Of a stretch of 64,000 nucleotides of DNA, positions 1 to 64,000 are shown one piece after another. The DNA comes from Azoarcus sp. (GTDB taxonomy: Bacteria; Pseudomonadota; Gammaproteobacteria; Burkholderiales; Rhodocyclaceae), in contig JAUVVG010000002.1 in NCBI GenBank assembly GCA_030604735.1, forward strand, positions 62,001 through 126,000, in the 5' to 3' direction. The notes beneath the pieces are model-generated. The model was not told the DNA's origin. It saw nothing but the letters and a program-made list of their open reading frames with translations, and did not search any database. The position numbers and the translations under genes were made by a program. The first letter of the stretch is position 1, and each line of letters starts with the position of its first letter.

Positions 1-668
1 GCCACCGGCGCGCTGGCGATCTTCCGCATCACTGCCTGCGGATCGCTGCCACCGAAGACCCTGCGTCCGGTCGCAAGCTCGATCAGGATCAGGCCGGCTG
101 CGAAGACGTCTGTCTGCGGACCGATCTGGCGGGCGTCGATGTATTCCGGCGCCATGTAGGACGGCGTGCCGGTGAGGCCGGCGCTGGTCGCAGCCAATTC
201 GGAATCTCGTCTGGCGATGCCGAAGTCCATGACCCGCGGCGCGCCGCGCGCGTCCATCAGGATATTGGTCGGCTTGAGATCGCGGTGGATGATGCCTTCG
301 TCGTGGGCAGCCTGGACCGCCTCGAGGATGGCAGCGATCAGGCGTGCGGCCTCTTCTGCCGGCAGCGCGCCGCGACGGCGCATCATCTCCTGCAGGTTCT
401 CGCCCGGGACGTACTCGAAGACCAAGTAAGGATCGCCCCCTTCCTGGCCGACGTCGAAGATCGGAACGATGCCCGGGTGGCGGAGCTTGCTCACCAGACG
501 GGCCTCGCCGAGCAGTGCCTCGCCCAATTGTGGCGTGTTCTTCTCCAGGTGCAAGGTCTTGACTGCGACCTCGCGATCCAGTTGCGGGTCGTGCGCGAGA
601 TAGACCACGCTTTGCGCGCCGCGACCCAGCTCACGCTTGATTTCGTAACGTCCTACGCGCTTGCTCAA
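1..668 (-). CDS. Serine/threonine protein kinase, N-terminal part (truncated by window edge)
   Basis: Reverse-strand translation gives LSKRVGRYEIKRELGRGAQSVVYLAHDPQLDREVAVKTL...HRDLKPTNILMD...VMDFGIARR...GTPSYMAPE: Gly loop, VAVK, HRDLKPTN and DFG motifs. Probable TTG start at 668; not in the supplied ORF list. Confidence 0.9.
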   Translation of the reverse strand, partial: MSKRVGRYEIKRELGRGAQSVVYLAHDPQLDREVAVKTLHLEKNTPQLGEALLGEARLVSKLRHPGIVPIFDVGQEGGDPYLVFEYVPGENLQEMMRRRGALPAEEAARLIAAILEAVQAAHDEGIIHRDLKPTNILMDARGAPRVMDFGIARRDSELAATSAGLTGTPSYMAPEYIDARQIGPQTDVFAAGLILIELATGRRVFGGSDPQAVMRKIASAPV

Positions 669-777
669 GAGGGCCTCGATCGATTGAACCGCCTGTGAAA
701 GGAGCGGAAGTGTAGCAAAAGATCATCCCGGCGGCTGCGGTTGTCGAGCCCCGGCCAGGGCATGTTTCACAGTGCCG

Positions 778-1890
778 CTACAGGCGCTGGATCAATCCCG
801 CCGCAAGGGGGGCTGCAACGCACAGCATGGGCAGTGACCAGGCATGAAAATCACGCCACAGCCCTGGCTGTCGGGCGAGCCGGAGCGCGATCAGGTTGGC
901 CAGTGAACCGATCGCGAGGCCGAAGCCGCCGACGCTCACCCCCCAGGCCAGTGCGCGCATATCCTCGGTGAAGCCGGAGAGGAAGATCGTCGCTGGCACG
1001 TTGGAGATCGCCTGTGACAGCAGCACGCCGGCGGTGAACACCCCTCCCGGTATCGTGTCGATACCGGTGGCGAGGGACTGCATGGCCGGCAGGGTCGCGA
1101 CAAGGCCGAGGTCGACGAACATCAGGAGAAAAACCGCAAGCAGCAACCAGTCGACACCGCGCAATACCTTCGGTCGCAGCACCGCGAACAGTGCGATGAC
1201 CAGGGTGGCCGTCAGGACCGCGTAACCGAGATCCGTGAGCAGCAGAAAAATCGGATACAGGAGCAGCGACAGGCGGAACAGGCGTCGGTCCAGCACCGGT
1301 GGCGCGCTGCCCGGCCGCACGTCGATGGATAGTCGTGGAAATGCGAGCGGAATGGCGACGAGCACCAGCGCGGTGAGCGCGAGGCCGAGCGGCAGCATCA
1401 TCACGACGAAGTCCATGAAACTCAGCGTCGTCGACTGCCAGATGAAAAGATTCTGCGGATTGCCGACCGGGCTCAGCGTCGAGCCGGCATTGACCGCCAG
1501 CGCCTCGAACACCACCAGCCGGCCCACCGGCAGGTCGGCGACCGTGCGCAGGCCGATCGTGAGCGGCACGACGATGAACAAGGCCACGTCGTTGGTGACC
1601 ACTGCCGCGAGCGCGGCCGAAAAGAGCACCAGTGAGGCAGCGAGGGCGCGCTCGCCGTGCACCCGCGGCAGCAACGCGCGTCCGGCGAGAGTCAGATAGC
1701 CACTGTCCTCCAGGCCCCGACTCAGCACCAACAGGCCGGCGAGCGCGCCGATGGTCTTCCAGTCGACCAGTCGGTGCAGTGAATGCGCCGCTTCCGGCTG
1801 CGCCAGCAGCAACGGCACCAGCGCGACCAGCAGCACCACCAGCAAGCGGTCTTCGGCGACACGGGACAGGAGGTGGCGCAGCAGGCGCAT
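778..1890 (-). CDS. SLC13/ArsB-NhaD superfamily ion transporter (permease)
   Basis: 370 aa, many TM segments; GLLVLSRGLEDSGYL, VVTNDVALFIVVPL, NAGSTLSPVGNPQNLFIW motifs typical of the ArsB/CitT superfamily. Confidence 0.8.
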   Translation of the reverse strand: MRLLRHLLSRVAEDRLLVVLLVALVPLLLAQPEAAHSLHRLVDWKTIGALAGLLVLSRGLEDSGYLTLAGRALLPRVHGERALAASLVLFSAALAAVVTNDVALFIVVPLTIGLRTVADLPVGRLVVFEALAVNAGSTLSPVGNPQNLFIWQSTTLSFMDFVVMMLPLGLALTALVLVAIPLAFPRLSIDVRPGSAPPVLDRRLFRLSLLLYPIFLLLTDLGYAVLTATLVIALFAVLRPKVLRGVDWLLLAVFLLMFVDLGLVATLPAMQSLATGIDTIPGGVFTAGVLLSQAISNVPATIFLSGFTEDMRALAWGVSVGGFGLAIGSLANLIALRLARQPGLWRDFHAWSLPMLCVAAPLAAGLIQRL

Positions 1891-1936
1891 GAGTCAGCAT
1901 TCGTGCGAGTCGGGAAAGCGTGATCATGAACGAAAA

Positions 1937-1962
1937 CCCCTCCACGAGAGAGGGGGCGTCTT
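1937..1962 (-). terminator. Possible Rho-independent terminator downstream of TonB-dependent receptor
   Basis: Minus strand reads gccccctctctcgtggaggggttttcg: GC stem followed by TTTT. Confidence 0.45.
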
Positions 1963-2055
1963 CGATGCGAACGCGTTCGCGATGCCGCAAGGTTGGATCT
2001 GCTCGATCGAGGGCCTCGGCAATGCGGTCCAGCCAAGCCCCGCCGCCGTGCGTCG

Positions 2056-4260
2056 TCAGAAGCTCATGTTCGCCGAGATCCAGTAGGTCCGGCCCGCTGG
2101 CGTCATGCCCTTGGTGGCCGCCGTGGACTTGAAGTAGGCGCTACCCCAGACCTCCTCGCCGGCTGTGTTGGTCCAGCGTTTGAAATCGCGGAAGTCCTTG
2201 TCGAGCAGGTTGAAGATGCTCGCATTCAGCGTCAGCGCGTCAGACACGCGGTGCGAACCACCGAGGCTGAGCAGCGTGTAGGCCTTCAGAGCGCCGAGGG
2301 TCTCATGCTCCAGCAAGGTATTGCCAGTGAAGTTCTTCGGGTCGCCGTCGAAGCGGCGGCTCTGGCCGCGATACTCGGCTCGCAGCCATAGATGGGTCTT
2401 CTCGCTCGCCTGCCAGCGCAGTTGGGCATTGGCCATGTGTTTGGCGGTGTCGCTCAGCTTGCCATTCCTGGCGCCGGCTTCGACCACCTCGCTATCGGTC
2501 CAGGTGTAGTTGAGACTGAGGTCCCACCCGGTGGCCAACGGAATCCGGGTGGACAGTTCCAGGCCCCAGGTCTTGGCTTCGTCGTTGTTGATCGAGTAAG
2601 TGGCGGACGGGTTGGCAGCGCAGCTTGAGATGAAGTTGGTCGCACAATCTCCGCCGCTGCCGATCTTGTCCTCGATGCGGTTATGGAAGAGCGTGGCCGA
2701 ACCGGTCAGTCCGCGCCCGCCGTCGAAAAGCAGGGCCAGTTCGCGGCTGGTGCTGATTTCGGGTTTCAGCTTGGGGTTGCCGATGCTGATCGTCACGCCC
2801 TGACCGCTGATGCCGCTGACGCCGTCGATGAGTTGCTCGAGGCGCGGCGCACGGAAGCCACGGCTGATCCCTCCCTTGACGGTCCAGGTGTCGGTGGCGT
2901 TCCAGACCAGATAGGCGCGTGGGCTGGTGTGGCCGCCGAAGGCGTCGTGGCGGTCGTGACGCAGGCCCAGCGTCGCGGTCAGCGAATCGGTGAGTTGCCA
3001 TTCGTCCTCGCCGAACACCGACCACATGCGCTGGCTGTGATGGTCGGGCAACAGACCGTCTTCCAGTCTGGCTTCCCACCATTGGGCGCCGATGGTGGCC
3101 ACATGGGCCTCGCCGAGCGGTGCGATCAGTTTGGTGTCGAAGACCGTGTTGGTGGTTTCGAGCGTGCGGTCGGTGCCGACCGATGGATCATCGGCGGGGC
3201 GCGAGGCAGTCGGAATCGTGCGGCCTATGGTTTCGGTCTCGCTGCGCATCAGGCTGGATTCGATCATGCCGAAGTCCAGTCGGGCGGTATGGCCGATCGC
3301 GAGCTGGTCACGGTTGAAGCTCATGAAATCCTTGTAGCCCGATGCGGTAGTCGTGGTTGCGCCGGTCGCGCAGTTCAGGAAGTCGCGGGTGCCGAGCCGA
3401 CATTCCTCGTTGTCGTACCAGGTCCGGTTCTGCTCGATGTCCAGCCAGAGATCGTGACTGGCGGTCGGGGTGAGACTGAATCTCGCGCCCAGGCTGTGCT
3501 GGCGACTTTCGCCCGGTGCCGGGTTCCGTCCCCCGGTCGCGGTGGCGCCCGGTGCGAGGACCAGAGCTGACTCGGGACGGCGATATATACTGCCGCGGAC
3601 AGCAATGCCGAGCATATCTTCGGCCAGCGGACCGTTCGCGTAGAGGTTGATCTTTTGCTCTTTGCCATAGTCGCCGCTCTCGGGGATGCCGGCTTCCAGG
3701 CCCACCGACCCGCCCCACTCGCGGGCGACACGTCGGGTGATGATGTTGATGACGCCCCCCATCGCGTCCGAACCGTAAAGCGTGGACATCGGCCCACGAA
3801 TGACTTCGATACGTTCGATCGCGGACAGCGGCGGAATGAAGCTGGTGAGCGCGTGATTGAAGCCGTTCGGGGTGACGTTCCCGGCGACGTTCTGTCGACG
3901 TCCGTCGATCAGCACCAGGGTGTAGTCGCTCGGCATGCCACGGATGCTGATGTCCATGCCGCCAGCCTTGCCAGTCGAACTTCGGACGTCGAGCCCTTCG
4001 ATACCCTGCAAGGCTTCTCCGAGGTCACGAAACGGCGTCTGCTCGAGCGCCTCGCGGGTGATGACGGAGATCGAAGCCGGTGCCTGGCGGATTTCCTGTT
4101 CGAAACCGGAAGCGGTGACGACGACATCGGCCAGTCTTGGCGTATCTCTGGTTCCTTGCGCAAACGCCTGGCCGGCAATTGCAGACAGGCCGAGGGCGAG
4201 CGCGAGGGTGAGGGGGGTAGGGCGGAAGAAGGGCGCGGCGGCCCGCTGGAACGGTGACAT
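2056..4260 (-). CDS. TonB-dependent outer membrane receptor (ferric siderophore/catecholate type)
   Basis: 734 aa; signal peptide, plug motifs (RDLGEALQGIEGLDVRSS..., IERIEVIRGPMSTLYGSDAMGGVINIITR), C-terminal beta-barrel ending in ...YWISANMSF. Confidence 0.93.
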   Translation of the reverse strand: MSPFQRAAAPFFRPTPLTLALALGLSAIAGQAFAQGTRDTPRLADVVVTASGFEQEIRQAPASISVITREALEQTPFRDLGEALQGIEGLDVRSSTGKAGGMDISIRGMPSDYTLVLIDGRRQNVAGNVTPNGFNHALTSFIPPLSAIERIEVIRGPMSTLYGSDAMGGVINIITRRVAREWGGSVGLEAGIPESGDYGKEQKINLYANGPLAEDMLGIAVRGSIYRRPESALVLAPGATATGGRNPAPGESRQHSLGARFSLTPTASHDLWLDIEQNRTWYDNEECRLGTRDFLNCATGATTTTASGYKDFMSFNRDQLAIGHTARLDFGMIESSLMRSETETIGRTIPTASRPADDPSVGTDRTLETTNTVFDTKLIAPLGEAHVATIGAQWWEARLEDGLLPDHHSQRMWSVFGEDEWQLTDSLTATLGLRHDRHDAFGGHTSPRAYLVWNATDTWTVKGGISRGFRAPRLEQLIDGVSGISGQGVTISIGNPKLKPEISTSRELALLFDGGRGLTGSATLFHNRIEDKIGSGGDCATNFISSCAANPSATYSINNDEAKTWGLELSTRIPLATGWDLSLNYTWTDSEVVEAGARNGKLSDTAKHMANAQLRWQASEKTHLWLRAEYRGQSRRFDGDPKNFTGNTLLEHETLGALKAYTLLSLGGSHRVSDALTLNASIFNLLDKDFRDFKRWTNTAGEEVWGSAYFKSTAATKGMTPAGRTYWISANMSF

Positions 4261-4375
4261 TCCCTGGATTCCTGATCAGTAGCGTTGTGTATTGATGGCT
4301 GGCTGACTGGCAGAAACCCGGGCATGCGCGGCATGCCTTTCCGCAGGTGGCTGGCTAGGTGAATGTGATTATATA

Positions 4376-4390
4376 TGAGAATAAGTCTCG
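4376..4390. promoter_or_regulatory. Candidate Fur box upstream of TonB-dependent receptor
   Basis: TGAGAATAAGTCTCG, 7-1-7-like imperfect palindrome in an AT-rich patch about 115 bp upstream of the receptor start. Confidence 0.45.
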
Positions 4391-4487
4391 TTTGTGTCCT
4401 AATGTATATTGCTGCGATCAATCGGTACTCGTAGCGCATATCAGGGCCGTGCGACTGGACGGTCTTTGCGGGAGCGGCGCGACGATG

Positions 4488-6119
4488 TCACCAGCTTTCT
4501 TGAAAAGCCTGGTCGTCCTGTCCGGGGTCCTGCCAGCCGCCGCCTAGCGCCTTGTACAAGTCCAGCGAGGCAGTCAGCCTCGCCAGGCGTATCTGGATCA
4601 ACTGGTCCTGGGCCGAGAACAGGCTGCGTTGGGTGTCGAGCAGAGTGCCCAGGCTGTCGCTGCCTTCGCGATAGCGCAGCTCGGACAAGCGTAGCGCGCG
4701 TTCAGCCTCGCGCACCAGCTCGCGCTGCGTGTTTTCCTGGAGGCGGTTGCGTTCGACCGCGGCGATGGCGTCCTCGGTTTCCTTCAGTGCGGTCAGGATC
4801 GCGCGGCGGTATTCCTCTAGCAACTGGCGTTGTTGCGATTCGGTCAGCGCGACCTGGTTGCGCAGCCGGCCGCCGTCGAAGATGGCCTGTACCAGCGACA
4901 GCGCCAGGGTGGCGCTGCCGGCGGGAGAGCCCAGGCCAAGCAGGCCGAACTCGGTGCCGGACAAGCCGGCGGTGGCGCCGATCGCGAGCCGGGCCGGGAA
5001 CAGTGCGGCTCGGGCGACCGCGATGTTCGCCTCCGATGCGAGCAGGCGTGCTTCGGTGGCGGCGAGGTCCGGGCGACGGGTGAGCAGTTCGGCCGGCAGC
5101 AGCGGTGCGAGCGTCGGTATGGCCAGCATGTCGAAGCGTTCGTCACCGATGTCGAAGCCCTGCGGCGTCTGGCCTATCAGCAGGGCCAGGGCCCGTCGGC
5201 TCTGGCGCTCCTGCGCCTGTAGCGGCAATAGCGCGTCGCGCTGCGCGAGTACGGTCGAACGCTGGCGGCTGACGTCCAGCGCCGAGGCCGCCCCGTGCCG
5301 GAAGCGGGCCTGGACGATCTCGAACAAGCGCTCGGCGATCGCGAGATTGTCCTCCGCGATCGCGAGCCGGGCGCGCTGCGCCAACACCTGGGTGTAGGTA
5401 TTGGCGACACTGGCGGTCAGCGACAGGCGCGCCGCGGCGAAGTCGTGGCGGCTCGCGGCGAACTGGGCCTCGCTGCCGCGCAGGCTGGACAGGCGGCTGT
5501 TCCACAAGTCGATTTCGTAGGCGACCGCAAGCCCGATCGACGAGGCCTCGACGGTGCTGGCGCTGACGCCGCTGGCGTCGCTCGCGCGGACACTGGTGGC
5601 GGCGTTCAGGTCCAGCGTGGGCAGCAGCGAGGCGCCGGCATTGCGCAGCGCAAGCTCGGCCTGCACCAGCCGTTCGGCCGCGATGCCGAGATCCGGGCTG
5701 GCGACGAGCGCTGTGTCGATCCAGCCAGGCAGCTCGGCCGAGCCAAAGCCCTGCCACCAGTCACTGTCGAGCGAAGTGATCGCTCCCCCAAGGGTCAGCG
5801 TTTCCTCCCATTCGGTCGGGGTCGCGACCGGGCGCTCGGGGGCGACCAGGGTCGGTGCGCAGCCAGCCAGCAGCAGCGCCGCGATGGCTGCGGCCGCAAC
5901 GAGGGACAGGCGAGCTGCCCTTCCCCGGGGCGCAGACGAGGCCGAGACCGGAACGGAGCGAGCCTCGCGCGATGGAAGTGAATTCGAATTCGCGGGTGCC
6001 GTCGACGGTGAAGGTGAGCGGCGGGCCTGCGGCCCGGAATCCGGTGCCGGGGTATGTGCGCGTGGGGCGTGCCCGTGCGATGGCGGGGCCAGGTCGAGGT
6101 CTGTCATCGAAGAGGTCAT
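4488..6119 (-). CDS. RND/MacAB-type efflux outer membrane lipoprotein (NodT/TolC family)
   Basis: 543 aa; lipobox LLLAGC; outer membrane efflux protein pattern ([37 protein letters not shown]). The true start may be downstream; the N-terminal ~70 aa are low complexity. Confidence 0.88.
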
Positions 6120-8089
6120 TCGGAGGCGAGGGCGGTGACGGGGTCCAGCCGCGCCGCCTTGCGCGCCGGCAGGAAACCGAAGATCAGACCGGTCGCGAAG
6201 GCGCAGCCGAAGGCGAGCGCGACCGGGGTGACCGAGTACTGGATAGGCGTGCCGAAGTGCTCGATCAGGGCGGCGACGCCTAGGCCGGCCGCGACGCCGA
6301 TCAGGCCGCCGACCGCGGACACGGTCAGCGCCTCGATCAGGAACTGCTGCAGGATGTTCCTCTCGCGGGCGCCGGTGGCCATGCGGATGCCGATCTCGCG
6401 GGTACGCTCGGTGACCGACACCAGCATGATGTTCATCACCCCGATGCCGCCGACCAGCAGCGAGATCGCTGCGATCGAACCGAGCAGGATGGTCATCGTG
6501 TTCTGGGTGGCCGACACGTTGTCTATGATCGAGGCCATGTTGCGGATCTGGAAGTCCTCGACGCCGTGACGCGCGAGCAGCACTGCGTGGACCTCGGCTT
6601 GGGTGTCGTCGATGCGGGCGACATCCTCGACCGCGACGGTCGCGTTGCGCAGGAAACGCTGGCCGGACAGGCGCAGGCTGCCGGTGGAGTAGGGCACGAA
6701 GATCACGTCGTCCTGGTCCTGGCCCCAGCTGGTCGCCCCCATGGGCGCCATCACGCCGATGACCTGGAACAGGATGTTATTGACCATCACGTATTCGCCG
6801 ATCGGGTCGTGGCCAGGGTCGAACAAGGCGTTGCGAACGGTCTGTCCCAGCACCGCGACCGCGGCATAGCGTTGCTCGTCCTCATGGCTGATGAAGATGC
6901 CGCTCGCCACCGGCCAGTTGCGTGCGATCACGTAATCGGCCGAGGTCGCATTGGCCGAGGTGCGATGGTCGGCGTTGCCGGCGCGGATCGTCACCGTCGT
7001 GCTCTGCTCCGGCACCGCGGCGAGTATGTTCGGCAGTTCGGCGATCGCCTGCACGTCCTCGACCACCAGGGTCGCGGTGGTGTCGCGACCGCGCATGTTC
7101 GGTGCACCCGGCCGTATGGTGAGCAGATTGGAGCCCATTGCGCTGATGCGGTCGACCACCGCCTGGGTGGCGCCGTCTCCGATGGCAAGCATCGCAATCA
7201 CCGAGGCGACGCCGATCACGATGCCGAGCAGGGTCAGGATGGTACGGAATATGTTCGCGGTCAGCGCGCGCACCGCGGTGCGGGTGGCTTCGACCAGATC
7301 GGCCAACGGTGAATTGTGTGATACCCGCGGTGTGGTGTCGGGCAAGGCCCGGCGCTGCGGTGACGGGCCTGGATCGGCCACGATCACGCCGTCGCGAATT
7401 TCGATCACCCGCTGCGCATGGTCGGCGACCTCGCGTTCATGGGTGATGAGGATGATGGTGTGGCCCTGTACCGACAGTTCGGTCAGCAGGCGCATCACAT
7501 CGGCGCCGCTCTTGCTGTCCAGTGCGCCGGTCGGTTCGTCGGCGAGGATCACGCGGCCGCCGTTCATCAGTGCGCGCGCAATCGACACCCGTTGCTGTTG
7601 GCCACCGGAAAGCTGGCTGGGGCGGTGGTCCAGGCGCTCACCCAGGCCGAGCTCGGTCAGCAGTTCGGTTGCGCGGGCGCGCCGCTGGTCCGGGGGGACG
7701 CCGGCATAGACCGCCGGGACCTCGACATTCTCGGCGGCGGTGGCGGTGCCGATCAGGTTGTAGCTCTGGAATACGAAGCCGAACTCCTCGCGCCTGAGTC
7801 GGGCCAGTTCGTCCCGGTCCAGCGTGGCGACATCGTGCCCCATGAAGCGGTACTCGCCGTCGCTGGGGCGGTCCAGGCAGCCGAGGAGATTCATCAGGGT
7901 CGATTTGCCCGACCCGGAGGTGCCGACGATCGCAACGAACTCGCCGGCGTGGATGCTCAGGTCGATCCCGTGCAGCACCTCGACTTCGAGGTCGCCGTTG
8001 ACGAAGCGGCGGCGCACCCCCTTCATCTCGATCAGCGGCATATCGCGCCCGGCACCGGCCAGGCGTGCGATCTCGGTTTCGACCTTCAT
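6116..8089 (-). CDS. macB: MacB-type ABC transporter ATP-binding/permease protein
   Basis: 657 aa; Walker [27 protein letters not shown]-terminal MacB/FtsX permease ([29 protein letters not shown]). Confidence 0.93.
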
Positions 8090-9420
8090 CGCCCCGGCAA
8101 CCTCGGCGTCTGCCCGGCCTGGGCCTGTCCCGGCGCACCACCCGGGCGCAGCCCCGCGACGACCTGCTCGCCTTCGGTCAGGCCTTCACGCACCTCGGCC
8201 ACGATCCGGCTGGTCACGCCTATCGTGACCTTGCGCTCCTCGAGCCTGCCTTCGGAGCCTAGCACCCTGACGGTGGCACTGCGGGTCGACGCCTGCCGCG
8301 CCGGACCTTCGGGTTCGGCCGCTCCGCTCTGCGTCGAAGCCCGGTCCGCGCGCATGCCGCGCCCGCTGCTCACGGCCCCGGATTGGCTCGGGCCCGCACT
8401 GCCGGATGGGCGGCGAGTGCCGCTCGCCAGCCCTGACACTGCAGCCATCGGGACTGTCAACACATCCTCGGCCCGGGCGACGACGAAGAAGACCTGCGCG
8501 GTCATCTGGGTCATCAGGCGCCGATTGGCGTTCGGGACGTCGAAGATCGCGTTGTACAGCACCACGTTGTTGGTGACGGTCGGCGTCGGCTCGATCTTGC
8601 GCAGGGTGCTGTTCCAGCGCTGGCTGGCATTGCCCAGTGTGGTGAAGTACACCTCCATGCCGGGTCGGATTCGGGTGACGTCGGCCTCGGAAACCTGCGA
8701 CTGCACGGTCATCGTCGACAGGTCGGCGATGCGCAGAATGGTCGGGGCCTGCTGGTTGGCATTGAGGGTCTGGCCCTGACGTGCGGTGATCGACACCACC
8801 GTGCCGGTCATCGGTGCGTAGATGCGGGTGTATTCCAGGTTGGCTTCGTCGGCCCGCAGGTTGGACTCGGTCTGGTCGATCTGAGCCTTCAGGGCCTCGA
8901 TCTGCGCCCGGGCCGAGCGCAAGCCGGCCTCGGCGGTCTGCAAGGCTTCTTCGGTGGTCGCGTCCTCGGCCATCAGATTTTGCTGCCGCCGCAACTGGAT
9001 CTGGGCGAGCTGTAGGCTGGATTCTCGATCGGTCAGTTGGGCGCGTTGGTTACGCAGCTGGGCCCGGGTCGCATCCACCCGGCTCTGGAGCACGGTGGGA
9101 TCGATCTCGGCGAGCAGGTCGCCGGCCTGCACTTCGGAGCCGACCTCGACCAGGATGCGTGTCAACACGCCGGACACCTGGGCGCCGACATCGACATAGT
9201 CGCGCGGCTGCAAGGTGCCGGTCGCGGTCACCACGTCTTCCACCGAGCCCCGGCTCACGGGCAGAAACTGGTAGCCGGCGGTCTCGTCGACCGGCCTGAA
9301 GTAGCGGTCCCAGGCGATGTAGCTCCCGCCGGCGACGAGGGCGAGCAAGATTGACATCAGGATGAAGCGCGACCGCCGACGGGGCTTGCCGATTCGGCTG
9401 GGAGTGGGTGGTGGGGGCAT
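8086..9420 (-). CDS. macA: MacA-type periplasmic adaptor (HlyD family)
   Basis: 444 aa; single TM, biotinyl-lipoyl-like motif ([41 protein letters not shown]); 4-nt overlap with macB. Confidence 0.9.
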
Positions 9421-9635
9421 GGGGGCGATTCAGCGAGGTCTGTTATTGGGTAAAGAATACGTTTTTCGGGCAGCCGGTTTGTATCGTATTGCAGAGGCTG
9501 GCAGGGGAAGCGAGGCAACGCAACCGGCCCCGGCGGGCTCGGCGGTTCGAGTGAATGCTGGTTGGAGGTGGCAAGCCTGTGGGAGTTCAGCGTGGAGGCC
9601 GGTCGTTCCCGGATGTCGGGAAATCGGCGCATTTC

Positions 9636-9649
9636 ATGATCTGGATCAA
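9636..9649. promoter_or_regulatory. Candidate FNR/ANR box
   Basis: ATGAT-CTGG-ATCAA, near the TTGAT-N4-ATCAA consensus, with a possible -10 TTTAAT at 9672-9677, spacing compatible with a class II FNR promoter. Confidence 0.65.
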
Positions 9650-9688
9650 AAGCCCCTTTTCCGGGTGGGTGTTTAATCGGTCCCAGTT

Positions 9689-9705
9689 TTTAGACACAGT
9701 CTAAA
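9689..9705. promoter_or_regulatory. ICE-like inverted repeat in cytochrome c peroxidase promoter
   Basis: TTTAGAC-ACA-GTCTAAA, perfect 7-3-7 palindrome 29 bp upstream of the peroxidase start. Confidence 0.6.
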
Positions 9706-9734
9706 TCACCGATTTCTCACTCAAGGAGTGCACC

Positions 9735-10739
9735 ATGAAAGTCGAGTTGAAGCATCTTGCGATGGCCGTGGCGGTTGCCGTTGCCAGCACCGCTGCATGG
9801 AGTTCCACCGTTCGCGACGAACCGATCACCCCGATCGAGCCTTATGTTTCGGACAAGCCCGAGATGGTCGAGCTGGGCAAGAAGCTGTTCTTCGAGCCGC
9901 GCCTGTCGATGTCCGGCATCATCTCCTGCAACACTTGCCACAATCTGTCGCGGGGCGGTACCGACAACATCGTGACTTCGATCGGTCACGGCTGGAAGGC
10001 TGGGCCGGTGAACTCGCCGACCGTGTTGAACTCCAGCCTCGCTATCGCCCAGTTCTGGGACGGCCGCGCAGCCAACCTGCAGGAGCAGGCCGGTGGACCG
10101 ATCCAGGCCGATGTCGAAATGAACATGCCGCACACGCTGGCGTTGGATGTACTCAACTCCATCCCGGGTTACCAGGACGAGTTCGAACAGGTTTTTGGCA
10201 AGCGCGAAATCGACATGGACATGGTGACCGCCGCGATCGCCGAGTTCGAGGAGACGCTGGTCACGCCGAATTCACGCTTCGACCAGTGGCTCAAGGGCGA
10301 TGACAACGCAATCACCGCGGTCGAGCTCGAAGGCTACAAGCTCTTCAAGGATAGTGGCTGCACCGCCTGCCACAACGGCGCTGCCGCCGGGGGCACCTCG
10401 TTCCAGCGCATGGGTATCGTCCGCGCCTACGAGAGCACCTCGCCGGTCGAAGGTCGCTACTCGATCACCGGTGATGATGCCGACCGCTTCAGCTTCAAGG
10501 TCCCGACCTTGCGCAATGTGGAATACACCTATCCGTACTTCCACGATGGTCAGGCAAACACCCTCGAAGAGTCGGTCGACATCATGGGCCAGATCCAGTT
10601 GGGCCGTCATTACACCGAGGAGGAAATCGACAAGATCGTGGCCTTCCTGAAGACGCTCAATGGCGACATGCCGAACCTGACGTTGCCCATCCTGCCGCCG
10701 TCCTCCAACGACACGCCGCGTCCGAACCCGTTCCAGTAA
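9735..10739 (+). CDS. Di-haem cytochrome c peroxidase (MauG/CcpA family)
   Basis: 334 aa; signal peptide; CNTCHN and CTACHN haem motifs; LGKKLFFEPRLSMSG, GPVNSPTVLNS, FKVPTLRNVEYTYPYFHDGQ. Confidence 0.95.
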   Translation: MKVELKHLAMAVAVAVASTAAWSSTVRDEPITPIEPYVSDKPEMVELGKKLFFEPRLSMSGIISCNTCHNLSRGGTDNIVTSIGHGWKAGPVNSPTVLNSSLAIAQFWDGRAANLQEQAGGPIQADVEMNMPHTLALDVLNSIPGYQDEFEQVFGKREIDMDMVTAAIAEFEETLVTPNSRFDQWLKGDDNAITAVELEGYKLFKDSGCTACHNGAAAGGTSFQRMGIVRAYESTSPVEGRYSITGDDADRFSFKVPTLRNVEYTYPYFHDGQANTLEESVDIMGQIQLGRHYTEEEIDKIVAFLKTLNGDMPNLTLPILPPSSNDTPRPNPFQ

Positions 10740-10741
10740 AG

Positions 10742-10800
10742 CGTATTCGCCTCGAATACGGACGTGATTGCGAGACCCGCGCTTGCGCGGGTTTCGTGTT
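10742..10800 (+). terminator. Two inverted repeats after the peroxidase gene (possible terminator)
   Basis: CGTATTCG-CCT-CGAATACG, then ACCCGCGC-TT-GCGCGGGT followed by TTCGTGTTTG. Confidence 0.4.
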
Positions 10801-10916
10801 TGTACTTAAGCGATATCAATCCCTCTTTGGCCACAACGGTTCATGATGTCCAAAGGGAGGGTAGATCAGACTGCCCCGCGTCGCCGACCGAGGGCCGGCA
10901 TTCAAGGAGACAGGCC

Positions 10917-11336
10917 ATGGTGTCAGCCCGTTTTACCGGCCCCGCCGAGCGCCTGCGACGAGCAGGCATCCCGCCCACCCGTCAGCGCATGGCGATCGCC
11001 GAAGTATTGTTTGCCCGGCCAGTCCATCTCTCCGCCGATCAGGTCCTCGCCCGGGTGCGCGAGCAGATGCCCGAAATGTCGCGTGCCACGGTTTACAACA
11101 CCCTCAAGCTCTTTCGCGAGAAGAACATGGTCAGGGAACTCGTCGTCGATCCCGAGCGGGTGTTCTACGATTCGAACACCGACCCGCATTACCACCTTTT
11201 CGATGTCCGCACTGGAGAACTGTCGGATGTTTCTGCGGACGAGTTGCAGGTTGTCGGTACGCCGGTTCTCCCGGCTGGCCTCGAACTTGAAGAAGTCGAC
11301 GTCATCATCCGGGTGAGAAGCCGCGAGCCGGCCTGA
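10917..11336 (+). CDS. Fur-family transcriptional regulator, Irr-like
   Basis: 139 aa; LRRAGIPPTRQRMAIAEVLF, SRATVYNTLKLFREKNMVRE, VFYDSNTDPHYHLF, DVIIRVRSR. ATG chosen at 10917 within the longer ORF 10764..11336. Confidence 0.88.
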   Translation: MVSARFTGPAERLRRAGIPPTRQRMAIAEVLFARPVHLSADQVLARVREQMPEMSRATVYNTLKLFREKNMVRELVVDPERVFYDSNTDPHYHLFDVRTGELSDVSADELQVVGTPVLPAGLELEEVDVIIRVRSREPA

Positions 11337-11431
11337 ACCTGTTCTTGCGGCTGGCGCCGCTTATAGGGATGTGTTTCTGCAGGCGAAGGCGCCGCGAGCG
11401 TTCCCGAACAATGCTTGCGTCTTTGACGCGC

Positions 11432-12982
11432 CTACTGCCGCCTGGCCGTAATCAAGGCCCCTGTATCGATACCCAGCGTGTAGCCAAGCGACACATGGTG
11501 GAAACGGCCTGCGGTGTGGCCGTCATGGATGGCGAAGCCGAAGTTGTAGGTTTCCCCCTGCACAAGCCTGATGTCGCCATCGCCGCCTGCAAGCCGGCGG
11601 ATGAAGGCCACGGTCCAGGTATCCCCTTCTCGCACGCCCGTGGCTTCGACCAGCGCGCTGCCGCCCTCCATCACCCGCGTGTCGGCGACATGGCCGTCAT
11701 GGCCGCGGTTCCCGCCGCTGCGCCACTGCACCAGGTCGTAGAAGACGCCCCCTTGCAGCGAGCCGCCCTTGACGTACTTGGTTCGCTCCTCATCGGCGCC
11801 CGGCATGCCGCGCGAGTCGGCATGGCAGCTGGCCCAGCAGCCATTGCGCTCGGCGCCCTCGACCTTGCCGGCGTCGAGCATGAAGGCAAGCTTGACCGGA
11901 TTGTCGACGTCCATCTTCTCGCCTTCCGCAGCCGGGGGCTGGGTCCAGCTGAAGCGCAGATGCAGATGCTCGTCGTCAAGTGCCGCCTGGACCTGGACCG
12001 GGACGGCCGGCACCTTGCCCGGGATCGGCGTGGGTTCGAGCTTGGCGCCGGTGACGATGCGTCCGCCCATGCGCTCGGTTTCGTCGACATGGCAGGCGTA
12101 GCAGGTTTCGCCATTCTTGAATGCCCAGCCGCCACCATGGCGGTCGCGCCCGATGCGCAGGTCGCCGGTGATCCATTCGGTGTGCGCGATGCCCGGGTAG
12201 AGCAGCACGACTTCCAGTGCCTGGACCTGGCTCCAGTCGATGGTGGGCACCTGTGCGGCTTGCGCCGGGACCGGTGCCGCCCCGGGGGCGGCTGCGGTTG
12301 GCGAAGCAGTGTCGAGGATCGTACCCACGGTCGTGCTGCCGGCGTCGGCTTGAGCTTTTGCAGCGGTCGGCGCTGGGCGCAAGGTGTCGAGATAATCCTC
12401 GTCGGCCATGTCGTCCGGCAAATGGTGGGCGATGCCCTGGTGGCAGACGATGCAGGTGATGCCCTCGTCGCGTGCCCGCTGGTGCTGGCGCGATGACCGG
12501 GTCGCCTGTTTCGCCATGTCCATGCTCTCCAGTCCATGGCAGTTACGGCACTCCAGCGAATCATTGGCAAGCATGCGTTTCCACTCTCGGCGCGCCAGCG
12601 TCAGCCGCTTGTCCTCGAATTTCTCGCGGGTATCGATGCTGCCGGTGAGCTTGCCCCACAGTTCGCGCGAAGCCTGTACCTTGCGCACCATCTTTGGACC
12701 CCATTCACGCGGCACATGGCAATCCGCGCAGGTCGCCCTCACCCCGGTGCGGTTGTTGAAATGGATGGTTTCCTGATATTCGACGTAGACGTTGTCGTAC
12801 ATCTCGTGGCAGGAGATGCAGAACTTCTCGGAGTTGGTCCATTCCATGGCGGTGTTGAAACCGCCCCAGAAAATGACGCCGGCAATGATTCCGATGGCGA
12901 GAAGCGCACCGGCCGAATACTCCGCGCTGGGGCGGGTCAGCCTGCGCCAGAGGGCGCCTCGGGACGAATCGGGTGAGCTCAT
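11432..12982 (-). CDS. NapC/NirT-type multihaem cytochrome c fused to an ethylbenzene-dehydrogenase-like haem-binding domain
   Basis: 516 aa; N-terminal TM plus CISCH, CADCH, CRNCH, CIVCH; further CYACH and CWASCH (CX3CH); C-terminal GDTWTVAFIRRLAGG...YNFGFAIHDGHTAGRFHHVSLGYTLGI. Confidence 0.85.
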   Translation of the reverse strand: MSSPDSSRGALWRRLTRPSAEYSAGALLAIGIIAGVIFWGGFNTAMEWTNSEKFCISCHEMYDNVYVEYQETIHFNNRTGVRATCADCHVPREWGPKMVRKVQASRELWGKLTGSIDTREKFEDKRLTLARREWKRMLANDSLECRNCHGLESMDMAKQATRSSRQHQRARDEGITCIVCHQGIAHHLPDDMADEDYLDTLRPAPTAAKAQADAGSTTVGTILDTASPTAAAPGAAPVPAQAAQVPTIDWSQVQALEVVLLYPGIAHTEWITGDLRIGRDRHGGGWAFKNGETCYACHVDETERMGGRIVTGAKLEPTPIPGKVPAVPVQVQAALDDEHLHLRFSWTQPPAAEGEKMDVDNPVKLAFMLDAGKVEGAERNGCWASCHADSRGMPGADEERTKYVKGGSLQGGVFYDLVQWRSGGNRGHDGHVADTRVMEGGSALVEATGVREGDTWTVAFIRRLAGGDGDIRLVQGETYNFGFAIHDGHTAGRFHHVSLGYTLGIDTGALITARRQ

Positions 12983-13170
12983 TATCGTTCTGCGGATCGT
13001 TTCGGGGTGTTCAGCCCGTCATTATCCATCGCAGAATCAATGATTTCGGAATAAACGGTGTTTTCTTGTCCGAGATCAACAAGCTGTCGTGCAAGCGGTC
13101 ATTCTAGAAGCCGCAGCTGGACGCGCCAGAAGTGCAATCGGGTAGGGTGCGGGTTCATCTTGTGGGGCCA

Positions 13171-13584
13171 TTATTGCGGGTTGGTGATGAAGCCGAGATT
13201 GCGAATCCCCGCCTGGCGCGCCTGGGCCATGATCTCCGCGAGGCGCTGATAACGGGTATCGCGGTCAGCGCGCAGGTGGAGGTCGGGTTGCGGGTCGGCC
13301 AGCGCCGCCTCGGCGAGGCGGGCGCCGAGCTCGGCGTCGTCGAGTGCCTGGTCGTTCCAGTAGGTCCGGCCGTCATGGTCTATCGCAAGCGTGATCGTGT
13401 CCGGCTTTTCATTGGTGCTTTGCGACTCGGCGGTCGGCAAGGTGATCTGGATCGAGTGGGTCAGCAAGGGCGCGGTGATCATGAATACGATCAGCAGCAC
13501 CAGCATCACGTCGATCAACGGCACCATGTTGATCTCGCTCATCGGGGCGCCGCGCCCCTCCTGACTGAATCCGCCGAATGTCAT
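13171..13584 (-). CDS. exbD: ExbD biopolymer transport protein
   Basis: MTFGGFSQEGRGAPMSEINMVPLIDVMLVLLIVFMITAPLL; start reassigned within ORF 13171..13704. Confidence 0.92.
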   Translation of the reverse strand: MTFGGFSQEGRGAPMSEINMVPLIDVMLVLLIVFMITAPLLTHSIQITLPTAESQSTNEKPDTITLAIDHDGRTYWNDQALDDAELGARLAEAALADPQPDLHLRADRDTRYQRLAEIMAQARQAGIRNLGFITNPQ

Positions 13585-14369
13585 CAGGCCGCTCCGGAGG
13601 TGGCCGGCGAGAGCGTGCCGCCGTCGTCGCTGCGACGGGTTCCGCTCTGGCGACCATCCGCTGCGGCGGGGCCGCTGGCGAGCCGGGTTCCGGTGGTGAA
13701 CCACGCGTGCAGGTCATGCGCGAAGGCGTCCAGCTCGGACAGTTCGAGGCGGTTGGCGCGGGTAAAGGCGTTGAAGCCGAGCACCGCTGGAATCGCGACG
13801 AACAGGCCGAAGGCAGTCATGATCAGGGCTTCGCCGACCGGCCCGGCGACCGCATCCAGCGTGGCGGTGCCGGAGGCGCTGATTCCGATCAACGCGCCGT
13901 AAATGCCCCAGACTGTACCGAACAGCCCGACGAATGGCGCGGTAGACCCGATCGAGGCCAGTACGGTCAGGCCGGATTCGAGTTGCGCGGTCGACAGTGC
14001 GATCGACTTGCGCATCGCACGGGTGATGAATTCATCGGCGTCGAGTTTTCCGCCAAGGGTGTCGGCATGGTTGTGTCGACGCAGATGCTCGGTCGCCGCG
14101 ACGCCCTGCCTGGCCAGGGCCTCGAACGGGGAGTGAGGGGCCTGCCTGGACAGCCGTGCGAGCCCGTCCGTGAGGCTTGGGGCATTCCAGAATGCCTCCA
14201 CGGCCCCTTCATGCTGGCGCGCGCGCAGCTGTCGCACGCTACGCACCAGGATCAGATACCAGCTCGCCACCGACATGACGACCAGCATGAAGGCGACCAG
14301 TTTGATGATCAGATCGGATTGCGCCCACAGGTGGGCCAGGCCGAATGCTTCGGTACTGCTCATGCTCAT
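13584..14369 (-). CDS. exbB: ExbB/MotA-TolQ family proton channel
   Basis: TVLASIGSTAPFVGLFGTVWGIYGALIGISASGTATLDAVAGPVGEALIMTAFGLFVAIPAVLGFN; starts at MSMSSTEAFGLAHLW. Confidence 0.93.
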   Translation of the reverse strand: MSMSSTEAFGLAHLWAQSDLIIKLVAFMLVVMSVASWYLILVRSVRQLRARQHEGAVEAFWNAPSLTDGLARLSRQAPHSPFEALARQGVAATEHLRRHNHADTLGGKLDADEFITRAMRKSIALSTAQLESGLTVLASIGSTAPFVGLFGTVWGIYGALIGISASGTATLDAVAGPVGEALIMTAFGLFVAIPAVLGFNAFTRANRLELSELDAFAHDLHAWFTTGTRLASGPAAADGRQSGTRRSDDGGTLSPATSGAA

Positions 14370-15451
14370 CTTCCTTCCAGTTTGAATACGATGGGGACGG
14401 TGACCCAGGCTTCGACCGGCCGTTCGCCCTGCTTTGCCGGCGCGAAACGCCACTTGCCGACAGCCGACTCCGCGGCCCTGTCGAGCCGGGGATGACCGGA
14501 ACCCTGTTGGATCTCGACCCGCTTGGCCTGCCCTTGAGGTGAGACCTGTACCCGTAACAGGACCCGACCCTCTTCGCGCATTCTGCGCGATAAAGGGGGA
14601 TAGGGGGGCGGCGGATTGCTCAGGTAGGCGGCATCGAAGCGGGCGTCCGAGAAGGCATGGTCGGGCGCGCTGCCGCTGGCAAGGCCTCGGGCGCGTGGAG
14701 AACTGGCCGGCTCGGTCGCTGTCGGTGCTGTGGACGTGGTGGGGGCGCTCAGCGAGGGCTTGCCGGCCGACGCAACCGGGGACGGTGGTGTCACGGCCGG
14801 GACCGCGACGGGAGGCGCCGGCCTCGGCCGCGGCGGTTCCGGTTTTGGCTCAGGCTCAGGCTTCGGCTCAGGCTTCGGCTCAGGCTTCGGCTCAGGCTTC
14901 GGCTCAGGCTTCGGCTCAGGCTTCGGCTCAGGCTTCGGCTCAGGTCTGGGGGGTGGAAGGGGGGCTTCGGCAGGCGTGGGTTGCGGCGGTGTGGCCGGCT
15001 CCTCGGGCGGAGGCGGGGGCGTCTGTGGTGGAGCGGCTTCGAGCGGGGGAGGGGCGTTCGACTGCGGCGTTGCGGCGGCCAGGGCGGATTGTTCCAGGAC
15101 AGTCGCATTGGCCGCTGCGGCATTGGTCTCGGCCGAGCTGGCCTGTTCGATCAAGGTGATCGCGATCGGAGCAATCACGACTGGCGTCAAATCCCTTTGC
15201 CAATGTGCGATGGCGCTTGCCAGCGTGACATGGCCGGCAATCACCAGTGCGAGCAGCAGCCTGTTCTCGCGTCCACCGGGTGCCAGTGTCTTGCTCCGGC
15301 CATCCATCCGGCGCCGGCGTGGTCTGGCGGAGCCGGCGCCAGTCGGATGGGTGGCGGTGGGCCAAGAGGCCGCTTCCGGCGCTTGCACCAGTGACGAGGA
15401 CGAGAAAGAAAACACCGTGTCGATGAGCGGGGGTGACAGTGGCTGTTGCAC
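14366..15451 (-). CDS. tonB: TonB energy transducer with Pro/Lys/Glu-rich spacer
   Basis: (KPEP)n spacer; C-terminal NPPPPYPPLSRRMREEGRVLLRVQVSPQGQAKRVEIQQGSGHPRLDRAAESAVGKWRFAPAK. Start uncertain (GTG 15451 or internal, e.g. 15307). Confidence 0.92.
   Translation of the reverse strand: MQQPLSPPLIDTVFSFSSSSLVQAPEAASWPTATHPTGAGSARPRRRRMDGRSKTLAPGGRENRLLLALVIAGHVTLASAIAHWQRDLTPVVIAPIAITLIEQASSAETNAAAANATVLEQSALAAATPQSNAPPPLEAAPPQTPPPPPEEPATPPQPTPAEAPLPPPRPEPKPEPKPEPKPEPKPEPKPEPKPEPKPEPEPKPEPPRPRPAPPVAVPAVTPPSPVASAGKPSLSAPTTSTAPTATEPASSPRARGLASGSAPDHAFSDARFDAAYLSNPPPPYPPLSRRMREEGRVLLRVQVSPQGQAKRVEIQQGSGHPRLDRAAESAVGKWRFAPAKQGERPVEAWVTVPIVFKLEGR
14845..14945 (-). repeat. 12-bp tandem repeat encoding the TonB (KPEP)n spacer
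   Basis: ggctcaggcttc repeated in frame on the + strand. Confidence 0.9.
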
Positions 15452-15669
15452 TGGTCAGCGCAGCAGCAGTTCGAACAGGGCGGCGCAGGCGAGCAGGTGG
15501 GTCAGAACCCGTATGGGCGCGAACGCACGGGCGGCACTTCTGGCCGAATCGAAGGGTGGAGTGGGCGATTCTCGCTGAGGCATGTTTGTTCAGATTCCCG
15601 TTCAATCCATGATGGTCGGCCTGTCAGGGCCGGCCTGCCCACATCCGCTCGCTGGCCACTCAGCAGCCC

Positions 15670-16146
15670 TCAGCTGCCATGACCCATTTGCGACTGCAGA
15701 TAGTTCTGCAAGCCGACCTGATCGAGCAGGCCGAGCTGGGTTTCCAGATAGTCGATATGTTCCTCGGTGTCTTCCAGGATCTCCTCGAAGATTTCTCGCG
15801 AGACATAGTCCTGACACGATTCGCAGTGGGCGATGGCTTCGATCAGTTGGGTGCGTCCGCCGAGTTCGAGCTCGAGGTCGCCCTGCAGACATTCCGGCAC
15901 GTTCTCGCCGATCATCAGCTTGTCCAGGTTCTGGAGGTTGGGGAGGCCCTCGAGAAACAGGATGCGCTCTATCAGCTTGTCGGCATGCTTCATCTCCTCG
16001 ATCGACTCTTCGTACTCATGTCTCCCGAGTTTGTCGAGACCCCAGTTCTTGTACATGCGCGCATGCAGGAAGTACTGGTTGATCGCGGTCAGTTCGATCG
16101 TCAGCTGCTTGTTGAGATGCTGAATGACTTTCTTGTCGCCTTTCAT
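15670..16146 (-). CDS. bfr: Bacterioferritin
   Basis: [70 protein letters not shown]. Confidence 0.96.
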
Positions 16147-16394
16147 ACGGCCTCCATGTCTGGCATGTTGAGGGCGGGCAAACTTTGCACCGCCTGCGCA
16201 GCAAGCTGGGTCCAGGAACCATTCTTGCCTTCGGCCAGTGCCGACTTCAGGCACTGATGAGCGCAGTTCGCGCATCGGCCGCATTCGGCCGTGACGCCCA
16301 ACTGCTTGTGAAGATCCCGCATCCGCCGGGCGCCTTGCCGAACTGCCTCTTCAATATGGTTCTCCGTGACCGCATTGCAAATACAAATGTACAT
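16143..16394 (-). CDS. bfd: Bacterioferritin-associated ferredoxin
   Basis: [49 protein letters not shown]; [2Fe-2S] Cys pattern; overlaps bfr start. Confidence 0.93.
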
Positions 16395-16459
16395 CGTGGA
16401 ACCCTTCAGGAAATCATTCGATTCATTAATCCACCGAACCCGAGCCGGCCGCGGCGGTG

Positions 16460-16666
16460 TCATTTCGTCAGAATCAGCTTGCCAGTCCGGGTTGCGCTGA
16501 GTACGTAGGCTACCCCGTCGTGGTCTATGGTGACCTTGCCGCGGCCTTGCAGAAGTTGCTCGCTCGACAATCTGCCCGTTACCAGCGATCTTGGCAGGGT
16601 AGAGGTCGATCGGGCGCTGTCGTCCGGCGCCGCGGTTTCGTAGGGTTTCATGGGCGAAGCAGTCAT
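16460..16666 (-). CDS. hemP: HemP/HmuP hemin uptake protein
   Basis: 68 aa ending SSEQLLQGRGKVTIDHDGVAYVLSATRTGKLILTK. Confidence 0.85.
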   Translation of the reverse strand: MTASPMKPYETAAPDDSARSTSTLPRSLVTGRLSSEQLLQGRGKVTIDHDGVAYVLSATRTGKLILTK

Positions 16667-16683
16667 GATGAGTTGCTTAATGC

Positions 16684-16704
16684 AAATAGAAACGATTCCT
16701 ATTT
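16684..16704. promoter_or_regulatory. Candidate Fur box upstream of hemP
   Basis: AAATAGAAACGATTCCTATTT, imperfect palindrome just upstream of hemP. Confidence 0.55.
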
Positions 16705-16815
16705 AACTTTATTTCAGCTTGACGGTCAAGCGTGCCATCGAAGTTTGCGCCCCCCGGTTTGGCGTCACAGGGGGAAGGCGAATCGACGGACGGGCGAGGT
16801 GACCTCTGCCTCGGC

Positions 16816-17259
16816 TCAATCCAGCGTCAGCAAAACCCTCATGTCGGCGGTGACCGACTGGGCCGGGAGGTAGCCCATCGCATGCGGGTCCGCAGCAAGA
16901 GTCGTGCGCAACTGTTCCGGACCGGAGACTTCGCGGGGTGGTCGGGCGCGCCCGGTGAAGACGATTCGGGACCAGTAGGCGCGGGTCTGGATCGGATTCT
17001 TGCCGGTCAGACGGAAATAGAAACTGTCCCGGGTTGGCCCCGGAGGCAGGTCATGCAGCCTGACCGGGGTGCCGTCGCGAAGTGCGTTGAGACGGCCCAG
17101 ATAGAGCTGCTCGGCTTCGACCCGGCCGAGTTGCGTGATGACGCCATCCTGGCCGGTCACTACCACCACTTGTGCCAGCGCGCCCGGCGGGAGGCAGGCA
17201 CAGACCATGATGACCACGACATTGAAGAGGAAGGCCGTCGTCCGGCGTGCGTACTGCAT
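16816..17259 (-). CDS. Small periplasmic phosphate-binding-protein-like (PBP) domain protein
   Basis: 147 aa; signal peptide; AEQLYLGRLNALRDGTPVRLHDLP...FYFRLTGKNPIQTRAYWSRIVFTGRARPPREV...AMGYLP. Confidence 0.7.
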   Translation of the reverse strand: MQYARRTTAFLFNVVVIMVCACLPPGALAQVVVVTGQDGVITQLGRVEAEQLYLGRLNALRDGTPVRLHDLPPGPTRDSFYFRLTGKNPIQTRAYWSRIVFTGRARPPREVSGPEQLRTTLAADPHAMGYLPAQSVTADMRVLLTLD

Positions 17260-17265
17260 GATCGC

Positions 17266-18438
17266 TCAGAACACGAAGTCCAGCGACAGCGAGAGCATGT
17301 CGATGCGCTCGCCAGCGGGTGTCGTCGCACCGGTCGCGTTCCTCGGGAAATAGGCCCCCCATGCGTTGCGACCCACCCGGACCCGGCTCCACTCACCCTT
17401 GAGAGCCAGATTCGGGTGCAGATCCCAGCGCGCACCCAGGGTGATGCTGCGTTGCGCGTTGTCGCGCGAGGCCAGATAGGCGTCGATCCCGGAAATCGAT
17501 GGGTTGCGTGGTGCCGCGTCGCTCACGCTACGCTGCCGGGCGACGGTCAGATAGGGGCTGACCGCACCCATCCGGTAGATTCCGGTCAGGTGCCAGCCAT
17601 CGGCATCGGTGATGTACCGGTCCACCCGGCGACGGGCGTACTCGCCGATGAGCTGGAATCGGCCATCAACCCATTCGAATCCGGCAGATGTGAATCCGGC
17701 ATGGGCGCCACTGCCGCTGAGGGCGTCCCGGCCGGCCTGGGAAGCGACCAGCGCGAAAAGTGGATCGCCGTAGCGAATCGAAAGTTTCCCCCGACCATAG
17801 CCCAGATGCGCACTGAAACGGTCGTAAGCGAAGCTGAATCTCGCGCCGGCAATCCGGGTCAACTCGACCCGACCGTCGGGGAAAGCATGCTTCGCCTTGT
17901 GGCCGATGTAGGGCTGGAACTCCAGATCGACGGAACCAGCGCGGCGCGTATAGAGCATGTCGATACCGTCCATCGCATCGAACGGGTTCAGACCGTAGAC
18001 CTCCACGGGTGACCGGATCCAGGGGTGCGCGAAACCCACATCCATGCTGTCCGAATTCATGAAGAACGGCGTCCTGAGACGACCGGCCCGCAGCATGAGG
18101 CCCGGAGTCGGGCTGTGATGCACGAACGCCCAGCTGATACGAGGCATGAACGGTCTGAGGTGGGTCCCGGAGAACAGGGCCTGCACCGTCACGCCACTGC
18201 GATCGGCAAGAGGCATCGATGCCTGAATGCCGAGCCGGGTGTCGCTATCGAAATCCGGCCTGTCGGCTCGGCCGCGCGTCTTCGCCGGGTGATTGAAGAA
18301 GTGATCGCTGGTATCGAGCCAGAGCAAGCCGGTGGTGCCAAATCCCGACACGTGCAGGCTGTCGCTGGCGTTGGCGGTGGAGCCTGTGGCAAGCGTCGTC
18401 AGCACGACCAGGCAAGATACGGCGAAGTGACGGGTCAC
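17266..18438 (-). CDS. Outer-membrane porin-like beta-barrel protein
   Basis: 390 aa; signal peptide; alternating amphipathic strands; ends ...IDMLSLSLDFVF. Confidence 0.65.
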   Translation of the reverse strand: MTRHFAVSCLVVLTTLATGSTANASDSLHVSGFGTTGLLWLDTSDHFFNHPAKTRGRADRPDFDSDTRLGIQASMPLADRSGVTVQALFSGTHLRPFMPRISWAFVHHSPTPGLMLRAGRLRTPFFMNSDSMDVGFAHPWIRSPVEVYGLNPFDAMDGIDMLYTRRAGSVDLEFQPYIGHKAKHAFPDGRVELTRIAGARFSFAYDRFSAHLGYGRGKLSIRYGDPLFALVASQAGRDALSGSGAHAGFTSAGFEWVDGRFQLIGEYARRRVDRYITDADGWHLTGIYRMGAVSPYLTVARQRSVSDAAPRNPSISGIDAYLASRDNAQRSITLGARWDLHPNLALKGEWSRVRVGRNAWGAYFPRNATGATTPAGERIDMLSLSLDFVF

Positions 18439-20567
18439 GAATGTATCTCCGGACGTGGCATGTCGAAAACCTGGCGTTCCATGTCTTGCGGTGAGGAGGG
18501 TCTGCCGAAGAGATAACCCTGGCCGTAGTCGCAGCCCAAGGCGAGCAATACGTCAGCCTGAGACCGGGTCTCTATGCATTCGGCGACCACGGCCATACCC
18601 AGGTCGTGGGCCAGTTCTATGCTTCGGCGAACAATGGCCTCGAGGCGCGCGTCCTTGTCGATGCGTCGCACGAAGGTGCCATCGAACTTGATCAGATCGC
18701 AAGGAATGGTGTGCAGATAGCTCAACGCGGAAAACCCGGTTCCGAAGTCGTCGATCAGTATCTTGAATCCTGCGGCGCGAAGCGCGCCGAGCGTGAGGAC
18801 CGCCGGTCCGTCGGTTTTGGCCAGAATACTCTCCGTGATCTCGAACCGGATCATGTCTGCCCGAAGGCCATTTGCGCTGACCCGTTCGATCAGCTCCGGC
18901 GCAAGCGGGGCGTAAGACAACTGCGTGGCCGACAGGTTGACGCTGACCGGCGGGATCGTGTTGCCGGGGAAACGCCTCTGCCAGTCCCGCATGCTTGTGC
19001 AGACTTGATCAAGGATCAGCAGGCCGACCTCGTGAATCAGGCCGAGCGACTCGGCCAGCGGGATGAATTCGGTCGGCGACAGCAGGCCTCGCCGCGGATG
19101 AGGCCAACGCGCCAGGGCTTCGAAACTGCTGATCTGGCCGGTCTCGAGCGAGACGATGGGTTGAAGGAAGGCGACCAGCCCCTTGGTCTCGATGGCCGTG
19201 CGCAGCTCGGCTTCCAGCTCCAGCGTATAGACGGCGCGCTTGTGCATGGACGCGTGAAACACCGTCACTTCGGCTGCACCCGAATGTTTGGCTTGATGCA
19301 GTGCGTTGTCCGAGTCGCGCAGCAGGGCCTCGCCATCGACGACCTCGGGGTCGCTGAGCGCCAGCCCGACCCGGGTCTTGGGGAAAAAGACATGATCTTC
19401 GGCAACCAGGATCTGCTGCTCGACGGTTTCACGCAGCCTTTCTGCGATGCGCAGGCCTTCCGCGGTCGAGTCGAGTCCATCGAGCAGAATCGCGAACTGG
19501 TCACCGCCGACCCGGGCTGCGATGTCGCCTTCGCGAATCATCTTGTCGATTCGGGCGGCGATGGTGCGTAGCACCGCGTCGCCGGCGGCGTGGCCGAAGC
19601 TGTCGTTGACCAGGTGGAAGCGTTCCAGGTTGATGGTCAGGACCGCGAAGCTGAAGATCTCGCTGCGGTGCTGTCGGCCAAGGGCGCTGTTGAGGTGTTC
19701 GACGAACAATGCGCGGTTGGGCAGATCGGTGAGGCGATCGTGCAGGGCATCATGCTCGAGTTCGCGTATGCGCTCCTGGAGCCGGCTCGCCATGATGTTG
19801 AAGCGTCGGGCGAGATGAGCCAGTTCATCATTGCCTTGCTCCGGGATGCGGTGATCGAGACGACCCTCGGCGATCGCGCGACTTCCGGCGAGCAGGTGAC
19901 CGAGGTTGCGCGTGAGCAGGTAGCCGATGATCGAGAGTAGCGCAACCGTGAGCGCGATCTCGGCGATCGCGATGGCTGCGCCTTGCTGCAGGATCGCGTT
20001 GCGTGCGGCCGCGAGGACGGAGGCCGATACGCCGAACTGCAGGAATCCGACTTCGTTGCGCTCGAGCAGCAGGGGCGCTCGGACATGGATGATCTGTTGG
20101 CCGGCGCCAAAGGCTGGGCGCTCCAGGTTCGAGATCGCGTCCGGCAGGGTCGTCATCTCCGGCAGACCGGCCTGGACCAGGGCGGGACCTTCCTCACGTC
20201 CGATGCGGACATAGATCAGTCCTTCGTTCGCATCGGTCAGCAGCTCGCCCAGGACGTCCTGCATGGCGTCGTACTGGCCTTGCTCGCCATAAGCTGTCGC
20301 CATCGCATGCAGCATGGTCGCGTTCTGTCCGACCATGGTTTGCAGGCTCGCGTTGGTTGCGTCGTTCATCAGGCGCGCACTATTGATCAGCAATAGACTC
20401 AGGAGTACGACCTGCACGAGGGTACTCGCCAAAAGCAGGCGGATACGGATCGACGAACCGGGTGTCGGCAGTTTCAAGCGTGTTGTCCGAAGAGGGTTAC
20501 GGAAAAGGGCACAGCCGGAACGTGACGAGGTCGATCGGTCCGCGCCACCATTGCCATCATGGCGCAA
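18435..20567 (-). CDS. Membrane HAMP-GGDEF-EAL protein (c-di-GMP turnover)
   Basis: 710 aa; two TM segments, HAMP, GGDQF variant (AARVGGDQFAILLDGL), EAL domain (SSFEALARWPHPRRG, FEITESILA, IDDFGTGFSALSYLHTIP). Confidence 0.92.
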   Translation of the reverse strand: MRHDGNGGADRSTSSRSGCALFRNPLRTTRLKLPTPGSSIRIRLLLASTLVQVVLLSLLLINSARLMNDATNASLQTMVGQNATMLHAMATAYGEQGQYDAMQDVLGELLTDANEGLIYVRIGREEGPALVQAGLPEMTTLPDAISNLERPAFGAGQQIIHVRAPLLLERNEVGFLQFGVSASVLAAARNAILQQGAAIAIAEIALTVALLSIIGYLLTRNLGHLLAGSRAIAEGRLDHRIPEQGNDELAHLARRFNIMASRLQERIRELEHDALHDRLTDLPNRALFVEHLNSALGRQHRSEIFSFAVLTINLERFHLVNDSFGHAAGDAVLRTIAARIDKMIREGDIAARVGGDQFAILLDGLDSTAEGLRIAERLRETVEQQILVAEDHVFFPKTRVGLALSDPEVVDGEALLRDSDNALHQAKHSGAAEVTVFHASMHKRAVYTLELEAELRTAIETKGLVAFLQPIVSLETGQISSFEALARWPHPRRGLLSPTEFIPLAESLGLIHEVGLLILDQVCTSMRDWQRRFPGNTIPPVSVNLSATQLSYAPLAPELIERVSANGLRADMIRFEITESILAKTDGPAVLTLGALRAAGFKILIDDFGTGFSALSYLHTIPCDLIKFDGTFVRRIDKDARLEAIVRRSIELAHDLGMAVVAECIETRSQADVLLALGCDYGQGYLFGRPSSPQDMERQVFDMPRPEIHS

Positions 20568-20713
20568 TCATTCTCCGTCGTCGCTGCGGAGCGCTTGCGG
20601 TGGGATGCGATGGTGCATGGCGTATCCTGCGAGAATCGCTTTATCATAAGGCAGCCAGGCCCCAAATGCATCACCGAGCCGACCGGCCGGCAGGTGTGAG
20701 ATGTGGAGAGCGG

Positions 20714-22111
20714 TCAGCGTTCCGCCAACCGCCTGACGGAAGAGGCGGCATCGACCTCGCCATTGCGGGCGAAGCGTTCGACGTTATCCTCGATCCGGTC
20801 GGGGTCGTAAAGGTAGTTCACCATGATGCCCCAGGACTGACCGATGCCCTTTGCCGAGGTGTCGGCGAGCCAGTTCAGGCGTTCGACCCGCGCGCCGTTG
20901 CCAAGGTGGAAGCGTGCCACCGGGTCGGTCGGTCGTTCCTTGTCGCGGGCGCCGAGCAGGTAGCGCGCGGCGATGCGCAGCAAAGGATCACGCAATGCGC
21001 GGGCCATCGACGAGTCTGCATCCAGCGGTGTTTCACCGGTCAGCAGCGAGTTCAGATGCGAATCCTCCGCGCCTTCCACGCCTGTCTCGGCAAGGCGCTT
21101 CCAGTCTGTCGGGCTGAACGAGGCGAGCGCTTCCTCCCGGTTGCGCGTTACCCAGCGGGTGAGGCCCGGAATCGGCGACAGCGTGGCGAAGGTCTTCAGC
21201 CGCGGGAAATCCCGCTGCAGGTCGTCCACGACCCGCTTGAGCAGGAAGTTGCCGAAGGACACGCCGCGCAGACCCGCCTGGGTGGCGCTGATGGAGTAGA
21301 AGATGGCGGTGGTCGCGCGGCTGGCGTCCGATACCGGTGCGTGTTCGTCGAGCAGGGCCTGTACATTGTCGGCGAGTCCTTCCAGCAAGGCGACCTCGAC
21401 GAAGATCAGCGGTTCGAGCGGCATGCGGGGATGGAAGAAGCCGTAGCAGCGACGGTCGGAGTCGAGCCGGTTCTTGAGGTCGCTCCAGGACGAGATCTCG
21501 TGGACCGCTTCGTACTCGACGATCTTCTCCAGCAGGGCTGCTGGCGAACGCCAGGTCAGCCGTGACAATTCGAGAAAGCCGACGTCGAACCAGGCCGACA
21601 GGCGGGCCTCGAGTTCGCGGTCCAGCGGCTTCAGCTCCGGGTCGTCGCGCAGGTAACCGATCAGGTCGGCACGCAGGTCGACCAGGAACTTCACACCCTG
21701 GGGGATCGCATTGAACTGGGTCAGGATGCGAATCCGGGACGAGCGCATCGCGGCGCGCAGTTCGGCCTCGGCATCCCATTGCCCGGACGTGCCGACCGAG
21801 CTCTGGTAGCGCGTGTGCGCCTCGGCAATCCGGGCCGGGTCCGGTCCGAATTCGAGCGCGATCATCTTGAGGAAGCTGTGGCGTCCCTCGTCATCGAGGT
21901 CGAGGTAGGTCTGGGCCAGACGGGCGGCGCGTTGACGAGTCGATACCTCGCCGCCGAGGCCTTCTGCACACTCCTGAAGCTGCTGCCGTATCCGGGCCTG
22001 CGTCTTCTCCGGTGTTTCCGAACCGAGGCCGGTCGCATTGGCGACGATTTCGCGCACTTTCGACAGGCTGCGCGCAACGAGTCCGGTTGGCATGATCGAC
22101 ACTCCTGGCAA
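20714..22111 (-). CDS. Malonyl-CoA decarboxylase
   Basis: 465 aa; FATLSPIPGLTRWV, RVVDDLQRDFPRLKTF, SAKGIGQSWGIMVNYLYDP typical of MCD. An internal start at 22093 is possible. Confidence 0.9.
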   Translation of the reverse strand: MPGVSIMPTGLVARSLSKVREIVANATGLGSETPEKTQARIRQQLQECAEGLGGEVSTRQRAARLAQTYLDLDDEGRHSFLKMIALEFGPDPARIAEAHTRYQSSVGTSGQWDAEAELRAAMRSSRIRILTQFNAIPQGVKFLVDLRADLIGYLRDDPELKPLDRELEARLSAWFDVGFLELSRLTWRSPAALLEKIVEYEAVHEISSWSDLKNRLDSDRRCYGFFHPRMPLEPLIFVEVALLEGLADNVQALLDEHAPVSDASRATTAIFYSISATQAGLRGVSFGNFLLKRVVDDLQRDFPRLKTFATLSPIPGLTRWVTRNREEALASFSPTDWKRLAETGVEGAEDSHLNSLLTGETPLDADSSMARALRDPLLRIAARYLLGARDKERPTDPVARFHLGNGARVERLNWLADTSAKGIGQSWGIMVNYLYDPDRIEDNVERFARNGEVDAASSVRRLAER

Positions 22112-22156
22112 CGATGCTGCGGTCTGACGCTGTGTGTATGATCATGCCAGACAGGC

Positions 22157-23287
22157 ATGAAACGAGTAAGTTGCAGAATGGTTATTCAGCGGAACAAGGA
22201 TTCTGAGCCCGCGGCACGCGCGGATGCGCTGGCGGCGGCCGAGCAGGCATTGCGCGACAGTGAGACCCGCCTGCGCCTGGCCATGCACGCGACCGGCCTG
22301 GGTTTGTGGGATTATCGGCCCGGGCAGGAGCGAGTCGGAAGCAATGAGGAATTCGCGGTCTTGCTAGGCTACGAGCCGGACAGTTTCGAGGAGACCCGTG
22401 CCGCCTTCGTGGAGCGCCTGCATCCCGACGATCGTGCGGCCGTGCGGGCTCGATTCCGGGATTACCTGGACGGCCAGTGTGCCGACTATGCGGTCGAGTT
22501 CCGGATGCGGACCCGCAGCGGGGAATACCGCTGGTTCCGCTCGGTCGGCCAGATCGTCGATCGCGACCCCGCGGGCAAACCGACCCGGGTGGTCGGCACC
22601 TACCTCGACATCACTGCGCAGGTGAATGCGATGCGCCGCCTGTCCGAACTGTCGGCCCGCCTCCTCCAGGTGCAGGAGGCGGAGCGGAGCAAGGTCGCGC
22701 GGGAACTGCACGACGAGATCGGGCAGCAGCTCACCGCGATCAGGCTGAACCTGCACGCGATCGCGCGAGAAGGCGGATTGTCGGCCAGGGTGGAGGACTG
22801 CCTGAGTATCGTAGACGACACCCTTGGACGGGTGCGCGCCCAGGTGCTCGATCTACGACCACCGATGCTGGACGACATGGGGCTGGGTGCGGCGCTGGAC
22901 TGGTACTGTCGGCGCCAGGAGGAGCGTGCCGGCGTCAGCATTCTTATAGAGGGCGTCGAGGGCCTGGCGCGCTATGGCGAGGAGGTCGAGATCACGGTAT
23001 TCAGGCTGGTGCAGGAAGCGGTCAATAATGCCCTGCGCCATGGTCGGGCCGACGAGATCCGGGTGACCCTTCACGACGTCGATGGACTTCGGGTCGTGGT
23101 CGAAGACAACGGCGTCGGCTTCGATCCGGACGACCAGGTGCAGCGGGCGCACCACGAGGGCTATGGCTTGAGCGCGATGCGCGAGCGGGTAGCCCTGGCC
23201 GGCGGGCGCTTCGACTTGTCCTCCGCGCCCGGTGCGGGAACCCGGATCACCGTGTTTCTGCCCCGTCAGGCGGGGAGGCGATCATGA
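22157..23287 (+). CDS. PAS-domain sensor histidine kinase (NarX/DegS-type, HisKA_3)
   Basis: 376 aa; PAS/PAC (YRWFRSVGQIVDRD), dimerization box ERSKVARELHDEIGQQLTAIRLNLHAI, HATPase (VVEDNGVGFDPDD, GYGLSAMRERV). Confidence 0.9.
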   Translation: MKRVSCRMVIQRNKDSEPAARADALAAAEQALRDSETRLRLAMHATGLGLWDYRPGQERVGSNEEFAVLLGYEPDSFEETRAAFVERLHPDDRAAVRARFRDYLDGQCADYAVEFRMRTRSGEYRWFRSVGQIVDRDPAGKPTRVVGTYLDITAQVNAMRRLSELSARLLQVQEAERSKVARELHDEIGQQLTAIRLNLHAIAREGGLSARVEDCLSIVDDTLGRVRAQVLDLRPPMLDDMGLGAALDWYCRRQEERAGVSILIEGVEGLARYGEEVEITVFRLVQEAVNNALRHGRADEIRVTLHDVDGLRVVVEDNGVGFDPDDQVQRAHHEGYGLSAMRERVALAGGRFDLSSAPGAGTRITVFLPRQAGRRS

Positions 23288-23937
23288 CGCGCAAGGTGTT
23301 GCTGGCCGATGATCATGCCCTGGTTCGTCGTGGCCTGCGGGCCTTGATCGACAGCTACGATGGATTCGAAGTGGTCGGCGAGGCCTCAGACGGTCGTGAG
23401 GCGCTCGCGCTGTGCCGGCAGCTCGAACCGGATCTGGCCGTCATGGACCTGAGCATGCCGGGCCTGAATGGGCTCGACGCCATGCGCCGCATCGTCAAGG
23501 CAGTGCCGACCTGCAACGTGGTGATGCTGTCCATGCACGCTGCCGAGCATTACGTCATCGAGGCCTTGCGCGCCGGCGCGTGCGCTTACGTGATCAAGGA
23601 TGCCGCCCCGGAAGCGCTCGAAGTGGCGCTGGTCAGGGCTGGCAAGGGCTTGCGTTACCTGTCGCCCCCCTTGCCGGCGAGCTTGCTGGAGCAGGCGGCC
23701 CGGATGGATAACGCGTCCATCGACCCGGCCGGCTCCTATCTGACCAGCCGGCAGCGCGAGATCCTGCAACTCATCGCCGAGGGACATTCGACCCGCGAGA
23801 TCGCTGATCGCCTGCACATCAGCATCAAGACCGTGGAAACACATCGGGCCCAGTTGATGCAGCGGCTCGGAATCCACGACGTGGCTGGCCTGACCCGGCA
23901 CGCGATACGCTGCGGCCTGATCTCTCCAGATACCTGA
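23284..23937 (+). CDS. NarL/LuxR-family response regulator
   Basis: 217 aa; REC (VLLADDHALVRRGLR, LAVMDLSMPGLNG) and LuxR HTH (LTSRQREILQLIAEGHSTREIADRLHISIKTVETHRAQLMQRLGI). Confidence 0.94.
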   Translation: MTRKVLLADDHALVRRGLRALIDSYDGFEVVGEASDGREALALCRQLEPDLAVMDLSMPGLNGLDAMRRIVKAVPTCNVVMLSMHAAEHYVIEALRAGACAYVIKDAAPEALEVALVRAGKGLRYLSPPLPASLLEQAARMDNASIDPAGSYLTSRQREILQLIAEGHSTREIADRLHISIKTVETHRAQLMQRLGIHDVAGLTRHAIRCGLISPDT

Positions 23938-24029
23938 GCGGGCGTATTTCACGCATCCGGGGTATTTTCCCATGTCATTTTTGCGGCGCTTGGGGCATTA
24001 TCTTCAGGTATCTCGCGAGGATATGCGAA

Positions 24030-24440
24030 ATGGTCGTCACCGCGCCGAATCTCGAAGCCGAAATCTCCGCCTGCCCTGGTTTGCTGATCATGATCGCAGC
24101 GCCTGAAGGCGCCTGTACCTGGCTGGACAGCGCGCTGGCCCGGATCGCGCCTTCGGTGCAGATCGTCGGGCGTGCTGAATCGGAGAGCGCGGCCATGCAG
24201 CTTTATTTTCGTGTGCGTCCGGATGTGGCCGTGCTCGATACGCGCCTGGTGGCCAATGAACCGGCCAGATTGATCGGTCTGTTGACCCGGGTCGCGCCCG
24301 GACTCAGGATCATTTCCGTGGTGCCTGCGCTCGATTCGATGCCTGCGCGTGCAGCCCAAGCCCTGGGTGCCGATATGATCACGGTCGAGGCCGACCTGCC
24401 TGCCGCGATTGCCGCAATGGCAAAGAGCCCATCGTCCTGA
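24030..24440 (+). CDS. Stand-alone receiver-like protein
   Basis: 136 aa; REC-like fold pattern (LLIMIAAPEGACTWLDSAL, PDVAVLDTRLVANEPARLIGLL), no output domain. Confidence 0.55.
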   Translation: MVVTAPNLEAEISACPGLLIMIAAPEGACTWLDSALARIAPSVQIVGRAESESAAMQLYFRVRPDVAVLDTRLVANEPARLIGLLTRVAPGLRIISVVPALDSMPARAAQALGADMITVEADLPAAIAAMAKSPSS

Positions 24441-24465
24441 CAGGCTCTGCCGGGGCAAGTACGGC

Positions 24466-25260
24466 TTACCCCTTGGTTGAACCTCGAACTCGCGCCAGCA
24501 GCCAGCCCCCTGCGATGATCATCGGAATGCACAGCCATTGCGCGGTCGATAGCCCTAGCGACAAAGTGCCGAAGATGCCGGGATCCGGGGTGCGGAAGAA
24601 TTCCGCAATGAAGCGCAGGCTCCCGTAGCCGATCAGAAAAACGGCCGAGACCGCTCCTGTCGGGCGTGGCTTGGCCGAATAGATCCACAGGGTCAGGAAC
24701 AGCGCCAGGCCCTCGCCGGCCGCTTGGTAAAGCTGCGAGGGATGACGCGGGAGTGCATCCACCCACGGAAAGACCATTCCCCACGGCAAGTCCATCGTGA
24801 CCGGTCGGCCCCACAGTTCGCCATTGATGAAGTTCCCTACCCGGCCTGCCGCCAGTCCGGTCGGAACCAGCGGTGCGATGAAGTCGGTGACCTGCCAGAA
24901 GCCCTTGCCGTGCTTGCGTCCGTATAGCCACATCGCGACCAGAACGCCGAGGAAGCCCCCGTGGAAGCTCATGCCCCCTTTCCAGATCGCCGGAATCTCG
25001 AGCGGATTGGCAAGGTAGTAGCCCGGCTGAAAAAAGATCACCTCGCCCAGGCGGCCGCCGACCACGACTCCCAGCATCCCGTAAAGCAACAGGTCGTCGA
25101 TGGCCTTGGCATCCCAGCCCAGTTCGGGCCGACGTCGCGCATGCTGTCGTCCGAGCACGACGAACAACACGAAGGCGATCAGGTACATCAGCCCGTACCA
25201 GTGAATGGTCAGTGGGCCGAGCGAGATCGCGACAGGGTCGAACTGCGGGTGGGTCAGCAT
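24466..25260 (-). CDS. lgt: Prolipoprotein diacylglyceryl transferase
   Basis: [84 protein letters not shown]. Confidence 0.97.
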
Positions 25261-25261
25261 G

Positions 25262-25960
25262 TCAGTCGAATTGGGCACGGAACTGATCGAACTCGGCGCG
25301 CAGCGCAGCAAGCTCTTCGCGAAGGTGCCTGACCTCTTCTTCGAGTTCGGAAGTCCGCCCTCGTGATGCCCCACCGCCGGTCAAGGCGCCGCTTCCGACC
25401 GACTCGGCCAGGGCCTGGAACTGGGCTTCGCCGGCGAGCAGGTGCGCGAACCGGGTCTCCTTGGTCCCCGGTGCCCGCGGCAAGGCCGCCACCATGGGGG
25501 GGTACTTGTCGGTCAGGTGCTCGATCACCGCCTCGACCGCTGCGATGTCTGCAAAACCATGCATGCGTTCGCTGCGCTGGCGGATCTCGCCCGCGGTCTG
25601 GGGGCCGCGCAGCATCAGGGTTGCCAGCACCGCCTGTTCGGCCGGCGGGAGGGAGTGGCGCAGCCGCACCAGATGTTCGTACTTCGCCACCCGCGCGCTG
25701 GCCGAGTCCCTGCGCGACACCAGCTTGCGCGCGATCAGGCTGTCGATCGCATCCTGGACCGCGGATTCGCCCAGATTCATCACCGGTTCGCGTCCGGTGA
25801 GCTGATTGCAGCCGGTCATGATCGCGTTGACCGACATCGGGTAGTTGTCCGGCGTGACAAAAGCCTTCTCGATCATCACGCCGAGCACCCGGATCTCCTC
25901 CTGGGTGAAGTCGAATCCATCGGCGCTGTCGGTTTCCGGGGGCGATTGGGTTTCGGTCAT
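25262..25960 (-). CDS. YceH/DUF480 family protein
   Basis: [47 protein letters not shown]-terminal coiled coil. Confidence 0.9.
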
Positions 25961-26073
25961 GATCCCTCTTGTGGTGTGCAATGTCTGCCGCAGTTCCCCG
26001 ATGATAGCCGAGTCCGGTTAGAATTCCCGGCTCTGCCAGCTGATTCCAGCATCTAGAAAGCGTCGAGGTAAGC

Positions 26074-27924
26074 ATGCCCCAGTATCGTTCACGTACGTCC
26101 ACCGCCGGTCGCAACATGGCCGGCGCCCGCGCCCTGTGGCGCGCCACCGGCATGAAGGATGGCGACTTCGAGAAGCCGATCATCGCGGTCGCAAACAGTT
26201 TCACCCAGTTCGTGCCCGGCCATGTGCACCTGAAGGACCTCGGTCAGCTGGTCGCGCGCGAGATCGAGGCGGCCGGTGGCGTCGCCAAGGAGTTCAATAC
26301 CATCGCGGTCGATGACGGCATTGCGATGGGACACGGCGGCATGCTGTATTCCCTGCCGTCGCGCGAGCTGATCGCCGACAGCGTCGAGTACATGGTCAAC
26401 GCCCACACCGCGGACGCCCTGGTCTGCATCTCGAACTGCGACAAGATCACCCCGGGCATGCTGATGGCCGCGCTACGGCTGAACATCCCGGCGATCTTCG
26501 TGTCCGGCGGTCCGATGGAGGCCGGCAAGGTCAAGTGGGAGAACAAGGTCATCGCGATCGACCTGGTCGATGCGATGGTCAAGGCGGCCGACAGCAGTTG
26601 CTCGGACGAGGAACTGGCCGAGATCGAACGCTCTGCCTGCCCGACTTGCGGTTCGTGCTCCGGCATGTTTACCGCGAACTCGATGAACTGCCTGACCGAA
26701 GCGCTCGGCCTGTCGCTACCGGGCAATGGCACGGTACTCGCGACCCATGCCGATCGCGAGCAATTGTTCCGCCGCGCCGGGCGCACCATCGTCGATATGG
26801 CCCGTCGCTACTACGAGCAGGACGACGTCTCGGCGCTGCCACGCTCGATCGCCAATTTCAAGGCCTTTGAGAACGCGATTAGCCTCGACGTGTCGATGGG
26901 CGGCTCGACCAATACCGTGCTGCATCTGCTCGCCGCCGCGCGCGAGGGCGAAGTCGACTTCACGATGAAGGACATCGACCGGATCTCGCGCAAGGTGCCG
27001 TGTCTGTGCAAGGTCGCCCCGGCGGTGCCGGATGTGCACATCGAGGACGTCCATCGCGCCGGTGGCATCATGGGCATCCTGGGCGAGCTCGACCGGGCCG
27101 GCCTGATCCACCGCGATGTGCCGACCGTGCATGCCAAGTCGCTTGGCGAAGCGCTGCACCGCTGGGACGTGATGCAGGCGCACGACAATTCGGTGTTCGA
27201 GTTCTACCGCGCGGCGCCGGGCGGGGTGCCGACCCAGCAGCCGTTCTCGCAGAGTCGTCGCTGGAACGAGCTCGACATGGATCGTACAGGCGGCGTGATC
27301 CGGGACAAGTCCAACGCCTTCAGCGAGGACGGCGGCCTGGCCGTGCTGTACGGCAACATCGCCGAGAACGGCTGCATCGTCAAGACGGCCGGGGTGGACG
27401 AGTCGATCTGGACCTACTCTGGTCGGGCGCGGGTTTTCGAGAGCCAGGAAGACGCGGTCGAGGGCATTCTGGCCGACAAGGTCGTGGCCGGGGATGTGGT
27501 CGTGATCCGCTACGAAGGCCCCAAGGGCGGCCCCGGCATGCAGGAAATGCTGTACCCGACCAGCTACCTCAAGTCCAAGGGTCTGGGCAAGGTGTGTGCG
27601 TTGCTGACCGATGGCCGTTTCTCCGGGGCGACCTCCGGGCTGTCGATCGGTCACGCGTCGCCCGAGGCGGCCTGTGGCGGTGCGATCGGTCTGGTCGAGG
27701 AAGGTGACACGATCGAGATCGACATCCCGAAGCGCAGAATCCACCTGGCGGTGAGTGACGAAGTGCTCGCCCAGCGCCGTGCCGCGATGGAGGCACGCGG
27801 CGCCAAGGCCTGGAAGCCCGCGGCGCGCGAACGCGTGGTATCGGCGGCGCTACAGGCCTATGCCGCGTTGACCACCAGCGCCGATACCGGTGCGGTGCGC
27901 GACGTGACCCAGGTTCAACGCTGA
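26074..27924 (+). CDS. ilvD: Dihydroxy-acid dehydratase
   Basis: 616 aa; [68 protein letters not shown]. Confidence 0.98.
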
Positions 27925-27997
27925 TCCGTGTCGGGCGTCGTCGGTTCGCGCGGCCTGTTTGTTGACCGCCGCCAGCGGCGCCCACTACTATCCTGTC

Positions 27998-28192
27998 ATG
28001 GACACTGAACTTTCCGATCTCGAGAACCGGCTCGAGCAACTGATAGGGCTGTATACCTCGGGCAAGAGCGAGGTGCGCAGCCTGCGCGAGCGGGTGGCCG
28101 CACTCGAAGCTGACAACCGCCGGCTGGCGGAGAAGCTGACTTTCGCGACCGAGAAGCTCGAATCCCTCCTCGACCGATTGCCGGAAGCCTGA
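27998..28192 (+). CDS. Small coiled-coil protein preceding zapA (TIGR02449-like)
   Basis: MDTELSDLENRLEQLIGLYTSGKSEVRSLRERVAALEADNRRLAEKL; conserved position directly upstream of zapA. Confidence 0.75.
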   Translation: MDTELSDLENRLEQLIGLYTSGKSEVRSLRERVAALEADNRRLAEKLTFATEKLESLLDRLPEA

Positions 28193-28193
28193 C

Positions 28194-28496
28194 ATGCAAA
28201 ACGACATGCTGGACATCAAGCTGTTCGGGCGCGAATACCGGGTCGCCTGCAAGCCGGAAGACCGCGACAGTCTGCTCGAATCGGTGGCCTATCTGGACGC
28301 CAAGCTGCGTGACGTGGCGGTCAAGACCAACGCGGCGGGCGAGAAGCTGGCGATCATGACCGCGCTGAACGTGACCCACGAGTTTCTGGCTTTTCAGCGG
28401 TCCGGCGGGTTTGACATGCCGGCACTGAAGCGTAGAATTGGGCTCATCAATGCACGCCTCGACGGGGTGCTCGCCCAACAGGAAAAGCTGTTCTGA
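28194..28496 (+). CDS. zapA: Cell division protein ZapA
   Basis: DIKLFGREYRVACKPEDRDSLLESVAYLDAKLRDV...EKLAIMTALNVTHEFL. Confidence 0.92.
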   Translation: MQNDMLDIKLFGREYRVACKPEDRDSLLESVAYLDAKLRDVAVKTNAAGEKLAIMTALNVTHEFLAFQRSGGFDMPALKRRIGLINARLDGVLAQQEKLF

Positions 28497-28527
28497 AAGG
28501 CCGTTGAGTGGGTCACGAAGTGTGCAA

Positions 28528-28722
28528 AATCAATCCCCTGCAGTGTTCGTTGAAGCCGTAGATTCCTTGAACCAATGTCGAGAGACATGGTTGCGGACCG
28601 TTTAAACCGTTGGTGTGCACGCCCCTAGTCGGGTGAGCCTGATACGGAAGGGAAGCGACCACCCTGAACCACCGGTTCAGGATGCCCGGTGGAAGCGGCA
28701 CAGGCGGGGGGCCAGATTGGGT
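28528..28722 (+). ncRNA. ssrS: 6S RNA
   Basis: Downstream of zapA; aatcccctgcagtgttcg 5' arm, tccttgaacc, accgttggtgtgcacgccc, ggtgagcctgatacgg, accaccctgaaccaccggttcagg apical stem, ggtggaagcggcacaggcggggg 3' arm. Ends approximate. Confidence 0.85.
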
Positions 28723-28732
28723 GTTTCAACCC

Positions 28733-28775
28733 AAAGACTAAGGCGCGGAGGATTCCGCGCCTTAGTCTTTTTTAT
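28733..28775 (+). terminator. Strong Rho-independent terminator after 6S RNA
   Basis: AAAGACTAAGGCGCGG-AGGATT-CCGCGCCTTAGTCTTTTTTATT. Confidence 0.92.
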
Positions 28776-28829
28776 TGTCGACATCGGCCCAAGGCGATTG
28801 GGCCGATTTCTGTGTGGGCATGCAAGCAT

Positions 28830-29636
28830 ATGGCGTTCGACCTGTGGTGGCTGAGTTATCTTGCGCTCGGCGCGTTCATCGGGTTTTTCTCGGGACTGCT
28901 GGGCGTGGGCGGCGGCGGCATGATGGTGCCGGTGCTGGCCACGCTGTTCGTCGCCCAGGGTTTTCCGGTCGAGAAGGTGGTGCACCTGGCGCTGGGCACC
29001 TCGATGGCGACCATCGTGATGACCTCGATCGCGAGTCTGCGCGCTCATCATGGCCACGGCGCGGTGCGTTGGGACATCGTCAAGTCGATCACGCCGGGCG
29101 TCGTGCTGGGCACTTTCGCCGCGACCTTTCTCGCGTCCAGGGTGCCCTCCGAGCCTCTGGCCATTTTCTTCGCCTGTTTCATGGCCTATGTGTCGATCCA
29201 GATGCTGGCGAACATCAAGCCCAAGCCTTCGCGCGACTTGCCCGGGCCGGTCGGCATGTCGGCGGTCGGTGGCGGGATCGGGGTCGTCTCGGCGCTGGTC
29301 GCGATCGGCGGCGGCTCGCTGTCGGTCCCGTTCATGACCTGGTGCAACGTCAAGGTCCATCATGCGATCGGCACCTCGGCCGCGATCGGTCTGCCGATCG
29401 CATTGGCCGGCACGGTCGGTTATCTGGTCAATGGCTGGGGCGCGCAAGACATGCCCGAGCTGAGCTTCGGCTTCATCTATCTGCCGGCCTTGGTGCTGGT
29501 CGGCCTGGGCAGTGTTTTCGTCGTGCCGGTCGGCGCCGGGCTGGCGCACAAGCTGCCGGTGGCGACGCTGAAGCGGGTGTTTGCCGGTGCGCTGATGTTG
29601 CTGTGTGCAAAGATGTTGCACACGATTTTCTATTGA
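28830..29636 (+). CDS. TauE/SafE family sulfite exporter-like permease
   Basis: [40 protein letters not shown]; conserved GVGGG and IGGGSLSVPFM motifs. Confidence 0.9.
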   Translation: MAFDLWWLSYLALGAFIGFFSGLLGVGGGGMMVPVLATLFVAQGFPVEKVVHLALGTSMATIVMTSIASLRAHHGHGAVRWDIVKSITPGVVLGTFAATFLASRVPSEPLAIFFACFMAYVSIQMLANIKPKPSRDLPGPVGMSAVGGGIGVVSALVAIGGGSLSVPFMTWCNVKVHHAIGTSAAIGLPIALAGTVGYLVNGWGAQDMPELSFGFIYLPALVLVGLGSVFVVPVGAGLAHKLPVATLKRVFAGALMLLCAKMLHTIFY

Positions 29637-29675
29637 TGAAGCGTCCGAGTTCCGGATTGTGAGAGGTAGTCCAAC

Positions 29676-30293
29676 GTGAGCTGGAATGTCTGGTTGGCCT
29701 TTCTGGTGGCGTCGATCGTGATCGCGGTCAGTCCCGGTCCGGGTGCGGTCTTGAGTATTTCCACCGGCATGCGGCATGGTTATTCGACTGCGATTCGCTC
29801 TATCGCCGGGCTGGAGACCGCCTTGTTGATCCAGTTGGGCGTGGTCGCACTCGGCCTCGGGGCGCTGCTGGCGACGTCCAGTACCGCTTTCATGGTGCTG
29901 AAATTGATCGGAGCCGGCTATCTGGTGTGGCTGGGTATCAAGAAGTGGCGTGCGCCTATCGAGGAAATCGACGAGCGCGCGATCGCATCGCGACCCGGCG
30001 GCGGATTCTTCATGCAAGGCGTGCTGGTGAACCTGACCAATCCGAAGGCACTGGTCTTCATGGTCGCCCTGGTGCCGCAATTCGTGAACCCACAGCTACC
30101 GCAGTGGCCACAGTTCCTGATCATAGGTGTGACCATGGTGGTGATCGACACCATCGTGATGTCCATGTATGCGCTGTTGGCCGGGCGCTGCCGGGCCTGG
30201 TTCCACAGCCCGCGCATGATTGGTTTGCAGAACCGGGTGTTCGGCGGCATGTTCGTGTCGGCCGGTGCCTGGCTGGCTGCCTCCTCTCAATAG
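29676..30293 (+). CDS. LysE/RhtB family amino-acid exporter
   Basis: 205 aa; VSPGPGAVLSISTGMRHG, GAGYLVWLGIKKWR, GVLVNLTNPKALVFMVALVPQFV. Confidence 0.92.
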   Translation: MSWNVWLAFLVASIVIAVSPGPGAVLSISTGMRHGYSTAIRSIAGLETALLIQLGVVALGLGALLATSSTAFMVLKLIGAGYLVWLGIKKWRAPIEEIDERAIASRPGGGFFMQGVLVNLTNPKALVFMVALVPQFVNPQLPQWPQFLIIGVTMVVIDTIVMSMYALLAGRCRAWFHSPRMIGLQNRVFGGMFVSAGAWLAASSQ

Positions 30294-30449
30294 CGAGATC
30301 GGTGCCTCTCGAGCAATCGTTCCGCAATCCGTCGCTTTCATTTGCGAACGTCGCGGTCGCCGGGCTCGGCGATCTGAACGCTCACATCGATTGCACGGCT
30401 CGCAGCCGGCGCGGTGTGCGCCTGGTCAACTCCCGTGGCTGGCGGTGGT

Positions 30450-31385
30450 TCAGTCCGCGGTGGCCAGGCCGGCCATGATCTGGCCTAGGTTGTGGCGCAT
30501 CATCGCGACATAAGTCGGGGCCGGGCCGTCCGCGGCCGACAAGGCATCCGAGTAAAGTTTGCCCCCCAGCTTCGCGCCGCTTTCGCGGGCGATGCGTTCC
30601 ACCAGGCGGGGGTCGCTGATGTTCTCGACGAAGATGACCGGTACGTTCTCGCGGCGTAGCTGCCTGATCAGGCGCGCGATGCCGGCGGCCGAGGGCTCGG
30701 ATTCATAGCTGATGCCGGCGGCGGCGATCACGGTCATGCCGTAGGCCTTGCCGAAGTAGGCGAAGGCGTCGTGCGAAGTCACCAGCTTGCGGCGTGAAAG
30801 CGGGAGCATCGACAGCGAGCTGCGGATCTCGGCGTCGAGCTCCACCAGGGTCCGGTCGTATTCCTCGGCGCGCAGGCGATAAGCCTCGGCCTTGCCGGGG
30901 TCGGCGGCCGCGAGCGCAGCGGCGATATTGCGGGCATAGATCCGGGCGTTGCCGACGTTCTGCCAGGCATGCGGATCCAGCGCGCCGTGGTCGTGTCCGT
31001 GCTGATGGCCATGAGTGTGATCGTGTCCGGCTTCATTCTCGAGCGTGGCGACGCCCTCGCTCGCGATCACGAGCCGGGTCGGGCCGGCCGACGCGGCGAG
31101 CCGTTCTATCCAGGTGTCGAAACCGAGACCGTTGGCGAACACCAGTCGGGCCTGACCGAGCAGACGGGCATCGGACGGGCGGGGCTGGTAGCCGTGTGCA
31201 TCCTCGTCCGGGCCGATCAGGGTGGTGACCGCGACATCGTCACCACCGATGTGGCGGACGATGTCGGCGAGCAGGCTGAAACTGGCGACGACCGGCAGTG
31301 GTTCGGCGCGGGCGGCGAACGAGGCCGGACCGAGAGACAGTGTCGTCATCAGCAGGAGCAGTTTGGCGAGATTCTTCAGCGTCAT
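30450..31385 (-). CDS. znuA: Zinc ABC transporter substrate-binding protein
   Basis: PVVASFSLLADIVRHIGGDDVAVTTLIGPDEDAHGYQP; His-rich loop HDHTHGHQHGHDHGALDPHAW; FVENISDPRLVERIARESGAKLGGKLYSDAL. Confidence 0.93.
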   Translation of the reverse strand: MTLKNLAKLLLLMTTLSLGPASFAARAEPLPVVASFSLLADIVRHIGGDDVAVTTLIGPDEDAHGYQPRPSDARLLGQARLVFANGLGFDTWIERLAASAGPTRLVIASEGVATLENEAGHDHTHGHQHGHDHGALDPHAWQNVGNARIYARNIAAALAAADPGKAEAYRLRAEEYDRTLVELDAEIRSSLSMLPLSRRKLVTSHDAFAYFGKAYGMTVIAAAGISYESEPSAAGIARLIRQLRRENVPVIFVENISDPRLVERIARESGAKLGGKLYSDALSAADGPAPTYVAMMRHNLGQIMAGLATAD

Positions 31386-32206
31386 GATTCGAGGTGTGGC
31401 AGTCGATAGAGTCTGGCGCCGAACAGGCCGCCCGGCGCGAGGAACAGTGAAACAAGGTAGGCGATGCCGGCGCTGAACACGATCGCCGGTCCGGCCGGCA
31501 CATCCGCATGAAAGGAGCTGAGTAGCCCGACCACACCACTGCCGAAGGCGATCGCGACCGCGAGCGCGAGCATCGCCGTCAGACGTCGTGCCCACAGCCT
31601 GGCCGAAGCTGCGGGCAGGATCATGATGCCGACCGCCATCAGCGTGCCGAGCGCGTGAAAGCCGCTGACCAGGTTGAGCACGACCAGGATCAGAAAGCCG
31701 TAATGCGCGACCGGACTGAGCCGGCTGACCCCGCGCAGATAGGACGGGTCGAAGCATTCGAGCACCAAGGGCCGGTAGAGCAGGGCGAGTGCGAACAGGG
31801 TCAGTGTGGTGATGCCGGCGATCAGCAGCAGGGAGTTGTCGTCCAGACCCAGCACCGAGCCGAACAGCACATGCAGCAAGTCGAGGTTGCGCCCGCGCAG
31901 GGAGACAATCAGCACCCCGGCGGCGAGCGACATCAGGTAGAAGGCGGCCAGGCTGGCGTCTTCCTTCAGGATGGACGACCGTGCGACCAGACCGGCCGCC
32001 ATCGCCACGACCACGCCGGCAACGATGCCGCCCACCGTCATCGCGCCCAGCGACAGGCCGAAGGCCAGATAGCCCAGGGCCGCGCCGGGCAGGATGGCGT
32101 GCGACATCGCGTCGCCCATCAGGCTCATCCGCCGCAGCAGCAGAAAAAGGCCGATCGGCGTGGCACCCAGCGCCAGCGCGAGACAGCCCGCCAGCGCCCG
32201 ACGCAT
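31382..32206 (-). CDS. znuB: Zinc ABC transporter permease
   Basis: MRRALAGCLALALGATPIGLFLLLRRMSLMGDAMSHAILPGAALGYLAFGLS. Homology likely extends upstream to ~32251 through a non-ATG start (see finding). Confidence 0.92.
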   Translation of the reverse strand: MRRALAGCLALALGATPIGLFLLLRRMSLMGDAMSHAILPGAALGYLAFGLSLGAMTVGGIVAGVVVAMAAGLVARSSILKEDASLAAFYLMSLAAGVLIVSLRGRNLDLLHVLFGSVLGLDDNSLLLIAGITTLTLFALALLYRPLVLECFDPSYLRGVSRLSPVAHYGFLILVVLNLVSGFHALGTLMAVGIMILPAASARLWARRLTAMLALAVAIAFGSGVVGLLSSFHADVPAGPAIVFSAGIAYLVSLFLAPGGLFGARLYRLPHLES

Positions 32207-32247
32207 GAACTCGAACTCGAAGAAGGGGCCGATCAGCCCCTCCAGGA

Positions 32248-33015
32248 TCAGACCGCCTCCTGTTCTGGGTGCCGATGGCAGACCGGCGCGTCCTCGTCGA
32301 AGGTCTCGGTGACGGCGCGGGCCCGGGCGAGCCGCTCTGCGGTGAGGACCTCCGGAGTCGGGCCGTAAGCGATCACTTCCCGCGCCAGCAGCAGACAATC
32401 CGGAAAATAACGCCGGATCCGTTCCAGATCGTGGAGTACCGCGAGAATAGTCCGCCCCTGGGCATGCCAGTCCAGGATGAGCGCGATCAGGTCGTCGGTG
32501 GTGCGGCTGTCGATCGCGTTGAAAGGCTCGTCGAGCAGCAGCAACTCGCAATCCTGCAAAATCAGCCGCGCGAAGCGTGCCCGCTGGAGTTGCCCGCCCG
32601 AGAGGGTGCCTATCGGTCTGTGCTCCAGGCCGGTCAGGCCGACCTGTTCGATCGTGGCCTTGACCTCGTCACGCTGGCTGCGGCTGAGTCCGCCAAATCC
32701 GCCGACCCGGCGCCACAGCCCCATCGCGACCATGTCGAATACGCTGACCGGGAAGCTGGTGTCGATCTCGCTTTGCTGCGGCAGGTAGGCGATCCGCTCA
32801 TGTGCTACGGCCAGGCGGAACTCGCCCTGTAGCGGGCGGTTCTCTCCGATCAAGGCTTTCAGCAGCGTCGATTTGCCGGCTCCATTCGGCCCGGCGACGG
32901 CGACCAGCGCCCCGCGGGGGATCGCGCCATGCAGGTGATGGACCGCCGGGTGCCGATCGTAGCCAAGGGTGAGATTGCGGAACTGGATCGCCAGCGTCGT
33001 TTCGGCCTGTTTCAT
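32248..33015 (-). CDS. znuC: Zinc ABC transporter ATP-binding protein
   Basis: GPNGAGKSTLLKALIG, LSGGQLQRARFARLILQDCELLLLDEPFNAID; starts at MKQAETTLAIQFRNL. Confidence 0.92.
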   Translation of the reverse strand: MKQAETTLAIQFRNLTLGYDRHPAVHHLHGAIPRGALVAVAGPNGAGKSTLLKALIGENRPLQGEFRLAVAHERIAYLPQQSEIDTSFPVSVFDMVAMGLWRRVGGFGGLSRSQRDEVKATIEQVGLTGLEHRPIGTLSGGQLQRARFARLILQDCELLLLDEPFNAIDSRTTDDLIALILDWHAQGRTILAVLHDLERIRRYFPDCLLLAREVIAYGPTPEVLTAERLARARAVTETFDEDAPVCHRHPEQEAV

Positions 33016-33164
33016 GACAGCGCCCAGGCAACGGTGAGCCACAGCGCCGTGGCTGCGATAAAGGCGATCAGCACGCGATGTCCGATGCCGCCAGTGAGCG
33101 CCGAGAGGTGGGTCTTGAGGCGGGCAGCGGGTGTCGGGTGCGATGGATGATGATGCGAAGGCAT
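33012..33164 (-). CDS. Small His-rich single-TM protein overlapping the znuC start
   Basis: Reverse-strand translation MPSHHHPSHPTPAARLKTHLSALTGGIGHRVLIAFIATAALWLTVAWALS*; its TGA overlaps the znuC ATG (ATGA). Below the ORF track cutoff. Confidence 0.55.
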   Translation of the reverse strand: MPSHHHPSHPTPAARLKTHLSALTGGIGHRVLIAFIAATALWLTVAWALS

Positions 33165-33262
33165 CGTGTTCGATTCCGTTCGGTGAGCTGCTGTCTCGGG
33201 ACAGCCCCGGCCGGTGCGCGATGACCGGGTGAGCCAGGACGGCAGCTTCGTGTTTGTGTTTG

Positions 33263-33285
33263 AGAATGCAACATTGTAGCATTCT
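33263..33285. promoter_or_regulatory. Candidate Zur box between divergent zinc operons
   Basis: AGAATGC-AACATTGTA-GCATTCT, palindrome with perfect 7-bp arms in the znuC/ZrgA-like divergent promoter. Confidence 0.7.
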
Positions 33286-33365
33286 GCCCGGATGTGTCGA
33301 ACGAAGTGGCTGCGTAAGGACGCACGATTCGACGCGACGAGAATGACCTGATGCAGGAGTGATGG

Positions 33366-34181
33366 ATGATTGCCTTGACTGGATTGTTAGCCCCGACTCG
33401 CCAGCGCCGTGCGTTTGGGGTTCGCCCTTTGCTGGCCTGTGCGACGCTTGCGACCGCGATGTCCGCCGGCGCGCAGCAGCACGCCCATGAGCATGGCGTC
33501 GCCGACCTGCGGGTGGCCATCGACGGATCGACCTTGCTGATCGAGTTCGAGAGCCCGCTGGACAACTTGGTCGGCTTCGAGCATGCGCCGCGGGACGAGG
33601 CCCAGTTCGAGGCCCTGCACCGTCTCGGCTATGTGCTGCGTGGCCACGAGGGCCTCTTTGGGTTGCCTCAGGCGGCGAACTGCGTGCTGACAGACCTGCA
33701 GATCGAGTCGCCGTATTCTCTGCACCATGGTCACGATCATGAGCACGGCCATGATCACCCCAGCGAACACGGTCACCACGAACACCATGATCACGGCAAT
33801 ACTGCCAGCCAGCAACCCGATCAGGCTGAAGCGAGGTCCGAGGCGCACGACCATGGGCATGACCACAAGCACGCCGAGATGCACGACCACGACCACGATC
33901 ACAAGCATGAGGACAAACATGATCGAACGCACGATCATGGTCACGCCGCGGGCGGGGCGCATGCGCATCATGCCGGTGCCGAGTCGGCGCAGGGTCATGA
34001 TCATGCCGACCTTTACGCGGTGTACCAGTTCGAGTGCGAGGCGCCGGCTGCCCTCGACCGGATCGATGTGAATCTGGGCGAGGCCTTCCTGCGCATTCAG
34101 ACGATCCGGGCTGCGACCGCCTCCCAGCGCGGGCAGAGCGCGGTCCGGCTCGATCGTCAGGCGCGTGAATTGAAGTTGTGA
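33366..34181 (+). CDS. ZrgA-family (DUF2796) zinc uptake-associated protein, His-rich
   Basis: 271 aa; HEHGVADLRVAIDGSTLLIEFESPLDNLVGFEHAP; long His/Asp-rich stretch; C-terminal YQFECEAPAALDRIDVNL...FLRIQTIRA. Confidence 0.88.
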   Translation: MIALTGLLAPTRQRRAFGVRPLLACATLATAMSAGAQQHAHEHGVADLRVAIDGSTLLIEFESPLDNLVGFEHAPRDEAQFEALHRLGYVLRGHEGLFGLPQAANCVLTDLQIESPYSLHHGHDHEHGHDHPSEHGHHEHHDHGNTASQQPDQAEARSEAHDHGHDHKHAEMHDHDHDHKHEDKHDRTHDHGHAAGGAHAHHAGAESAQGHDHADLYAVYQFECEAPAALDRIDVNLGEAFLRIQTIRAATASQRGQSAVRLDRQARELKL

Positions 34182-34275
34182 TGCACGGCCGCGACCGGCC
34201 TCGGTCCCCGTCTCACCGACCATCCCAGTGCCGCAGCCACAAGCGCTTCCGGCCGTGGAGCCCGGACGGGCGACG

Positions 34276-34992
34276 ATGACGATCGTATCCCGCCCGGCTG
34301 CCGTGCACCTTCACGGCGTCCGTTTCGCTTGGTCGACAAAGGGGCCGGACTGTCTCGATGTGCCTGATTTCCGGGTCGAGGCGGGCGAGCGTATCTTCAT
34401 CCAGGGACCGAGCGGCAGCGGTAAATCGACCTTGCTGTCGCTGATCGCCGGGGTGATCTCGCCGCAGCAAGGCCGGGTCGAGGTGCTGGGGCAGGATCTG
34501 GACTTGCTTCGCTCGGCAGCACGTGATCGTTTTCGTGCCCTTCATGTCGGCTTCATCTTCCAGTTGTTCAACCTGATCCCGTACTTGTCCGCGCTGGACA
34601 ACATCCTGCTGCCGTGCCGTTTCGCGCCAGCCAGGGCGGCGCGGCTCGCGGGTCCGCCCAGGGATGAGGCGGTGCGGCTCGCCACCCGGCTCGACCTCGA
34701 TGCAGACCTGCTCGTGCGCCCGGCCTCCGATTTGTCGGTCGGGCAGCAGCAGCGGGTCGCGGCGGCGCGCGCGCTGATCGGGCGGCCTGGTGTGGTGATC
34801 GCCGACGAACCTACCTCGGCGCTGGACGCCGATCGTCAGCGCGCCTTTCTGGATTTGCTGCTTGGCGAATGTGCCGACGCCGGTGCTGCGCTGCTCTTCG
34901 TCAGCCATGACGACAGGCTGCAGGGCCGGTTCGATCGCGCGATCCGCTTGCACGACATCAACCGGGCCGCGAGCGGAGGGGGGGGCGCATGA
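34276..34992 (+). CDS. ABC transporter ATP-binding protein (LolD/MacB-like)
   Basis: [55 protein letters not shown]. Confidence 0.9.
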   Translation: MTIVSRPAAVHLHGVRFAWSTKGPDCLDVPDFRVEAGERIFIQGPSGSGKSTLLSLIAGVISPQQGRVEVLGQDLDLLRSAARDRFRALHVGFIFQLFNLIPYLSALDNILLPCRFAPARAARLAGPPRDEAVRLATRLDLDADLLVRPASDLSVGQQQRVAAARALIGRPGVVIADEPTSALDADRQRAFLDLLLGECADAGAALLFVSHDDRLQGRFDRAIRLHDINRAASGGGGA

Positions 34993-36251
34993 CCCCGCTG
35001 TGGCATCTCACCTGGCGCAGTATCGCCAACCGGCGCATGACGGTCGCGTTGACCGCGCTTGCGGTGGCGCTGGCCGTCGCGATGCTGCTAGGGGTCGAGC
35101 GCCTGCGCCACGACGCCCGGGCTGGCTTTGCACAGACCATCTCCGGCACCGATCTGGTCGTGGGCGCGCGGAGCGGCCCAGTCCAGTTGCTGCTGTATTC
35201 GGTGTTCCACATCGGGGATGCGACCAACAACGTGTCATGGGACAGCATCCGCCAGATCGCCGAGCATCCTCAGGTCGAATGGCTGGTGCCGATCTCGCTT
35301 GGCGACACCCATCGCGGCTTCCGCGTGGTGGGGACCACCCCCGAATTCTTCGCCCGTTATCGTTACGGGCGTGATCGTGCGCTCGTGTTCTCGGACGGTC
35401 GACCCTTCGACGATGTGTTCGACGCCGTGGTCGGCGCCGAAGTCGCGGCACGCTTCGGATATCGAGCCGGTGACGCGATCGTGGTCAGCCATGGCGCGGG
35501 CGACGTGAGCTTCGCCGACCATGACGACAAGCCCTTCCGCATCGTCGGCATCCTCGCCCGTACCGGCACGCCGGTCGACCGCTCGGTGCTGGTCGGCCTC
35601 GAGGCGATCGAGGCCATTCATCTGGACTGGCGCGGTGGCGCACGCATGCCCGGGGTCACCATCCCGGCCGAACAGGTGCAGCGCTTCGACCTGACCCCCA
35701 AGGAAGTCACCGCCGCGCTGGTCGGGCTCAGTTCGCGGGTGGCCGTGTTCCGGGTCCAGCGCTTCGTCAACAGCTTTCCGGACGAACCCTTGCTCGCGAT
35801 TCTTCCCGGTGCAACCCTGCAGCAGTTGTGGGGTCTGATTGGCATCGCCGAAAAGGCCTTGCTGGCCGTGTCGGCGCTGGTGGTGCTGGTCGGCCTGGCC
35901 GGCTTGATCGCGGTGGTGGTGGCCAGTCTGGGTGAGCGCAGGCGGGAACTCGCGATCCTGCGCGCAATGGGTGCGAGCCCACTCCAGGTGTTTGCCTTGC
36001 TGGCGATGGAGAGCCTGATGATCAGCCTGATCGGTTGCCTGGCCGGCTTGTCCATGGTGCAAGGCCTGGCCTGGCTTGTCGGTCCGTGGCTGGAAGCGCA
36101 TCATGGGCTGCTCCTCAGCGCCGGTCTGCCCACCGCAGGGGAGTGGCGTCTGCTTGGCGGGGTGGTCTTCGCCGCGTTCCTGGCCAGCCTGGTGCCAGGC
36201 TTGCGTGCTTACCGCTACTCTCTCGCCGACGGCATGACAATCAGGATTTGA
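34989..36251 (+). CDS. FtsX-like ABC transporter permease
   Basis: 420 aa; N-terminal TM plus MacB-PCD-like domain; VVASLGERRRELAILRAMGASPLQVFALLAMESLMISLIG. Confidence 0.9.
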   Translation: MTPLWHLTWRSIANRRMTVALTALAVALAVAMLLGVERLRHDARAGFAQTISGTDLVVGARSGPVQLLLYSVFHIGDATNNVSWDSIRQIAEHPQVEWLVPISLGDTHRGFRVVGTTPEFFARYRYGRDRALVFSDGRPFDDVFDAVVGAEVAARFGYRAGDAIVVSHGAGDVSFADHDDKPFRIVGILARTGTPVDRSVLVGLEAIEAIHLDWRGGARMPGVTIPAEQVQRFDLTPKEVTAALVGLSSRVAVFRVQRFVNSFPDEPLLAILPGATLQQLWGLIGIAEKALLAVSALVVLVGLAGLIAVVVASLGERRRELAILRAMGASPLQVFALLAMESLMISLIGCLAGLSMVQGLAWLVGPWLEAHHGLLLSAGLPTAGEWRLLGGVVFAAFLASLVPGLRAYRYSLADGMTIRI

Positions 36252-36253
36252 GA

Positions 36254-36898
36254 ATGAATGATTCAAGAAACAACGGAAAGGGCTGGATTGCGATCATCGC
36301 GTCGGCCTTGCTGGCGACAATGGTGATTGCCACCCCCGCGGTCGCGCAATCGACCGATGGCAACGAAGCCTTCCAGATAGGCGACCGCCTCGCCGGTGGC
36401 GATGGGGGCGGCAGCGACGGTTTCAACGAGATCAGCTGGGACGACCTGATCCCGCCCGACTGGTTGCCGGAGGACTTGTTCCAGAGCATGTTCGATGACG
36501 TCAATATGGACACCATCGACGATTACGATCCTCGTGCCATGGAAATCATGGAGAAGATACGCAAGGTGTGGGATGAAGCGCCGGTGGTCGAGTCGCTCAA
36601 CGGCAAGCGTATCCGCATACCCGGCTTCGTCGTGCCGCTGGAGGGTGACGGCGAATCCATCCATGAATTCCTGCTGGTGCCGTATTTCGGCGCCTGCATT
36701 CATGTCCCGCCACCGCCTGCCAACCAGCTGATCCATGTCATGCCGGACAAGGAGATCCCGGCGCGCTGGAACATGGTGCCGGTCTGGGTCAGCGGCGTAC
36801 TGACCGTCGCTCGTTTCAATTCCGACATGGGCTCGGCCGGGTATCAGCTGCGCGGGATAGAGGTCGAGGAGTACAAGGACGAGCGGCCGGATCGGTGA
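36254..36898 (+). CDS. DUF3299 family exported protein
   Basis: MNDSRNNGKGWIAIIASALLATMVIATPAVAQ; LNGKRIRIPGFVVPLEGDGESIHEFLLVPYFGACIHVPPPPANQLIHV. Confidence 0.87.
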   Translation: MNDSRNNGKGWIAIIASALLATMVIATPAVAQSTDGNEAFQIGDRLAGGDGGGSDGFNEISWDDLIPPDWLPEDLFQSMFDDVNMDTIDDYDPRAMEIMEKIRKVWDEAPVVESLNGKRIRIPGFVVPLEGDGESIHEFLLVPYFGACIHVPPPPANQLIHVMPDKEIPARWNMVPVWVSGVLTVARFNSDMGSAGYQLRGIEVEEYKDERPDR

Positions 36899-37017
36899 GC
36901 CAGATAGACAGCGGTCGGTCTGGCGGGAAGGCTTGGGTCAGGACCGGCATCGATGACCCTAACGGTCATGGAGTCAGACCACCCCAGATCATCAAAGCCG
37001 CCATGACCGTTTTCCTT

Positions 37018-37060
37018 ACCCCCGGCCCCTCTGCCGCAAGCAGGAGAGGGAGCCTGGTGA
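37018..37060. repeat. REP-like intergenic palindrome
   Basis: acccccggcccctctgccgcaagcaggagagggagcctggtga; imperfect hairpin of the CCCTCTCCCGCAAGCGGGAGAGGG type. Confidence 0.45.
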
Positions 37061-37172
37061 GTCGCCGAGGTGACTTTCGCTCAATCATGAAGGTTTGAAT
37101 CATGACCTGGCCGGGGTGAGCGCGAGTTGCAATTCGTGCGAAAGACCGCTGTGATCCGGTTCTTTCAGTCGC

Positions 37173-37541
37173 TTACGGCACAATCAAGCCAGAGAGTTCC
37201 CGCTCGAGCAAGCTCGCGTCGCCGAGGTTGAGTTCGAGCAAGCGCCGCAAATGGGTGATGCTGTCCAGATCGATATCCAGGCAGGCCAGGCCGATGTGGG
37301 TTGCCTCCAGATGGGCGACTCGGCAAGTCATCGTGACTTGGGTCTGGCCGTCGTCCAGTGGAAGGCTCAATTCGACCTTTTCATCGAGCTTTGGATGCGC
37401 TGAACCTGCTCCCATGCTCACCAGCGCTCCCTTCAGCGAGAGGTCCAGCACTTCGCAGGATGCCTGTGCATCGTGCGTCCTCAACAAGGCGGTGCCGACG
37501 AAATGCACCCGGGAAAAATGTCTTCTTTGCGGGTCGGCCAT
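37173..37541 (-). CDS. PilZ-domain protein (c-di-GMP effector candidate)
   Basis: 122 aa; RRHFSRVHFVGTALL...CEVLDLSLKGALV...LACLDIDLDSITHLRRLLELN. Confidence 0.85.
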   Translation of the reverse strand: MADPQRRHFSRVHFVGTALLRTHDAQASCEVLDLSLKGALVSMGAGSAHPKLDEKVELSLPLDDGQTQVTMTCRVAHLEATHIGLACLDIDLDSITHLRRLLELNLGDASLLERELSGLIVP

Positions 37542-37778
37542 TTAACCCTCCAGTGAGTGTGACCAAATTACTTGCGGTATGAAGCAATTTCGTTGATTCT
37601 CGCTGTTCTTTCATGTCAAGCATAGCACCCGGCGCCGATCTGCTGCGATAGGTTGGCATGGTCGGCCGGCAGCTTGCATAGAAGGCTTGTTTCTTTATGT
37701 TGCATTGATTGTCCGTCAGGGTGTCTTCCATTCGCGACGAATGCGACGATGTTCAGCGTATGACCACGGAGTTCCGCC

Positions 37779-39953
37779 TTGGATCGTCTGGAAACCTCTG
37801 CTACCGAACTCTCAGGCGCCGGAACCGCGCCGGCAGGAAGTATGGATAGTTTGCTCGAGTGCCTTATCCTGGTCGCTCGTGCCCATGGTGGGGCATTGAC
37901 CCGCGATGCAGCCTTGGCGGGGCTCCCCATAGAAGGAGGAGCGCTGACGCCGTCGTTGTTCGGACGGGCGGCGAAACGGGCCGGGTTGTCGGCGCGCAAT
38001 GTCGCGCAGCCATTGGTACGGCTCAATGAGGCCTTGTTTCCCGCGATCCTTTTGCTCAAGGGTAATCAGGCCTGTGTTCTGGTGGGATGGAAGGAGCATC
38101 GAAAGCTCGCGATCGTGATTTTTCCCGAGCTGGGAGAAGCCACGGTCGAGATGCCTGCAACCGAATTGGCTGCACGCTATACCGGTCGTGCCCTCTATGT
38201 ACGACCCAAGTTCCGCTTCGATGCCCGCACCCCGGTGGTCAAGTCGTCCAAGCGTGACCATTGGTTCTGGGGTGTCATTTCCGAGAACAGCCGGCTGTAC
38301 CGGGATATCCTTTTCGCGGCGGCGATGATCAACATCTTCGCCGTTGCGATGCCTTTGTTCGTTATGAACGTCTATGACCGGGTCGTGCCGAACAACGCGA
38401 TTGAAACGCTATGGGTGCTGGCGGCCGGTGTCGGTCTGGTGCTGCTGGCTGACTTCGTGCTGCGGACGATGCGTGGCTACTTCGTCGATCTGGCGGGCAG
38501 TCGCGCCGATGTCAAGTTGTCGGCCTATGTGATGGAGCGGGTGCTCGGCATGCGCATGGAAACGCGACCGGCCTCGGTCGGCTCGTTTGCCGCCAATCTG
38601 CGCGCCTTCGAATCGGTACGTGACTTCATCAGTTCGGCCACCATCATCGCCTTCATCGACCTGCCGTTCGCATTCCTGTTCCTGGTGGTGATCGCCTGGA
38701 TCTCGCCAACCCTGGTGATTCCATTCGTCGTCGGTATCGCCGCGCTGCTGATCTATTCGATCGCAGTGCAAGGCAAGATGCGCGATCTGGCTAAAACCAC
38801 TTATCGTGCCAGCGCCCAACGCAACGCCACCCTGGTCGAAGGTCTGGTGGGTATCGAAACGGTGAAGACGCTCGGCGCCGAGCATGCCATCCAGCGCAAG
38901 TGGGAGCAGACCGCGGCCTTGCTGTCGTCGGTCGGATCCAAGCTGCGGTTGCTGTCGGCTTCGACCTCTAACTTTGCGCTCTGGATCCAGCATACCGTCA
39001 GCGTGGTGGTGATCGTGATGGGGGTCTATCTGATCGGCGCCAACGAACTGACCATGGGCGGCCTGATCGCCTGCTACCTGTTGTCTTCGCGTGCGATGGC
39101 GCCGGTGAGCCAGACCTCCGGCCTGCTGGTCCAGTATCACAACGCCTCGACCGCGCTGACTGCGCTCGACGGGATGATGGCGCAGGAAGTCGAGCGTCCG
39201 GACGAGGCCGCGTTTATCAGTCGCGGCAAGCTCGAAGGTGGAATCGAGCTGCGCGATGTGAGTTTCGCCTATCCCGGCCAGACCCAACCTGCATTGCGCA
39301 ATGTGAACCTGAAGGTCAAGCCGGGCGAGCATATCGGCATTCTCGGTCGGGTTGGATCGGGCAAGACCACGCTTGAAAAGCTCATTCTCGGACTGTACCG
39401 ACCCACTGGCGGTGCGGTGCTGGTTGACGGCATCGACTTGCGCCAGCTCGATCCTGCCGAACTGCGCAGGAACATCGGCCATGTCGCGCAGGATTTGCTG
39501 CTGTTCTACGGGTCGCTGCGCGAGAATCTGACCCTCGGCGCCCCCTTCGCGGATGACGAACAGGTGGTGCAGGCTGCCAGAACCGCCGGCATCCTGGAAC
39601 TGGTGAATGGCCACCCGCAGGGTTTCGACATGCAGGTCGGGGAGCGCGGTGCCTCGCTCTCCGGTGGACAACGTCAGGCAGTCGCGCTTGCGCGGGCATT
39701 GATCAGCGATCCGTCCATCCTGCTGCTAGACGAGCCGACCTCGTCGATGGACCATTCGACCGAGGAAGAGGTCAAGCGTCAGCTCAAGACCTACGCAGAA
39801 GGCCGCACCATGATTGTGGTGACTCATCGCACCTCATTGCTCGATCTGGTCGATCGCATCGTCGTCATCGATGCCGGGAGAGTCGTTGCGGATGGGCCCA
39901 AGGCACAGGTCGTCGAGGCCTTGCGTCAAGGTCGGGTTGGGAGGGGCGCGTGA
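37779..39953 (+). CDS. Type I secretion system permease/ATPase (LapB-like)
   Basis: 724 aa; degenerate C39-like N-domain, ABC TM region, GRVGSGKTTLEKLILGLYRPTGG, SLSGGQRQAVALARALISDPSILLLDEPTSSMD. Confidence 0.93.
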   Translation: MDRLETSATELSGAGTAPAGSMDSLLECLILVARAHGGALTRDAALAGLPIEGGALTPSLFGRAAKRAGLSARNVAQPLVRLNEALFPAILLLKGNQACVLVGWKEHRKLAIVIFPELGEATVEMPATELAARYTGRALYVRPKFRFDARTPVVKSSKRDHWFWGVISENSRLYRDILFAAAMINIFAVAMPLFVMNVYDRVVPNNAIETLWVLAAGVGLVLLADFVLRTMRGYFVDLAGSRADVKLSAYVMERVLGMRMETRPASVGSFAANLRAFESVRDFISSATIIAFIDLPFAFLFLVVIAWISPTLVIPFVVGIAALLIYSIAVQGKMRDLAKTTYRASAQRNATLVEGLVGIETVKTLGAEHAIQRKWEQTAALLSSVGSKLRLLSASTSNFALWIQHTVSVVVIVMGVYLIGANELTMGGLIACYLLSSRAMAPVSQTSGLLVQYHNASTALTALDGMMAQEVERPDEAAFISRGKLEGGIELRDVSFAYPGQTQPALRNVNLKVKPGEHIGILGRVGSGKTTLEKLILGLYRPTGGAVLVDGIDLRQLDPAELRRNIGHVAQDLLLFYGSLRENLTLGAPFADDEQVVQAARTAGILELVNGHPQGFDMQVGERGASLSGGQRQAVALARALISDPSILLLDEPTSSMDHSTEEEVKRQLKTYAEGRTMIVVTHRTSLLDLVDRIVVIDAGRVVADGPKAQVVEALRQGRVGRGA

Positions 39954-41371
39954 TGTCCAAGAGCGCACAGCAGCAGTTGTTCGAAGGGATCGGCGGTGTG
40001 TCGGCCGGCATGGAGCGGGTCAGCAAGCCGGTTTCCAAGGGTTTGTTTTCCGGGCTCAGGGGGGCGGACGACGATCGAGCTCTGGATTGGGCGACCGATG
40101 CCGATTGGGCGCGGCTGCAGGAAGAGCCTTTACGCGCTCGTTCCATACTGTTGATGATCATCCTGGTGTTCATCGCGTTGGTGATGTGGGCCGGCATTGC
40201 CGAAGTGGATGAGGTCACCCGGGGCGAGGGCCGGGTGATCCCGTCGCGTCAGTTGCAGATCGTGCAATCGGTGGACGGCGGGGTGGTGAGCGAGATCCAT
40301 GTGACCGAAGGCCAGATCGTCGAAGCAGGCGAGCTGCTGCTGCGGGTCGATCCGACCCGTTTCGTCTCGTCGCTGCGTGAGAACCAGGCCCAGTTCCTGA
40401 CCTTGCAGGTTCGGGCTGCCCGCCTGACCGCGCTGACTCAGGGTACGGAGTTTGTCGTGCCGGAGGAAGTCATGCGCGATGCACCAGAGCTCGTCGCGCA
40501 TGAGCAACGGTTGTACCTGTCGAACAAGGCAGAGGTCTCGGCACAGCTGCAGGGTGCAGGAGAACAGGTTTCGCAACGTCGCCAGGAACTCAACGAGGCG
40601 CGCTCGCGTCGGGCCGAGGCGATCAGTGCGATGGGATTGATCGAGAAGGAACTTGAAGTCACGCGGCCCTTGCTGCGCTCGGGCGCGGTGTCCGAAGTCG
40701 AGATCCTGCGCCTGGAGCGCGACCTGGGGCGCTATCGCGGCGAACGCGACCAGGCCGGGGCCCAGATCGCGCGGATCCAGGCTGCGATCGCCGAGGCGGA
40801 ACAGAAGATACAGGAGGTCGAACTCAACTCGCGCAACATCTGGCGCGCCGAGCTCTCGGAGACGCTCGGGCGGCTCGCTGCGCTGACCGAGACCAGCACC
40901 GCGCTGGAAGACCGGGTCAGACATGCCGAAGTGCGCTCGCCGGTGCGCGGCACGGTGTCCCGCCTGCTCGTCAATACCGTGGGTGGCGTGGTGCAGCCCG
41001 GTCGCGAGGTGGTCGAAGTCGTACCGCTGGATGATGCCTTGATTCTCGAGGCGCGCATTCTGCCCAAGGACATCGCTTTCCTGCGTCCGGGGCAGGAAGC
41101 CGTCATCAAGTTTTCGGCTTACGATTTTGCGATCTACGGTGGTCTAGACGCGGTGCTGGAGCATATCAGCGCCGATACCGTCACCGACGACAAAGGCAAT
41201 GCCTTCTATGTGGTGCGTTTGCGTACTCTTGAGACTTCGTTGGGTGACAATCTGCCCATCATCCCGGGTATGGTCGCCACTGTTGACATTCTGACCGGCA
41301 AGAAAACGGTTCTTTCCTACCTGCTAAAGCCCGTCCTGCGGGCCAAGTCCAACGCATTGAGTGAACGATGA
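39950..41371 (+). CDS. HlyD-family T1SS membrane fusion protein (LapC-like)
   Basis: 473 aa; one TM, GEGRVIPSRQLQIVQSVDGGVVSEIHVTEGQIVEAGELLLRVDPTRF; C-terminal RSPVRGTVSRLLVNTVGGVVQPGREVVEVVPLDD. Confidence 0.93.
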   Translation: MMSKSAQQQLFEGIGGVSAGMERVSKPVSKGLFSGLRGADDDRALDWATDADWARLQEEPLRARSILLMIILVFIALVMWAGIAEVDEVTRGEGRVIPSRQLQIVQSVDGGVVSEIHVTEGQIVEAGELLLRVDPTRFVSSLRENQAQFLTLQVRAARLTALTQGTEFVVPEEVMRDAPELVAHEQRLYLSNKAEVSAQLQGAGEQVSQRRQELNEARSRRAEAISAMGLIEKELEVTRPLLRSGAVSEVEILRLERDLGRYRGERDQAGAQIARIQAAIAEAEQKIQEVELNSRNIWRAELSETLGRLAALTETSTALEDRVRHAEVRSPVRGTVSRLLVNTVGGVVQPGREVVEVVPLDDALILEARILPKDIAFLRPGQEAVIKFSAYDFAIYGGLDAVLEHISADTVTDDKGNAFYVVRLRTLETSLGDNLPIIPGMVATVDILTGKKTVLSYLLKPVLRAKSNALSER

Positions 41372-42000
41372 GCGCACATTACTTTTTCGCCCCGTCGTCT
41401 TTCCCGACGCTTCGCTGGGGGCAAGCTTTTCCCGACGCCTGCTTCCTGCATACCGCCGAAGTGCCGGCTAACATGCAAGCCGGCGATATCGCCTGGGTGT
41501 GCGACAATCTCACGGAATGGCAGGTGCTGGTCGCGCGGTTGCGTGTGGACAAACCGGATTGCCCGGTGGTCGTGCTGACCACGGTGCCGAGCCAGGCCTT
41601 TGCCCTGGCCGCCCTGGAACTGGGCGCCCGTGGTGTATGCCATGCCCTGGCCGTGCCCGGCGTGCTGACGGAAGTCGCCGCGGTCGTCAGTCACGGTGGC
41701 CTGTGGGTCGGCCCCGAACTGGTCCAGCGCATGCTCGCAGCGGTGAATGGGCGCCTGGGGGCGACAGACGAAATCAACGGAGATGTCTTGTCCGAGCTTT
41801 CCGATCGGGAAGCCGCGGTCGCTCGTCTGGTGGTGGCCGGTCACTCGAACAAGGAAGTCGCGCAGCGGCTGGTGATCACCGAGCGCACGGTCAAGGCTCA
41901 CCTGTCGTCGATTTTCAACAAGCTTGGCGTGCGGGATCGGCTGCAGCTCATGCTGCGCTGCCGACCCACCTCGGTCCAATCCCCGCCCGCCACAGTCTGA
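41368..42000 (+). CDS. LuxR-family regulator with degenerate receiver
   Basis: 210 aa; HTH LSDREAAVARLVVAGHSNKEVAQRLVITERTVKAHLSSIFNKLGVRDRLQL; 4-nt overlap with the HlyD gene. Confidence 0.88.
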   Translation: MSAHYFFAPSSFPTLRWGQAFPDACFLHTAEVPANMQAGDIAWVCDNLTEWQVLVARLRVDKPDCPVVVLTTVPSQAFALAALELGARGVCHALAVPGVLTEVAAVVSHGGLWVGPELVQRMLAAVNGRLGATDEINGDVLSELSDREAAVARLVVAGHSNKEVAQRLVITERTVKAHLSSIFNKLGVRDRLQLMLRCRPTSVQSPPATV

Positions 42001-42024
42001 AACCACTCAACTCCGGAGTCTGTC

Positions 42025-42351
42025 ATGCCCTATATCAAGAGGGATGCCCAAGGTGCCGTCTTGGCAGTCAGTCTGACGCAAGAGACCGAGGAGTGGATCG
42101 AGGTGCCAGTCGACTTCCCGGCTCTGGTCTCGTTCAACAAATCCCTGAGCGATGCCGAATCCCCGTTCGCCAGCAGTGACCTAGCCATGGCCCGGGTGCT
42201 GGAGGATCTCATCGACTTGCTGGTCGATAAATCGGTGATCCGCTTTACCGACTTGCCCGACGCCGCCCAGAAAAAACTGACCCAGCGTCGCAGTGTGCGG
42301 GCGTCCATGCTCAAGCTGAATCTGCTGGATTCGGAGCATGATGTGATCTAA
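42025..42351 (+). CDS. Conserved hypothetical protein
   Basis: 108 aa; MPYIKRDAQGAVLAVSLTQETEEWIEVPVDFPALVSFNKSL...; follows the T1SS/LuxR operon on the same strand. Confidence 0.7.
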   Translation: MPYIKRDAQGAVLAVSLTQETEEWIEVPVDFPALVSFNKSLSDAESPFASSDLAMARVLEDLIDLLVDKSVIRFTDLPDAAQKKLTQRRSVRASMLKLNLLDSEHDVI

Positions 42352-42496
42352 CGGTTGGGTCAGGAGGTGGGATGGATCTGGATATACGCCGCTAGCCGAG
42401 GCTTGAAAGTTATGTGCTAGCGCTTGCCCGACTTCAATCGGCGGAGTGCTTCACCAAGATGTACGCATCCATGCGAATCGAGCGTATGCACAACCT

Positions 42497-44062
42497 TCAT
42501 TTCGTTCGATGATCGCCGGACCATGAGCCTATCGACCATAGCCCAAGAGACTTTCCTGCTGAATCGGCCACCACTGCTTCTGGCATCGGAAGTCGGTGTG
42601 GATCAGCGGTCAGATCTAGGCTGGGACTCACTTTGGCTGGGTCACCAGAGTTCCCTGCGGTAGCAGAAAATGGTGCGATCAGGAATTTTGCCCCGGACCG
42701 GGCAATATTTCGCAGGATCAGCGCTTGTTCAGACTGCGTACAGTATTCCAAGACCTCTCGACATAGCACCGCATCACAGCGTGGGAGTTTGTCCCGGGCG
42801 ATATCGGCGACGCAGAAAGTCATCATGGGACGATACGCAAGTCGCTCGATGTTGCATCTGATGACTTCCTCCAGAAGGTCAACCCCGATGTACAGATCCA
42901 GTCCGTCTGCAATGGAAACGATCAAGTCGGAATCACCGCACCCGGCGTCAAGCAAGGATCTGACCTGGAACTGATCCAATAGCACCGGCAAACTACGACG
43001 TAACTCTCGTGTCTGTTTGGCCGTGGACGCCAAGCCACTTCGCGTGTCGTGCTGACCAGCGGGCTGCTCCTGTCTTGCATGCCTGAGCCCGGACTTTCTT
43101 GCAGTGGTCTCGACAGAGGCTGGCATTGGAAAGCGCCCGTCCAAGGCACGCTCACCCAGGACTCTTGCCTGAAAATCGATCCCTGAGTATTCCTGATAGT
43201 CGAAAAGAGAGCGAAGCTTGCCCAGGCCAAAACGATCCAGTTCGCGAAGTGCTTCGACCTCAGGACATCCAATCCCAGAAAGCAAAAAGCTCAATCTACT
43301 GTAGGAGCGCTGGTTCATGACACTCCAGTCACGCTGATCTGACCAGTGCCTCGTTCTGCCCCGTACAGATGAATAGTCGTGATAAAGCAAAACATCATTT
43401 GGCGTAAAAAGATCCCAACCCGCCGTCCACAACCTGACCGCCAGCGAGATCTCTTCTCCGATAAAGTACAGATAAGGGTCGTACGGCACCTCTTCAAATG
43501 CAGTCGCGGGCGCAAAAATACAGCCTGCCCCCACAAAGGCGGAAGGGCTGGGCACTTCTGGTCTATCCTCGTAAGAGAGGATACGTGACCCTAACCTGAC
43601 CACCTTATTGTCCAGAAATTCACGGGCAACCAGCACCGGGATGCGTTTACTGCCAAGTATATCGGGAGGCGTGTAGTCCACAGGGTAGGATGAAAGGATG
43701 GCCTTCTTGGACGGGCAAGACTCCAGCATTGAGATGAAACGTTCATCCCAGCCAGCCTCGAAGCGCATATGGCTGTCGATCTGAAGTACGTACTCCTCAT
43801 CCTTGCGCAGCTCAGTCAGTATCCGCGAACGCGCCCAGCAGACGCCACGAGATTCGCCTGCATGAACGAGGAGGGTACGGAGATGCCCTTTGGGCGCTTT
43901 TCCTCCGACGAACTCCATGTCGAGTTCAGGCACGATTTGCCAGAGTACCCCTGCGAAAACACGATCCGGGTAGCGTGCCTTTGCGAACAGATCACTAATT
44001 GTTGCAGGACACTCGCTGTCTCTGTAACTCGCAATCGATACGAATATTCGTGGGCGCTTCAT
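42497..44062 (-). CDS. GlcNAc-transferase (Skp1/GT60-like) fused to class I SAM methyltransferase domain
   Basis: 521 aa from MKRPRIFVSIASYRDSECPATISDLFAKARYPDRVFAGVLWQ; QIDSHMRFEAGWDERFISML; RLWTAGWDLFTPNDVLLYHDY; then LLDAGCGDSDLIVSIADGLDLYIGVDLLEEVI...CREVLEY. Start moved downstream of ORF 44119 because a terminator hairpin lies there. Confidence 0.8.
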   Translation of the reverse strand: MKRPRIFVSIASYRDSECPATISDLFAKARYPDRVFAGVLWQIVPELDMEFVGGKAPKGHLRTLLVHAGESRGVCWARSRILTELRKDEEYVLQIDSHMRFEAGWDERFISMLESCPSKKAILSSYPVDYTPPDILGSKRIPVLVAREFLDNKVVRLGSRILSYEDRPEVPSPSAFVGAGCIFAPATAFEEVPYDPYLYFIGEEISLAVRLWTAGWDLFTPNDVLLYHDYSSVRGRTRHWSDQRDWSVMNQRSYSRLSFLLSGIGCPEVEALRELDRFGLGKLRSLFDYQEYSGIDFQARVLGERALDGRFPMPASVETTARKSGLRHARQEQPAGQHDTRSGLASTAKQTRELRRSLPVLLDQFQVRSLLDAGCGDSDLIVSIADGLDLYIGVDLLEEVIRCNIERLAYRPMMTFCVADIARDKLPRCDAVLCREVLEYCTQSEQALILRNIARSGAKFLIAPFSATAGNSGDPAKVSPSLDLTADPHRLPMPEAVVADSAGKSLGLWSIGSWSGDHRTK

Positions 44063-44089
44063 TGGAGTAGGTACTTGTTTTGCGCAGTA

Positions 44090-44126
44090 AAAAAATGTGG
44101 CAGGACTAGCCTGCCACATTAGTGCG
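44090..44126. terminator. Terminator hairpin between retention-module gene and glycosyltransferase gene
   Basis: AATGTGGCAGG-ACTA-GCCTGCCACATT, preceded by A-run on + strand (T-run for minus-strand transcripts). Confidence 0.8.
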
Positions 44127-44158
44127 CTTCGTTTTATTAACGGGAGCCGTCTGAAAAC

Positions 44159-46213
44159 TTACTCGGGGCCGTTCGCTTTATCAATCAGTTGTCCGATCGC
44201 ATCATTTGTGAATGTGATGCTAAATGAGTCAGAAGCCCAGTCGCCGTCGAAGTCAGTTGCTTTCACGTCGACATTTACAAGGACGTCTGCCAGTTCGGTA
44301 GAGGTTTCAATGAATTTCCCGCTGAAATTCTCTATCCGGTAACCATTGCTGCCTCCTGTCGAAATATCCTGGAACTCGATCCGGACGAAATTATCCGTCA
44401 AATTGATCGAGATCAGCTGATCCGCATTTGCATTTGACCCGTTCCCTATCCCAGCAACATCGCTTGTGCCAGCAACACTTCCATCAGCACGGTAAGCCGT
44501 CCAGCGCAGCGCTTCTCCATTGTCTAGATGGTCCGCAGTGAAGCTAAACGAGGAAATCGGCAGCGGATTGCCTCCTGCATCCTGAATCTCCAGGACCAGA
44601 GTCTCACCTGGGTCAATCTTGGCTCCTGTTCCTACGCCGATGCCTTGAGTGGAGTAGTTCACGGAATTGCCATCGTTCGCAGTAAACACCATTTCGGCAT
44701 CACTACCGTTGATGGGTAGCTTAACCACGTTGCCGCCCCCATTGCTTGACCCGGACCACGAGAACCCAGTTTCGGTGGTCGTGATCGCTTGATCAAGAAT
44801 GTCAAGCAACTCTACCTGGTAACCACCTTCTGCATTCGGCAGTACATAGAACACGGTAGAACCATCACCTGTCTCGGCTACCAGTTTGCCGGCATCGGCG
44901 TCCCAACGGTACGACAACGCCTGGTCGTTAGAAGTCAGTGCTACGGACTCACCGTTGACAGTGCCAAACACAGTTCCGGAATTGGTCATGGCCAATCCGC
45001 CAAAACCATCGCCGCCGAAGCTGATATCCAGCTCACCGAAACCGAGAAGGCCTTCAAGCGTGATGTTATTCGCGTCGATAATGGGCGAGTCATCTTCCAC
45101 CATGACCGTCAAAGCCGTCGAAGTGGTCAGTTCTCCGTCTGACACGGTGACACCGAACACCAGAGACAGTATGTCCTCTTGGCCTTCGCCTTTCACCGGA
45201 TGATCCAGAGGCCCGCTCAACTCGACGGCGTACTCGCCAGCATTATTGATGGTGACACGAATCACATCGGAACCACCTGCGCGACCGATCAGTTCACCGC
45301 TACCGGCGCCAAACCACTCGATCTCTACCCCGCCTGAGTAGAACTCGCCTTCCGGCGCAGAGAGCGTGACCGCGAGAGGATCACCGTCTGGATCACTGAT
45401 CACCAATGTTCCAGTAACAGTTTTAGCATTGGTTGTGTCGGTCGGGACGCCAGTCGTGTCGGGATTCCCCCCTGGCAGCCCTTCTTCTGAAACACTTGTA
45501 GTCGCTGGCTGTGCTTGCGGCTCACGATTCGGCGGCTCGGTCACAGGCGGCTCGGTCACCGGCGGCTCGGTCACAGGCGGCTCGGTCACAGGGGGCTCGG
45601 TCGCAGGCGGCTCGGTCACCGGCGGCTCGGTTACAGGGGGCTCGGTCACCGGCGGCTCGGTCACAGGCGGCTCGGTCACAGGCGGTTCGGTCACAGGCGG
45701 TTCGGTCGCAGGCGGTTCGGTCGCAGGCGGTTCGTCGCCAGGTAACCCATCCACCGACACCAGTTCCCCCTGGGCTAACGGCGCGTACTCGAATTCGACG
45801 CCGGTCGTATCCTCATCCACCCGTAGGAGACGAATGAACTCAGTCCCACCACCGCCACCGCCATCGCCACCGCCGGCTGCGGCAGCTTCGAGCTCTTCGG
45901 TGAGGTCGGCGCCTTCCTCAAGGAGCTGCAGAATCTCATTGACTTCGGCGACGGTGCTCTGCTGTACGGCGGCTTCAGCGGCGTCGGGCAGGGCGTCGCC
46001 TTGGGCGACGGTCTCGTCCAGGCGCAGAACTTGATCTGGGGCCATGCCGATGACCTGGCCGTCTTCGAGCAGGAGCTCGACCCGGGCGCCGGCTTCGGTG
46101 CGGATGGTTTCGCCGCGCTGGATCACGTCGTTTGCCTGCAGCGGGCGGGTGGAGCCGTCGGTGGCGACGACGAAGGCGTTGCCGGTGACGGACAGTACGG
46201 TGGCGGTGGCCAT
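44159..46213 (-). CDS. Retention-module-containing (LapA-like) T1SS substrate, short form
   Basis: MATATVLSVTGNAFVVATDGSTRPLQANDVIQRGETIRTEAGARVELLLEDGQVIGMAPDQVLRLDE; AAAAGGG LapG-like site; (PPxTE)13 linker; C-terminal beta-sandwich VDVKATDFDGDWASDSFSITF. Confidence 0.88.
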   Translation of the reverse strand: MATATVLSVTGNAFVVATDGSTRPLQANDVIQRGETIRTEAGARVELLLEDGQVIGMAPDQVLRLDETVAQGDALPDAAEAAVQQSTVAEVNEILQLLEEGADLTEELEAAAAGGGDGGGGGGTEFIRLLRVDEDTTGVEFEYAPLAQGELVSVDGLPGDEPPATEPPATEPPVTEPPVTEPPVTEPPVTEPPVTEPPVTEPPATEPPVTEPPVTEPPVTEPPVTEPPNREPQAQPATTSVSEEGLPGGNPDTTGVPTDTTNAKTVTGTLVISDPDGDPLAVTLSAPEGEFYSGGVEIEWFGAGSGELIGRAGGSDVIRVTINNAGEYAVELSGPLDHPVKGEGQEDILSLVFGVTVSDGELTTSTALTVMVEDDSPIIDANNITLEGLLGFGELDISFGGDGFGGLAMTNSGTVFGTVNGESVALTSNDQALSYRWDADAGKLVAETGDGSTVFYVLPNAEGGYQVELLDILDQAITTTETGFSWSGSSNGGGNVVKLPINGSDAEMVFTANDGNSVNYSTQGIGVGTGAKIDPGETLVLEIQDAGGNPLPISSFSFTADHLDNGEALRWTAYRADGSVAGTSDVAGIGNGSNANADQLISINLTDNFVRIEFQDISTGGSNGYRIENFSGKFIETSTELADVLVNVDVKATDFDGDWASDSFSITFTNDAIGQLIDKANGPE
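45531..45732 (-). repeat. 15-bp tandem repeat encoding PPVTE/PPATE linker
   Basis: ggcggctcggtcaca/ggcggctcggtcacc units on + strand, about 13 PPxTE units in frame. Confidence 0.93.
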
Positions 46214-46320
46214 GATGAGACTCCTGTGACAGTGGTCAGATTATGGACTCAGGGTACGGCGGCCTCTTGGCTGCCGCCATTGGACTACGGTACAGGTCGT
46301 GACGGATAGCCGGCCGCGAA

Positions 46321-46336
46321 CGTGATCTGTGTCACG
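46321..46336. promoter_or_regulatory. Candidate CRP/Vfr-type site upstream of retention-module gene
   Basis: CGTGA-TCTGTG-TCACG, symmetric half sites, about 110 bp upstream of the start codon. Confidence 0.5.
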
Positions 46337-46421
46337 CTCGGGCTCGGATTCGATGTGATTCGTGGTCGCTCTTGGCGAAGTGAGCGTGCGGCCGAATGGC
46401 TGGCGATGGCCGGGCCGGCGG

Positions 46422-48353
46422 TCAGCGGGCGGTCGGCTCCATGACCGCCGGGCCAGTAGCGCCGTCGAAGCCGAGGGTGACAATGGTGTCGACTTCCTGC
46501 TGGTTGCGCACGCCGACGGCGATCACCAGGATGCCTATGCTATGCACCATCTTGCACAGGCCCTTGAGGAATTCCTGGTTGCCCTCGTTCTGGTCGATGC
46601 CGCGGATGAAACCGCTGTCGACCTTGACGTAGTCGACGCCGATGTCGGCGAGCTTGTTGACCTCCGACAGCTTGCGGCCGAAGTATTCGATGCCGATCCG
46701 GCAGCCCAGTGGCTTGAGGGTGGAGCACAGCTCGCGGAAGGCTTCGAAATGGGTGAAGACGCCATGCTCGGGGACCTCGACCCACAAGCGCGAGCACAGG
46801 CCGGATTCGTTGCGCAGCAAGGCCAGTAGTGCATTATGGAAATTCCAGTTGGCGATGGCTTCGGCGGTGAGGTTGACTGCGAAATCGCCTTCCTGGCCGC
46901 GCAAGTGGTTCAAGGCGAGCCGCACCACGCTCAGGTCCAGGTTAGTTGTCAGGTCCAGGCGTACCGCGTAGTGCATGAAGTCGCCCGCCGGCCGCCATGG
47001 GCCGTCGACTTCGGTCTGCATCCGGACCAGTCCTTCGTGATGGATGGCGCGGCCGTCCGAGGTGACGACCGGGAAGGCGACCAGCTTGATGCGGTCTTCG
47101 TTAAGCGCTTCGGTGATCAGGGTGCGCCAGGTTTCCGATGGCAGGGCGACGATATCTGAGGCTAAGCCTTCGTGGACGGTGAAGCCATTGCCTCGGGCCG
47201 CTTCGGCCTGGGCCAGGACCTGGTCGGTGGCTGACAGTACTGCGCTCATTGCGTCACCGCGGCTGTAGCGTACCGCACCGACATGGAAGAACTCGTCCAG
47301 CTCGGGGGCATTGTTCAATCGCAGCGCCTCTATGCGTTTGGCGAGTTCGGTCGCGAGCGAGAGAACGTCCACCTGGTTCTGCGCGAGGATGGCAAAGTCC
47401 GGGCCGTTGAGTCGCGCGGGAAGCCATCTGTCGTGATCTCCGCAAATGGCTTTGAGCTGGTCGCCGATGTCGCGCAGCAAAGCGTCGGTTTGGATGCGGC
47501 CAAGCGTGCGGTTGATTGCGACCAGGTCCTTCATGCGCAGGAAGGCCAGGGCACCATAGGGGGCCGACTCTTCGCTTTCGAGTGCCTCGCGCAGCCGGCT
47601 CATGAAATAGTCGCGGTTGGGAAGGCCGCTGACCGGCTCGTGGTTGAGTTTCTTGCGCATCGCGTCCAGGCGGGAGGCCTCTTCCGCGAACATCTGCTTG
47701 ACCCGGGCGACCATGTCGTTCATTGCAGAGACCACGCTCTTGAGTTCGGGTACGCCGGGTTCGGTGACCGAGATGAAGCGGCGCTCGGTGATTGCGTGGG
47801 CCTGCGCGACCACGTCATCGAGTGGCCGGGTGATCAGGCGCAGGATCAGGGTCCCGAGGAAGCCCGCAGCGAGTCCGCCGACGATGAACCAAGCGGTCAG
47901 TCGCAGCGTGCCCTGCCAGAGATCCTGGTAGGCGAACTTGCTGTGGCTGGCGAGCGTGATGGTGCCGTATTGCTGCCAGCCGTCCTGGATGAAGGCACTG
48001 CCGGGCTCTGCATCGATTGGCAGCAAGGCCATGAACCAGGCCGGCGCGCCGATATCGATATCGTCGTCGGCGACCCTTTCGACGATGATTCGTCCTTCAG
48101 GGTCGGCCAGCACGATGGATTGGTAATGGCCGTTGTCGAACAGCGCGCTGAGCAGCAGCTGCATCATCACCTCGTCCTTGTCCTGCTGCTGCGACATCGA
48201 GAGCGCCAGCGCGGTGGCGTTGTCCTTGTTCTTGATGAACAGCTGCTTTTCGAGGTAGCCCCGGGCGGTGAGGGTATTGACGGTGAGGCTGCCAATGAAG
48301 GCGGCCAGCGTCAGTCCGATGACCATGAGCCAGATGCGTCGGAACAGGGACAT
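46422..48353 (-). CDS. lapD: LapD-like inside-out c-di-GMP receptor (LapD_MoxY_N-HAMP-degenerate GGDEF-degenerate EAL)
   Basis: 643 aa; MSLFRRIWLMVIGLTLAAFIGSLTVNTLTARGYLEKQL; periplasmic domain; GGDEF replaced by RLNGPDFAIL; EAL replaced by HHEGLVRMQ. Confidence 0.9.
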   Translation of the reverse strand: MSLFRRIWLMVIGLTLAAFIGSLTVNTLTARGYLEKQLFIKNKDNATALALSMSQQQDKDEVMMQLLLSALFDNGHYQSIVLADPEGRIIVERVADDDIDIGAPAWFMALLPIDAEPGSAFIQDGWQQYGTITLASHSKFAYQDLWQGTLRLTAWFIVGGLAAGFLGTLILRLITRPLDDVVAQAHAITERRFISVTEPGVPELKSVVSAMNDMVARVKQMFAEEASRLDAMRKKLNHEPVSGLPNRDYFMSRLREALESEESAPYGALAFLRMKDLVAINRTLGRIQTDALLRDIGDQLKAICGDHDRWLPARLNGPDFAILAQNQVDVLSLATELAKRIEALRLNNAPELDEFFHVGAVRYSRGDAMSAVLSATDQVLAQAEAARGNGFTVHEGLASDIVALPSETWRTLITEALNEDRIKLVAFPVVTSDGRAIHHEGLVRMQTEVDGPWRPAGDFMHYAVRLDLTTNLDLSVVRLALNHLRGQEGDFAVNLTAEAIANWNFHNALLALLRNESGLCSRLWVEVPEHGVFTHFEAFRELCSTLKPLGCRIGIEYFGRKLSEVNKLADIGVDYVKVDSGFIRGIDQNEGNQEFLKGLCKMVHSIGILVIAVGVRNQQEVDTIVTLGFDGATGPAVMEPTAR

Positions 48354-48422
48354 GTTTTCAAGCTCCAGAAAATTCGGGGCGGGTCGAAACCCGGTGCTGC
48401 GGTTGAGGTTGATGAGCGCGCG

Positions 48423-49169
48423 TCATGACAGCCCTTCCTGGTGCATGCGTTCGAGTACCTCGCGCCATCGCGACAGACGTGCTGTCGGGTCGGCGGCCGA
48501 AGTGGTGGCGCCGCCAGCCCACAGACCTTCGCTGTTGAACGAGAACACCGGTGACAGGTCTCGCCGTCGCGAAGCCGGGCGGATGTCGCCGATGATGTTG
48601 TCGAGAATCAATGGTTCGGCGGTGGGAGTGGCGTAGTAGCCCAGCACCATGTGCGCCTCGTCGATGCCGCTGGCCGCGCCACCGGTTCGTGCGCGGACGT
48701 AGATCATGCGCATCCTGTCGTTTGCCACGCCGCCCAGGCGCAGGCTCATGTACTTTGCGATCGCGTAATCTTCACAGTCGCCCGCAGCCCGGCCCAGGGT
48801 TTCGAGCGGTGTGGCCCAGTAGTCGTTCACCTTCCAGTTGGCGATGTCGGTCATGTAGCGAACGCGTCGGTTGAAAAAGGTGTTGACGGTTGTGAGCTTC
48901 TGGCGCTCTTCCTGGTCCAGGATCAGGGCGATCATGTCGCGCCATGCAATGACCGCCTCCGTACCGGCTGGACCGTATCGCTCACCGGCAATCCGCTGCA
49001 TCCGGTCGAAATCGGCCCTGAGGCCATGTGCGGGGCGGCGCAGAAGTAACAGCGGTACAAAGGCCGCTGCGCCGAACAAGAAGCGTCTTCGATTGAAACG
49101 ACCATTCCCCGCCGGGCAGTCGGCGCCGGAGGTGACGCCGGTGGAGGGGGGGCGGTAGGGGGCGGTCAT
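48423..49169 (-). CDS. lapG: LapG-like transglutaminase-like cysteine protease
   Basis: 248 aa; VNTFFNRRVRYMTDIANWKVNDYWATPLETLGRAAGDCEDYAIAKYMSL; downstream of lapD. Confidence 0.92.
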   Translation of the reverse strand: MTAPYRPPSTGVTSGADCPAGNGRFNRRRFLFGAAAFVPLLLLRRPAHGLRADFDRMQRIAGERYGPAGTEAVIAWRDMIALILDQEERQKLTTVNTFFNRRVRYMTDIANWKVNDYWATPLETLGRAAGDCEDYAIAKYMSLRLGGVANDRMRMIYVRARTGGAASGIDEAHMVLGYYATPTAEPLILDNIIGDIRPASRRRDLSPVFSFNSEGLWAGGATTSAADPTARLSRWREVLERMHQEGLS

Positions 49170-49549
49170 GTCACGAGTAGTATCTCGATTTGTCCCGCAC
49201 TGTAAAGCCCCTGCCGGCGCTTCCGGTCTCGCCGGTGAAATTCGTCACGATGCTTGAAGGCAGGGGGGCAGACTTGAAAAAACGTGCGATATTCCGCGAT
49301 TCGTCAACGATTCGGATCAATTTTTATGTAAAACGTGTTAATTTCTCTTCGCCAGAATATCGAGGCTTAAAGTAATTTTGGAGGCAGCTATACTCGCCTG
49401 CCAATTTTGCTCTCCGGCATCGTGGATTGACATGGGCTGCAGTCGCATCGTAGTCCTCCAGGCGGCATATTGAATTGAACCGGGGGCGTGGGCGTCGCTG
49501 CGACGTCAGGATCAGCTCGACAAGAACTTTCGCAGGATTGATTTTTATC

Positions 49550-50998
49550 ATGACATTCATAAGAAAAATGATCGCGGTTGCCGTCGTTACGGCAGTGGTT
49601 GGCTCTGCTGCCAACGCCCAGGTGCCAGACTCCTTGCTCACCGCCGTTCAGCAGGCAGTGAATGCGAACCCGGACGTTCAGGCGCGCTGGCATGCGTTCC
49701 GCTCGGCCCAGGAAGATCAGCAGAATGCGCGCGCCGGCTTCCGCCCTACCCTCGATCTCGAGGGTTCGGTTGGTCGTCAGCGTCAGGATCCTCCTAATGG
49801 ACCGTCCGACACGTTCAATGTCCGCAGCGCCCAGGTGACCTTGAATCAAATCATCTATGACGGTTTCTTCACCCGCAGCGAAGTTTCCCGCTTCGGCCAC
49901 GCCCGCATGACCCGTTACTTCGAGCTGCTCAACGAGGTCGAGGCGGTGGCGCTGGAGGCGACCCGAGCTTATGCCGATGTCCTCAAGTTTCGCGAGATGG
50001 TCGAGTTCGCCAAGGAAAACTACTTAGAGCACAGGATGGTCTACGATCAGATCGTGGATCGGACACGGTCTGGCGTAGGACGTGGAGTCGATCTTGAGCT
50101 GGCGACCGGTCGTCTCGCTTTGGCCGAATCCAATCTGCTGACCGAGCTGACCAACCTCCACGATGTGAGTGCCCGTTATCTGCGCATCATTGGAGAGGAG
50201 CCGTCCGAGGACATGGGCGAGCTGTACGCCAGCGTGATGGGCGAGCGGATGCCGGAATCACTGGTTCAGGCAATCGAGTCTGCCTACAGCGGCAACCCGG
50301 TGCTGAAGGCGGCCGTCGCCGATATCCGTGCTGGACAGGATTTGATCGAAAGCCGCCGTGCCGCATTCCGGCCGCGTGTCGATGTCCGTGCCCGGCAGAA
50401 TGTCATCCACAGCGGTGGGGGCCAGGACGATGGTACCTCGCGAACCGGCGCTATCGAAGTGTTGTTCAAGTACAACCTGTATCGAGGCGGTGGCGATCAG
50501 GCCTTGCTGCGCAAGGCCGCAGAGGACCTTAACGGTGCACGCGATACCCGTGAGAAGGTCTGTCGCGATATCCGTCAGAACGTCACGATCGCGTACAACG
50601 AGGTCAATACCATCGAGGAACAACTGGTTTACCTGGATCAGCACCAGTTGTCGATGTCGAAGGCCCGTGAGGCTTATCGTCAACAGTTCGACATCGGCGA
50701 GCGGACCCTGCTTGACTTGCTGGATGGCGAAAACGAATACTTCGACTCCCGCCGGGCCTACAAGAACGCGGAGTATGCTCAAATCGTTGCTCAGGCGCGT
50801 ACGCTGGCCAGCATGGGTCAATTGCTGCCTGCCATCGGCGCGGTTCGCGAGGAGTTGCCGATGATCGCCGAGTTGTCGCAGGACGAGGATTACCTGGATC
50901 CAACTTCGGTGTGCCCTCCGCTCGCGCCGGAGATGCTGCAGGTAGACAAGGACGCTTTGCTGCAGGAAACTCTACAGTCGATGGGCTTCTCTCGCTGA
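49550..50998 (+). CDS. TolC-family outer membrane protein of T1SS (LapE-like)
   Basis: [77 protein letters not shown]. Confidence 0.93.
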
Positions 50999-51026
50999 TC
51001 GCTGTTTCGTTAAAACGTGGTTCGAT

Positions 51027-51063
51027 GCCCCCGAAGTTTTTCTCGGGGGCTTTTGCTTTTTTG
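51027..51063 (+). terminator. Rho-independent terminator after TolC-family gene
   Basis: GCCCCCGA-AGTTTTTC-TCGGGGGC-TTTTGCTTTTTT. Confidence 0.9.
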
Positions 51064-51065
51064 TG

Positions 51066-51923
51066 ATGACTCCAACCGATTCGACAATTAATGCCCGGGA
51101 GGGCATGCCCCTGGGCCGGCCGGTCGCGTATCGCGATACCTATGCCCCCGAGTTGCTTTTCCCGATTCCGCGCCAACAAAAACGCGACGAGATCGGTGTG
51201 CGCGCCGATGCCTTGCCTTTTGCCGGGTTCGACATCTGGAATGCGTACGAGGTGTCCTGGCTCAACCTCAGAGGCAAACCAGTGGTGGCGCTGGCACGAT
51301 TTATCGTGCCGGCCGACTCGCCTTGTTTGATCGAGTCCAAGTCGCTGAAGCTGTATCTGAATTCGCTGAATCAGAGTCGTTATGCCAGTCTCGACGAGGT
51401 CCGGGCGCAGATCGCGCGCGATCTGTCGGCGGCCAATGCCGCAGCGGTCGAGGTAGAGCTCGTCTCGCTGTCGGTCGGGCCGGCCCGTCACTTTGGCGTA
51501 CCCCAGGGCGTATTGCTCGACGAGCTCGACATCGACATCGATACCTATCAACCGGCACCGGACCTGCTGGCCTGTCGCCCGGGCGAGGCCGAGGTCGGTG
51601 AGACGCTTTATTCGCATTTGCTCAAGTCGAACTGTCTGGTGACTGGGCAGCCCGATTGGGGCACGGTGGTCGTCCGCTACCAGGGGGCGCCGATCGATCG
51701 TGCCGGTTTGCTTAGATACATCGTATCGTTTCGCAAGCATGACGAGTTCCACGAGCAGTGCGTAGAGCGGATATTTTCCGACATCCTCCGCCAGTGCCAG
51801 CCCCGGCAATTGAGTGTATGGGCGCGCTACACCCGGCGCGGTGGCCTGGACATCAATCCGTATCGAGCCACTCACGGTGCACAATGGCTGATGCAGGATC
51901 AGGTGTTCGAGGTTCGCCAGTAA
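51066..51923 (+). CDS. queF: NADPH-dependent 7-cyano-7-deazaguanine reductase
   Basis: [53 protein letters not shown]; two-domain type II QueF. Confidence 0.96.
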
Positions 51924-52127
51924 TACTCGTCGGTCGGTGCCGATCCTCTCTTTTGTGGGTGGTCCCGGTCAACCGGATGAGCGCTTGGTGCGTTGTTCAA
52001 TCAAGCCGCGACGTGTGAAGTTGCCCAGACATGGGATCGCATCTCGGTCGGGCTGGCCCGGGTAGGCAAACCTTCGGGCTTGGTTTAGTATCACGCGCTT
52101 GTAACACCACCATTGAGAGGAAAAAGC

Positions 52128-52436
52128 ATGAAGGTTCTCGTTACTGTTGCTGTCGCTGCCGGACTGCTGTCCGCAGCCCCCGCTTTCGCCGCCGAAGATC
52201 TGGCCAAGGCCAAGAACTGCATGGCCTGTCATGCGGTCGAGCGCAAACTGGTGGGCCCGTCCTATCAGGAAGTGGCTGCCAAGCGTGGCGACCAGGCTGA
52301 CGCGGTCGAGTATCTGGCCAAGAAGATCAAGGCAGGGGGTTCCGGCGTCTATGGTCCGGTCCCGATGCCGCCCAACCCGCAAGTCAGCGACGACGAAGCG
52401 CTCAAGCTGGCCGAGTGGGTCATGACGTTCAAGTAA
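52128..52436 (+). CDS. Class I cytochrome c (c551/c552-like)
   Basis: 102 aa; signal peptide; AKNCMACHAVERKLVGPSYQEVAAKRGDQ...GPVPMPPNPQVSDDEALKLAEWVMTFK. Confidence 0.95.
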   Translation: MKVLVTVAVAAGLLSAAPAFAAEDLAKAKNCMACHAVERKLVGPSYQEVAAKRGDQADAVEYLAKKIKAGGSGVYGPVPMPPNPQVSDDEALKLAEWVMTFK

Positions 52437-52458
52437 TCCGCAGCTGCTCGAGTACAAC

Positions 52459-52484
52459 AAAGCCGGCCTTGTGCCGGTTTTTTG
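52459..52484 (+). terminator. Rho-independent terminator after cytochrome c gene
   Basis: AAGCCGGC-CTTGT-GCCGGTTTTTT. Confidence 0.85.
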
Positions 52485-52609
52485 CTGAAGCGCGCGTGTT
52501 CTTTTGTTCGCCATCGACCTGTGCTCGATGGCGAATCGGTTGCGACTAAAGCAATGGTCTCGAGCCGTGTCGTACGAAGAAGCAAGCGCGCGGGAGGAAG
52601 CCCGCCTTC

Positions 52610-54778
52610 TCAGACGGCGCGAGGCGCCATGCTGATCAGCGCGCCGGCGTCGCCGGCCTGGGCAGGGCGGGCGAAGTAGTAGCCCTGCATGATGTCGCAA
52701 CCAAGGGTTCTCAGGGTTTTCGCCTGCTGGGCGTGTTCCACGCCTTCTGCAATCAGTTCCAGGCCGAAGCCCTTCGCGATGCCGGTGATGGCGGAGATGA
52801 TCGGATTCGTCATCAGGCCGTCCAGGTCGCGCACGAAGCTGCGATCGATCTTCAGCACGCTGACCGGAAGTTTCTGCAGATAGGCCAGCGCCGAGTAGCC
52901 GGTGCCGAAATCGTCGATGGCAACACCGATGCCGGCCTTGCGCAGTTCGCGGACCTTGGCTGCAACGCCGGCGGTGTCCTGCATCATCATGCTCTCTGTG
53001 ATCTCGAGCTCGACCTTGTCGGCCGGGAGCTCGTAGCGCGCGATGCAATCGGTGACCATGCCGACGATGTCCTCGCGATCGAAATCGTGCGGTGCGAGGT
53101 TGAGCGACATCTTCAGGTCGTTGAATCCGTTGCGCCGCCAACTGGCCAGCTGGCGGCAGGCGCTTTCCAGCACCCAACGGCTGATGTCGCCGATCAGGCC
53201 CACCTCTTCGGCCACCGGGATGAAGGCGTCCGGTCCGATCAGGCCGTTTTCGGGGTGATTCCAGCGCAGCAGGGCTTCCATGCCCACCACACGCTGACGT
53301 GACAGGCTGATCTGCGGCTGGTAGTAGAGTTCGAGCTGATTGCGGTCTATCGCATGACGCAGATCGTTCTCGATCGCGATCCGGCTCTGGTGGTGGGTGT
53401 TGAGTTCGGGGGCGAAAAAGCGGAACCCGTTCTTGCCCGAGCGCTTGACCTGATACATCGCGATATCGGCATGCTGGGTCAGGGCCTCCGCCGTCTGTCC
53501 GTCTTGCGGGTAGATCGCGATACCGACACTGGCGGTCGCGCGGAAATTGCCGTGGTCGAGCGCGAACGGCTCCTCGAGCGCGGACAGGATCTTGCGCGCG
53601 ATCACCTCTGCGTCTTCCGGGCTCGAGATGTCCGGCAGCAGTATCGTGAACTCGTCACCGCCCAGGCGCGCGAGCGTGTCGCCGCGTCTCAGACTGTTGC
53701 TGAGGCGGGTCGCGATGCCGCGCAGCAGGGTATCGCCTTCGGCGTGGCCGTAGGTGTCATTGACCAGCTTGAAGCGATCGACATCGACGAACATCACCGC
53801 CAGCGACCCGCTTCGACGTTGCGCCTGCGCGATCGCGAGTTCCAGTCTGTCCTTGAATAAAACCCGGTTGGGTAACCGGGTTAGCTGGTCGTGATAGGCC
53901 TGAAAGCTGATGATCTCCTCGGCGCGCTTTCGGTCCGAGATGTCGCGTGCGACACCATACAGCCCGACATAGCGACCGCCACCGCTGTCGCGCCCCAGCA
54001 TCGGGATGCCCTGCATCGCGACCGTGATGAACCCGGTGCCGCCGCCATCGGGCGATGGACGACGCAAGCGCAATTCGACGCTGAAGCTCGCAGCTGGGTT
54101 CTCGTGCTGGGCCTTGAGCAGGCTCTGTATACGGTCCAGATCCTCCGGCATCACCAAGGACAGAAAAGGACGTTTAAGCAACTGATTGCGCTGGTATCCG
54201 AGCAAGCCTTCGATACGCGGGTTGAGGTAACTGAATCTGGCCTGGGCGTCCAGCGTGAAGATCAGGTCGGGCGAACTTTCGACGAGGTAGCGATGCAGCC
54301 GTTCGGAGGCGCGAAGCTTGTCGCCCATGACCTTATTGGCGCGCTCCAGTGCGGATTTGTGCAAGGTGCTCTGCACCGCACGCTGGAGTTGTGCCACATG
54401 ATAGGGCTTGCGGACGAAATCGTCAGCGCCGCGACGCAAGGCACCCACCGCAGCATCGATCGCATCTTCGCCGCTGATCACGATGATCGACTCTTCCCGC
54501 CCGGCATTGCTGAGCCAGTCGAGCACGGCTAGGCCCGTGCCGTCGGGCAGGCGGTAGTCCAGCAGGATCAGATCGAAACCTTCGCGCTCGAGCAAGGCGA
54601 TGGCCTCGGCGACGCTGCCACACAACTCGAAGCTGCGACCTTCCTGGGCCAGAACGTGCGGAAGGCTGCGACGCAGGGCCGCGTCGTCATCGACGACCAG
54701 GATGCGCGCAACAGCGCCAGTGTCCGAGACGGGCTCGGAAAGCTGGCTGTAGAAAGGCGCCTCACCTGGAATGACCAT
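52610..54778 (-). CDS. REC-PAS-GGDEF-EAL response regulator
   Basis: RILVVDDDAALRRSLPHVL; PAS; LARLGGDEFTILLPD; GMEALLRWNHPENG; IDDFGTGYSALAYLQKLPV. Start taken as MVIPGEAPFYSQ. Confidence 0.93.
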   Translation of the reverse strand: MVIPGEAPFYSQLSEPVSDTGAVARILVVDDDAALRRSLPHVLAQEGRSFELCGSVAEAIALLEREGFDLILLDYRLPDGTGLAVLDWLSNAGREESIIVISGEDAIDAAVGALRRGADDFVRKPYHVAQLQRAVQSTLHKSALERANKVMGDKLRASERLHRYLVESSPDLIFTLDAQARFSYLNPRIEGLLGYQRNQLLKRPFLSLVMPEDLDRIQSLLKAQHENPAASFSVELRLRRPSPDGGGTGFITVAMQGIPMLGRDSGGGRYVGLYGVARDISDRKRAEEIISFQAYHDQLTRLPNRVLFKDRLELAIAQAQRRSGSLAVMFVDVDRFKLVNDTYGHAEGDTLLRGIATRLSNSLRRGDTLARLGGDEFTILLPDISSPEDAEVIARKILSALEEPFALDHGNFRATASVGIAIYPQDGQTAEALTQHADIAMYQVKRSGKNGFRFFAPELNTHHQSRIAIENDLRHAIDRNQLELYYQPQISLSRQRVVGMEALLRWNHPENGLIGPDAFIPVAEEVGLIGDISRWVLESACRQLASWRRNGFNDLKMSLNLAPHDFDREDIVGMVTDCIARYELPADKVELEITESMMMQDTAGVAAKVRELRKAGIGVAIDDFGTGYSALAYLQKLPVSVLKIDRSFVRDLDGLMTNPIISAITGIAKGFGLELIAEGVEHAQQAKTLRTLGCDIMQGYYFARPAQAGDAGALISMAPRAV

Positions 54779-54863
54779 GACCCCCCGATTCCTGCGACGC
54801 GAAAGTTGGCTGACCGAGTTGGCCAACTGAGTTGTCTGACTAATTTGAATGCGCGTCGCTAAT

Positions 54864-57062
54864 TTAACTTGATTCGACTGCAGGAACAAGCAATTGGAAA
54901 CTGGTGCCGGTTCCGGGTTGACTACGACAAAGGATAGAAGAGCGCCATTGGGAGAGCAAGTCGTTTACGATGGCGAGGCCCAGCCCCTGATGATCGCCGC
55001 CTTTGTCGCTGGCTCGCTGGCTGAACAGCTGGCTCATGCGCTCCGCAGGCAGGCCGGGGCCGTTGTCGATGACACGTATCTCGACGCAACGGGCACCATT
55101 GACCATCAGCAAGCCGGGCACGACCACAGAGAAGCGTTTTCCGGGTTGCAAGGCCTCGGCCGCGTTGCGGAAAAGGTTGAGCAAAACCTGCTTCAGCACC
55201 GACGCCGGAATACCCACGGCGGGGAGTCCGGGCGTGACTCTAAGGTCGAACTGGATGCCACGGCGGGCGAACAGGGTTTCGCCGTAGAGCGACTGCATGT
55301 CTTGCATCAGGTCGTGAACATGACAAGACGTGGGCTCGTTCGCTTCGTCCGGCGGATAGGCCGCCTGCTTGAACAACTGGCCGAGCCGTTCCAGTTCACT
55401 CCTGAGAAACTTGAGCTCATCGCCAAGGCCGCGCGCTTCAGGGTGCTTTTCCGGCATGACCTCCAGATAGGCCTTGATCACGGTCAGCGGGTTGCTGGCT
55501 TCGTGGACGACCTTGCGCGCATGATCCCGGAAGCGTGATTCGATCTCGGATTTCAAACGTGACTCGAGGGCGCTTTCCCGAGCCTGCAACGACCAGGTCG
55601 TGAGTGCCTCGTGACACAGTTCGACCAGCGTTTCGGTCGCGTCCGGCATCGGAGGGTCATTTCGGTTTACCCCCAACAGCACGATCGTTGCCCGCGATGT
55701 GCCATGGAGCGGAAGGCAGACCAGTCCGCTACCGCCCAGCCACTGCTGGACATGCCAGTCGGAGACCGTTCGACCCGGGTTCATCTCCTCGTGGGTGCTC
55801 GACACCGGTTTGCCGGTTCTGAGTGCAAGCGCGATCACGCTGGTTTCATCGTCGAGCCGGAGATTCAGTTCGTTGAAATAACTGTGGATCCCGTGCTTGT
55901 CGCCCAGCGGCAGGGCCTTCAGACACTCTTCGTCATCCACGCTGACAAAAAGTGGTGAGCGGATTCGGCAGACGAGCCAGCATGAAGCGTCGAGGCGGGC
56001 ACCAATCCGGTCCGGACCAATCGCTGCGAAGGCGTTGCGGATACATCCGGCCAACGCGGCTCGCTTCAGGAACTGTTCCGACAGGCCGACATGGGCCGGG
56101 AGCGAGAGGTGAGCGGCCTTAGGGCGCGGCGAGGGCAAGCCGCCGCTTGAAGGAGCGGTCGGTGCAAGTGCGCCGTGTTCGGCCTGTGGCTGGGCGATGT
56201 AGGCGACGTCGGTACGCAGGCTGACGATCGTCGCCGGCGACAGGGCGCACAAATCGGCGACCCGGCCGCTGCGCTTCTGCCAGTCGTCCGCGCCCAGGTC
56301 CAGCGCCGCTCTGAGCAGGCGTGAGAGGGGATGAGCGAGGCGCAACTGTTCCTCGAGTGCGCTGCCGAAGGCGAACACGTCGAGCATGGGCCCGGTGAAA
56401 CCACACCATTCCAGCAGTGTCGAACGGATCCGCGCGGCCTCCTCGAGGTTGGGTGGGGACGACGCCTGCTTACCCGAGGGCATTGCATCGTCGGAGACGA
56501 GCAACTGATCGAGTCCATGCCACAGACCGACGAGATAGGCTTCGTCGGGGTGGGGGTAGCGCGATTCGAGCGCAAGGTGCAGGGCGCACTCGGCGGTGAA
56601 CAAGGCACGCGCGTGCGCCTCGTGCAGGCCTGCCTCGACTTGTCCGGGCTGGGTCCAGCTCTCCTGGAGCAGCCAGGCCCGCAGCAATTCCACACCGACT
56701 GTTTCGAGCCGTTCTACGGCGCGTTCCTTCAGGTCGCGGCCGAGTCTGCTGCCGTCATGGGGAAGGGCGTTGAATAACGTACACAGCAGACCGGGCGACC
56801 GCAGTACCGATTCGGCGACAGCGACCCAATCCACCGGATTCGTGCCGAGCAGGCGCAGCATCTCGTTCGCCTGCTCGGGTAGCAAGGCGAAGCGGACCGT
56901 ACCGGACAGGCAGCGAGAATCGGCAGGGGACGGCATCGGGCGATCGAAGGGCCTCTGGGAAAGTGCCCCGATTCTATGAGCGCGCCGGGAGCGGCCTGCG
57001 TGACCGAATACGCGGAAACGATCCATTATTGAACTATCTTCGATCGTCCGTGAAAAATGCAC
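54864..57062 (-). CDS. HDOD-GAF sensor histidine kinase
   Basis: 732 aa; HDOD-like N-terminal region (LLRLLGTNPVDWVAVAESVLRSPGLLCTLFNAL); FRDHARKVVHEASNPLTVIKAYLEVM; IDNGPGLPAERMSQLF...GLGLAIVNDLL. Confidence 0.85.
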   Translation of the reverse strand: MHFSRTIEDSSIMDRFRVFGHAGRSRRAHRIGALSQRPFDRPMPSPADSRCLSGTVRFALLPEQANEMLRLLGTNPVDWVAVAESVLRSPGLLCTLFNALPHDGSRLGRDLKERAVERLETVGVELLRAWLLQESWTQPGQVEAGLHEAHARALFTAECALHLALESRYPHPDEAYLVGLWHGLDQLLVSDDAMPSGKQASSPPNLEEAARIRSTLLEWCGFTGPMLDVFAFGSALEEQLRLAHPLSRLLRAALDLGADDWQKRSGRVADLCALSPATIVSLRTDVAYIAQPQAEHGALAPTAPSSGGLPSPRPKAAHLSLPAHVGLSEQFLKRAALAGCIRNAFAAIGPDRIGARLDASCWLVCRIRSPLFVSVDDEECLKALPLGDKHGIHSYFNELNLRLDDETSVIALALRTGKPVSSTHEEMNPGRTVSDWHVQQWLGGSGLVCLPLHGTSRATIVLLGVNRNDPPMPDATETLVELCHEALTTWSLQARESALESRLKSEIESRFRDHARKVVHEASNPLTVIKAYLEVMPEKHPEARGLGDELKFLRSELERLGQLFKQAAYPPDEANEPTSCHVHDLMQDMQSLYGETLFARRGIQFDLRVTPGLPAVGIPASVLKQVLLNLFRNAAEALQPGKRFSVVVPGLLMVNGARCVEIRVIDNGPGLPAERMSQLFSQRASDKGGDHQGLGLAIVNDLLSQWRSSILCRSQPGTGTSFQLLVPAVESS

Positions 57063-57096
57063 TCATCGCCGTCGTGCCATGCCGGCCTGTCCCCGC

Positions 57097-58245
57097 TTAG
57101 CTTTGAAGACTGTCTGCGAATCCCAGCGCGCCAAGCAGCGCCGTATTGATCTTCTCGTGCGTCAGCTGCAACTCGGTGGCCTGCTTCAGCAGCGCGGTAG
57201 GGTCGAAACTTTCGCTGGCCTTGGCGAGCTTGAGGAAGGGGGCGAACTCCCCTTCTTCATGGAGCAAGGCGTCGGTCACGCTGTCCGGGAGGTGCATCTC
57301 GTCCAGCACGCTCTGCATCGAGGTGCCGAGCAGGACCGGCAGCAGGGAGAACGCGCCGGTGATGAACAGGTTGTCGAGTTCGGACTTGTCGAAGAAACCC
57401 GCCCCGATCTCCTCCATGAAGCGGCCGCGGGCGATCGAGGTCTGCATCATTGCCTGGGCGCCTGGATCGCGGGTGGCGGTCACCAGCAGCAGCGACAGCC
57501 ATTTGTTCAGGTTCGAATAGCCGAGAATGGTGACCGCGTGACGGAAGGACTGGATCTCGCACATCAGGCCGAAACCGGCCGAGTTGATGTAGCGCAGCAG
57601 CTTGTAGGAGATTGCTACATCCTGTTTGAGCAGGGCCTCGATCTCCTTGATGTCGGCATTGTTGCGGACCAGATTGAGCAGCCGGACGATCTGGGCGTGA
57701 CCGGGCGTCAGTGCTTTCGGCGGCGGGTTGCCGTGCAGGAAGAACCATCCCGATGCGCCGTCGTAACCATTGCGCACCGCGCCCTGGAAGGTGTCGATAT
57801 CGGGCAGGCCCCAGGCCAGCGCGATGCCGGGCGAGCCGGCCGGCGTCGGGTGCTTGCGCGCGTCCATCAGCACGAAGCGCCAGTCGGCGTCCAGCGGCAT
57901 CTCGATGCCGGGCGAAAACCAGCTCAGGCAGGTGCTGATGTCGGCGTCCCGCAACTGGGGCAGTAGCTGGCGGGTCTTGGCGTGAGCCAGCGCCTGCGCC
58001 GGAATCTCGATCATCGTGTTGGGTGCGATCTGCCAGTTCAACAGGTCGGGCGTCGGCACGAGCCTGGCGAGCGAGACGAACACCGTGTGACGGGAAGGCC
58101 AGACGTCCTGTAGATCGTTGAGTGTCTCGACCACCGATTCGATGCTGGGGCCATGTGCGATCAGCCGGTTGGCGGTGATCGCCCGCTTCTTGTTGACGAC
58201 CGGTTCGCGGGTGAGAATCGTGGTGTGGTTCATGATCAGCGTCAC
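57097..58245 (-). CDS. HDOD-domain protein with degenerate EAL (YuxH-like)
   Basis: 382 aa; N-terminal EAL-like fold lacking the EAL motif (GYDGASGWFFLHGNP); C-terminal HDOD (LLRYINSAGFGLMCEIQSFRHAVTILGYSNLNKWL). Confidence 0.85.
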   Translation of the reverse strand: MTLIMNHTTILTREPVVNKKRAITANRLIAHGPSIESVVETLNDLQDVWPSRHTVFVSLARLVPTPDLLNWQIAPNTMIEIPAQALAHAKTRQLLPQLRDADISTCLSWFSPGIEMPLDADWRFVLMDARKHPTPAGSPGIALAWGLPDIDTFQGAVRNGYDGASGWFFLHGNPPPKALTPGHAQIVRLLNLVRNNADIKEIEALLKQDVAISYKLLRYINSAGFGLMCEIQSFRHAVTILGYSNLNKWLSLLLVTATRDPGAQAMMQTSIARGRFMEEIGAGFFDKSELDNLFITGAFSLLPVLLGTSMQSVLDEMHLPDSVTDALLHEEGEFAPFLKLAKASESFDPTALLKQATELQLTHEKINTALLGALGFADSLQS

Positions 58246-58251
58246 CGCCTG

Positions 58252-59271
58252 TCAGGGAGAGGTCGCAAACGTGAAAGCGTCGGCGAAGAATGCGTCTTCA
58301 TCCAGCCTGCACCGGCTGACCAGGTCGCTGCGGGCTGCGGCTATCATGCCTGGCGCGCCGCAGGCATAGACCTCATGGCCCGACAGGTCGGGCAGGTCCG
58401 CGATCACCGCCTGGTGGACCAGACCGGTCCGCCCCGACCATTGGTCCGTTGCGACGGCATCGGACAGGACCGGGATGTAGCGAAAGCCGGGCAGGGCGTC
58501 TTCCCAGGAACGCGCCAGCGCGTCCATGTAGAGCCCTTCGCGATTGCGCGAACCCCAGTACAGGCGGATCGGTCGTTCGCAGCCGGTCTCGATCGCATGC
58601 TCGACGATGCTCTTGATCGGTGCGAAGCCGGTGCCGCCGGCGACCAGTACGATAGGACTCGCGGTGTCTTCCCTGAGGAAGAAGCTGCCGAGCGGACCCT
58701 CGATGCGAAGGATGTCGCGCACCTTCATCGTATCGAAAACGTGGGCGGTGAAGCGTCCGCCGTCCACCCGCCTGACATGAAACTCGAGGTGGTCGGCGCG
58801 GTGGGGCGGATTGGCGATCGAGAAGCTGCGCCGGGCGCCATCGGCCAACAGAAAATCGACATACTGACCGGCGCGGAAACGGAACGGCTCGCTGGCCGGC
58901 AGCTTGACCGACACCACCATCACGTCAGAGGCGGCCAATTCGAGCGACTGGACCCGGCACGGCATCTTCTTGCTCGGGATATCTCCGACCCGCGCCAGCG
59001 TGCGCACGTTCAACACCAGATCGGACTTCGGCCTGGCCTGGCACAGCAGTGCGTAGCCTTCGGTGCGCTCGGCATCGCTGAGCCCGGCGCCGGAAGTCTT
59101 CCCTTGGTCGAACTCGCCACTGATCACCCTGGCCTTGCAGGTTCCGCACGCTCCGTCACGGCAACCATAGGGCAGCAGCAAGCCGGCCGACAACGCGGCC
59201 TCGAGCACGGTTTGATCGGAAGAAGCCTCGAAGTGCTGGGCGCCGGGTTCGGTCGAAATCTGGAACTGCAT
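58252..59271 (-). CDS. 2Fe-2S/FAD-NAD(P) oxidoreductase (CDP-6-deoxy-delta-3,4-glucoseen reductase-like)
   Basis: MQFQISTEPGAQHFEASSDQTVLEAALSAGLLLPYGCRDGACGTCKA; FRAGQYVDFLLADGARRSFSIAN; VLVAGGTGFAPIKSIVEH. Confidence 0.92.
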   Translation of the reverse strand: MQFQISTEPGAQHFEASSDQTVLEAALSAGLLLPYGCRDGACGTCKARVISGEFDQGKTSGAGLSDAERTEGYALLCQARPKSDLVLNVRTLARVGDIPSKKMPCRVQSLELAASDVMVVSVKLPASEPFRFRAGQYVDFLLADGARRSFSIANPPHRADHLEFHVRRVDGGRFTAHVFDTMKVRDILRIEGPLGSFFLREDTASPIVLVAGGTGFAPIKSIVEHAIETGCERPIRLYWGSRNREGLYMDALARSWEDALPGFRYIPVLSDAVATDQWSGRTGLVHQAVIADLPDLSGHEVYACGAPGMIAAARSDLVSRCRLDEDAFFADAFTFATSP

Positions 59272-59293
59272 CGGTCGTGAGATAATCCGTCGA

Positions 59294-60199
59294 ATGAAAA
59301 ATGTCTTGATCGTCGGCAGCGGAGACGTCGCCTGCCGTGCCATCCCCTGGCTTGCAAAGCGTTTCCGGGTCTATGCCCTGACGCGTCGCCCGGAGGACAT
59401 GGCCGCACTCAGGGCGATCGGTGCCGTTCCGCTGCTGGCCGATCTCGATGATCGCAAGAGCCTGAGGCGAGTGGCCGGCATAGCGCAGACCGTGCTTCAT
59501 TTCGCGCCGCCCCCCGCAAGCGGTGAGACCGATACCCGAACGGCAAAGTTGCTGGCCGCTCTTGCAAGCCGGCAAAGTCTACCACAGCGCCTCGTATACA
59601 TAAGCACGACAGGGGTTTACGGCGATCGTGGCGGCGCTTGGGTGTCCGAGACGACGCCTTGTCGTCCGGGTACCGGCCGGGCGAAGCGCCGGGTGGATGC
59701 GGAAGCCCGCCTGCGCGCATTCGGTCGGCGACAGGCGTGTGCGGTATCCATTCTGCGTGCGCCGGGGATTTACGCGGCAGACCGCTTGCCGCTCGCCCGG
59801 CTGGAGCGTGGCGACCCGGTGCTGGTGCCCGAGCAGGATGTCCATACCAATCACATCCACGCCGAGGATCTCGCCCGGATGGCCTGTGTCGCTTTATTCA
59901 GGGCGCGAGGCGGCCGGGTCTACAATGCGGTCGATGAAACCGATCTGGCGATGGGCGATTTCTTTGACCTTGCGGCTGACATGTTCGGTCGTCCCCGCCC
60001 GGAGCGGGTCCCGCGCGACATTCTGGCCAGCCGGATTTCGGCCATGGCCTTGTCCTTCATGTCGGAGTCGCGCCGTATCGACGGCGCGCGGGTCCGCAAG
60101 GAGCTGAGGCTACGGCTGTCCTACCCGACCGTGCGCGAAGGCTTTGCCGCCGCGATCGATCAATCCCGTCTTTCACAAGGAGATTCACCTGGATGCTGA
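59294..60199 (+). CDS. NAD(P)-dependent epimerase/dehydratase-like protein (YeeZ-like SDR)
   Basis: MKNVLIVGSGDVACRAIPWLAKRFRVYALTRRPEDM; LVYISTTGVYGDRGGAWVSE; VYNAVDETDLAMGDFFDLAADMF. Confidence 0.88.
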   Translation: MKNVLIVGSGDVACRAIPWLAKRFRVYALTRRPEDMAALRAIGAVPLLADLDDRKSLRRVAGIAQTVLHFAPPPASGETDTRTAKLLAALASRQSLPQRLVYISTTGVYGDRGGAWVSETTPCRPGTGRAKRRVDAEARLRAFGRRQACAVSILRAPGIYAADRLPLARLERGDPVLVPEQDVHTNHIHAEDLARMACVALFRARGGRVYNAVDETDLAMGDFFDLAADMFGRPRPERVPRDILASRISAMALSFMSESRRIDGARVRKELRLRLSYPTVREGFAAAIDQSRLSQGDSPGC

Positions 60200-60603
60200 C
60201 CGTCAAGGCATTGCACATCATTTTCGTCGTCAGCTGGTTCGCCGGCCTGTTCTACCTGCCCCGCATCTTCGTCAACCATGCGATGGTCAAGGACAAGGCG
60301 ACTCAGGACCGGCTGGCGCTGATGGAGCGCAAACTCTATGGTTTCGTGACCCCGATCGGGCTGATCGCGGTGTCACTCGGCCTTTACCTGTGGTTCGGCT
60401 ATGGCTTCGCCGGCGGCTGGCTCCATGTGAAGACGACCCTGGTCGTTTTTCTGATCGCCTACCATCTCTACTGTGGAAAGCTGATGCGCGACTTCGCCGC
60501 GGGTCGGAATACCCATAGTCATGTCTGGTATCGGGTATTCAACGAGGTCCCGGTGTTGATTCTGCTGGTCGTCGTCTTTCTGACCGTACTCAAACCCTTC
60601 TGA
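60193..60603 (+). CDS. hemJ: HemJ-like protoporphyrinogen oxidase (CopD-like membrane protein)
   Basis: MLTVKALHIIFVVSWFAGLFYLPRIFVNHAM...RKLYGFVTPIGLIAVSLGLYLWF...WLHVKTTLVVFLIAYHLYCGKLM...FNEVPVLILLVVVFLTVLKPF. Confidence 0.92.
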   Translation: MLTVKALHIIFVVSWFAGLFYLPRIFVNHAMVKDKATQDRLALMERKLYGFVTPIGLIAVSLGLYLWFGYGFAGGWLHVKTTLVVFLIAYHLYCGKLMRDFAAGRNTHSHVWYRVFNEVPVLILLVVVFLTVLKPF

Positions 60604-60626
60604 TAACCCGCAGGCAGGTCGACACG

Positions 60627-61778
60627 ATGTCCGAATTCTTTTTCTCCCCCTGTCCTCGCGGTCTCGAGCCGATGCTGGTCGCCGAGCTGGCCGAGCTCGG
60701 CGCCACCGAGGTCGAGCCCACCCACGGCGGTGTCGGTTTCCGCGGCGACTGGGCGACCTGCTACCGGGTCAATCTCGAGAGCCGGATCGCAACCCGGGTA
60801 TTGTGGCGTATCAACCAGGGACGCTACCGGGCCGAGGAGGACATCTACCGGCTGGCCTACGGCGCCACCTGGGCAAAATGGTTCACCGCCGACGACACCA
60901 TCCGGATCTACGTCACCGCGCGCCATTCGCCGCTGCGTAGCCTGGAGTTCGTGACCTTGCGGATCAAGGATGCGGTTTGTGATCACTTCCGGACCGTCTC
61001 CGGCCGTCGTCCCAGTGTCGACACCGCCAACCCGGATGTCCGCATCCATGCCTTCCTGACAAAGGATACCGTTGCGCTCTATCTCGATACTTCTGGCGAG
61101 CCGCTTTACAAGCGGGGCTTCAAGCAGGCGGCGGTCGAGGCCCCGTTGAAGGAGAATCTCGCGGCCGGCATCCTGCGTATCGCGGGCTGGCAGCCGGGCG
61201 AGGCGTTGATCGATCCGATGTGCGGCAGCGGCACTTTCCTGATCGAGGCGGCGCAGATCGCGCTCGATGTCGCTCCGGGGCTGGGGCGGTCCTTCGCGTT
61301 CGAGCGCTTTCGGCATTTCGACCGCACGACCTGGGCTGGATTGCGCAAGGCGGCCGAGGTGCGGCGAAAGCCGGTCCAGTCGCTGAACATCTTCGGCTCG
61401 GACATCGTCGGCGATCAGGTACGACGGGCACGGGTCAATCTCGAGGCGGCGGGTCTGGCCAACTGCGTCACGCTGGATCGGGCCGATTTTCTGGAGCGCG
61501 AACCTCCCGCGGGTGAGGGCGTGATGGTGACCAATCCACCCTATGGGGTGCGCATCGGTGAGGAAGAGGCGCTGGCCGAGCTTTATCCGAAACTGGGCGA
61601 TACGCTGAAGCAGCGCTGGGCGGGCTGGCGGTGCTATTTCCTGACCGCTGACCCGGCCCTGCCCAAGCTGTTCGGGCTCAAGGCGAGCAAACGCACCCCG
61701 CTGTTCAACGGGGCGCTGGAGTGCAGGGTGTTCGAGTACCGGATCTTCGCCGGCAGCCACCGCAAGCCCAAGGCTTGA
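60627..61778 (+). CDS. THUMP-domain class I SAM RNA methyltransferase (RlmL/YcbY-like)
   Basis: FFSPCPRGLEPMLVAELAELGATEVEPTHGGVGFRGDW; LIDPMCGSGTFLIEAAQIA; VTNPPYGVRIGEEEALAELYPKLGDTLKQRWAGWRCYFLTAD. Confidence 0.94.
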   Translation: MSEFFFSPCPRGLEPMLVAELAELGATEVEPTHGGVGFRGDWATCYRVNLESRIATRVLWRINQGRYRAEEDIYRLAYGATWAKWFTADDTIRIYVTARHSPLRSLEFVTLRIKDAVCDHFRTVSGRRPSVDTANPDVRIHAFLTKDTVALYLDTSGEPLYKRGFKQAAVEAPLKENLAAGILRIAGWQPGEALIDPMCGSGTFLIEAAQIALDVAPGLGRSFAFERFRHFDRTTWAGLRKAAEVRRKPVQSLNIFGSDIVGDQVRRARVNLEAAGLANCVTLDRADFLEREPPAGEGVMVTNPPYGVRIGEEEALAELYPKLGDTLKQRWAGWRCYFLTADPALPKLFGLKASKRTPLFNGALECRVFEYRIFAGSHRKPKA

Positions 61779-61898
61779 CTACGGTCTGGCAGCGGCGAGT
61801 GCGGGTCAGGATGAATGGCTGACGAATCGTGATGTGACCCGATTGATCACGCCCCTGGCCGTTATTCGGACTTGCCGGCGAGGGGGCTTCGCAAGCGC

Positions 61899-63032
61899 TC
61901 AGACGATGTCCAGATTCTGGGTGCCGGATACGAAGTCCTTTTCGCCATGGCGGCTGTGGAGCTTGATCTGCAGCCGCAGGTCGTTGATCGAATCGGCGTT
62001 GCGCAGCGCATCCTCGTAGCTGATCAGTTCGTCCTCGTAGAGCTGGAACAGGCTCTGGTCGAAGGTCTGCATGCCGAGTTCGCGGGAGCGCTTCATCACT
62101 TCCTTGATGCCCGGGACTTCGCCCTTGAAGATCAGGTCCGAGATCAGCGGTGAGTTGAGCATCACTTCGATCGCCGGTACCCGCCCCTTGCGTTCCTTGA
62201 GCGGCAGCAGGCGTTGTGAGATCAGCGCGCGCAGGTTCAGCGACAAGTCCATCAGCAACTGTTGCCGGCGCTCCTCCGGGAAGAAGTTGATGATCCGGTC
62301 CAGCGCCTGGTTGGAGCTGTTCGCGTGCAGGGTCGCCAGGCACAGGTGGCCGGTTTCGGCGAACGCGATCGCATAGTCCATGGTTTCGCGATCGCGGATT
62401 TCGCCCATCAAGATGACGTCCGGCGCCTGACGCAAGGTGTTCTTCAGCGCGATCTCCCAGCTGTCGGTGTCGATGCCGAGCTCACGCTGGGTCACGATGC
62501 AGTTCTTGTGCTGGTGAACGTACTCGATCGGGTCTTCGACCGTGATGATGTGGCCGTAGGAGTGTTCGTTGCGGTAATCGACCATTGCCGCCAGCGAGGT
62601 GGTCTTGCCGGTCCCGGTGCCGCCGACGAAGATCACCAGGCCGCGCTTGGTCATCGCGATATCCCGTAGCACTGCGGGAAGTCCGAGCTCGTCGAAGGTC
62701 GGGATCTTCGAGGCGATGGTGCGCAGGACCAGGCCGACCCGTCCCTGCTGGATATGCGCGTTGGACCGGAAGCGACCGATTCCGGCTGGAGAGATCGCGA
62801 AGTTGCATTCCTTGGTCGATTCGAACTCCGCCGCCTGGCGGTCGTTCATGATGGCCCGCGCCAGCTCCGCGGTGTGTTGCGGGCTCAGGATCTGGTTGGA
62901 CTGCGGCACGATACGGCCGTCTATCTTGATCGCGGGCGGAAAGCCTGCGCTGATGAACAGGTCGGATCCGTTTTTCTGCACCATCAGCCTGAGCAGATCG
63001 TGCATGAATTTCAGTGCCTGGTCGCGTTCCAT
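61899..63032 (-). CDS. pilU: Type IV pilus twitching ATPase PilU
   Basis: 377 aa; MERDQALKFMHDLLRLMVQKNGSDLFISAGFPPAIKIDGRI; FVGGTGTGKTTSLAAMVDYRN; AFAETGHLCLATLHANSSNQALDRIINFFPEERR. Confidence 0.95.
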   Translation of the reverse strand: MERDQALKFMHDLLRLMVQKNGSDLFISAGFPPAIKIDGRIVPQSNQILSPQHTAELARAIMNDRQAAEFESTKECNFAISPAGIGRFRSNAHIQQGRVGLVLRTIASKIPTFDELGLPAVLRDIAMTKRGLVIFVGGTGTGKTTSLAAMVDYRNEHSYGHIITVEDPIEYVHQHKNCIVTQRELGIDTDSWEIALKNTLRQAPDVILMGEIRDRETMDYAIAFAETGHLCLATLHANSSNQALDRIINFFPEERRQQLLMDLSLNLRALISQRLLPLKERKGRVPAIEVMLNSPLISDLIFKGEVPGIKEVMKRSRELGMQTFDQSLFQLYEDELISYEDALRNADSINDLRLQIKLHSRHGEKDFVSGTQNLDIV

Positions 63033-63098
63033 TCTTCAATCTCCGGTCGGCGTATGCCTTGTGTGCTCGAGCGATATCCACTCTCTTCGCCGCGGCGC

Positions 63099-64000
63099 TC
63101 AGCTGCCGGCGAAGTTGTCCTTGTTCGCAGCCCGCATTCGCGCTTCGCTCGATGCCACGATGTTGCGCCGGACCAGATCCTGCAGGCACTGGTCCAGGGT
63201 CTGCATGCCCATGCTCTGGCCGGTCTGGATGGCCGAATACATCTGGGCGATCTTGTTCTCGCGGATCAGGTTGCGGATTGCGGGGGTGCCGATCATGATC
63301 TCATGGGCGGCGACCCGTCCTGCACCGTCCTTGGTCTTGAGCAGGGTCTGGGCGATGACGGCGCGCAGCGATTCGGATAGCATCGCGCGGACCATGTCCT
63401 TTTCCTCGGCCGGAAACACGTCGATGATCCGGTCTATGGTTTTTGCCGCGGACGAGGTGTGCAGGGTGCCAAACACCAGGTGGCCGGTTTCGGCGCCGGT
63501 CAGCGCCAGCCGGATCGTTTCGAGGTCGCGCAATTCCCCGACCAGGATGACGTCCGGATCCTCGCGCAGCGCCGAGCGCAAGGCGTTGTTGAACGACAGC
63601 GTGTCGCGATGCACTTCGCGCTGGTTGATCAGGCAGCGCTTGGAGGTATGCACGAATTCGATCGGATCCTCGATCGTCAGCAGGTGGGCATACTGGTTCT
63701 CGTTGATGTAATCGATCATCGCGGCCAGCGTGGTCGATTTGCCCGATCCGGTCGGACCGGTCACCAGCACGATGCCGCGCGGTTGGTCCGAGATTTCCTT
63801 GAAGATCTTGGGCGCGTTCAGTTCTTCCAGCGTCAGCACCTTGGACGGAATCGTCCGGAACACCGCCGCCGCGCCGCGGTTCTGGTTGAACGCATTGACC
63901 CGGAAGCGCGCGAGGTTGGGGATCTCGAACGAGAAGTCGCATTCCAGCACCTCCTCGAACTGCTTGCGCTGCGCGTCGTTCATGATGTCGTACACCATCG
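63099..64000 (-). CDS. pilT: Type IV pilus retraction ATPase PilT (5' end beyond window)
   Basis: VTGPTGSGKSTTLAAMIDYINENQYAHLLTIEDPIEFVH; EDPDVILVGELRDLETIRLALTGAETGHLVFGTLHTSSAAKTIDRIIDVFPAEEK. Confidence 0.96.
   Translation of the reverse strand, partial: MVYDIMNDAQRKQFEEVLECDFSFEIPNLARFRVNAFNQNRGAAAVFRTIPSKVLTLEELNAPKIFKEISDQPRGIVLVTGPTGSGKSTTLAAMIDYINENQYAHLLTIEDPIEFVHTSKRCLINQREVHRDTLSFNNALRSALREDPDVILVGELRDLETIRLALTGAETGHLVFGTLHTSSAAKTIDRIIDVFPAEEKDMVRAMLSESLRAVIAQTLLKTKDGAGRVAAHEIMIGTPAIRNLIRENKIAQMYSAIQTGQSMGMQTLDQCLQDLVRRNIVASSEARMRAANKDNFAGS

Follow-up and report, generated by a model that had tools for sequence, protein, structure and literature searches.

Why does a Lap adhesion locus carry a gene that joins a GT60 glycosyltransferase to a methyltransferase, and on what would the encoded enzyme act? 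The locus lies in a 64,000-nucleotide stretch of an Azoarcus sp. genome, analysed as a whole and referred to here as the window. From sequence comparison, a structural model and analogy with characterized enzymes, we think it probable that the protein is a cytoplasmic polypeptide O-glycosyltransferase that, before secretion, adds a sugar to threonines in the Thr/Pro linker of the adhesin encoded next to it.

A complete Lap locus with two additional elements

The window holds a complete Lap locus, comprising a retention-module protein, a LapD-like c-di-GMP receptor (46422..48353, minus strand; profile search), a LapG-like cysteine protease (48423..49169, minus strand; PF06035, with NF045674 at 2.1e-66, below its cut-off) and an LssB-type type I secretion system (T1SS), represented by a permease/ATPase (37779..39953, plus strand; TIGR03375, 2.5e-297) and an HlyD-type adaptor (39950..41371, plus strand; TIGR01843, 9.1e-118). 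A LuxR-type regulator (41368..42000, plus strand), assigned by profile search and locus comparison, sits between the HlyD gene and the fusion gene, as it also does in two other Rhodocyclales loci (L052 and L057). The retention module, LapD, LapG and the LssB-type T1SS of known LapA/LapD/LapG systems are all found, and to these the window adds the GT60-methyltransferase gene and a Thr/Pro linker. A sequence-only reading had placed the fusion gene between the T1SS operon and the retention-module gene, within a Lap locus, and the profile matches of its neighbours confirm this arrangement.

The putative substrate is a retention-module protein of 684 amino acids (44159..46213, minus strand; profile matches). 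Its LapA-type retention module (45797..46207, minus strand; NF033682, 2.6e-27), near the end of which an AAAG site of the LapG type can be read, is the only one in the genome above the cut-off; a second retention-module-like match (C74), below the cut-off and resembling a LysM/FecR-type protein, was rejected. Repeat search and inspection delimit a Thr/Pro array, the putative glycosylated linker (45530..45734, minus strand), with 13.6 copies of period 15; the roughly 13 PPVTE/PPATE units of the sequence-only reading correspond to 13 PP(V/A)TE units, and residues 162–228 hold 13 Thr and 28 Pro. A T1SS-143 repeat domain is also present (45062..45343, minus strand; TIGR03660, 1.3e-19). The adhesin has no Pfam RTX match that could indicate an RTX/T1SS C-terminal target, and TIGR03661, the T1SS C-terminal target profile, has no match in the whole genome; by contrast, an RTX-like domain forms the C-terminal end of the Thauera adhesin.

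As called, the fusion gene (42497..44119, minus strand) begins 40 bp after the retention-module gene and encodes 540 amino acids. An intrinsic terminator with an 11-bp stem and a U-tract (44094..44120, minus strand; fold z −3.85 for a 91-nt stretch) separates the two genes. Because the called ATG at 44119 falls inside its hairpin, translation probably begins instead at ATG 44062 (MKRPRIFVSIASY...), giving a protein of 521 amino acids; besides this overlap, the first ~15 residues of the 540-residue version are of low confidence in the AlphaFold model.

The two domains of the fusion protein

Domain searches agree with the sequence-only reading of a minus-strand Skp1-type GlcNAc-transferase domain followed by a class I methyltransferase. 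PF11397 matches across the catalytic domain (E 4.6e-69; 234 bits against a cut-off of 21), and a genome-wide profile search returned this gene as the sole GT60 of the genome. Homologue alignment, the AlphaFold model (pLDDT 91.3) and a fold search define a GT60 catalytic domain with a predicted GT-A fold (43160..44050, minus strand). The best 46 PDB fold matches of the model are GT27 polypeptide GalNAc-transferases, many with a mucin peptide bound, at sequence identities of only ~12–18% in the fold alignments. Family and predicted fold are those of polypeptide O-glycosyltransferases, and the GT27 enzymes are the closest solved folds, although the window enzyme lacks their lectin domain. A PDB sequence search with the fusion protein returned methyltransferases only and no GT60 structure. 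Residues D115, H117, E222, E223 and H247 are invariant across 54 homologues, and the conserved DSH motif at residues 115–117 (43769..43777, minus strand) occupies what we take to be the position of the GT27 DxH metal motif. Overall, the glycosyltransferase domain departs from its relatives at only two highly conserved columns.

The methyltransferase domain is more diverged (42530..43015, minus strand; profile match and comparison with ~49 relatives). Methyltransf_25 matches residues ~369–485 at 5.5e-7, over its cut-off, as does Methyltransf_11, and motif I is present (LLDAGCGDSDL). The window copy nevertheless lacks many conserved residues of the GT60-fused methyltransferase subfamily: among other changes, it carries F345L, W399L, H459Y and W498S at positions that are invariant or nearly so in the ~49 relatives, and its ratio of methyltransferase to glycosyltransferase identity is the lowest among 50 sequences. 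Judged by these substitutions, the domain looks decayed.

Recurrence of GT60 genes beside Thr/Pro arrays

The GT60 family is rare. Relatives were found with an alignment query, a single-protein query having given no matches in genome contigs or viral contigs, and we surveyed 79 loci from the best 80 of 488 relatives, a top-similarity set in which many contigs are broken, those from short reads frequently within an array. T1SS, Lap or RTX genes or Thr/Pro arrays lie within 10 kb of GT60 at 51 of the 79 loci; the other 28 have neither feature, for which broken contigs account in part but not in full. In this non-random and phylogenetically non-independent sample, inspected Thr/Pro arrays occur at 23 of 79 loci, compared with 0 of 34 regions of 20 kb drawn at random from GT60-positive genomes (p 1.8e-4). 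T1SS, Lap or RTX genes are present at 34 of the 79, and T1SS transporters in none of the 34 random regions. The association is recurrent and also specific: six of nine retention proteins adjoining GT60 bear an array, against 0 of 68 from GT60-negative relatives (p ~3e-7). Six further array candidates (L048, L065, L074, L077, L079 and L098) did not survive inspection, being Pro-rich, weak or not in frame.

The arrays vary in sequence by genome (TTEPP, TETPAP, TEAP, PTTTGAP, TPTPEP and others) and have an overall composition of 31.6% Thr, 27.5% Pro and 3.4% Ser, with Pro as constant as Thr; they have the clustered Thr/Ser in a Pro-rich carrier that characterizes mucin-type substrates. Pairing of GT60 with a T1SS or adhesin spans Beta-, Alpha- and Gammaproteobacteria and Magnetococcales, with arrays unrelated in sequence, and arrays adjoin GT60 not only at T1SS loci but also in contractile-injection and plasmid settings. 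On a closed Phyllobacterium plasmid, an RTX protein with a Thr/Pro array, GT60, a T1SS ABC transporter and HlyD are encoded consecutively, and in Magnetococcales a GT60-methyltransferase gene lies inside a T1SS operon. A GT60-oxygenase fusion in genome G960 adjoins two paralogous RTX proteins, one with a (TPTPEP)n linker and the other with GPTGET collagen-like repeats. Three Methylophaga GT60s (L119, L121 and L122) are adhesin-linked, yet have no Thr/Pro array nearby.

Linker glycosylation and alternative readings

The suggestion that the enzyme modifies its neighbour's linker is thus supported by the recurrent pairing with arrays and by a polypeptide-glycosyltransferase family and fold; the survey that the sequence-only reading had proposed found co-occurrence rather than its absence. 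Bacterial precedents for such an arrangement exist in HMW1C, the AIDA-I heptosyltransferases and Gtf1/2 of serine-rich repeat proteins, which are cytoplasmic and encoded beside the one adhesin that they modify. They resemble the window system in this pairing with a (here putative) surface adhesin, but belong to other enzyme families, use other secretion routes and involve neither Thr/Pro arrays nor a methyltransferase fusion. Within the same Pfam/CAZy family, protist GT60 alpha-GlcNAc-transferases start mucin-type O-glycosylation (PMC8724618), and T. cruzi TcOGNT1 makes GlcNAc-alpha-O-Thr on mucins (PMC9472816). Thr/Pro-rich, mucin-like repeats are known substrates of these protist enzymes and would be those of the window enzyme; the protist enzymes, however, are Golgi enzymes of the secretory pathway, whereas the window GT60 is fused to a methyltransferase and encoded beside a T1SS adhesin.

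By family precedent, the sugar added would be GlcNAc. No export signal was seen on the fusion protein, and the linker threonines would be glycosylated in the cytoplasm before type I export. The linker directly follows the LapG cleavage region and would therefore lie where a tethered adhesin leaves the outer membrane, or just beyond this exit, where glycosylation may stiffen and shield it in a mucin-like manner. The methyltransferase part of the fusion probably acts, in relatives, by methylating either the newly attached sugar or the chain that bears it.

Given the apparent decay of the methyltransferase and an adhesin without a recognizable T1SS C-terminus of the kind seen in Thauera, the window module may be a partial relic that places little or no glycosylated adhesin at the surface. 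We regard this as a serious but unlikely possibility: the glycosyltransferase domain is well conserved, the module still has an intact array, retention module, T1SS, LapD and LapG, and the adhesin gene is followed by a terminator of its own. Another reading concerns the acceptor. A 2OG-Fe(II) oxygenase could hydroxylate array prolines, to which GT60 would then add the sugar, in the manner of the Skp1 pathway or of extensins in plants; Skp1 Gnt1 is a GT60 that acts on hydroxyproline (PMC6939170), and it shares with the window enzyme its family and a cytoplasmic location (predicted for the latter). This rival stays in contention because GT60 is fused to a 2OG oxygenase in other genomes (G960, G1242 and the Rickettsiales loci L116, L123 and L124), and the constancy of Pro counts against a Thr acceptor. 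Gnt1, however, targets one hydroxyproline of a soluble protein, and a dedicated prolyl hydroxylase was sought in the window locus and not found. The genome's one PF13640 protein, a 2OG oxygenase homologous to the oxygenase part of the Rickettsiales fusions (1.1e-43), lies unlinked, 49 kb away, and does not co-occur with GT60. Its type was seen in just 2 of 38 GT60-positive and 1 of 42 other genomes, and homologues are absent from the 79 neighbourhoods outside fusions. PF13640 matches are also absent from 16 of 28 GT60-positive genomes tested, including the array-bearing G271, and we consider hydroxyproline an improbable acceptor. Still less credible, and in our view very improbable, is that GT60 builds or decorates an exopolysaccharide or other surface glycan, its place in the Lap locus reflecting joint biofilm regulation. 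The GT-A fold is common to many glycan-directed enzymes, and some distant GT60s (L031, L033 and L043) lie outside T1SS loci; but this would leave unexplained both the arrays beside GT60 in three contexts and their absence from GT60-negative retention proteins, and the nearest folds act on polypeptides.

Beyond the window, the linker-glycosylation reading extends to a proposal that we hold with about even confidence. The recurrence of GT60-adhesin pairing in many unrelated bacteria points to an undescribed bacterial mucin-type glycosylation, in which a GT60 branch with methyltransferase or 2OG-oxygenase fusions would modify Thr/Pro arrays of exported proteins encoded alongside it, namely LapA-type adhesins, other T1SS proteins and contractile-tail sheaths. 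Selection would act on the Thr/Pro pattern alone, so that arrays arise repeatedly with differing sequences. Mucin-type O-glycosylation is regarded as eukaryotic, and among open-licence PMC papers we found none linking GT60 to type I secretion or bacterial adhesins, and none on glycosylation of LapA-type adhesins. If correct, the proposal would explain the role of those bacterial GT60s that are now annotated only by their GlcNAc-transferase family, and c-di-GMP-controlled adhesion would gain a modification step. A simple, soluble assay system would be at hand in a bacterial GT60 whose co-encoded substrate is obvious. The origin of the GT60 pathways of protists also becomes open to test; these could be derived from, or share a common origin with, the bacterial system.

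As a separate observation on putative substrates without a retention module, a candidate shared N-terminal LFDxLT motif was found by pattern only at L030 and L117, and by reading at L028.

Domain architecture and fold of the GT60 enzyme

The sequence-only reading had described a fusion of a Skp1-type GlcNAc-transferase and a methyltransferase beside an adhesin with a dense Thr/Pro linker, and both parts of this description hold. The minus-strand ORF at 42497–44119 (540 aa) matches PF11397, the GT60 Skp1-type/ppGlcNAc-transferase family, on its N-terminal side (E = 4.6e-69 in profile searches), and its C-terminal part is recognised by general profiles for class I methyltransferases (Methyltransf_25, 5.5e-7, above the cut-off). 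Forty bases upstream is the adhesin gene (44159–46213, minus strand; 684 aa), which encodes a LapA-type retention module (NF033682, 2.6e-27), then an array of 13 PP(V/A)TE units with 13 Thr and 28 Pro, and after the array a T1SS-143 repeat. The LapD and LapG genes lie upstream on the same strand, genes for an LssB-type ABC transporter, for HlyD and for a LuxR-type regulator run towards GT60-MT from the opposite side, and a genome-wide search returned a single GT60 and a single over-cut-off retention module. An intrinsic terminator with an 11-bp stem (44120–44094, minus strand) separates the adhesin and GT60 genes and, as the nominal start ATG at 44119 falls inside it, translation probably begins at 44062.

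A structure model built from a 54-sequence alignment was predicted with a pLDDT of 91.3 and a pTM of 0.88. Ranked by E-value, the first 46 PDB matches of this model are all GT27 polypeptide GalNAc-transferases, with 1.8e-12 for the top match, and many of these structures contain a bound EA2 or Muc5AC peptide. TM-scores normalised by query length are 0.35–0.42, as the model comprises two domains. Residues D115, H117, E222, E223 and H247 are invariant in the alignment. In protists, GT60 enzymes initiate mucin-type O-glycosylation (PMC8724618), forming the GlcNAc-alpha-Thr linkage of T. cruzi mucins (PMC9472816), and the GT60 member Gnt1 acts on Skp1 hydroxyproline (PMC6939170).

Co-occurrence with type I secretion and Thr/Pro arrays

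PF11397 is rare, occurring in 7/299 family, 9/300 order, 4/369 class and 29/399 phylum-sample genomes. Searching 85,462 species genomes with an alignment as query yielded 488 GT60 relatives, the best 80 of which gave 79 loci, surveyed within 10 kb on often broken contigs. In this best-hit sample, T1SS/Lap/RTX genes were found at 34 loci, Thr/Pro arrays were flagged at 29 (23 retained after inspection), and 51 of the 79 had one or the other, so the co-occurrence that the sequence-only reading required does recur in other genomes. In a Thauera genome of the family (G278), GT60-MT sits between LapD and a (TTEPP)n adhesin; in other members of the family it follows a T1SS protein whose TVTETPTPTP and TTKPE arrays are very long (G147), is preceded by a TTTAAP array (G183), or lies between T1SS genes and a TPEPTTTPEP-array protein (G271). 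Many Magnetococcales carry GT60 within the T1SS operon, with HlyD on one side and an ABC protein of about 1300 aa on the other, next to a SPOR-domain outer-membrane efflux protein.

By comparison, none of 34 random 20-kb regions of GT60-positive genomes matched a Thr/Pro array or T1SS transporter (Fisher p = 1.8e-4 for arrays and 3e-7 for T1SS in the best-hit sample of 79 loci, relatedness ignored). Retention-module proteins beside GT60 carry an array in 6/9 cases (the window, Thauera, L052, L057, L095 and L111), those of Methylophaga L119, L121 and L122 being without one, against 0/68 in GT60-negative genomes belonging to the same family (p about 3e-7, computed with 69 in place of 68, relatedness ignored).

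The GT tree places the window as sister to Thauera (100/93), in a clade of 15 rows of which 14 have T1SS/Lap/array neighbours; arrays are spread across the tree, where they force 17 or more label changes. By composition, the arrays consist of 31.6% Thr, 27.5% Pro, 14.3% Ala, 7.4% Glu and 3.4% Ser. Since the repeat unit varies from one genome to the next (TTEPP, TETPAP, TDTPAP, TEAP, PTTTGAP, PTTTSA, TKTPSPTHTNAP, TATPEPTTTPAP, TTEPPV), what recurs, as read from the repeats, is a Thr/Pro pattern and no homologous sequence.

Among 50 relatives, the MT/GT identity ratio is lowest for the window methyltransferase, which is also altered at positions that about 49 sequences keep invariant; the GT domain departs at only two highly conserved columns. 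No recognisable RTX/T1SS terminal domain was found at the adhesin C-terminus (44159–44300), nor any TIGR03661 match in the genome; the Thauera adhesin ends with such a terminal domain. The window adhesin is either secreted by an unrecognised signal or truncated. Given the diverged methyltransferase and the missing C-terminal domain, support comes more from the family of loci than from the window copy.

Acceptor residue and proposed mechanism

GT60 might instead target hydroxyproline supplied by a 2OG oxygenase, a route that is plausible for some lineages: GT60–2OG-oxygenase fusions occur in G960, G1242 and the Rickettsiales-type loci L116, L123 and L124, the last three with proteins that match the oxygenase of the window's genome. 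Four of the five array-bearing family genomes have one PF13640 protein each, a weak hint in favour of this route. However, PF13640 proteins are absent from 16 of 28 GT60-positive genomes tested, with a background of 34/151 genomes in the family; these counts are approximate, the background run having missed the known hit in the window's own genome. Relatives of the own-genome oxygenase, itself 49 kb away, occur in 2/38 GT60-positive versus 1/42 other genomes. We therefore do not favour hydroxyproline for the T1SS-linked group.

With Thr as the acceptor, the mechanism would run as follows. T1SS substrates are exported from the cytoplasm unfolded and in a single step, which means that a cytoplasmic transferase has to act beforehand, as HMW1C does on a different secretion route. 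GT60, predicted to be cytoplasmic and without a signal peptide, may thus glycosylate the adhesin before T1SS export, and the methyltransferase may then modify the added sugar or chain. The array linker sits immediately behind the LapG cleavage region; in the retained adhesin it would lie where the protein emerges through the outer membrane, and glycosylation there could protect the linker and make it stiffer.

Wider contexts of GT60

The Thr/Pro pattern also occurs beside GT60s outside the methyltransferase-fused group. A closed plasmid of Phyllobacterium zundukense carries an RTX protein with a Thr/Pro array, GT60, a T1SS ABC protein and HlyD, and on a Klebsiella aerogenes plasmid GT60 adjoins a PTPTPSPTPTP protein. 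On an Azospirillum thermophilum plasmid (L232, 7995–13222), GT60 lies in a contractile-injection cluster, and TPTPTP runs in the sheath and its neighbour suggest a glycosylated sheath. The GT60–2OG-oxygenase fusion of G960 (L272, 6106–11806) adjoins two paralogous RTX proteins with swapped linkers, (TPTPEP)n in one and collagen-like GPTGET repeats in the other. Burkholderia/Paraburkholderia plasmids (L233, L237) hold GT60 inside T6SS clusters, beside a fimbrial-annotated protein without an array and near an RHS/PAAR pair.

Non-retention T1SS-linked proteins at L117 (5604–7916), L028 and L030 have in common the N-terminal motif LFD(E/D)(L/M)T together with a Thr/Pro array, those of L117 and L028 ending in an aromatic residue, and possibly form a second substrate class. 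The GT60 proteins of L116, L123 and L124 (Rickettsiales and an alphaproteobacterial MAG) reach 1800–2450 aa, L116 combining several GT60 domains with AhpC/redoxin and 2OG-Fe(II) oxygenase domains, and a G1242 protein (L271, 6044–8671) joins 2OG oxygenase, GT60 and tubulin-tyrosine-ligase-like domains. L066 and its near-copy L072 encode 1670-aa GT60-MT proteins, with an N-terminal HtrL_YibB domain and duplicated GT60-MT units in L066.
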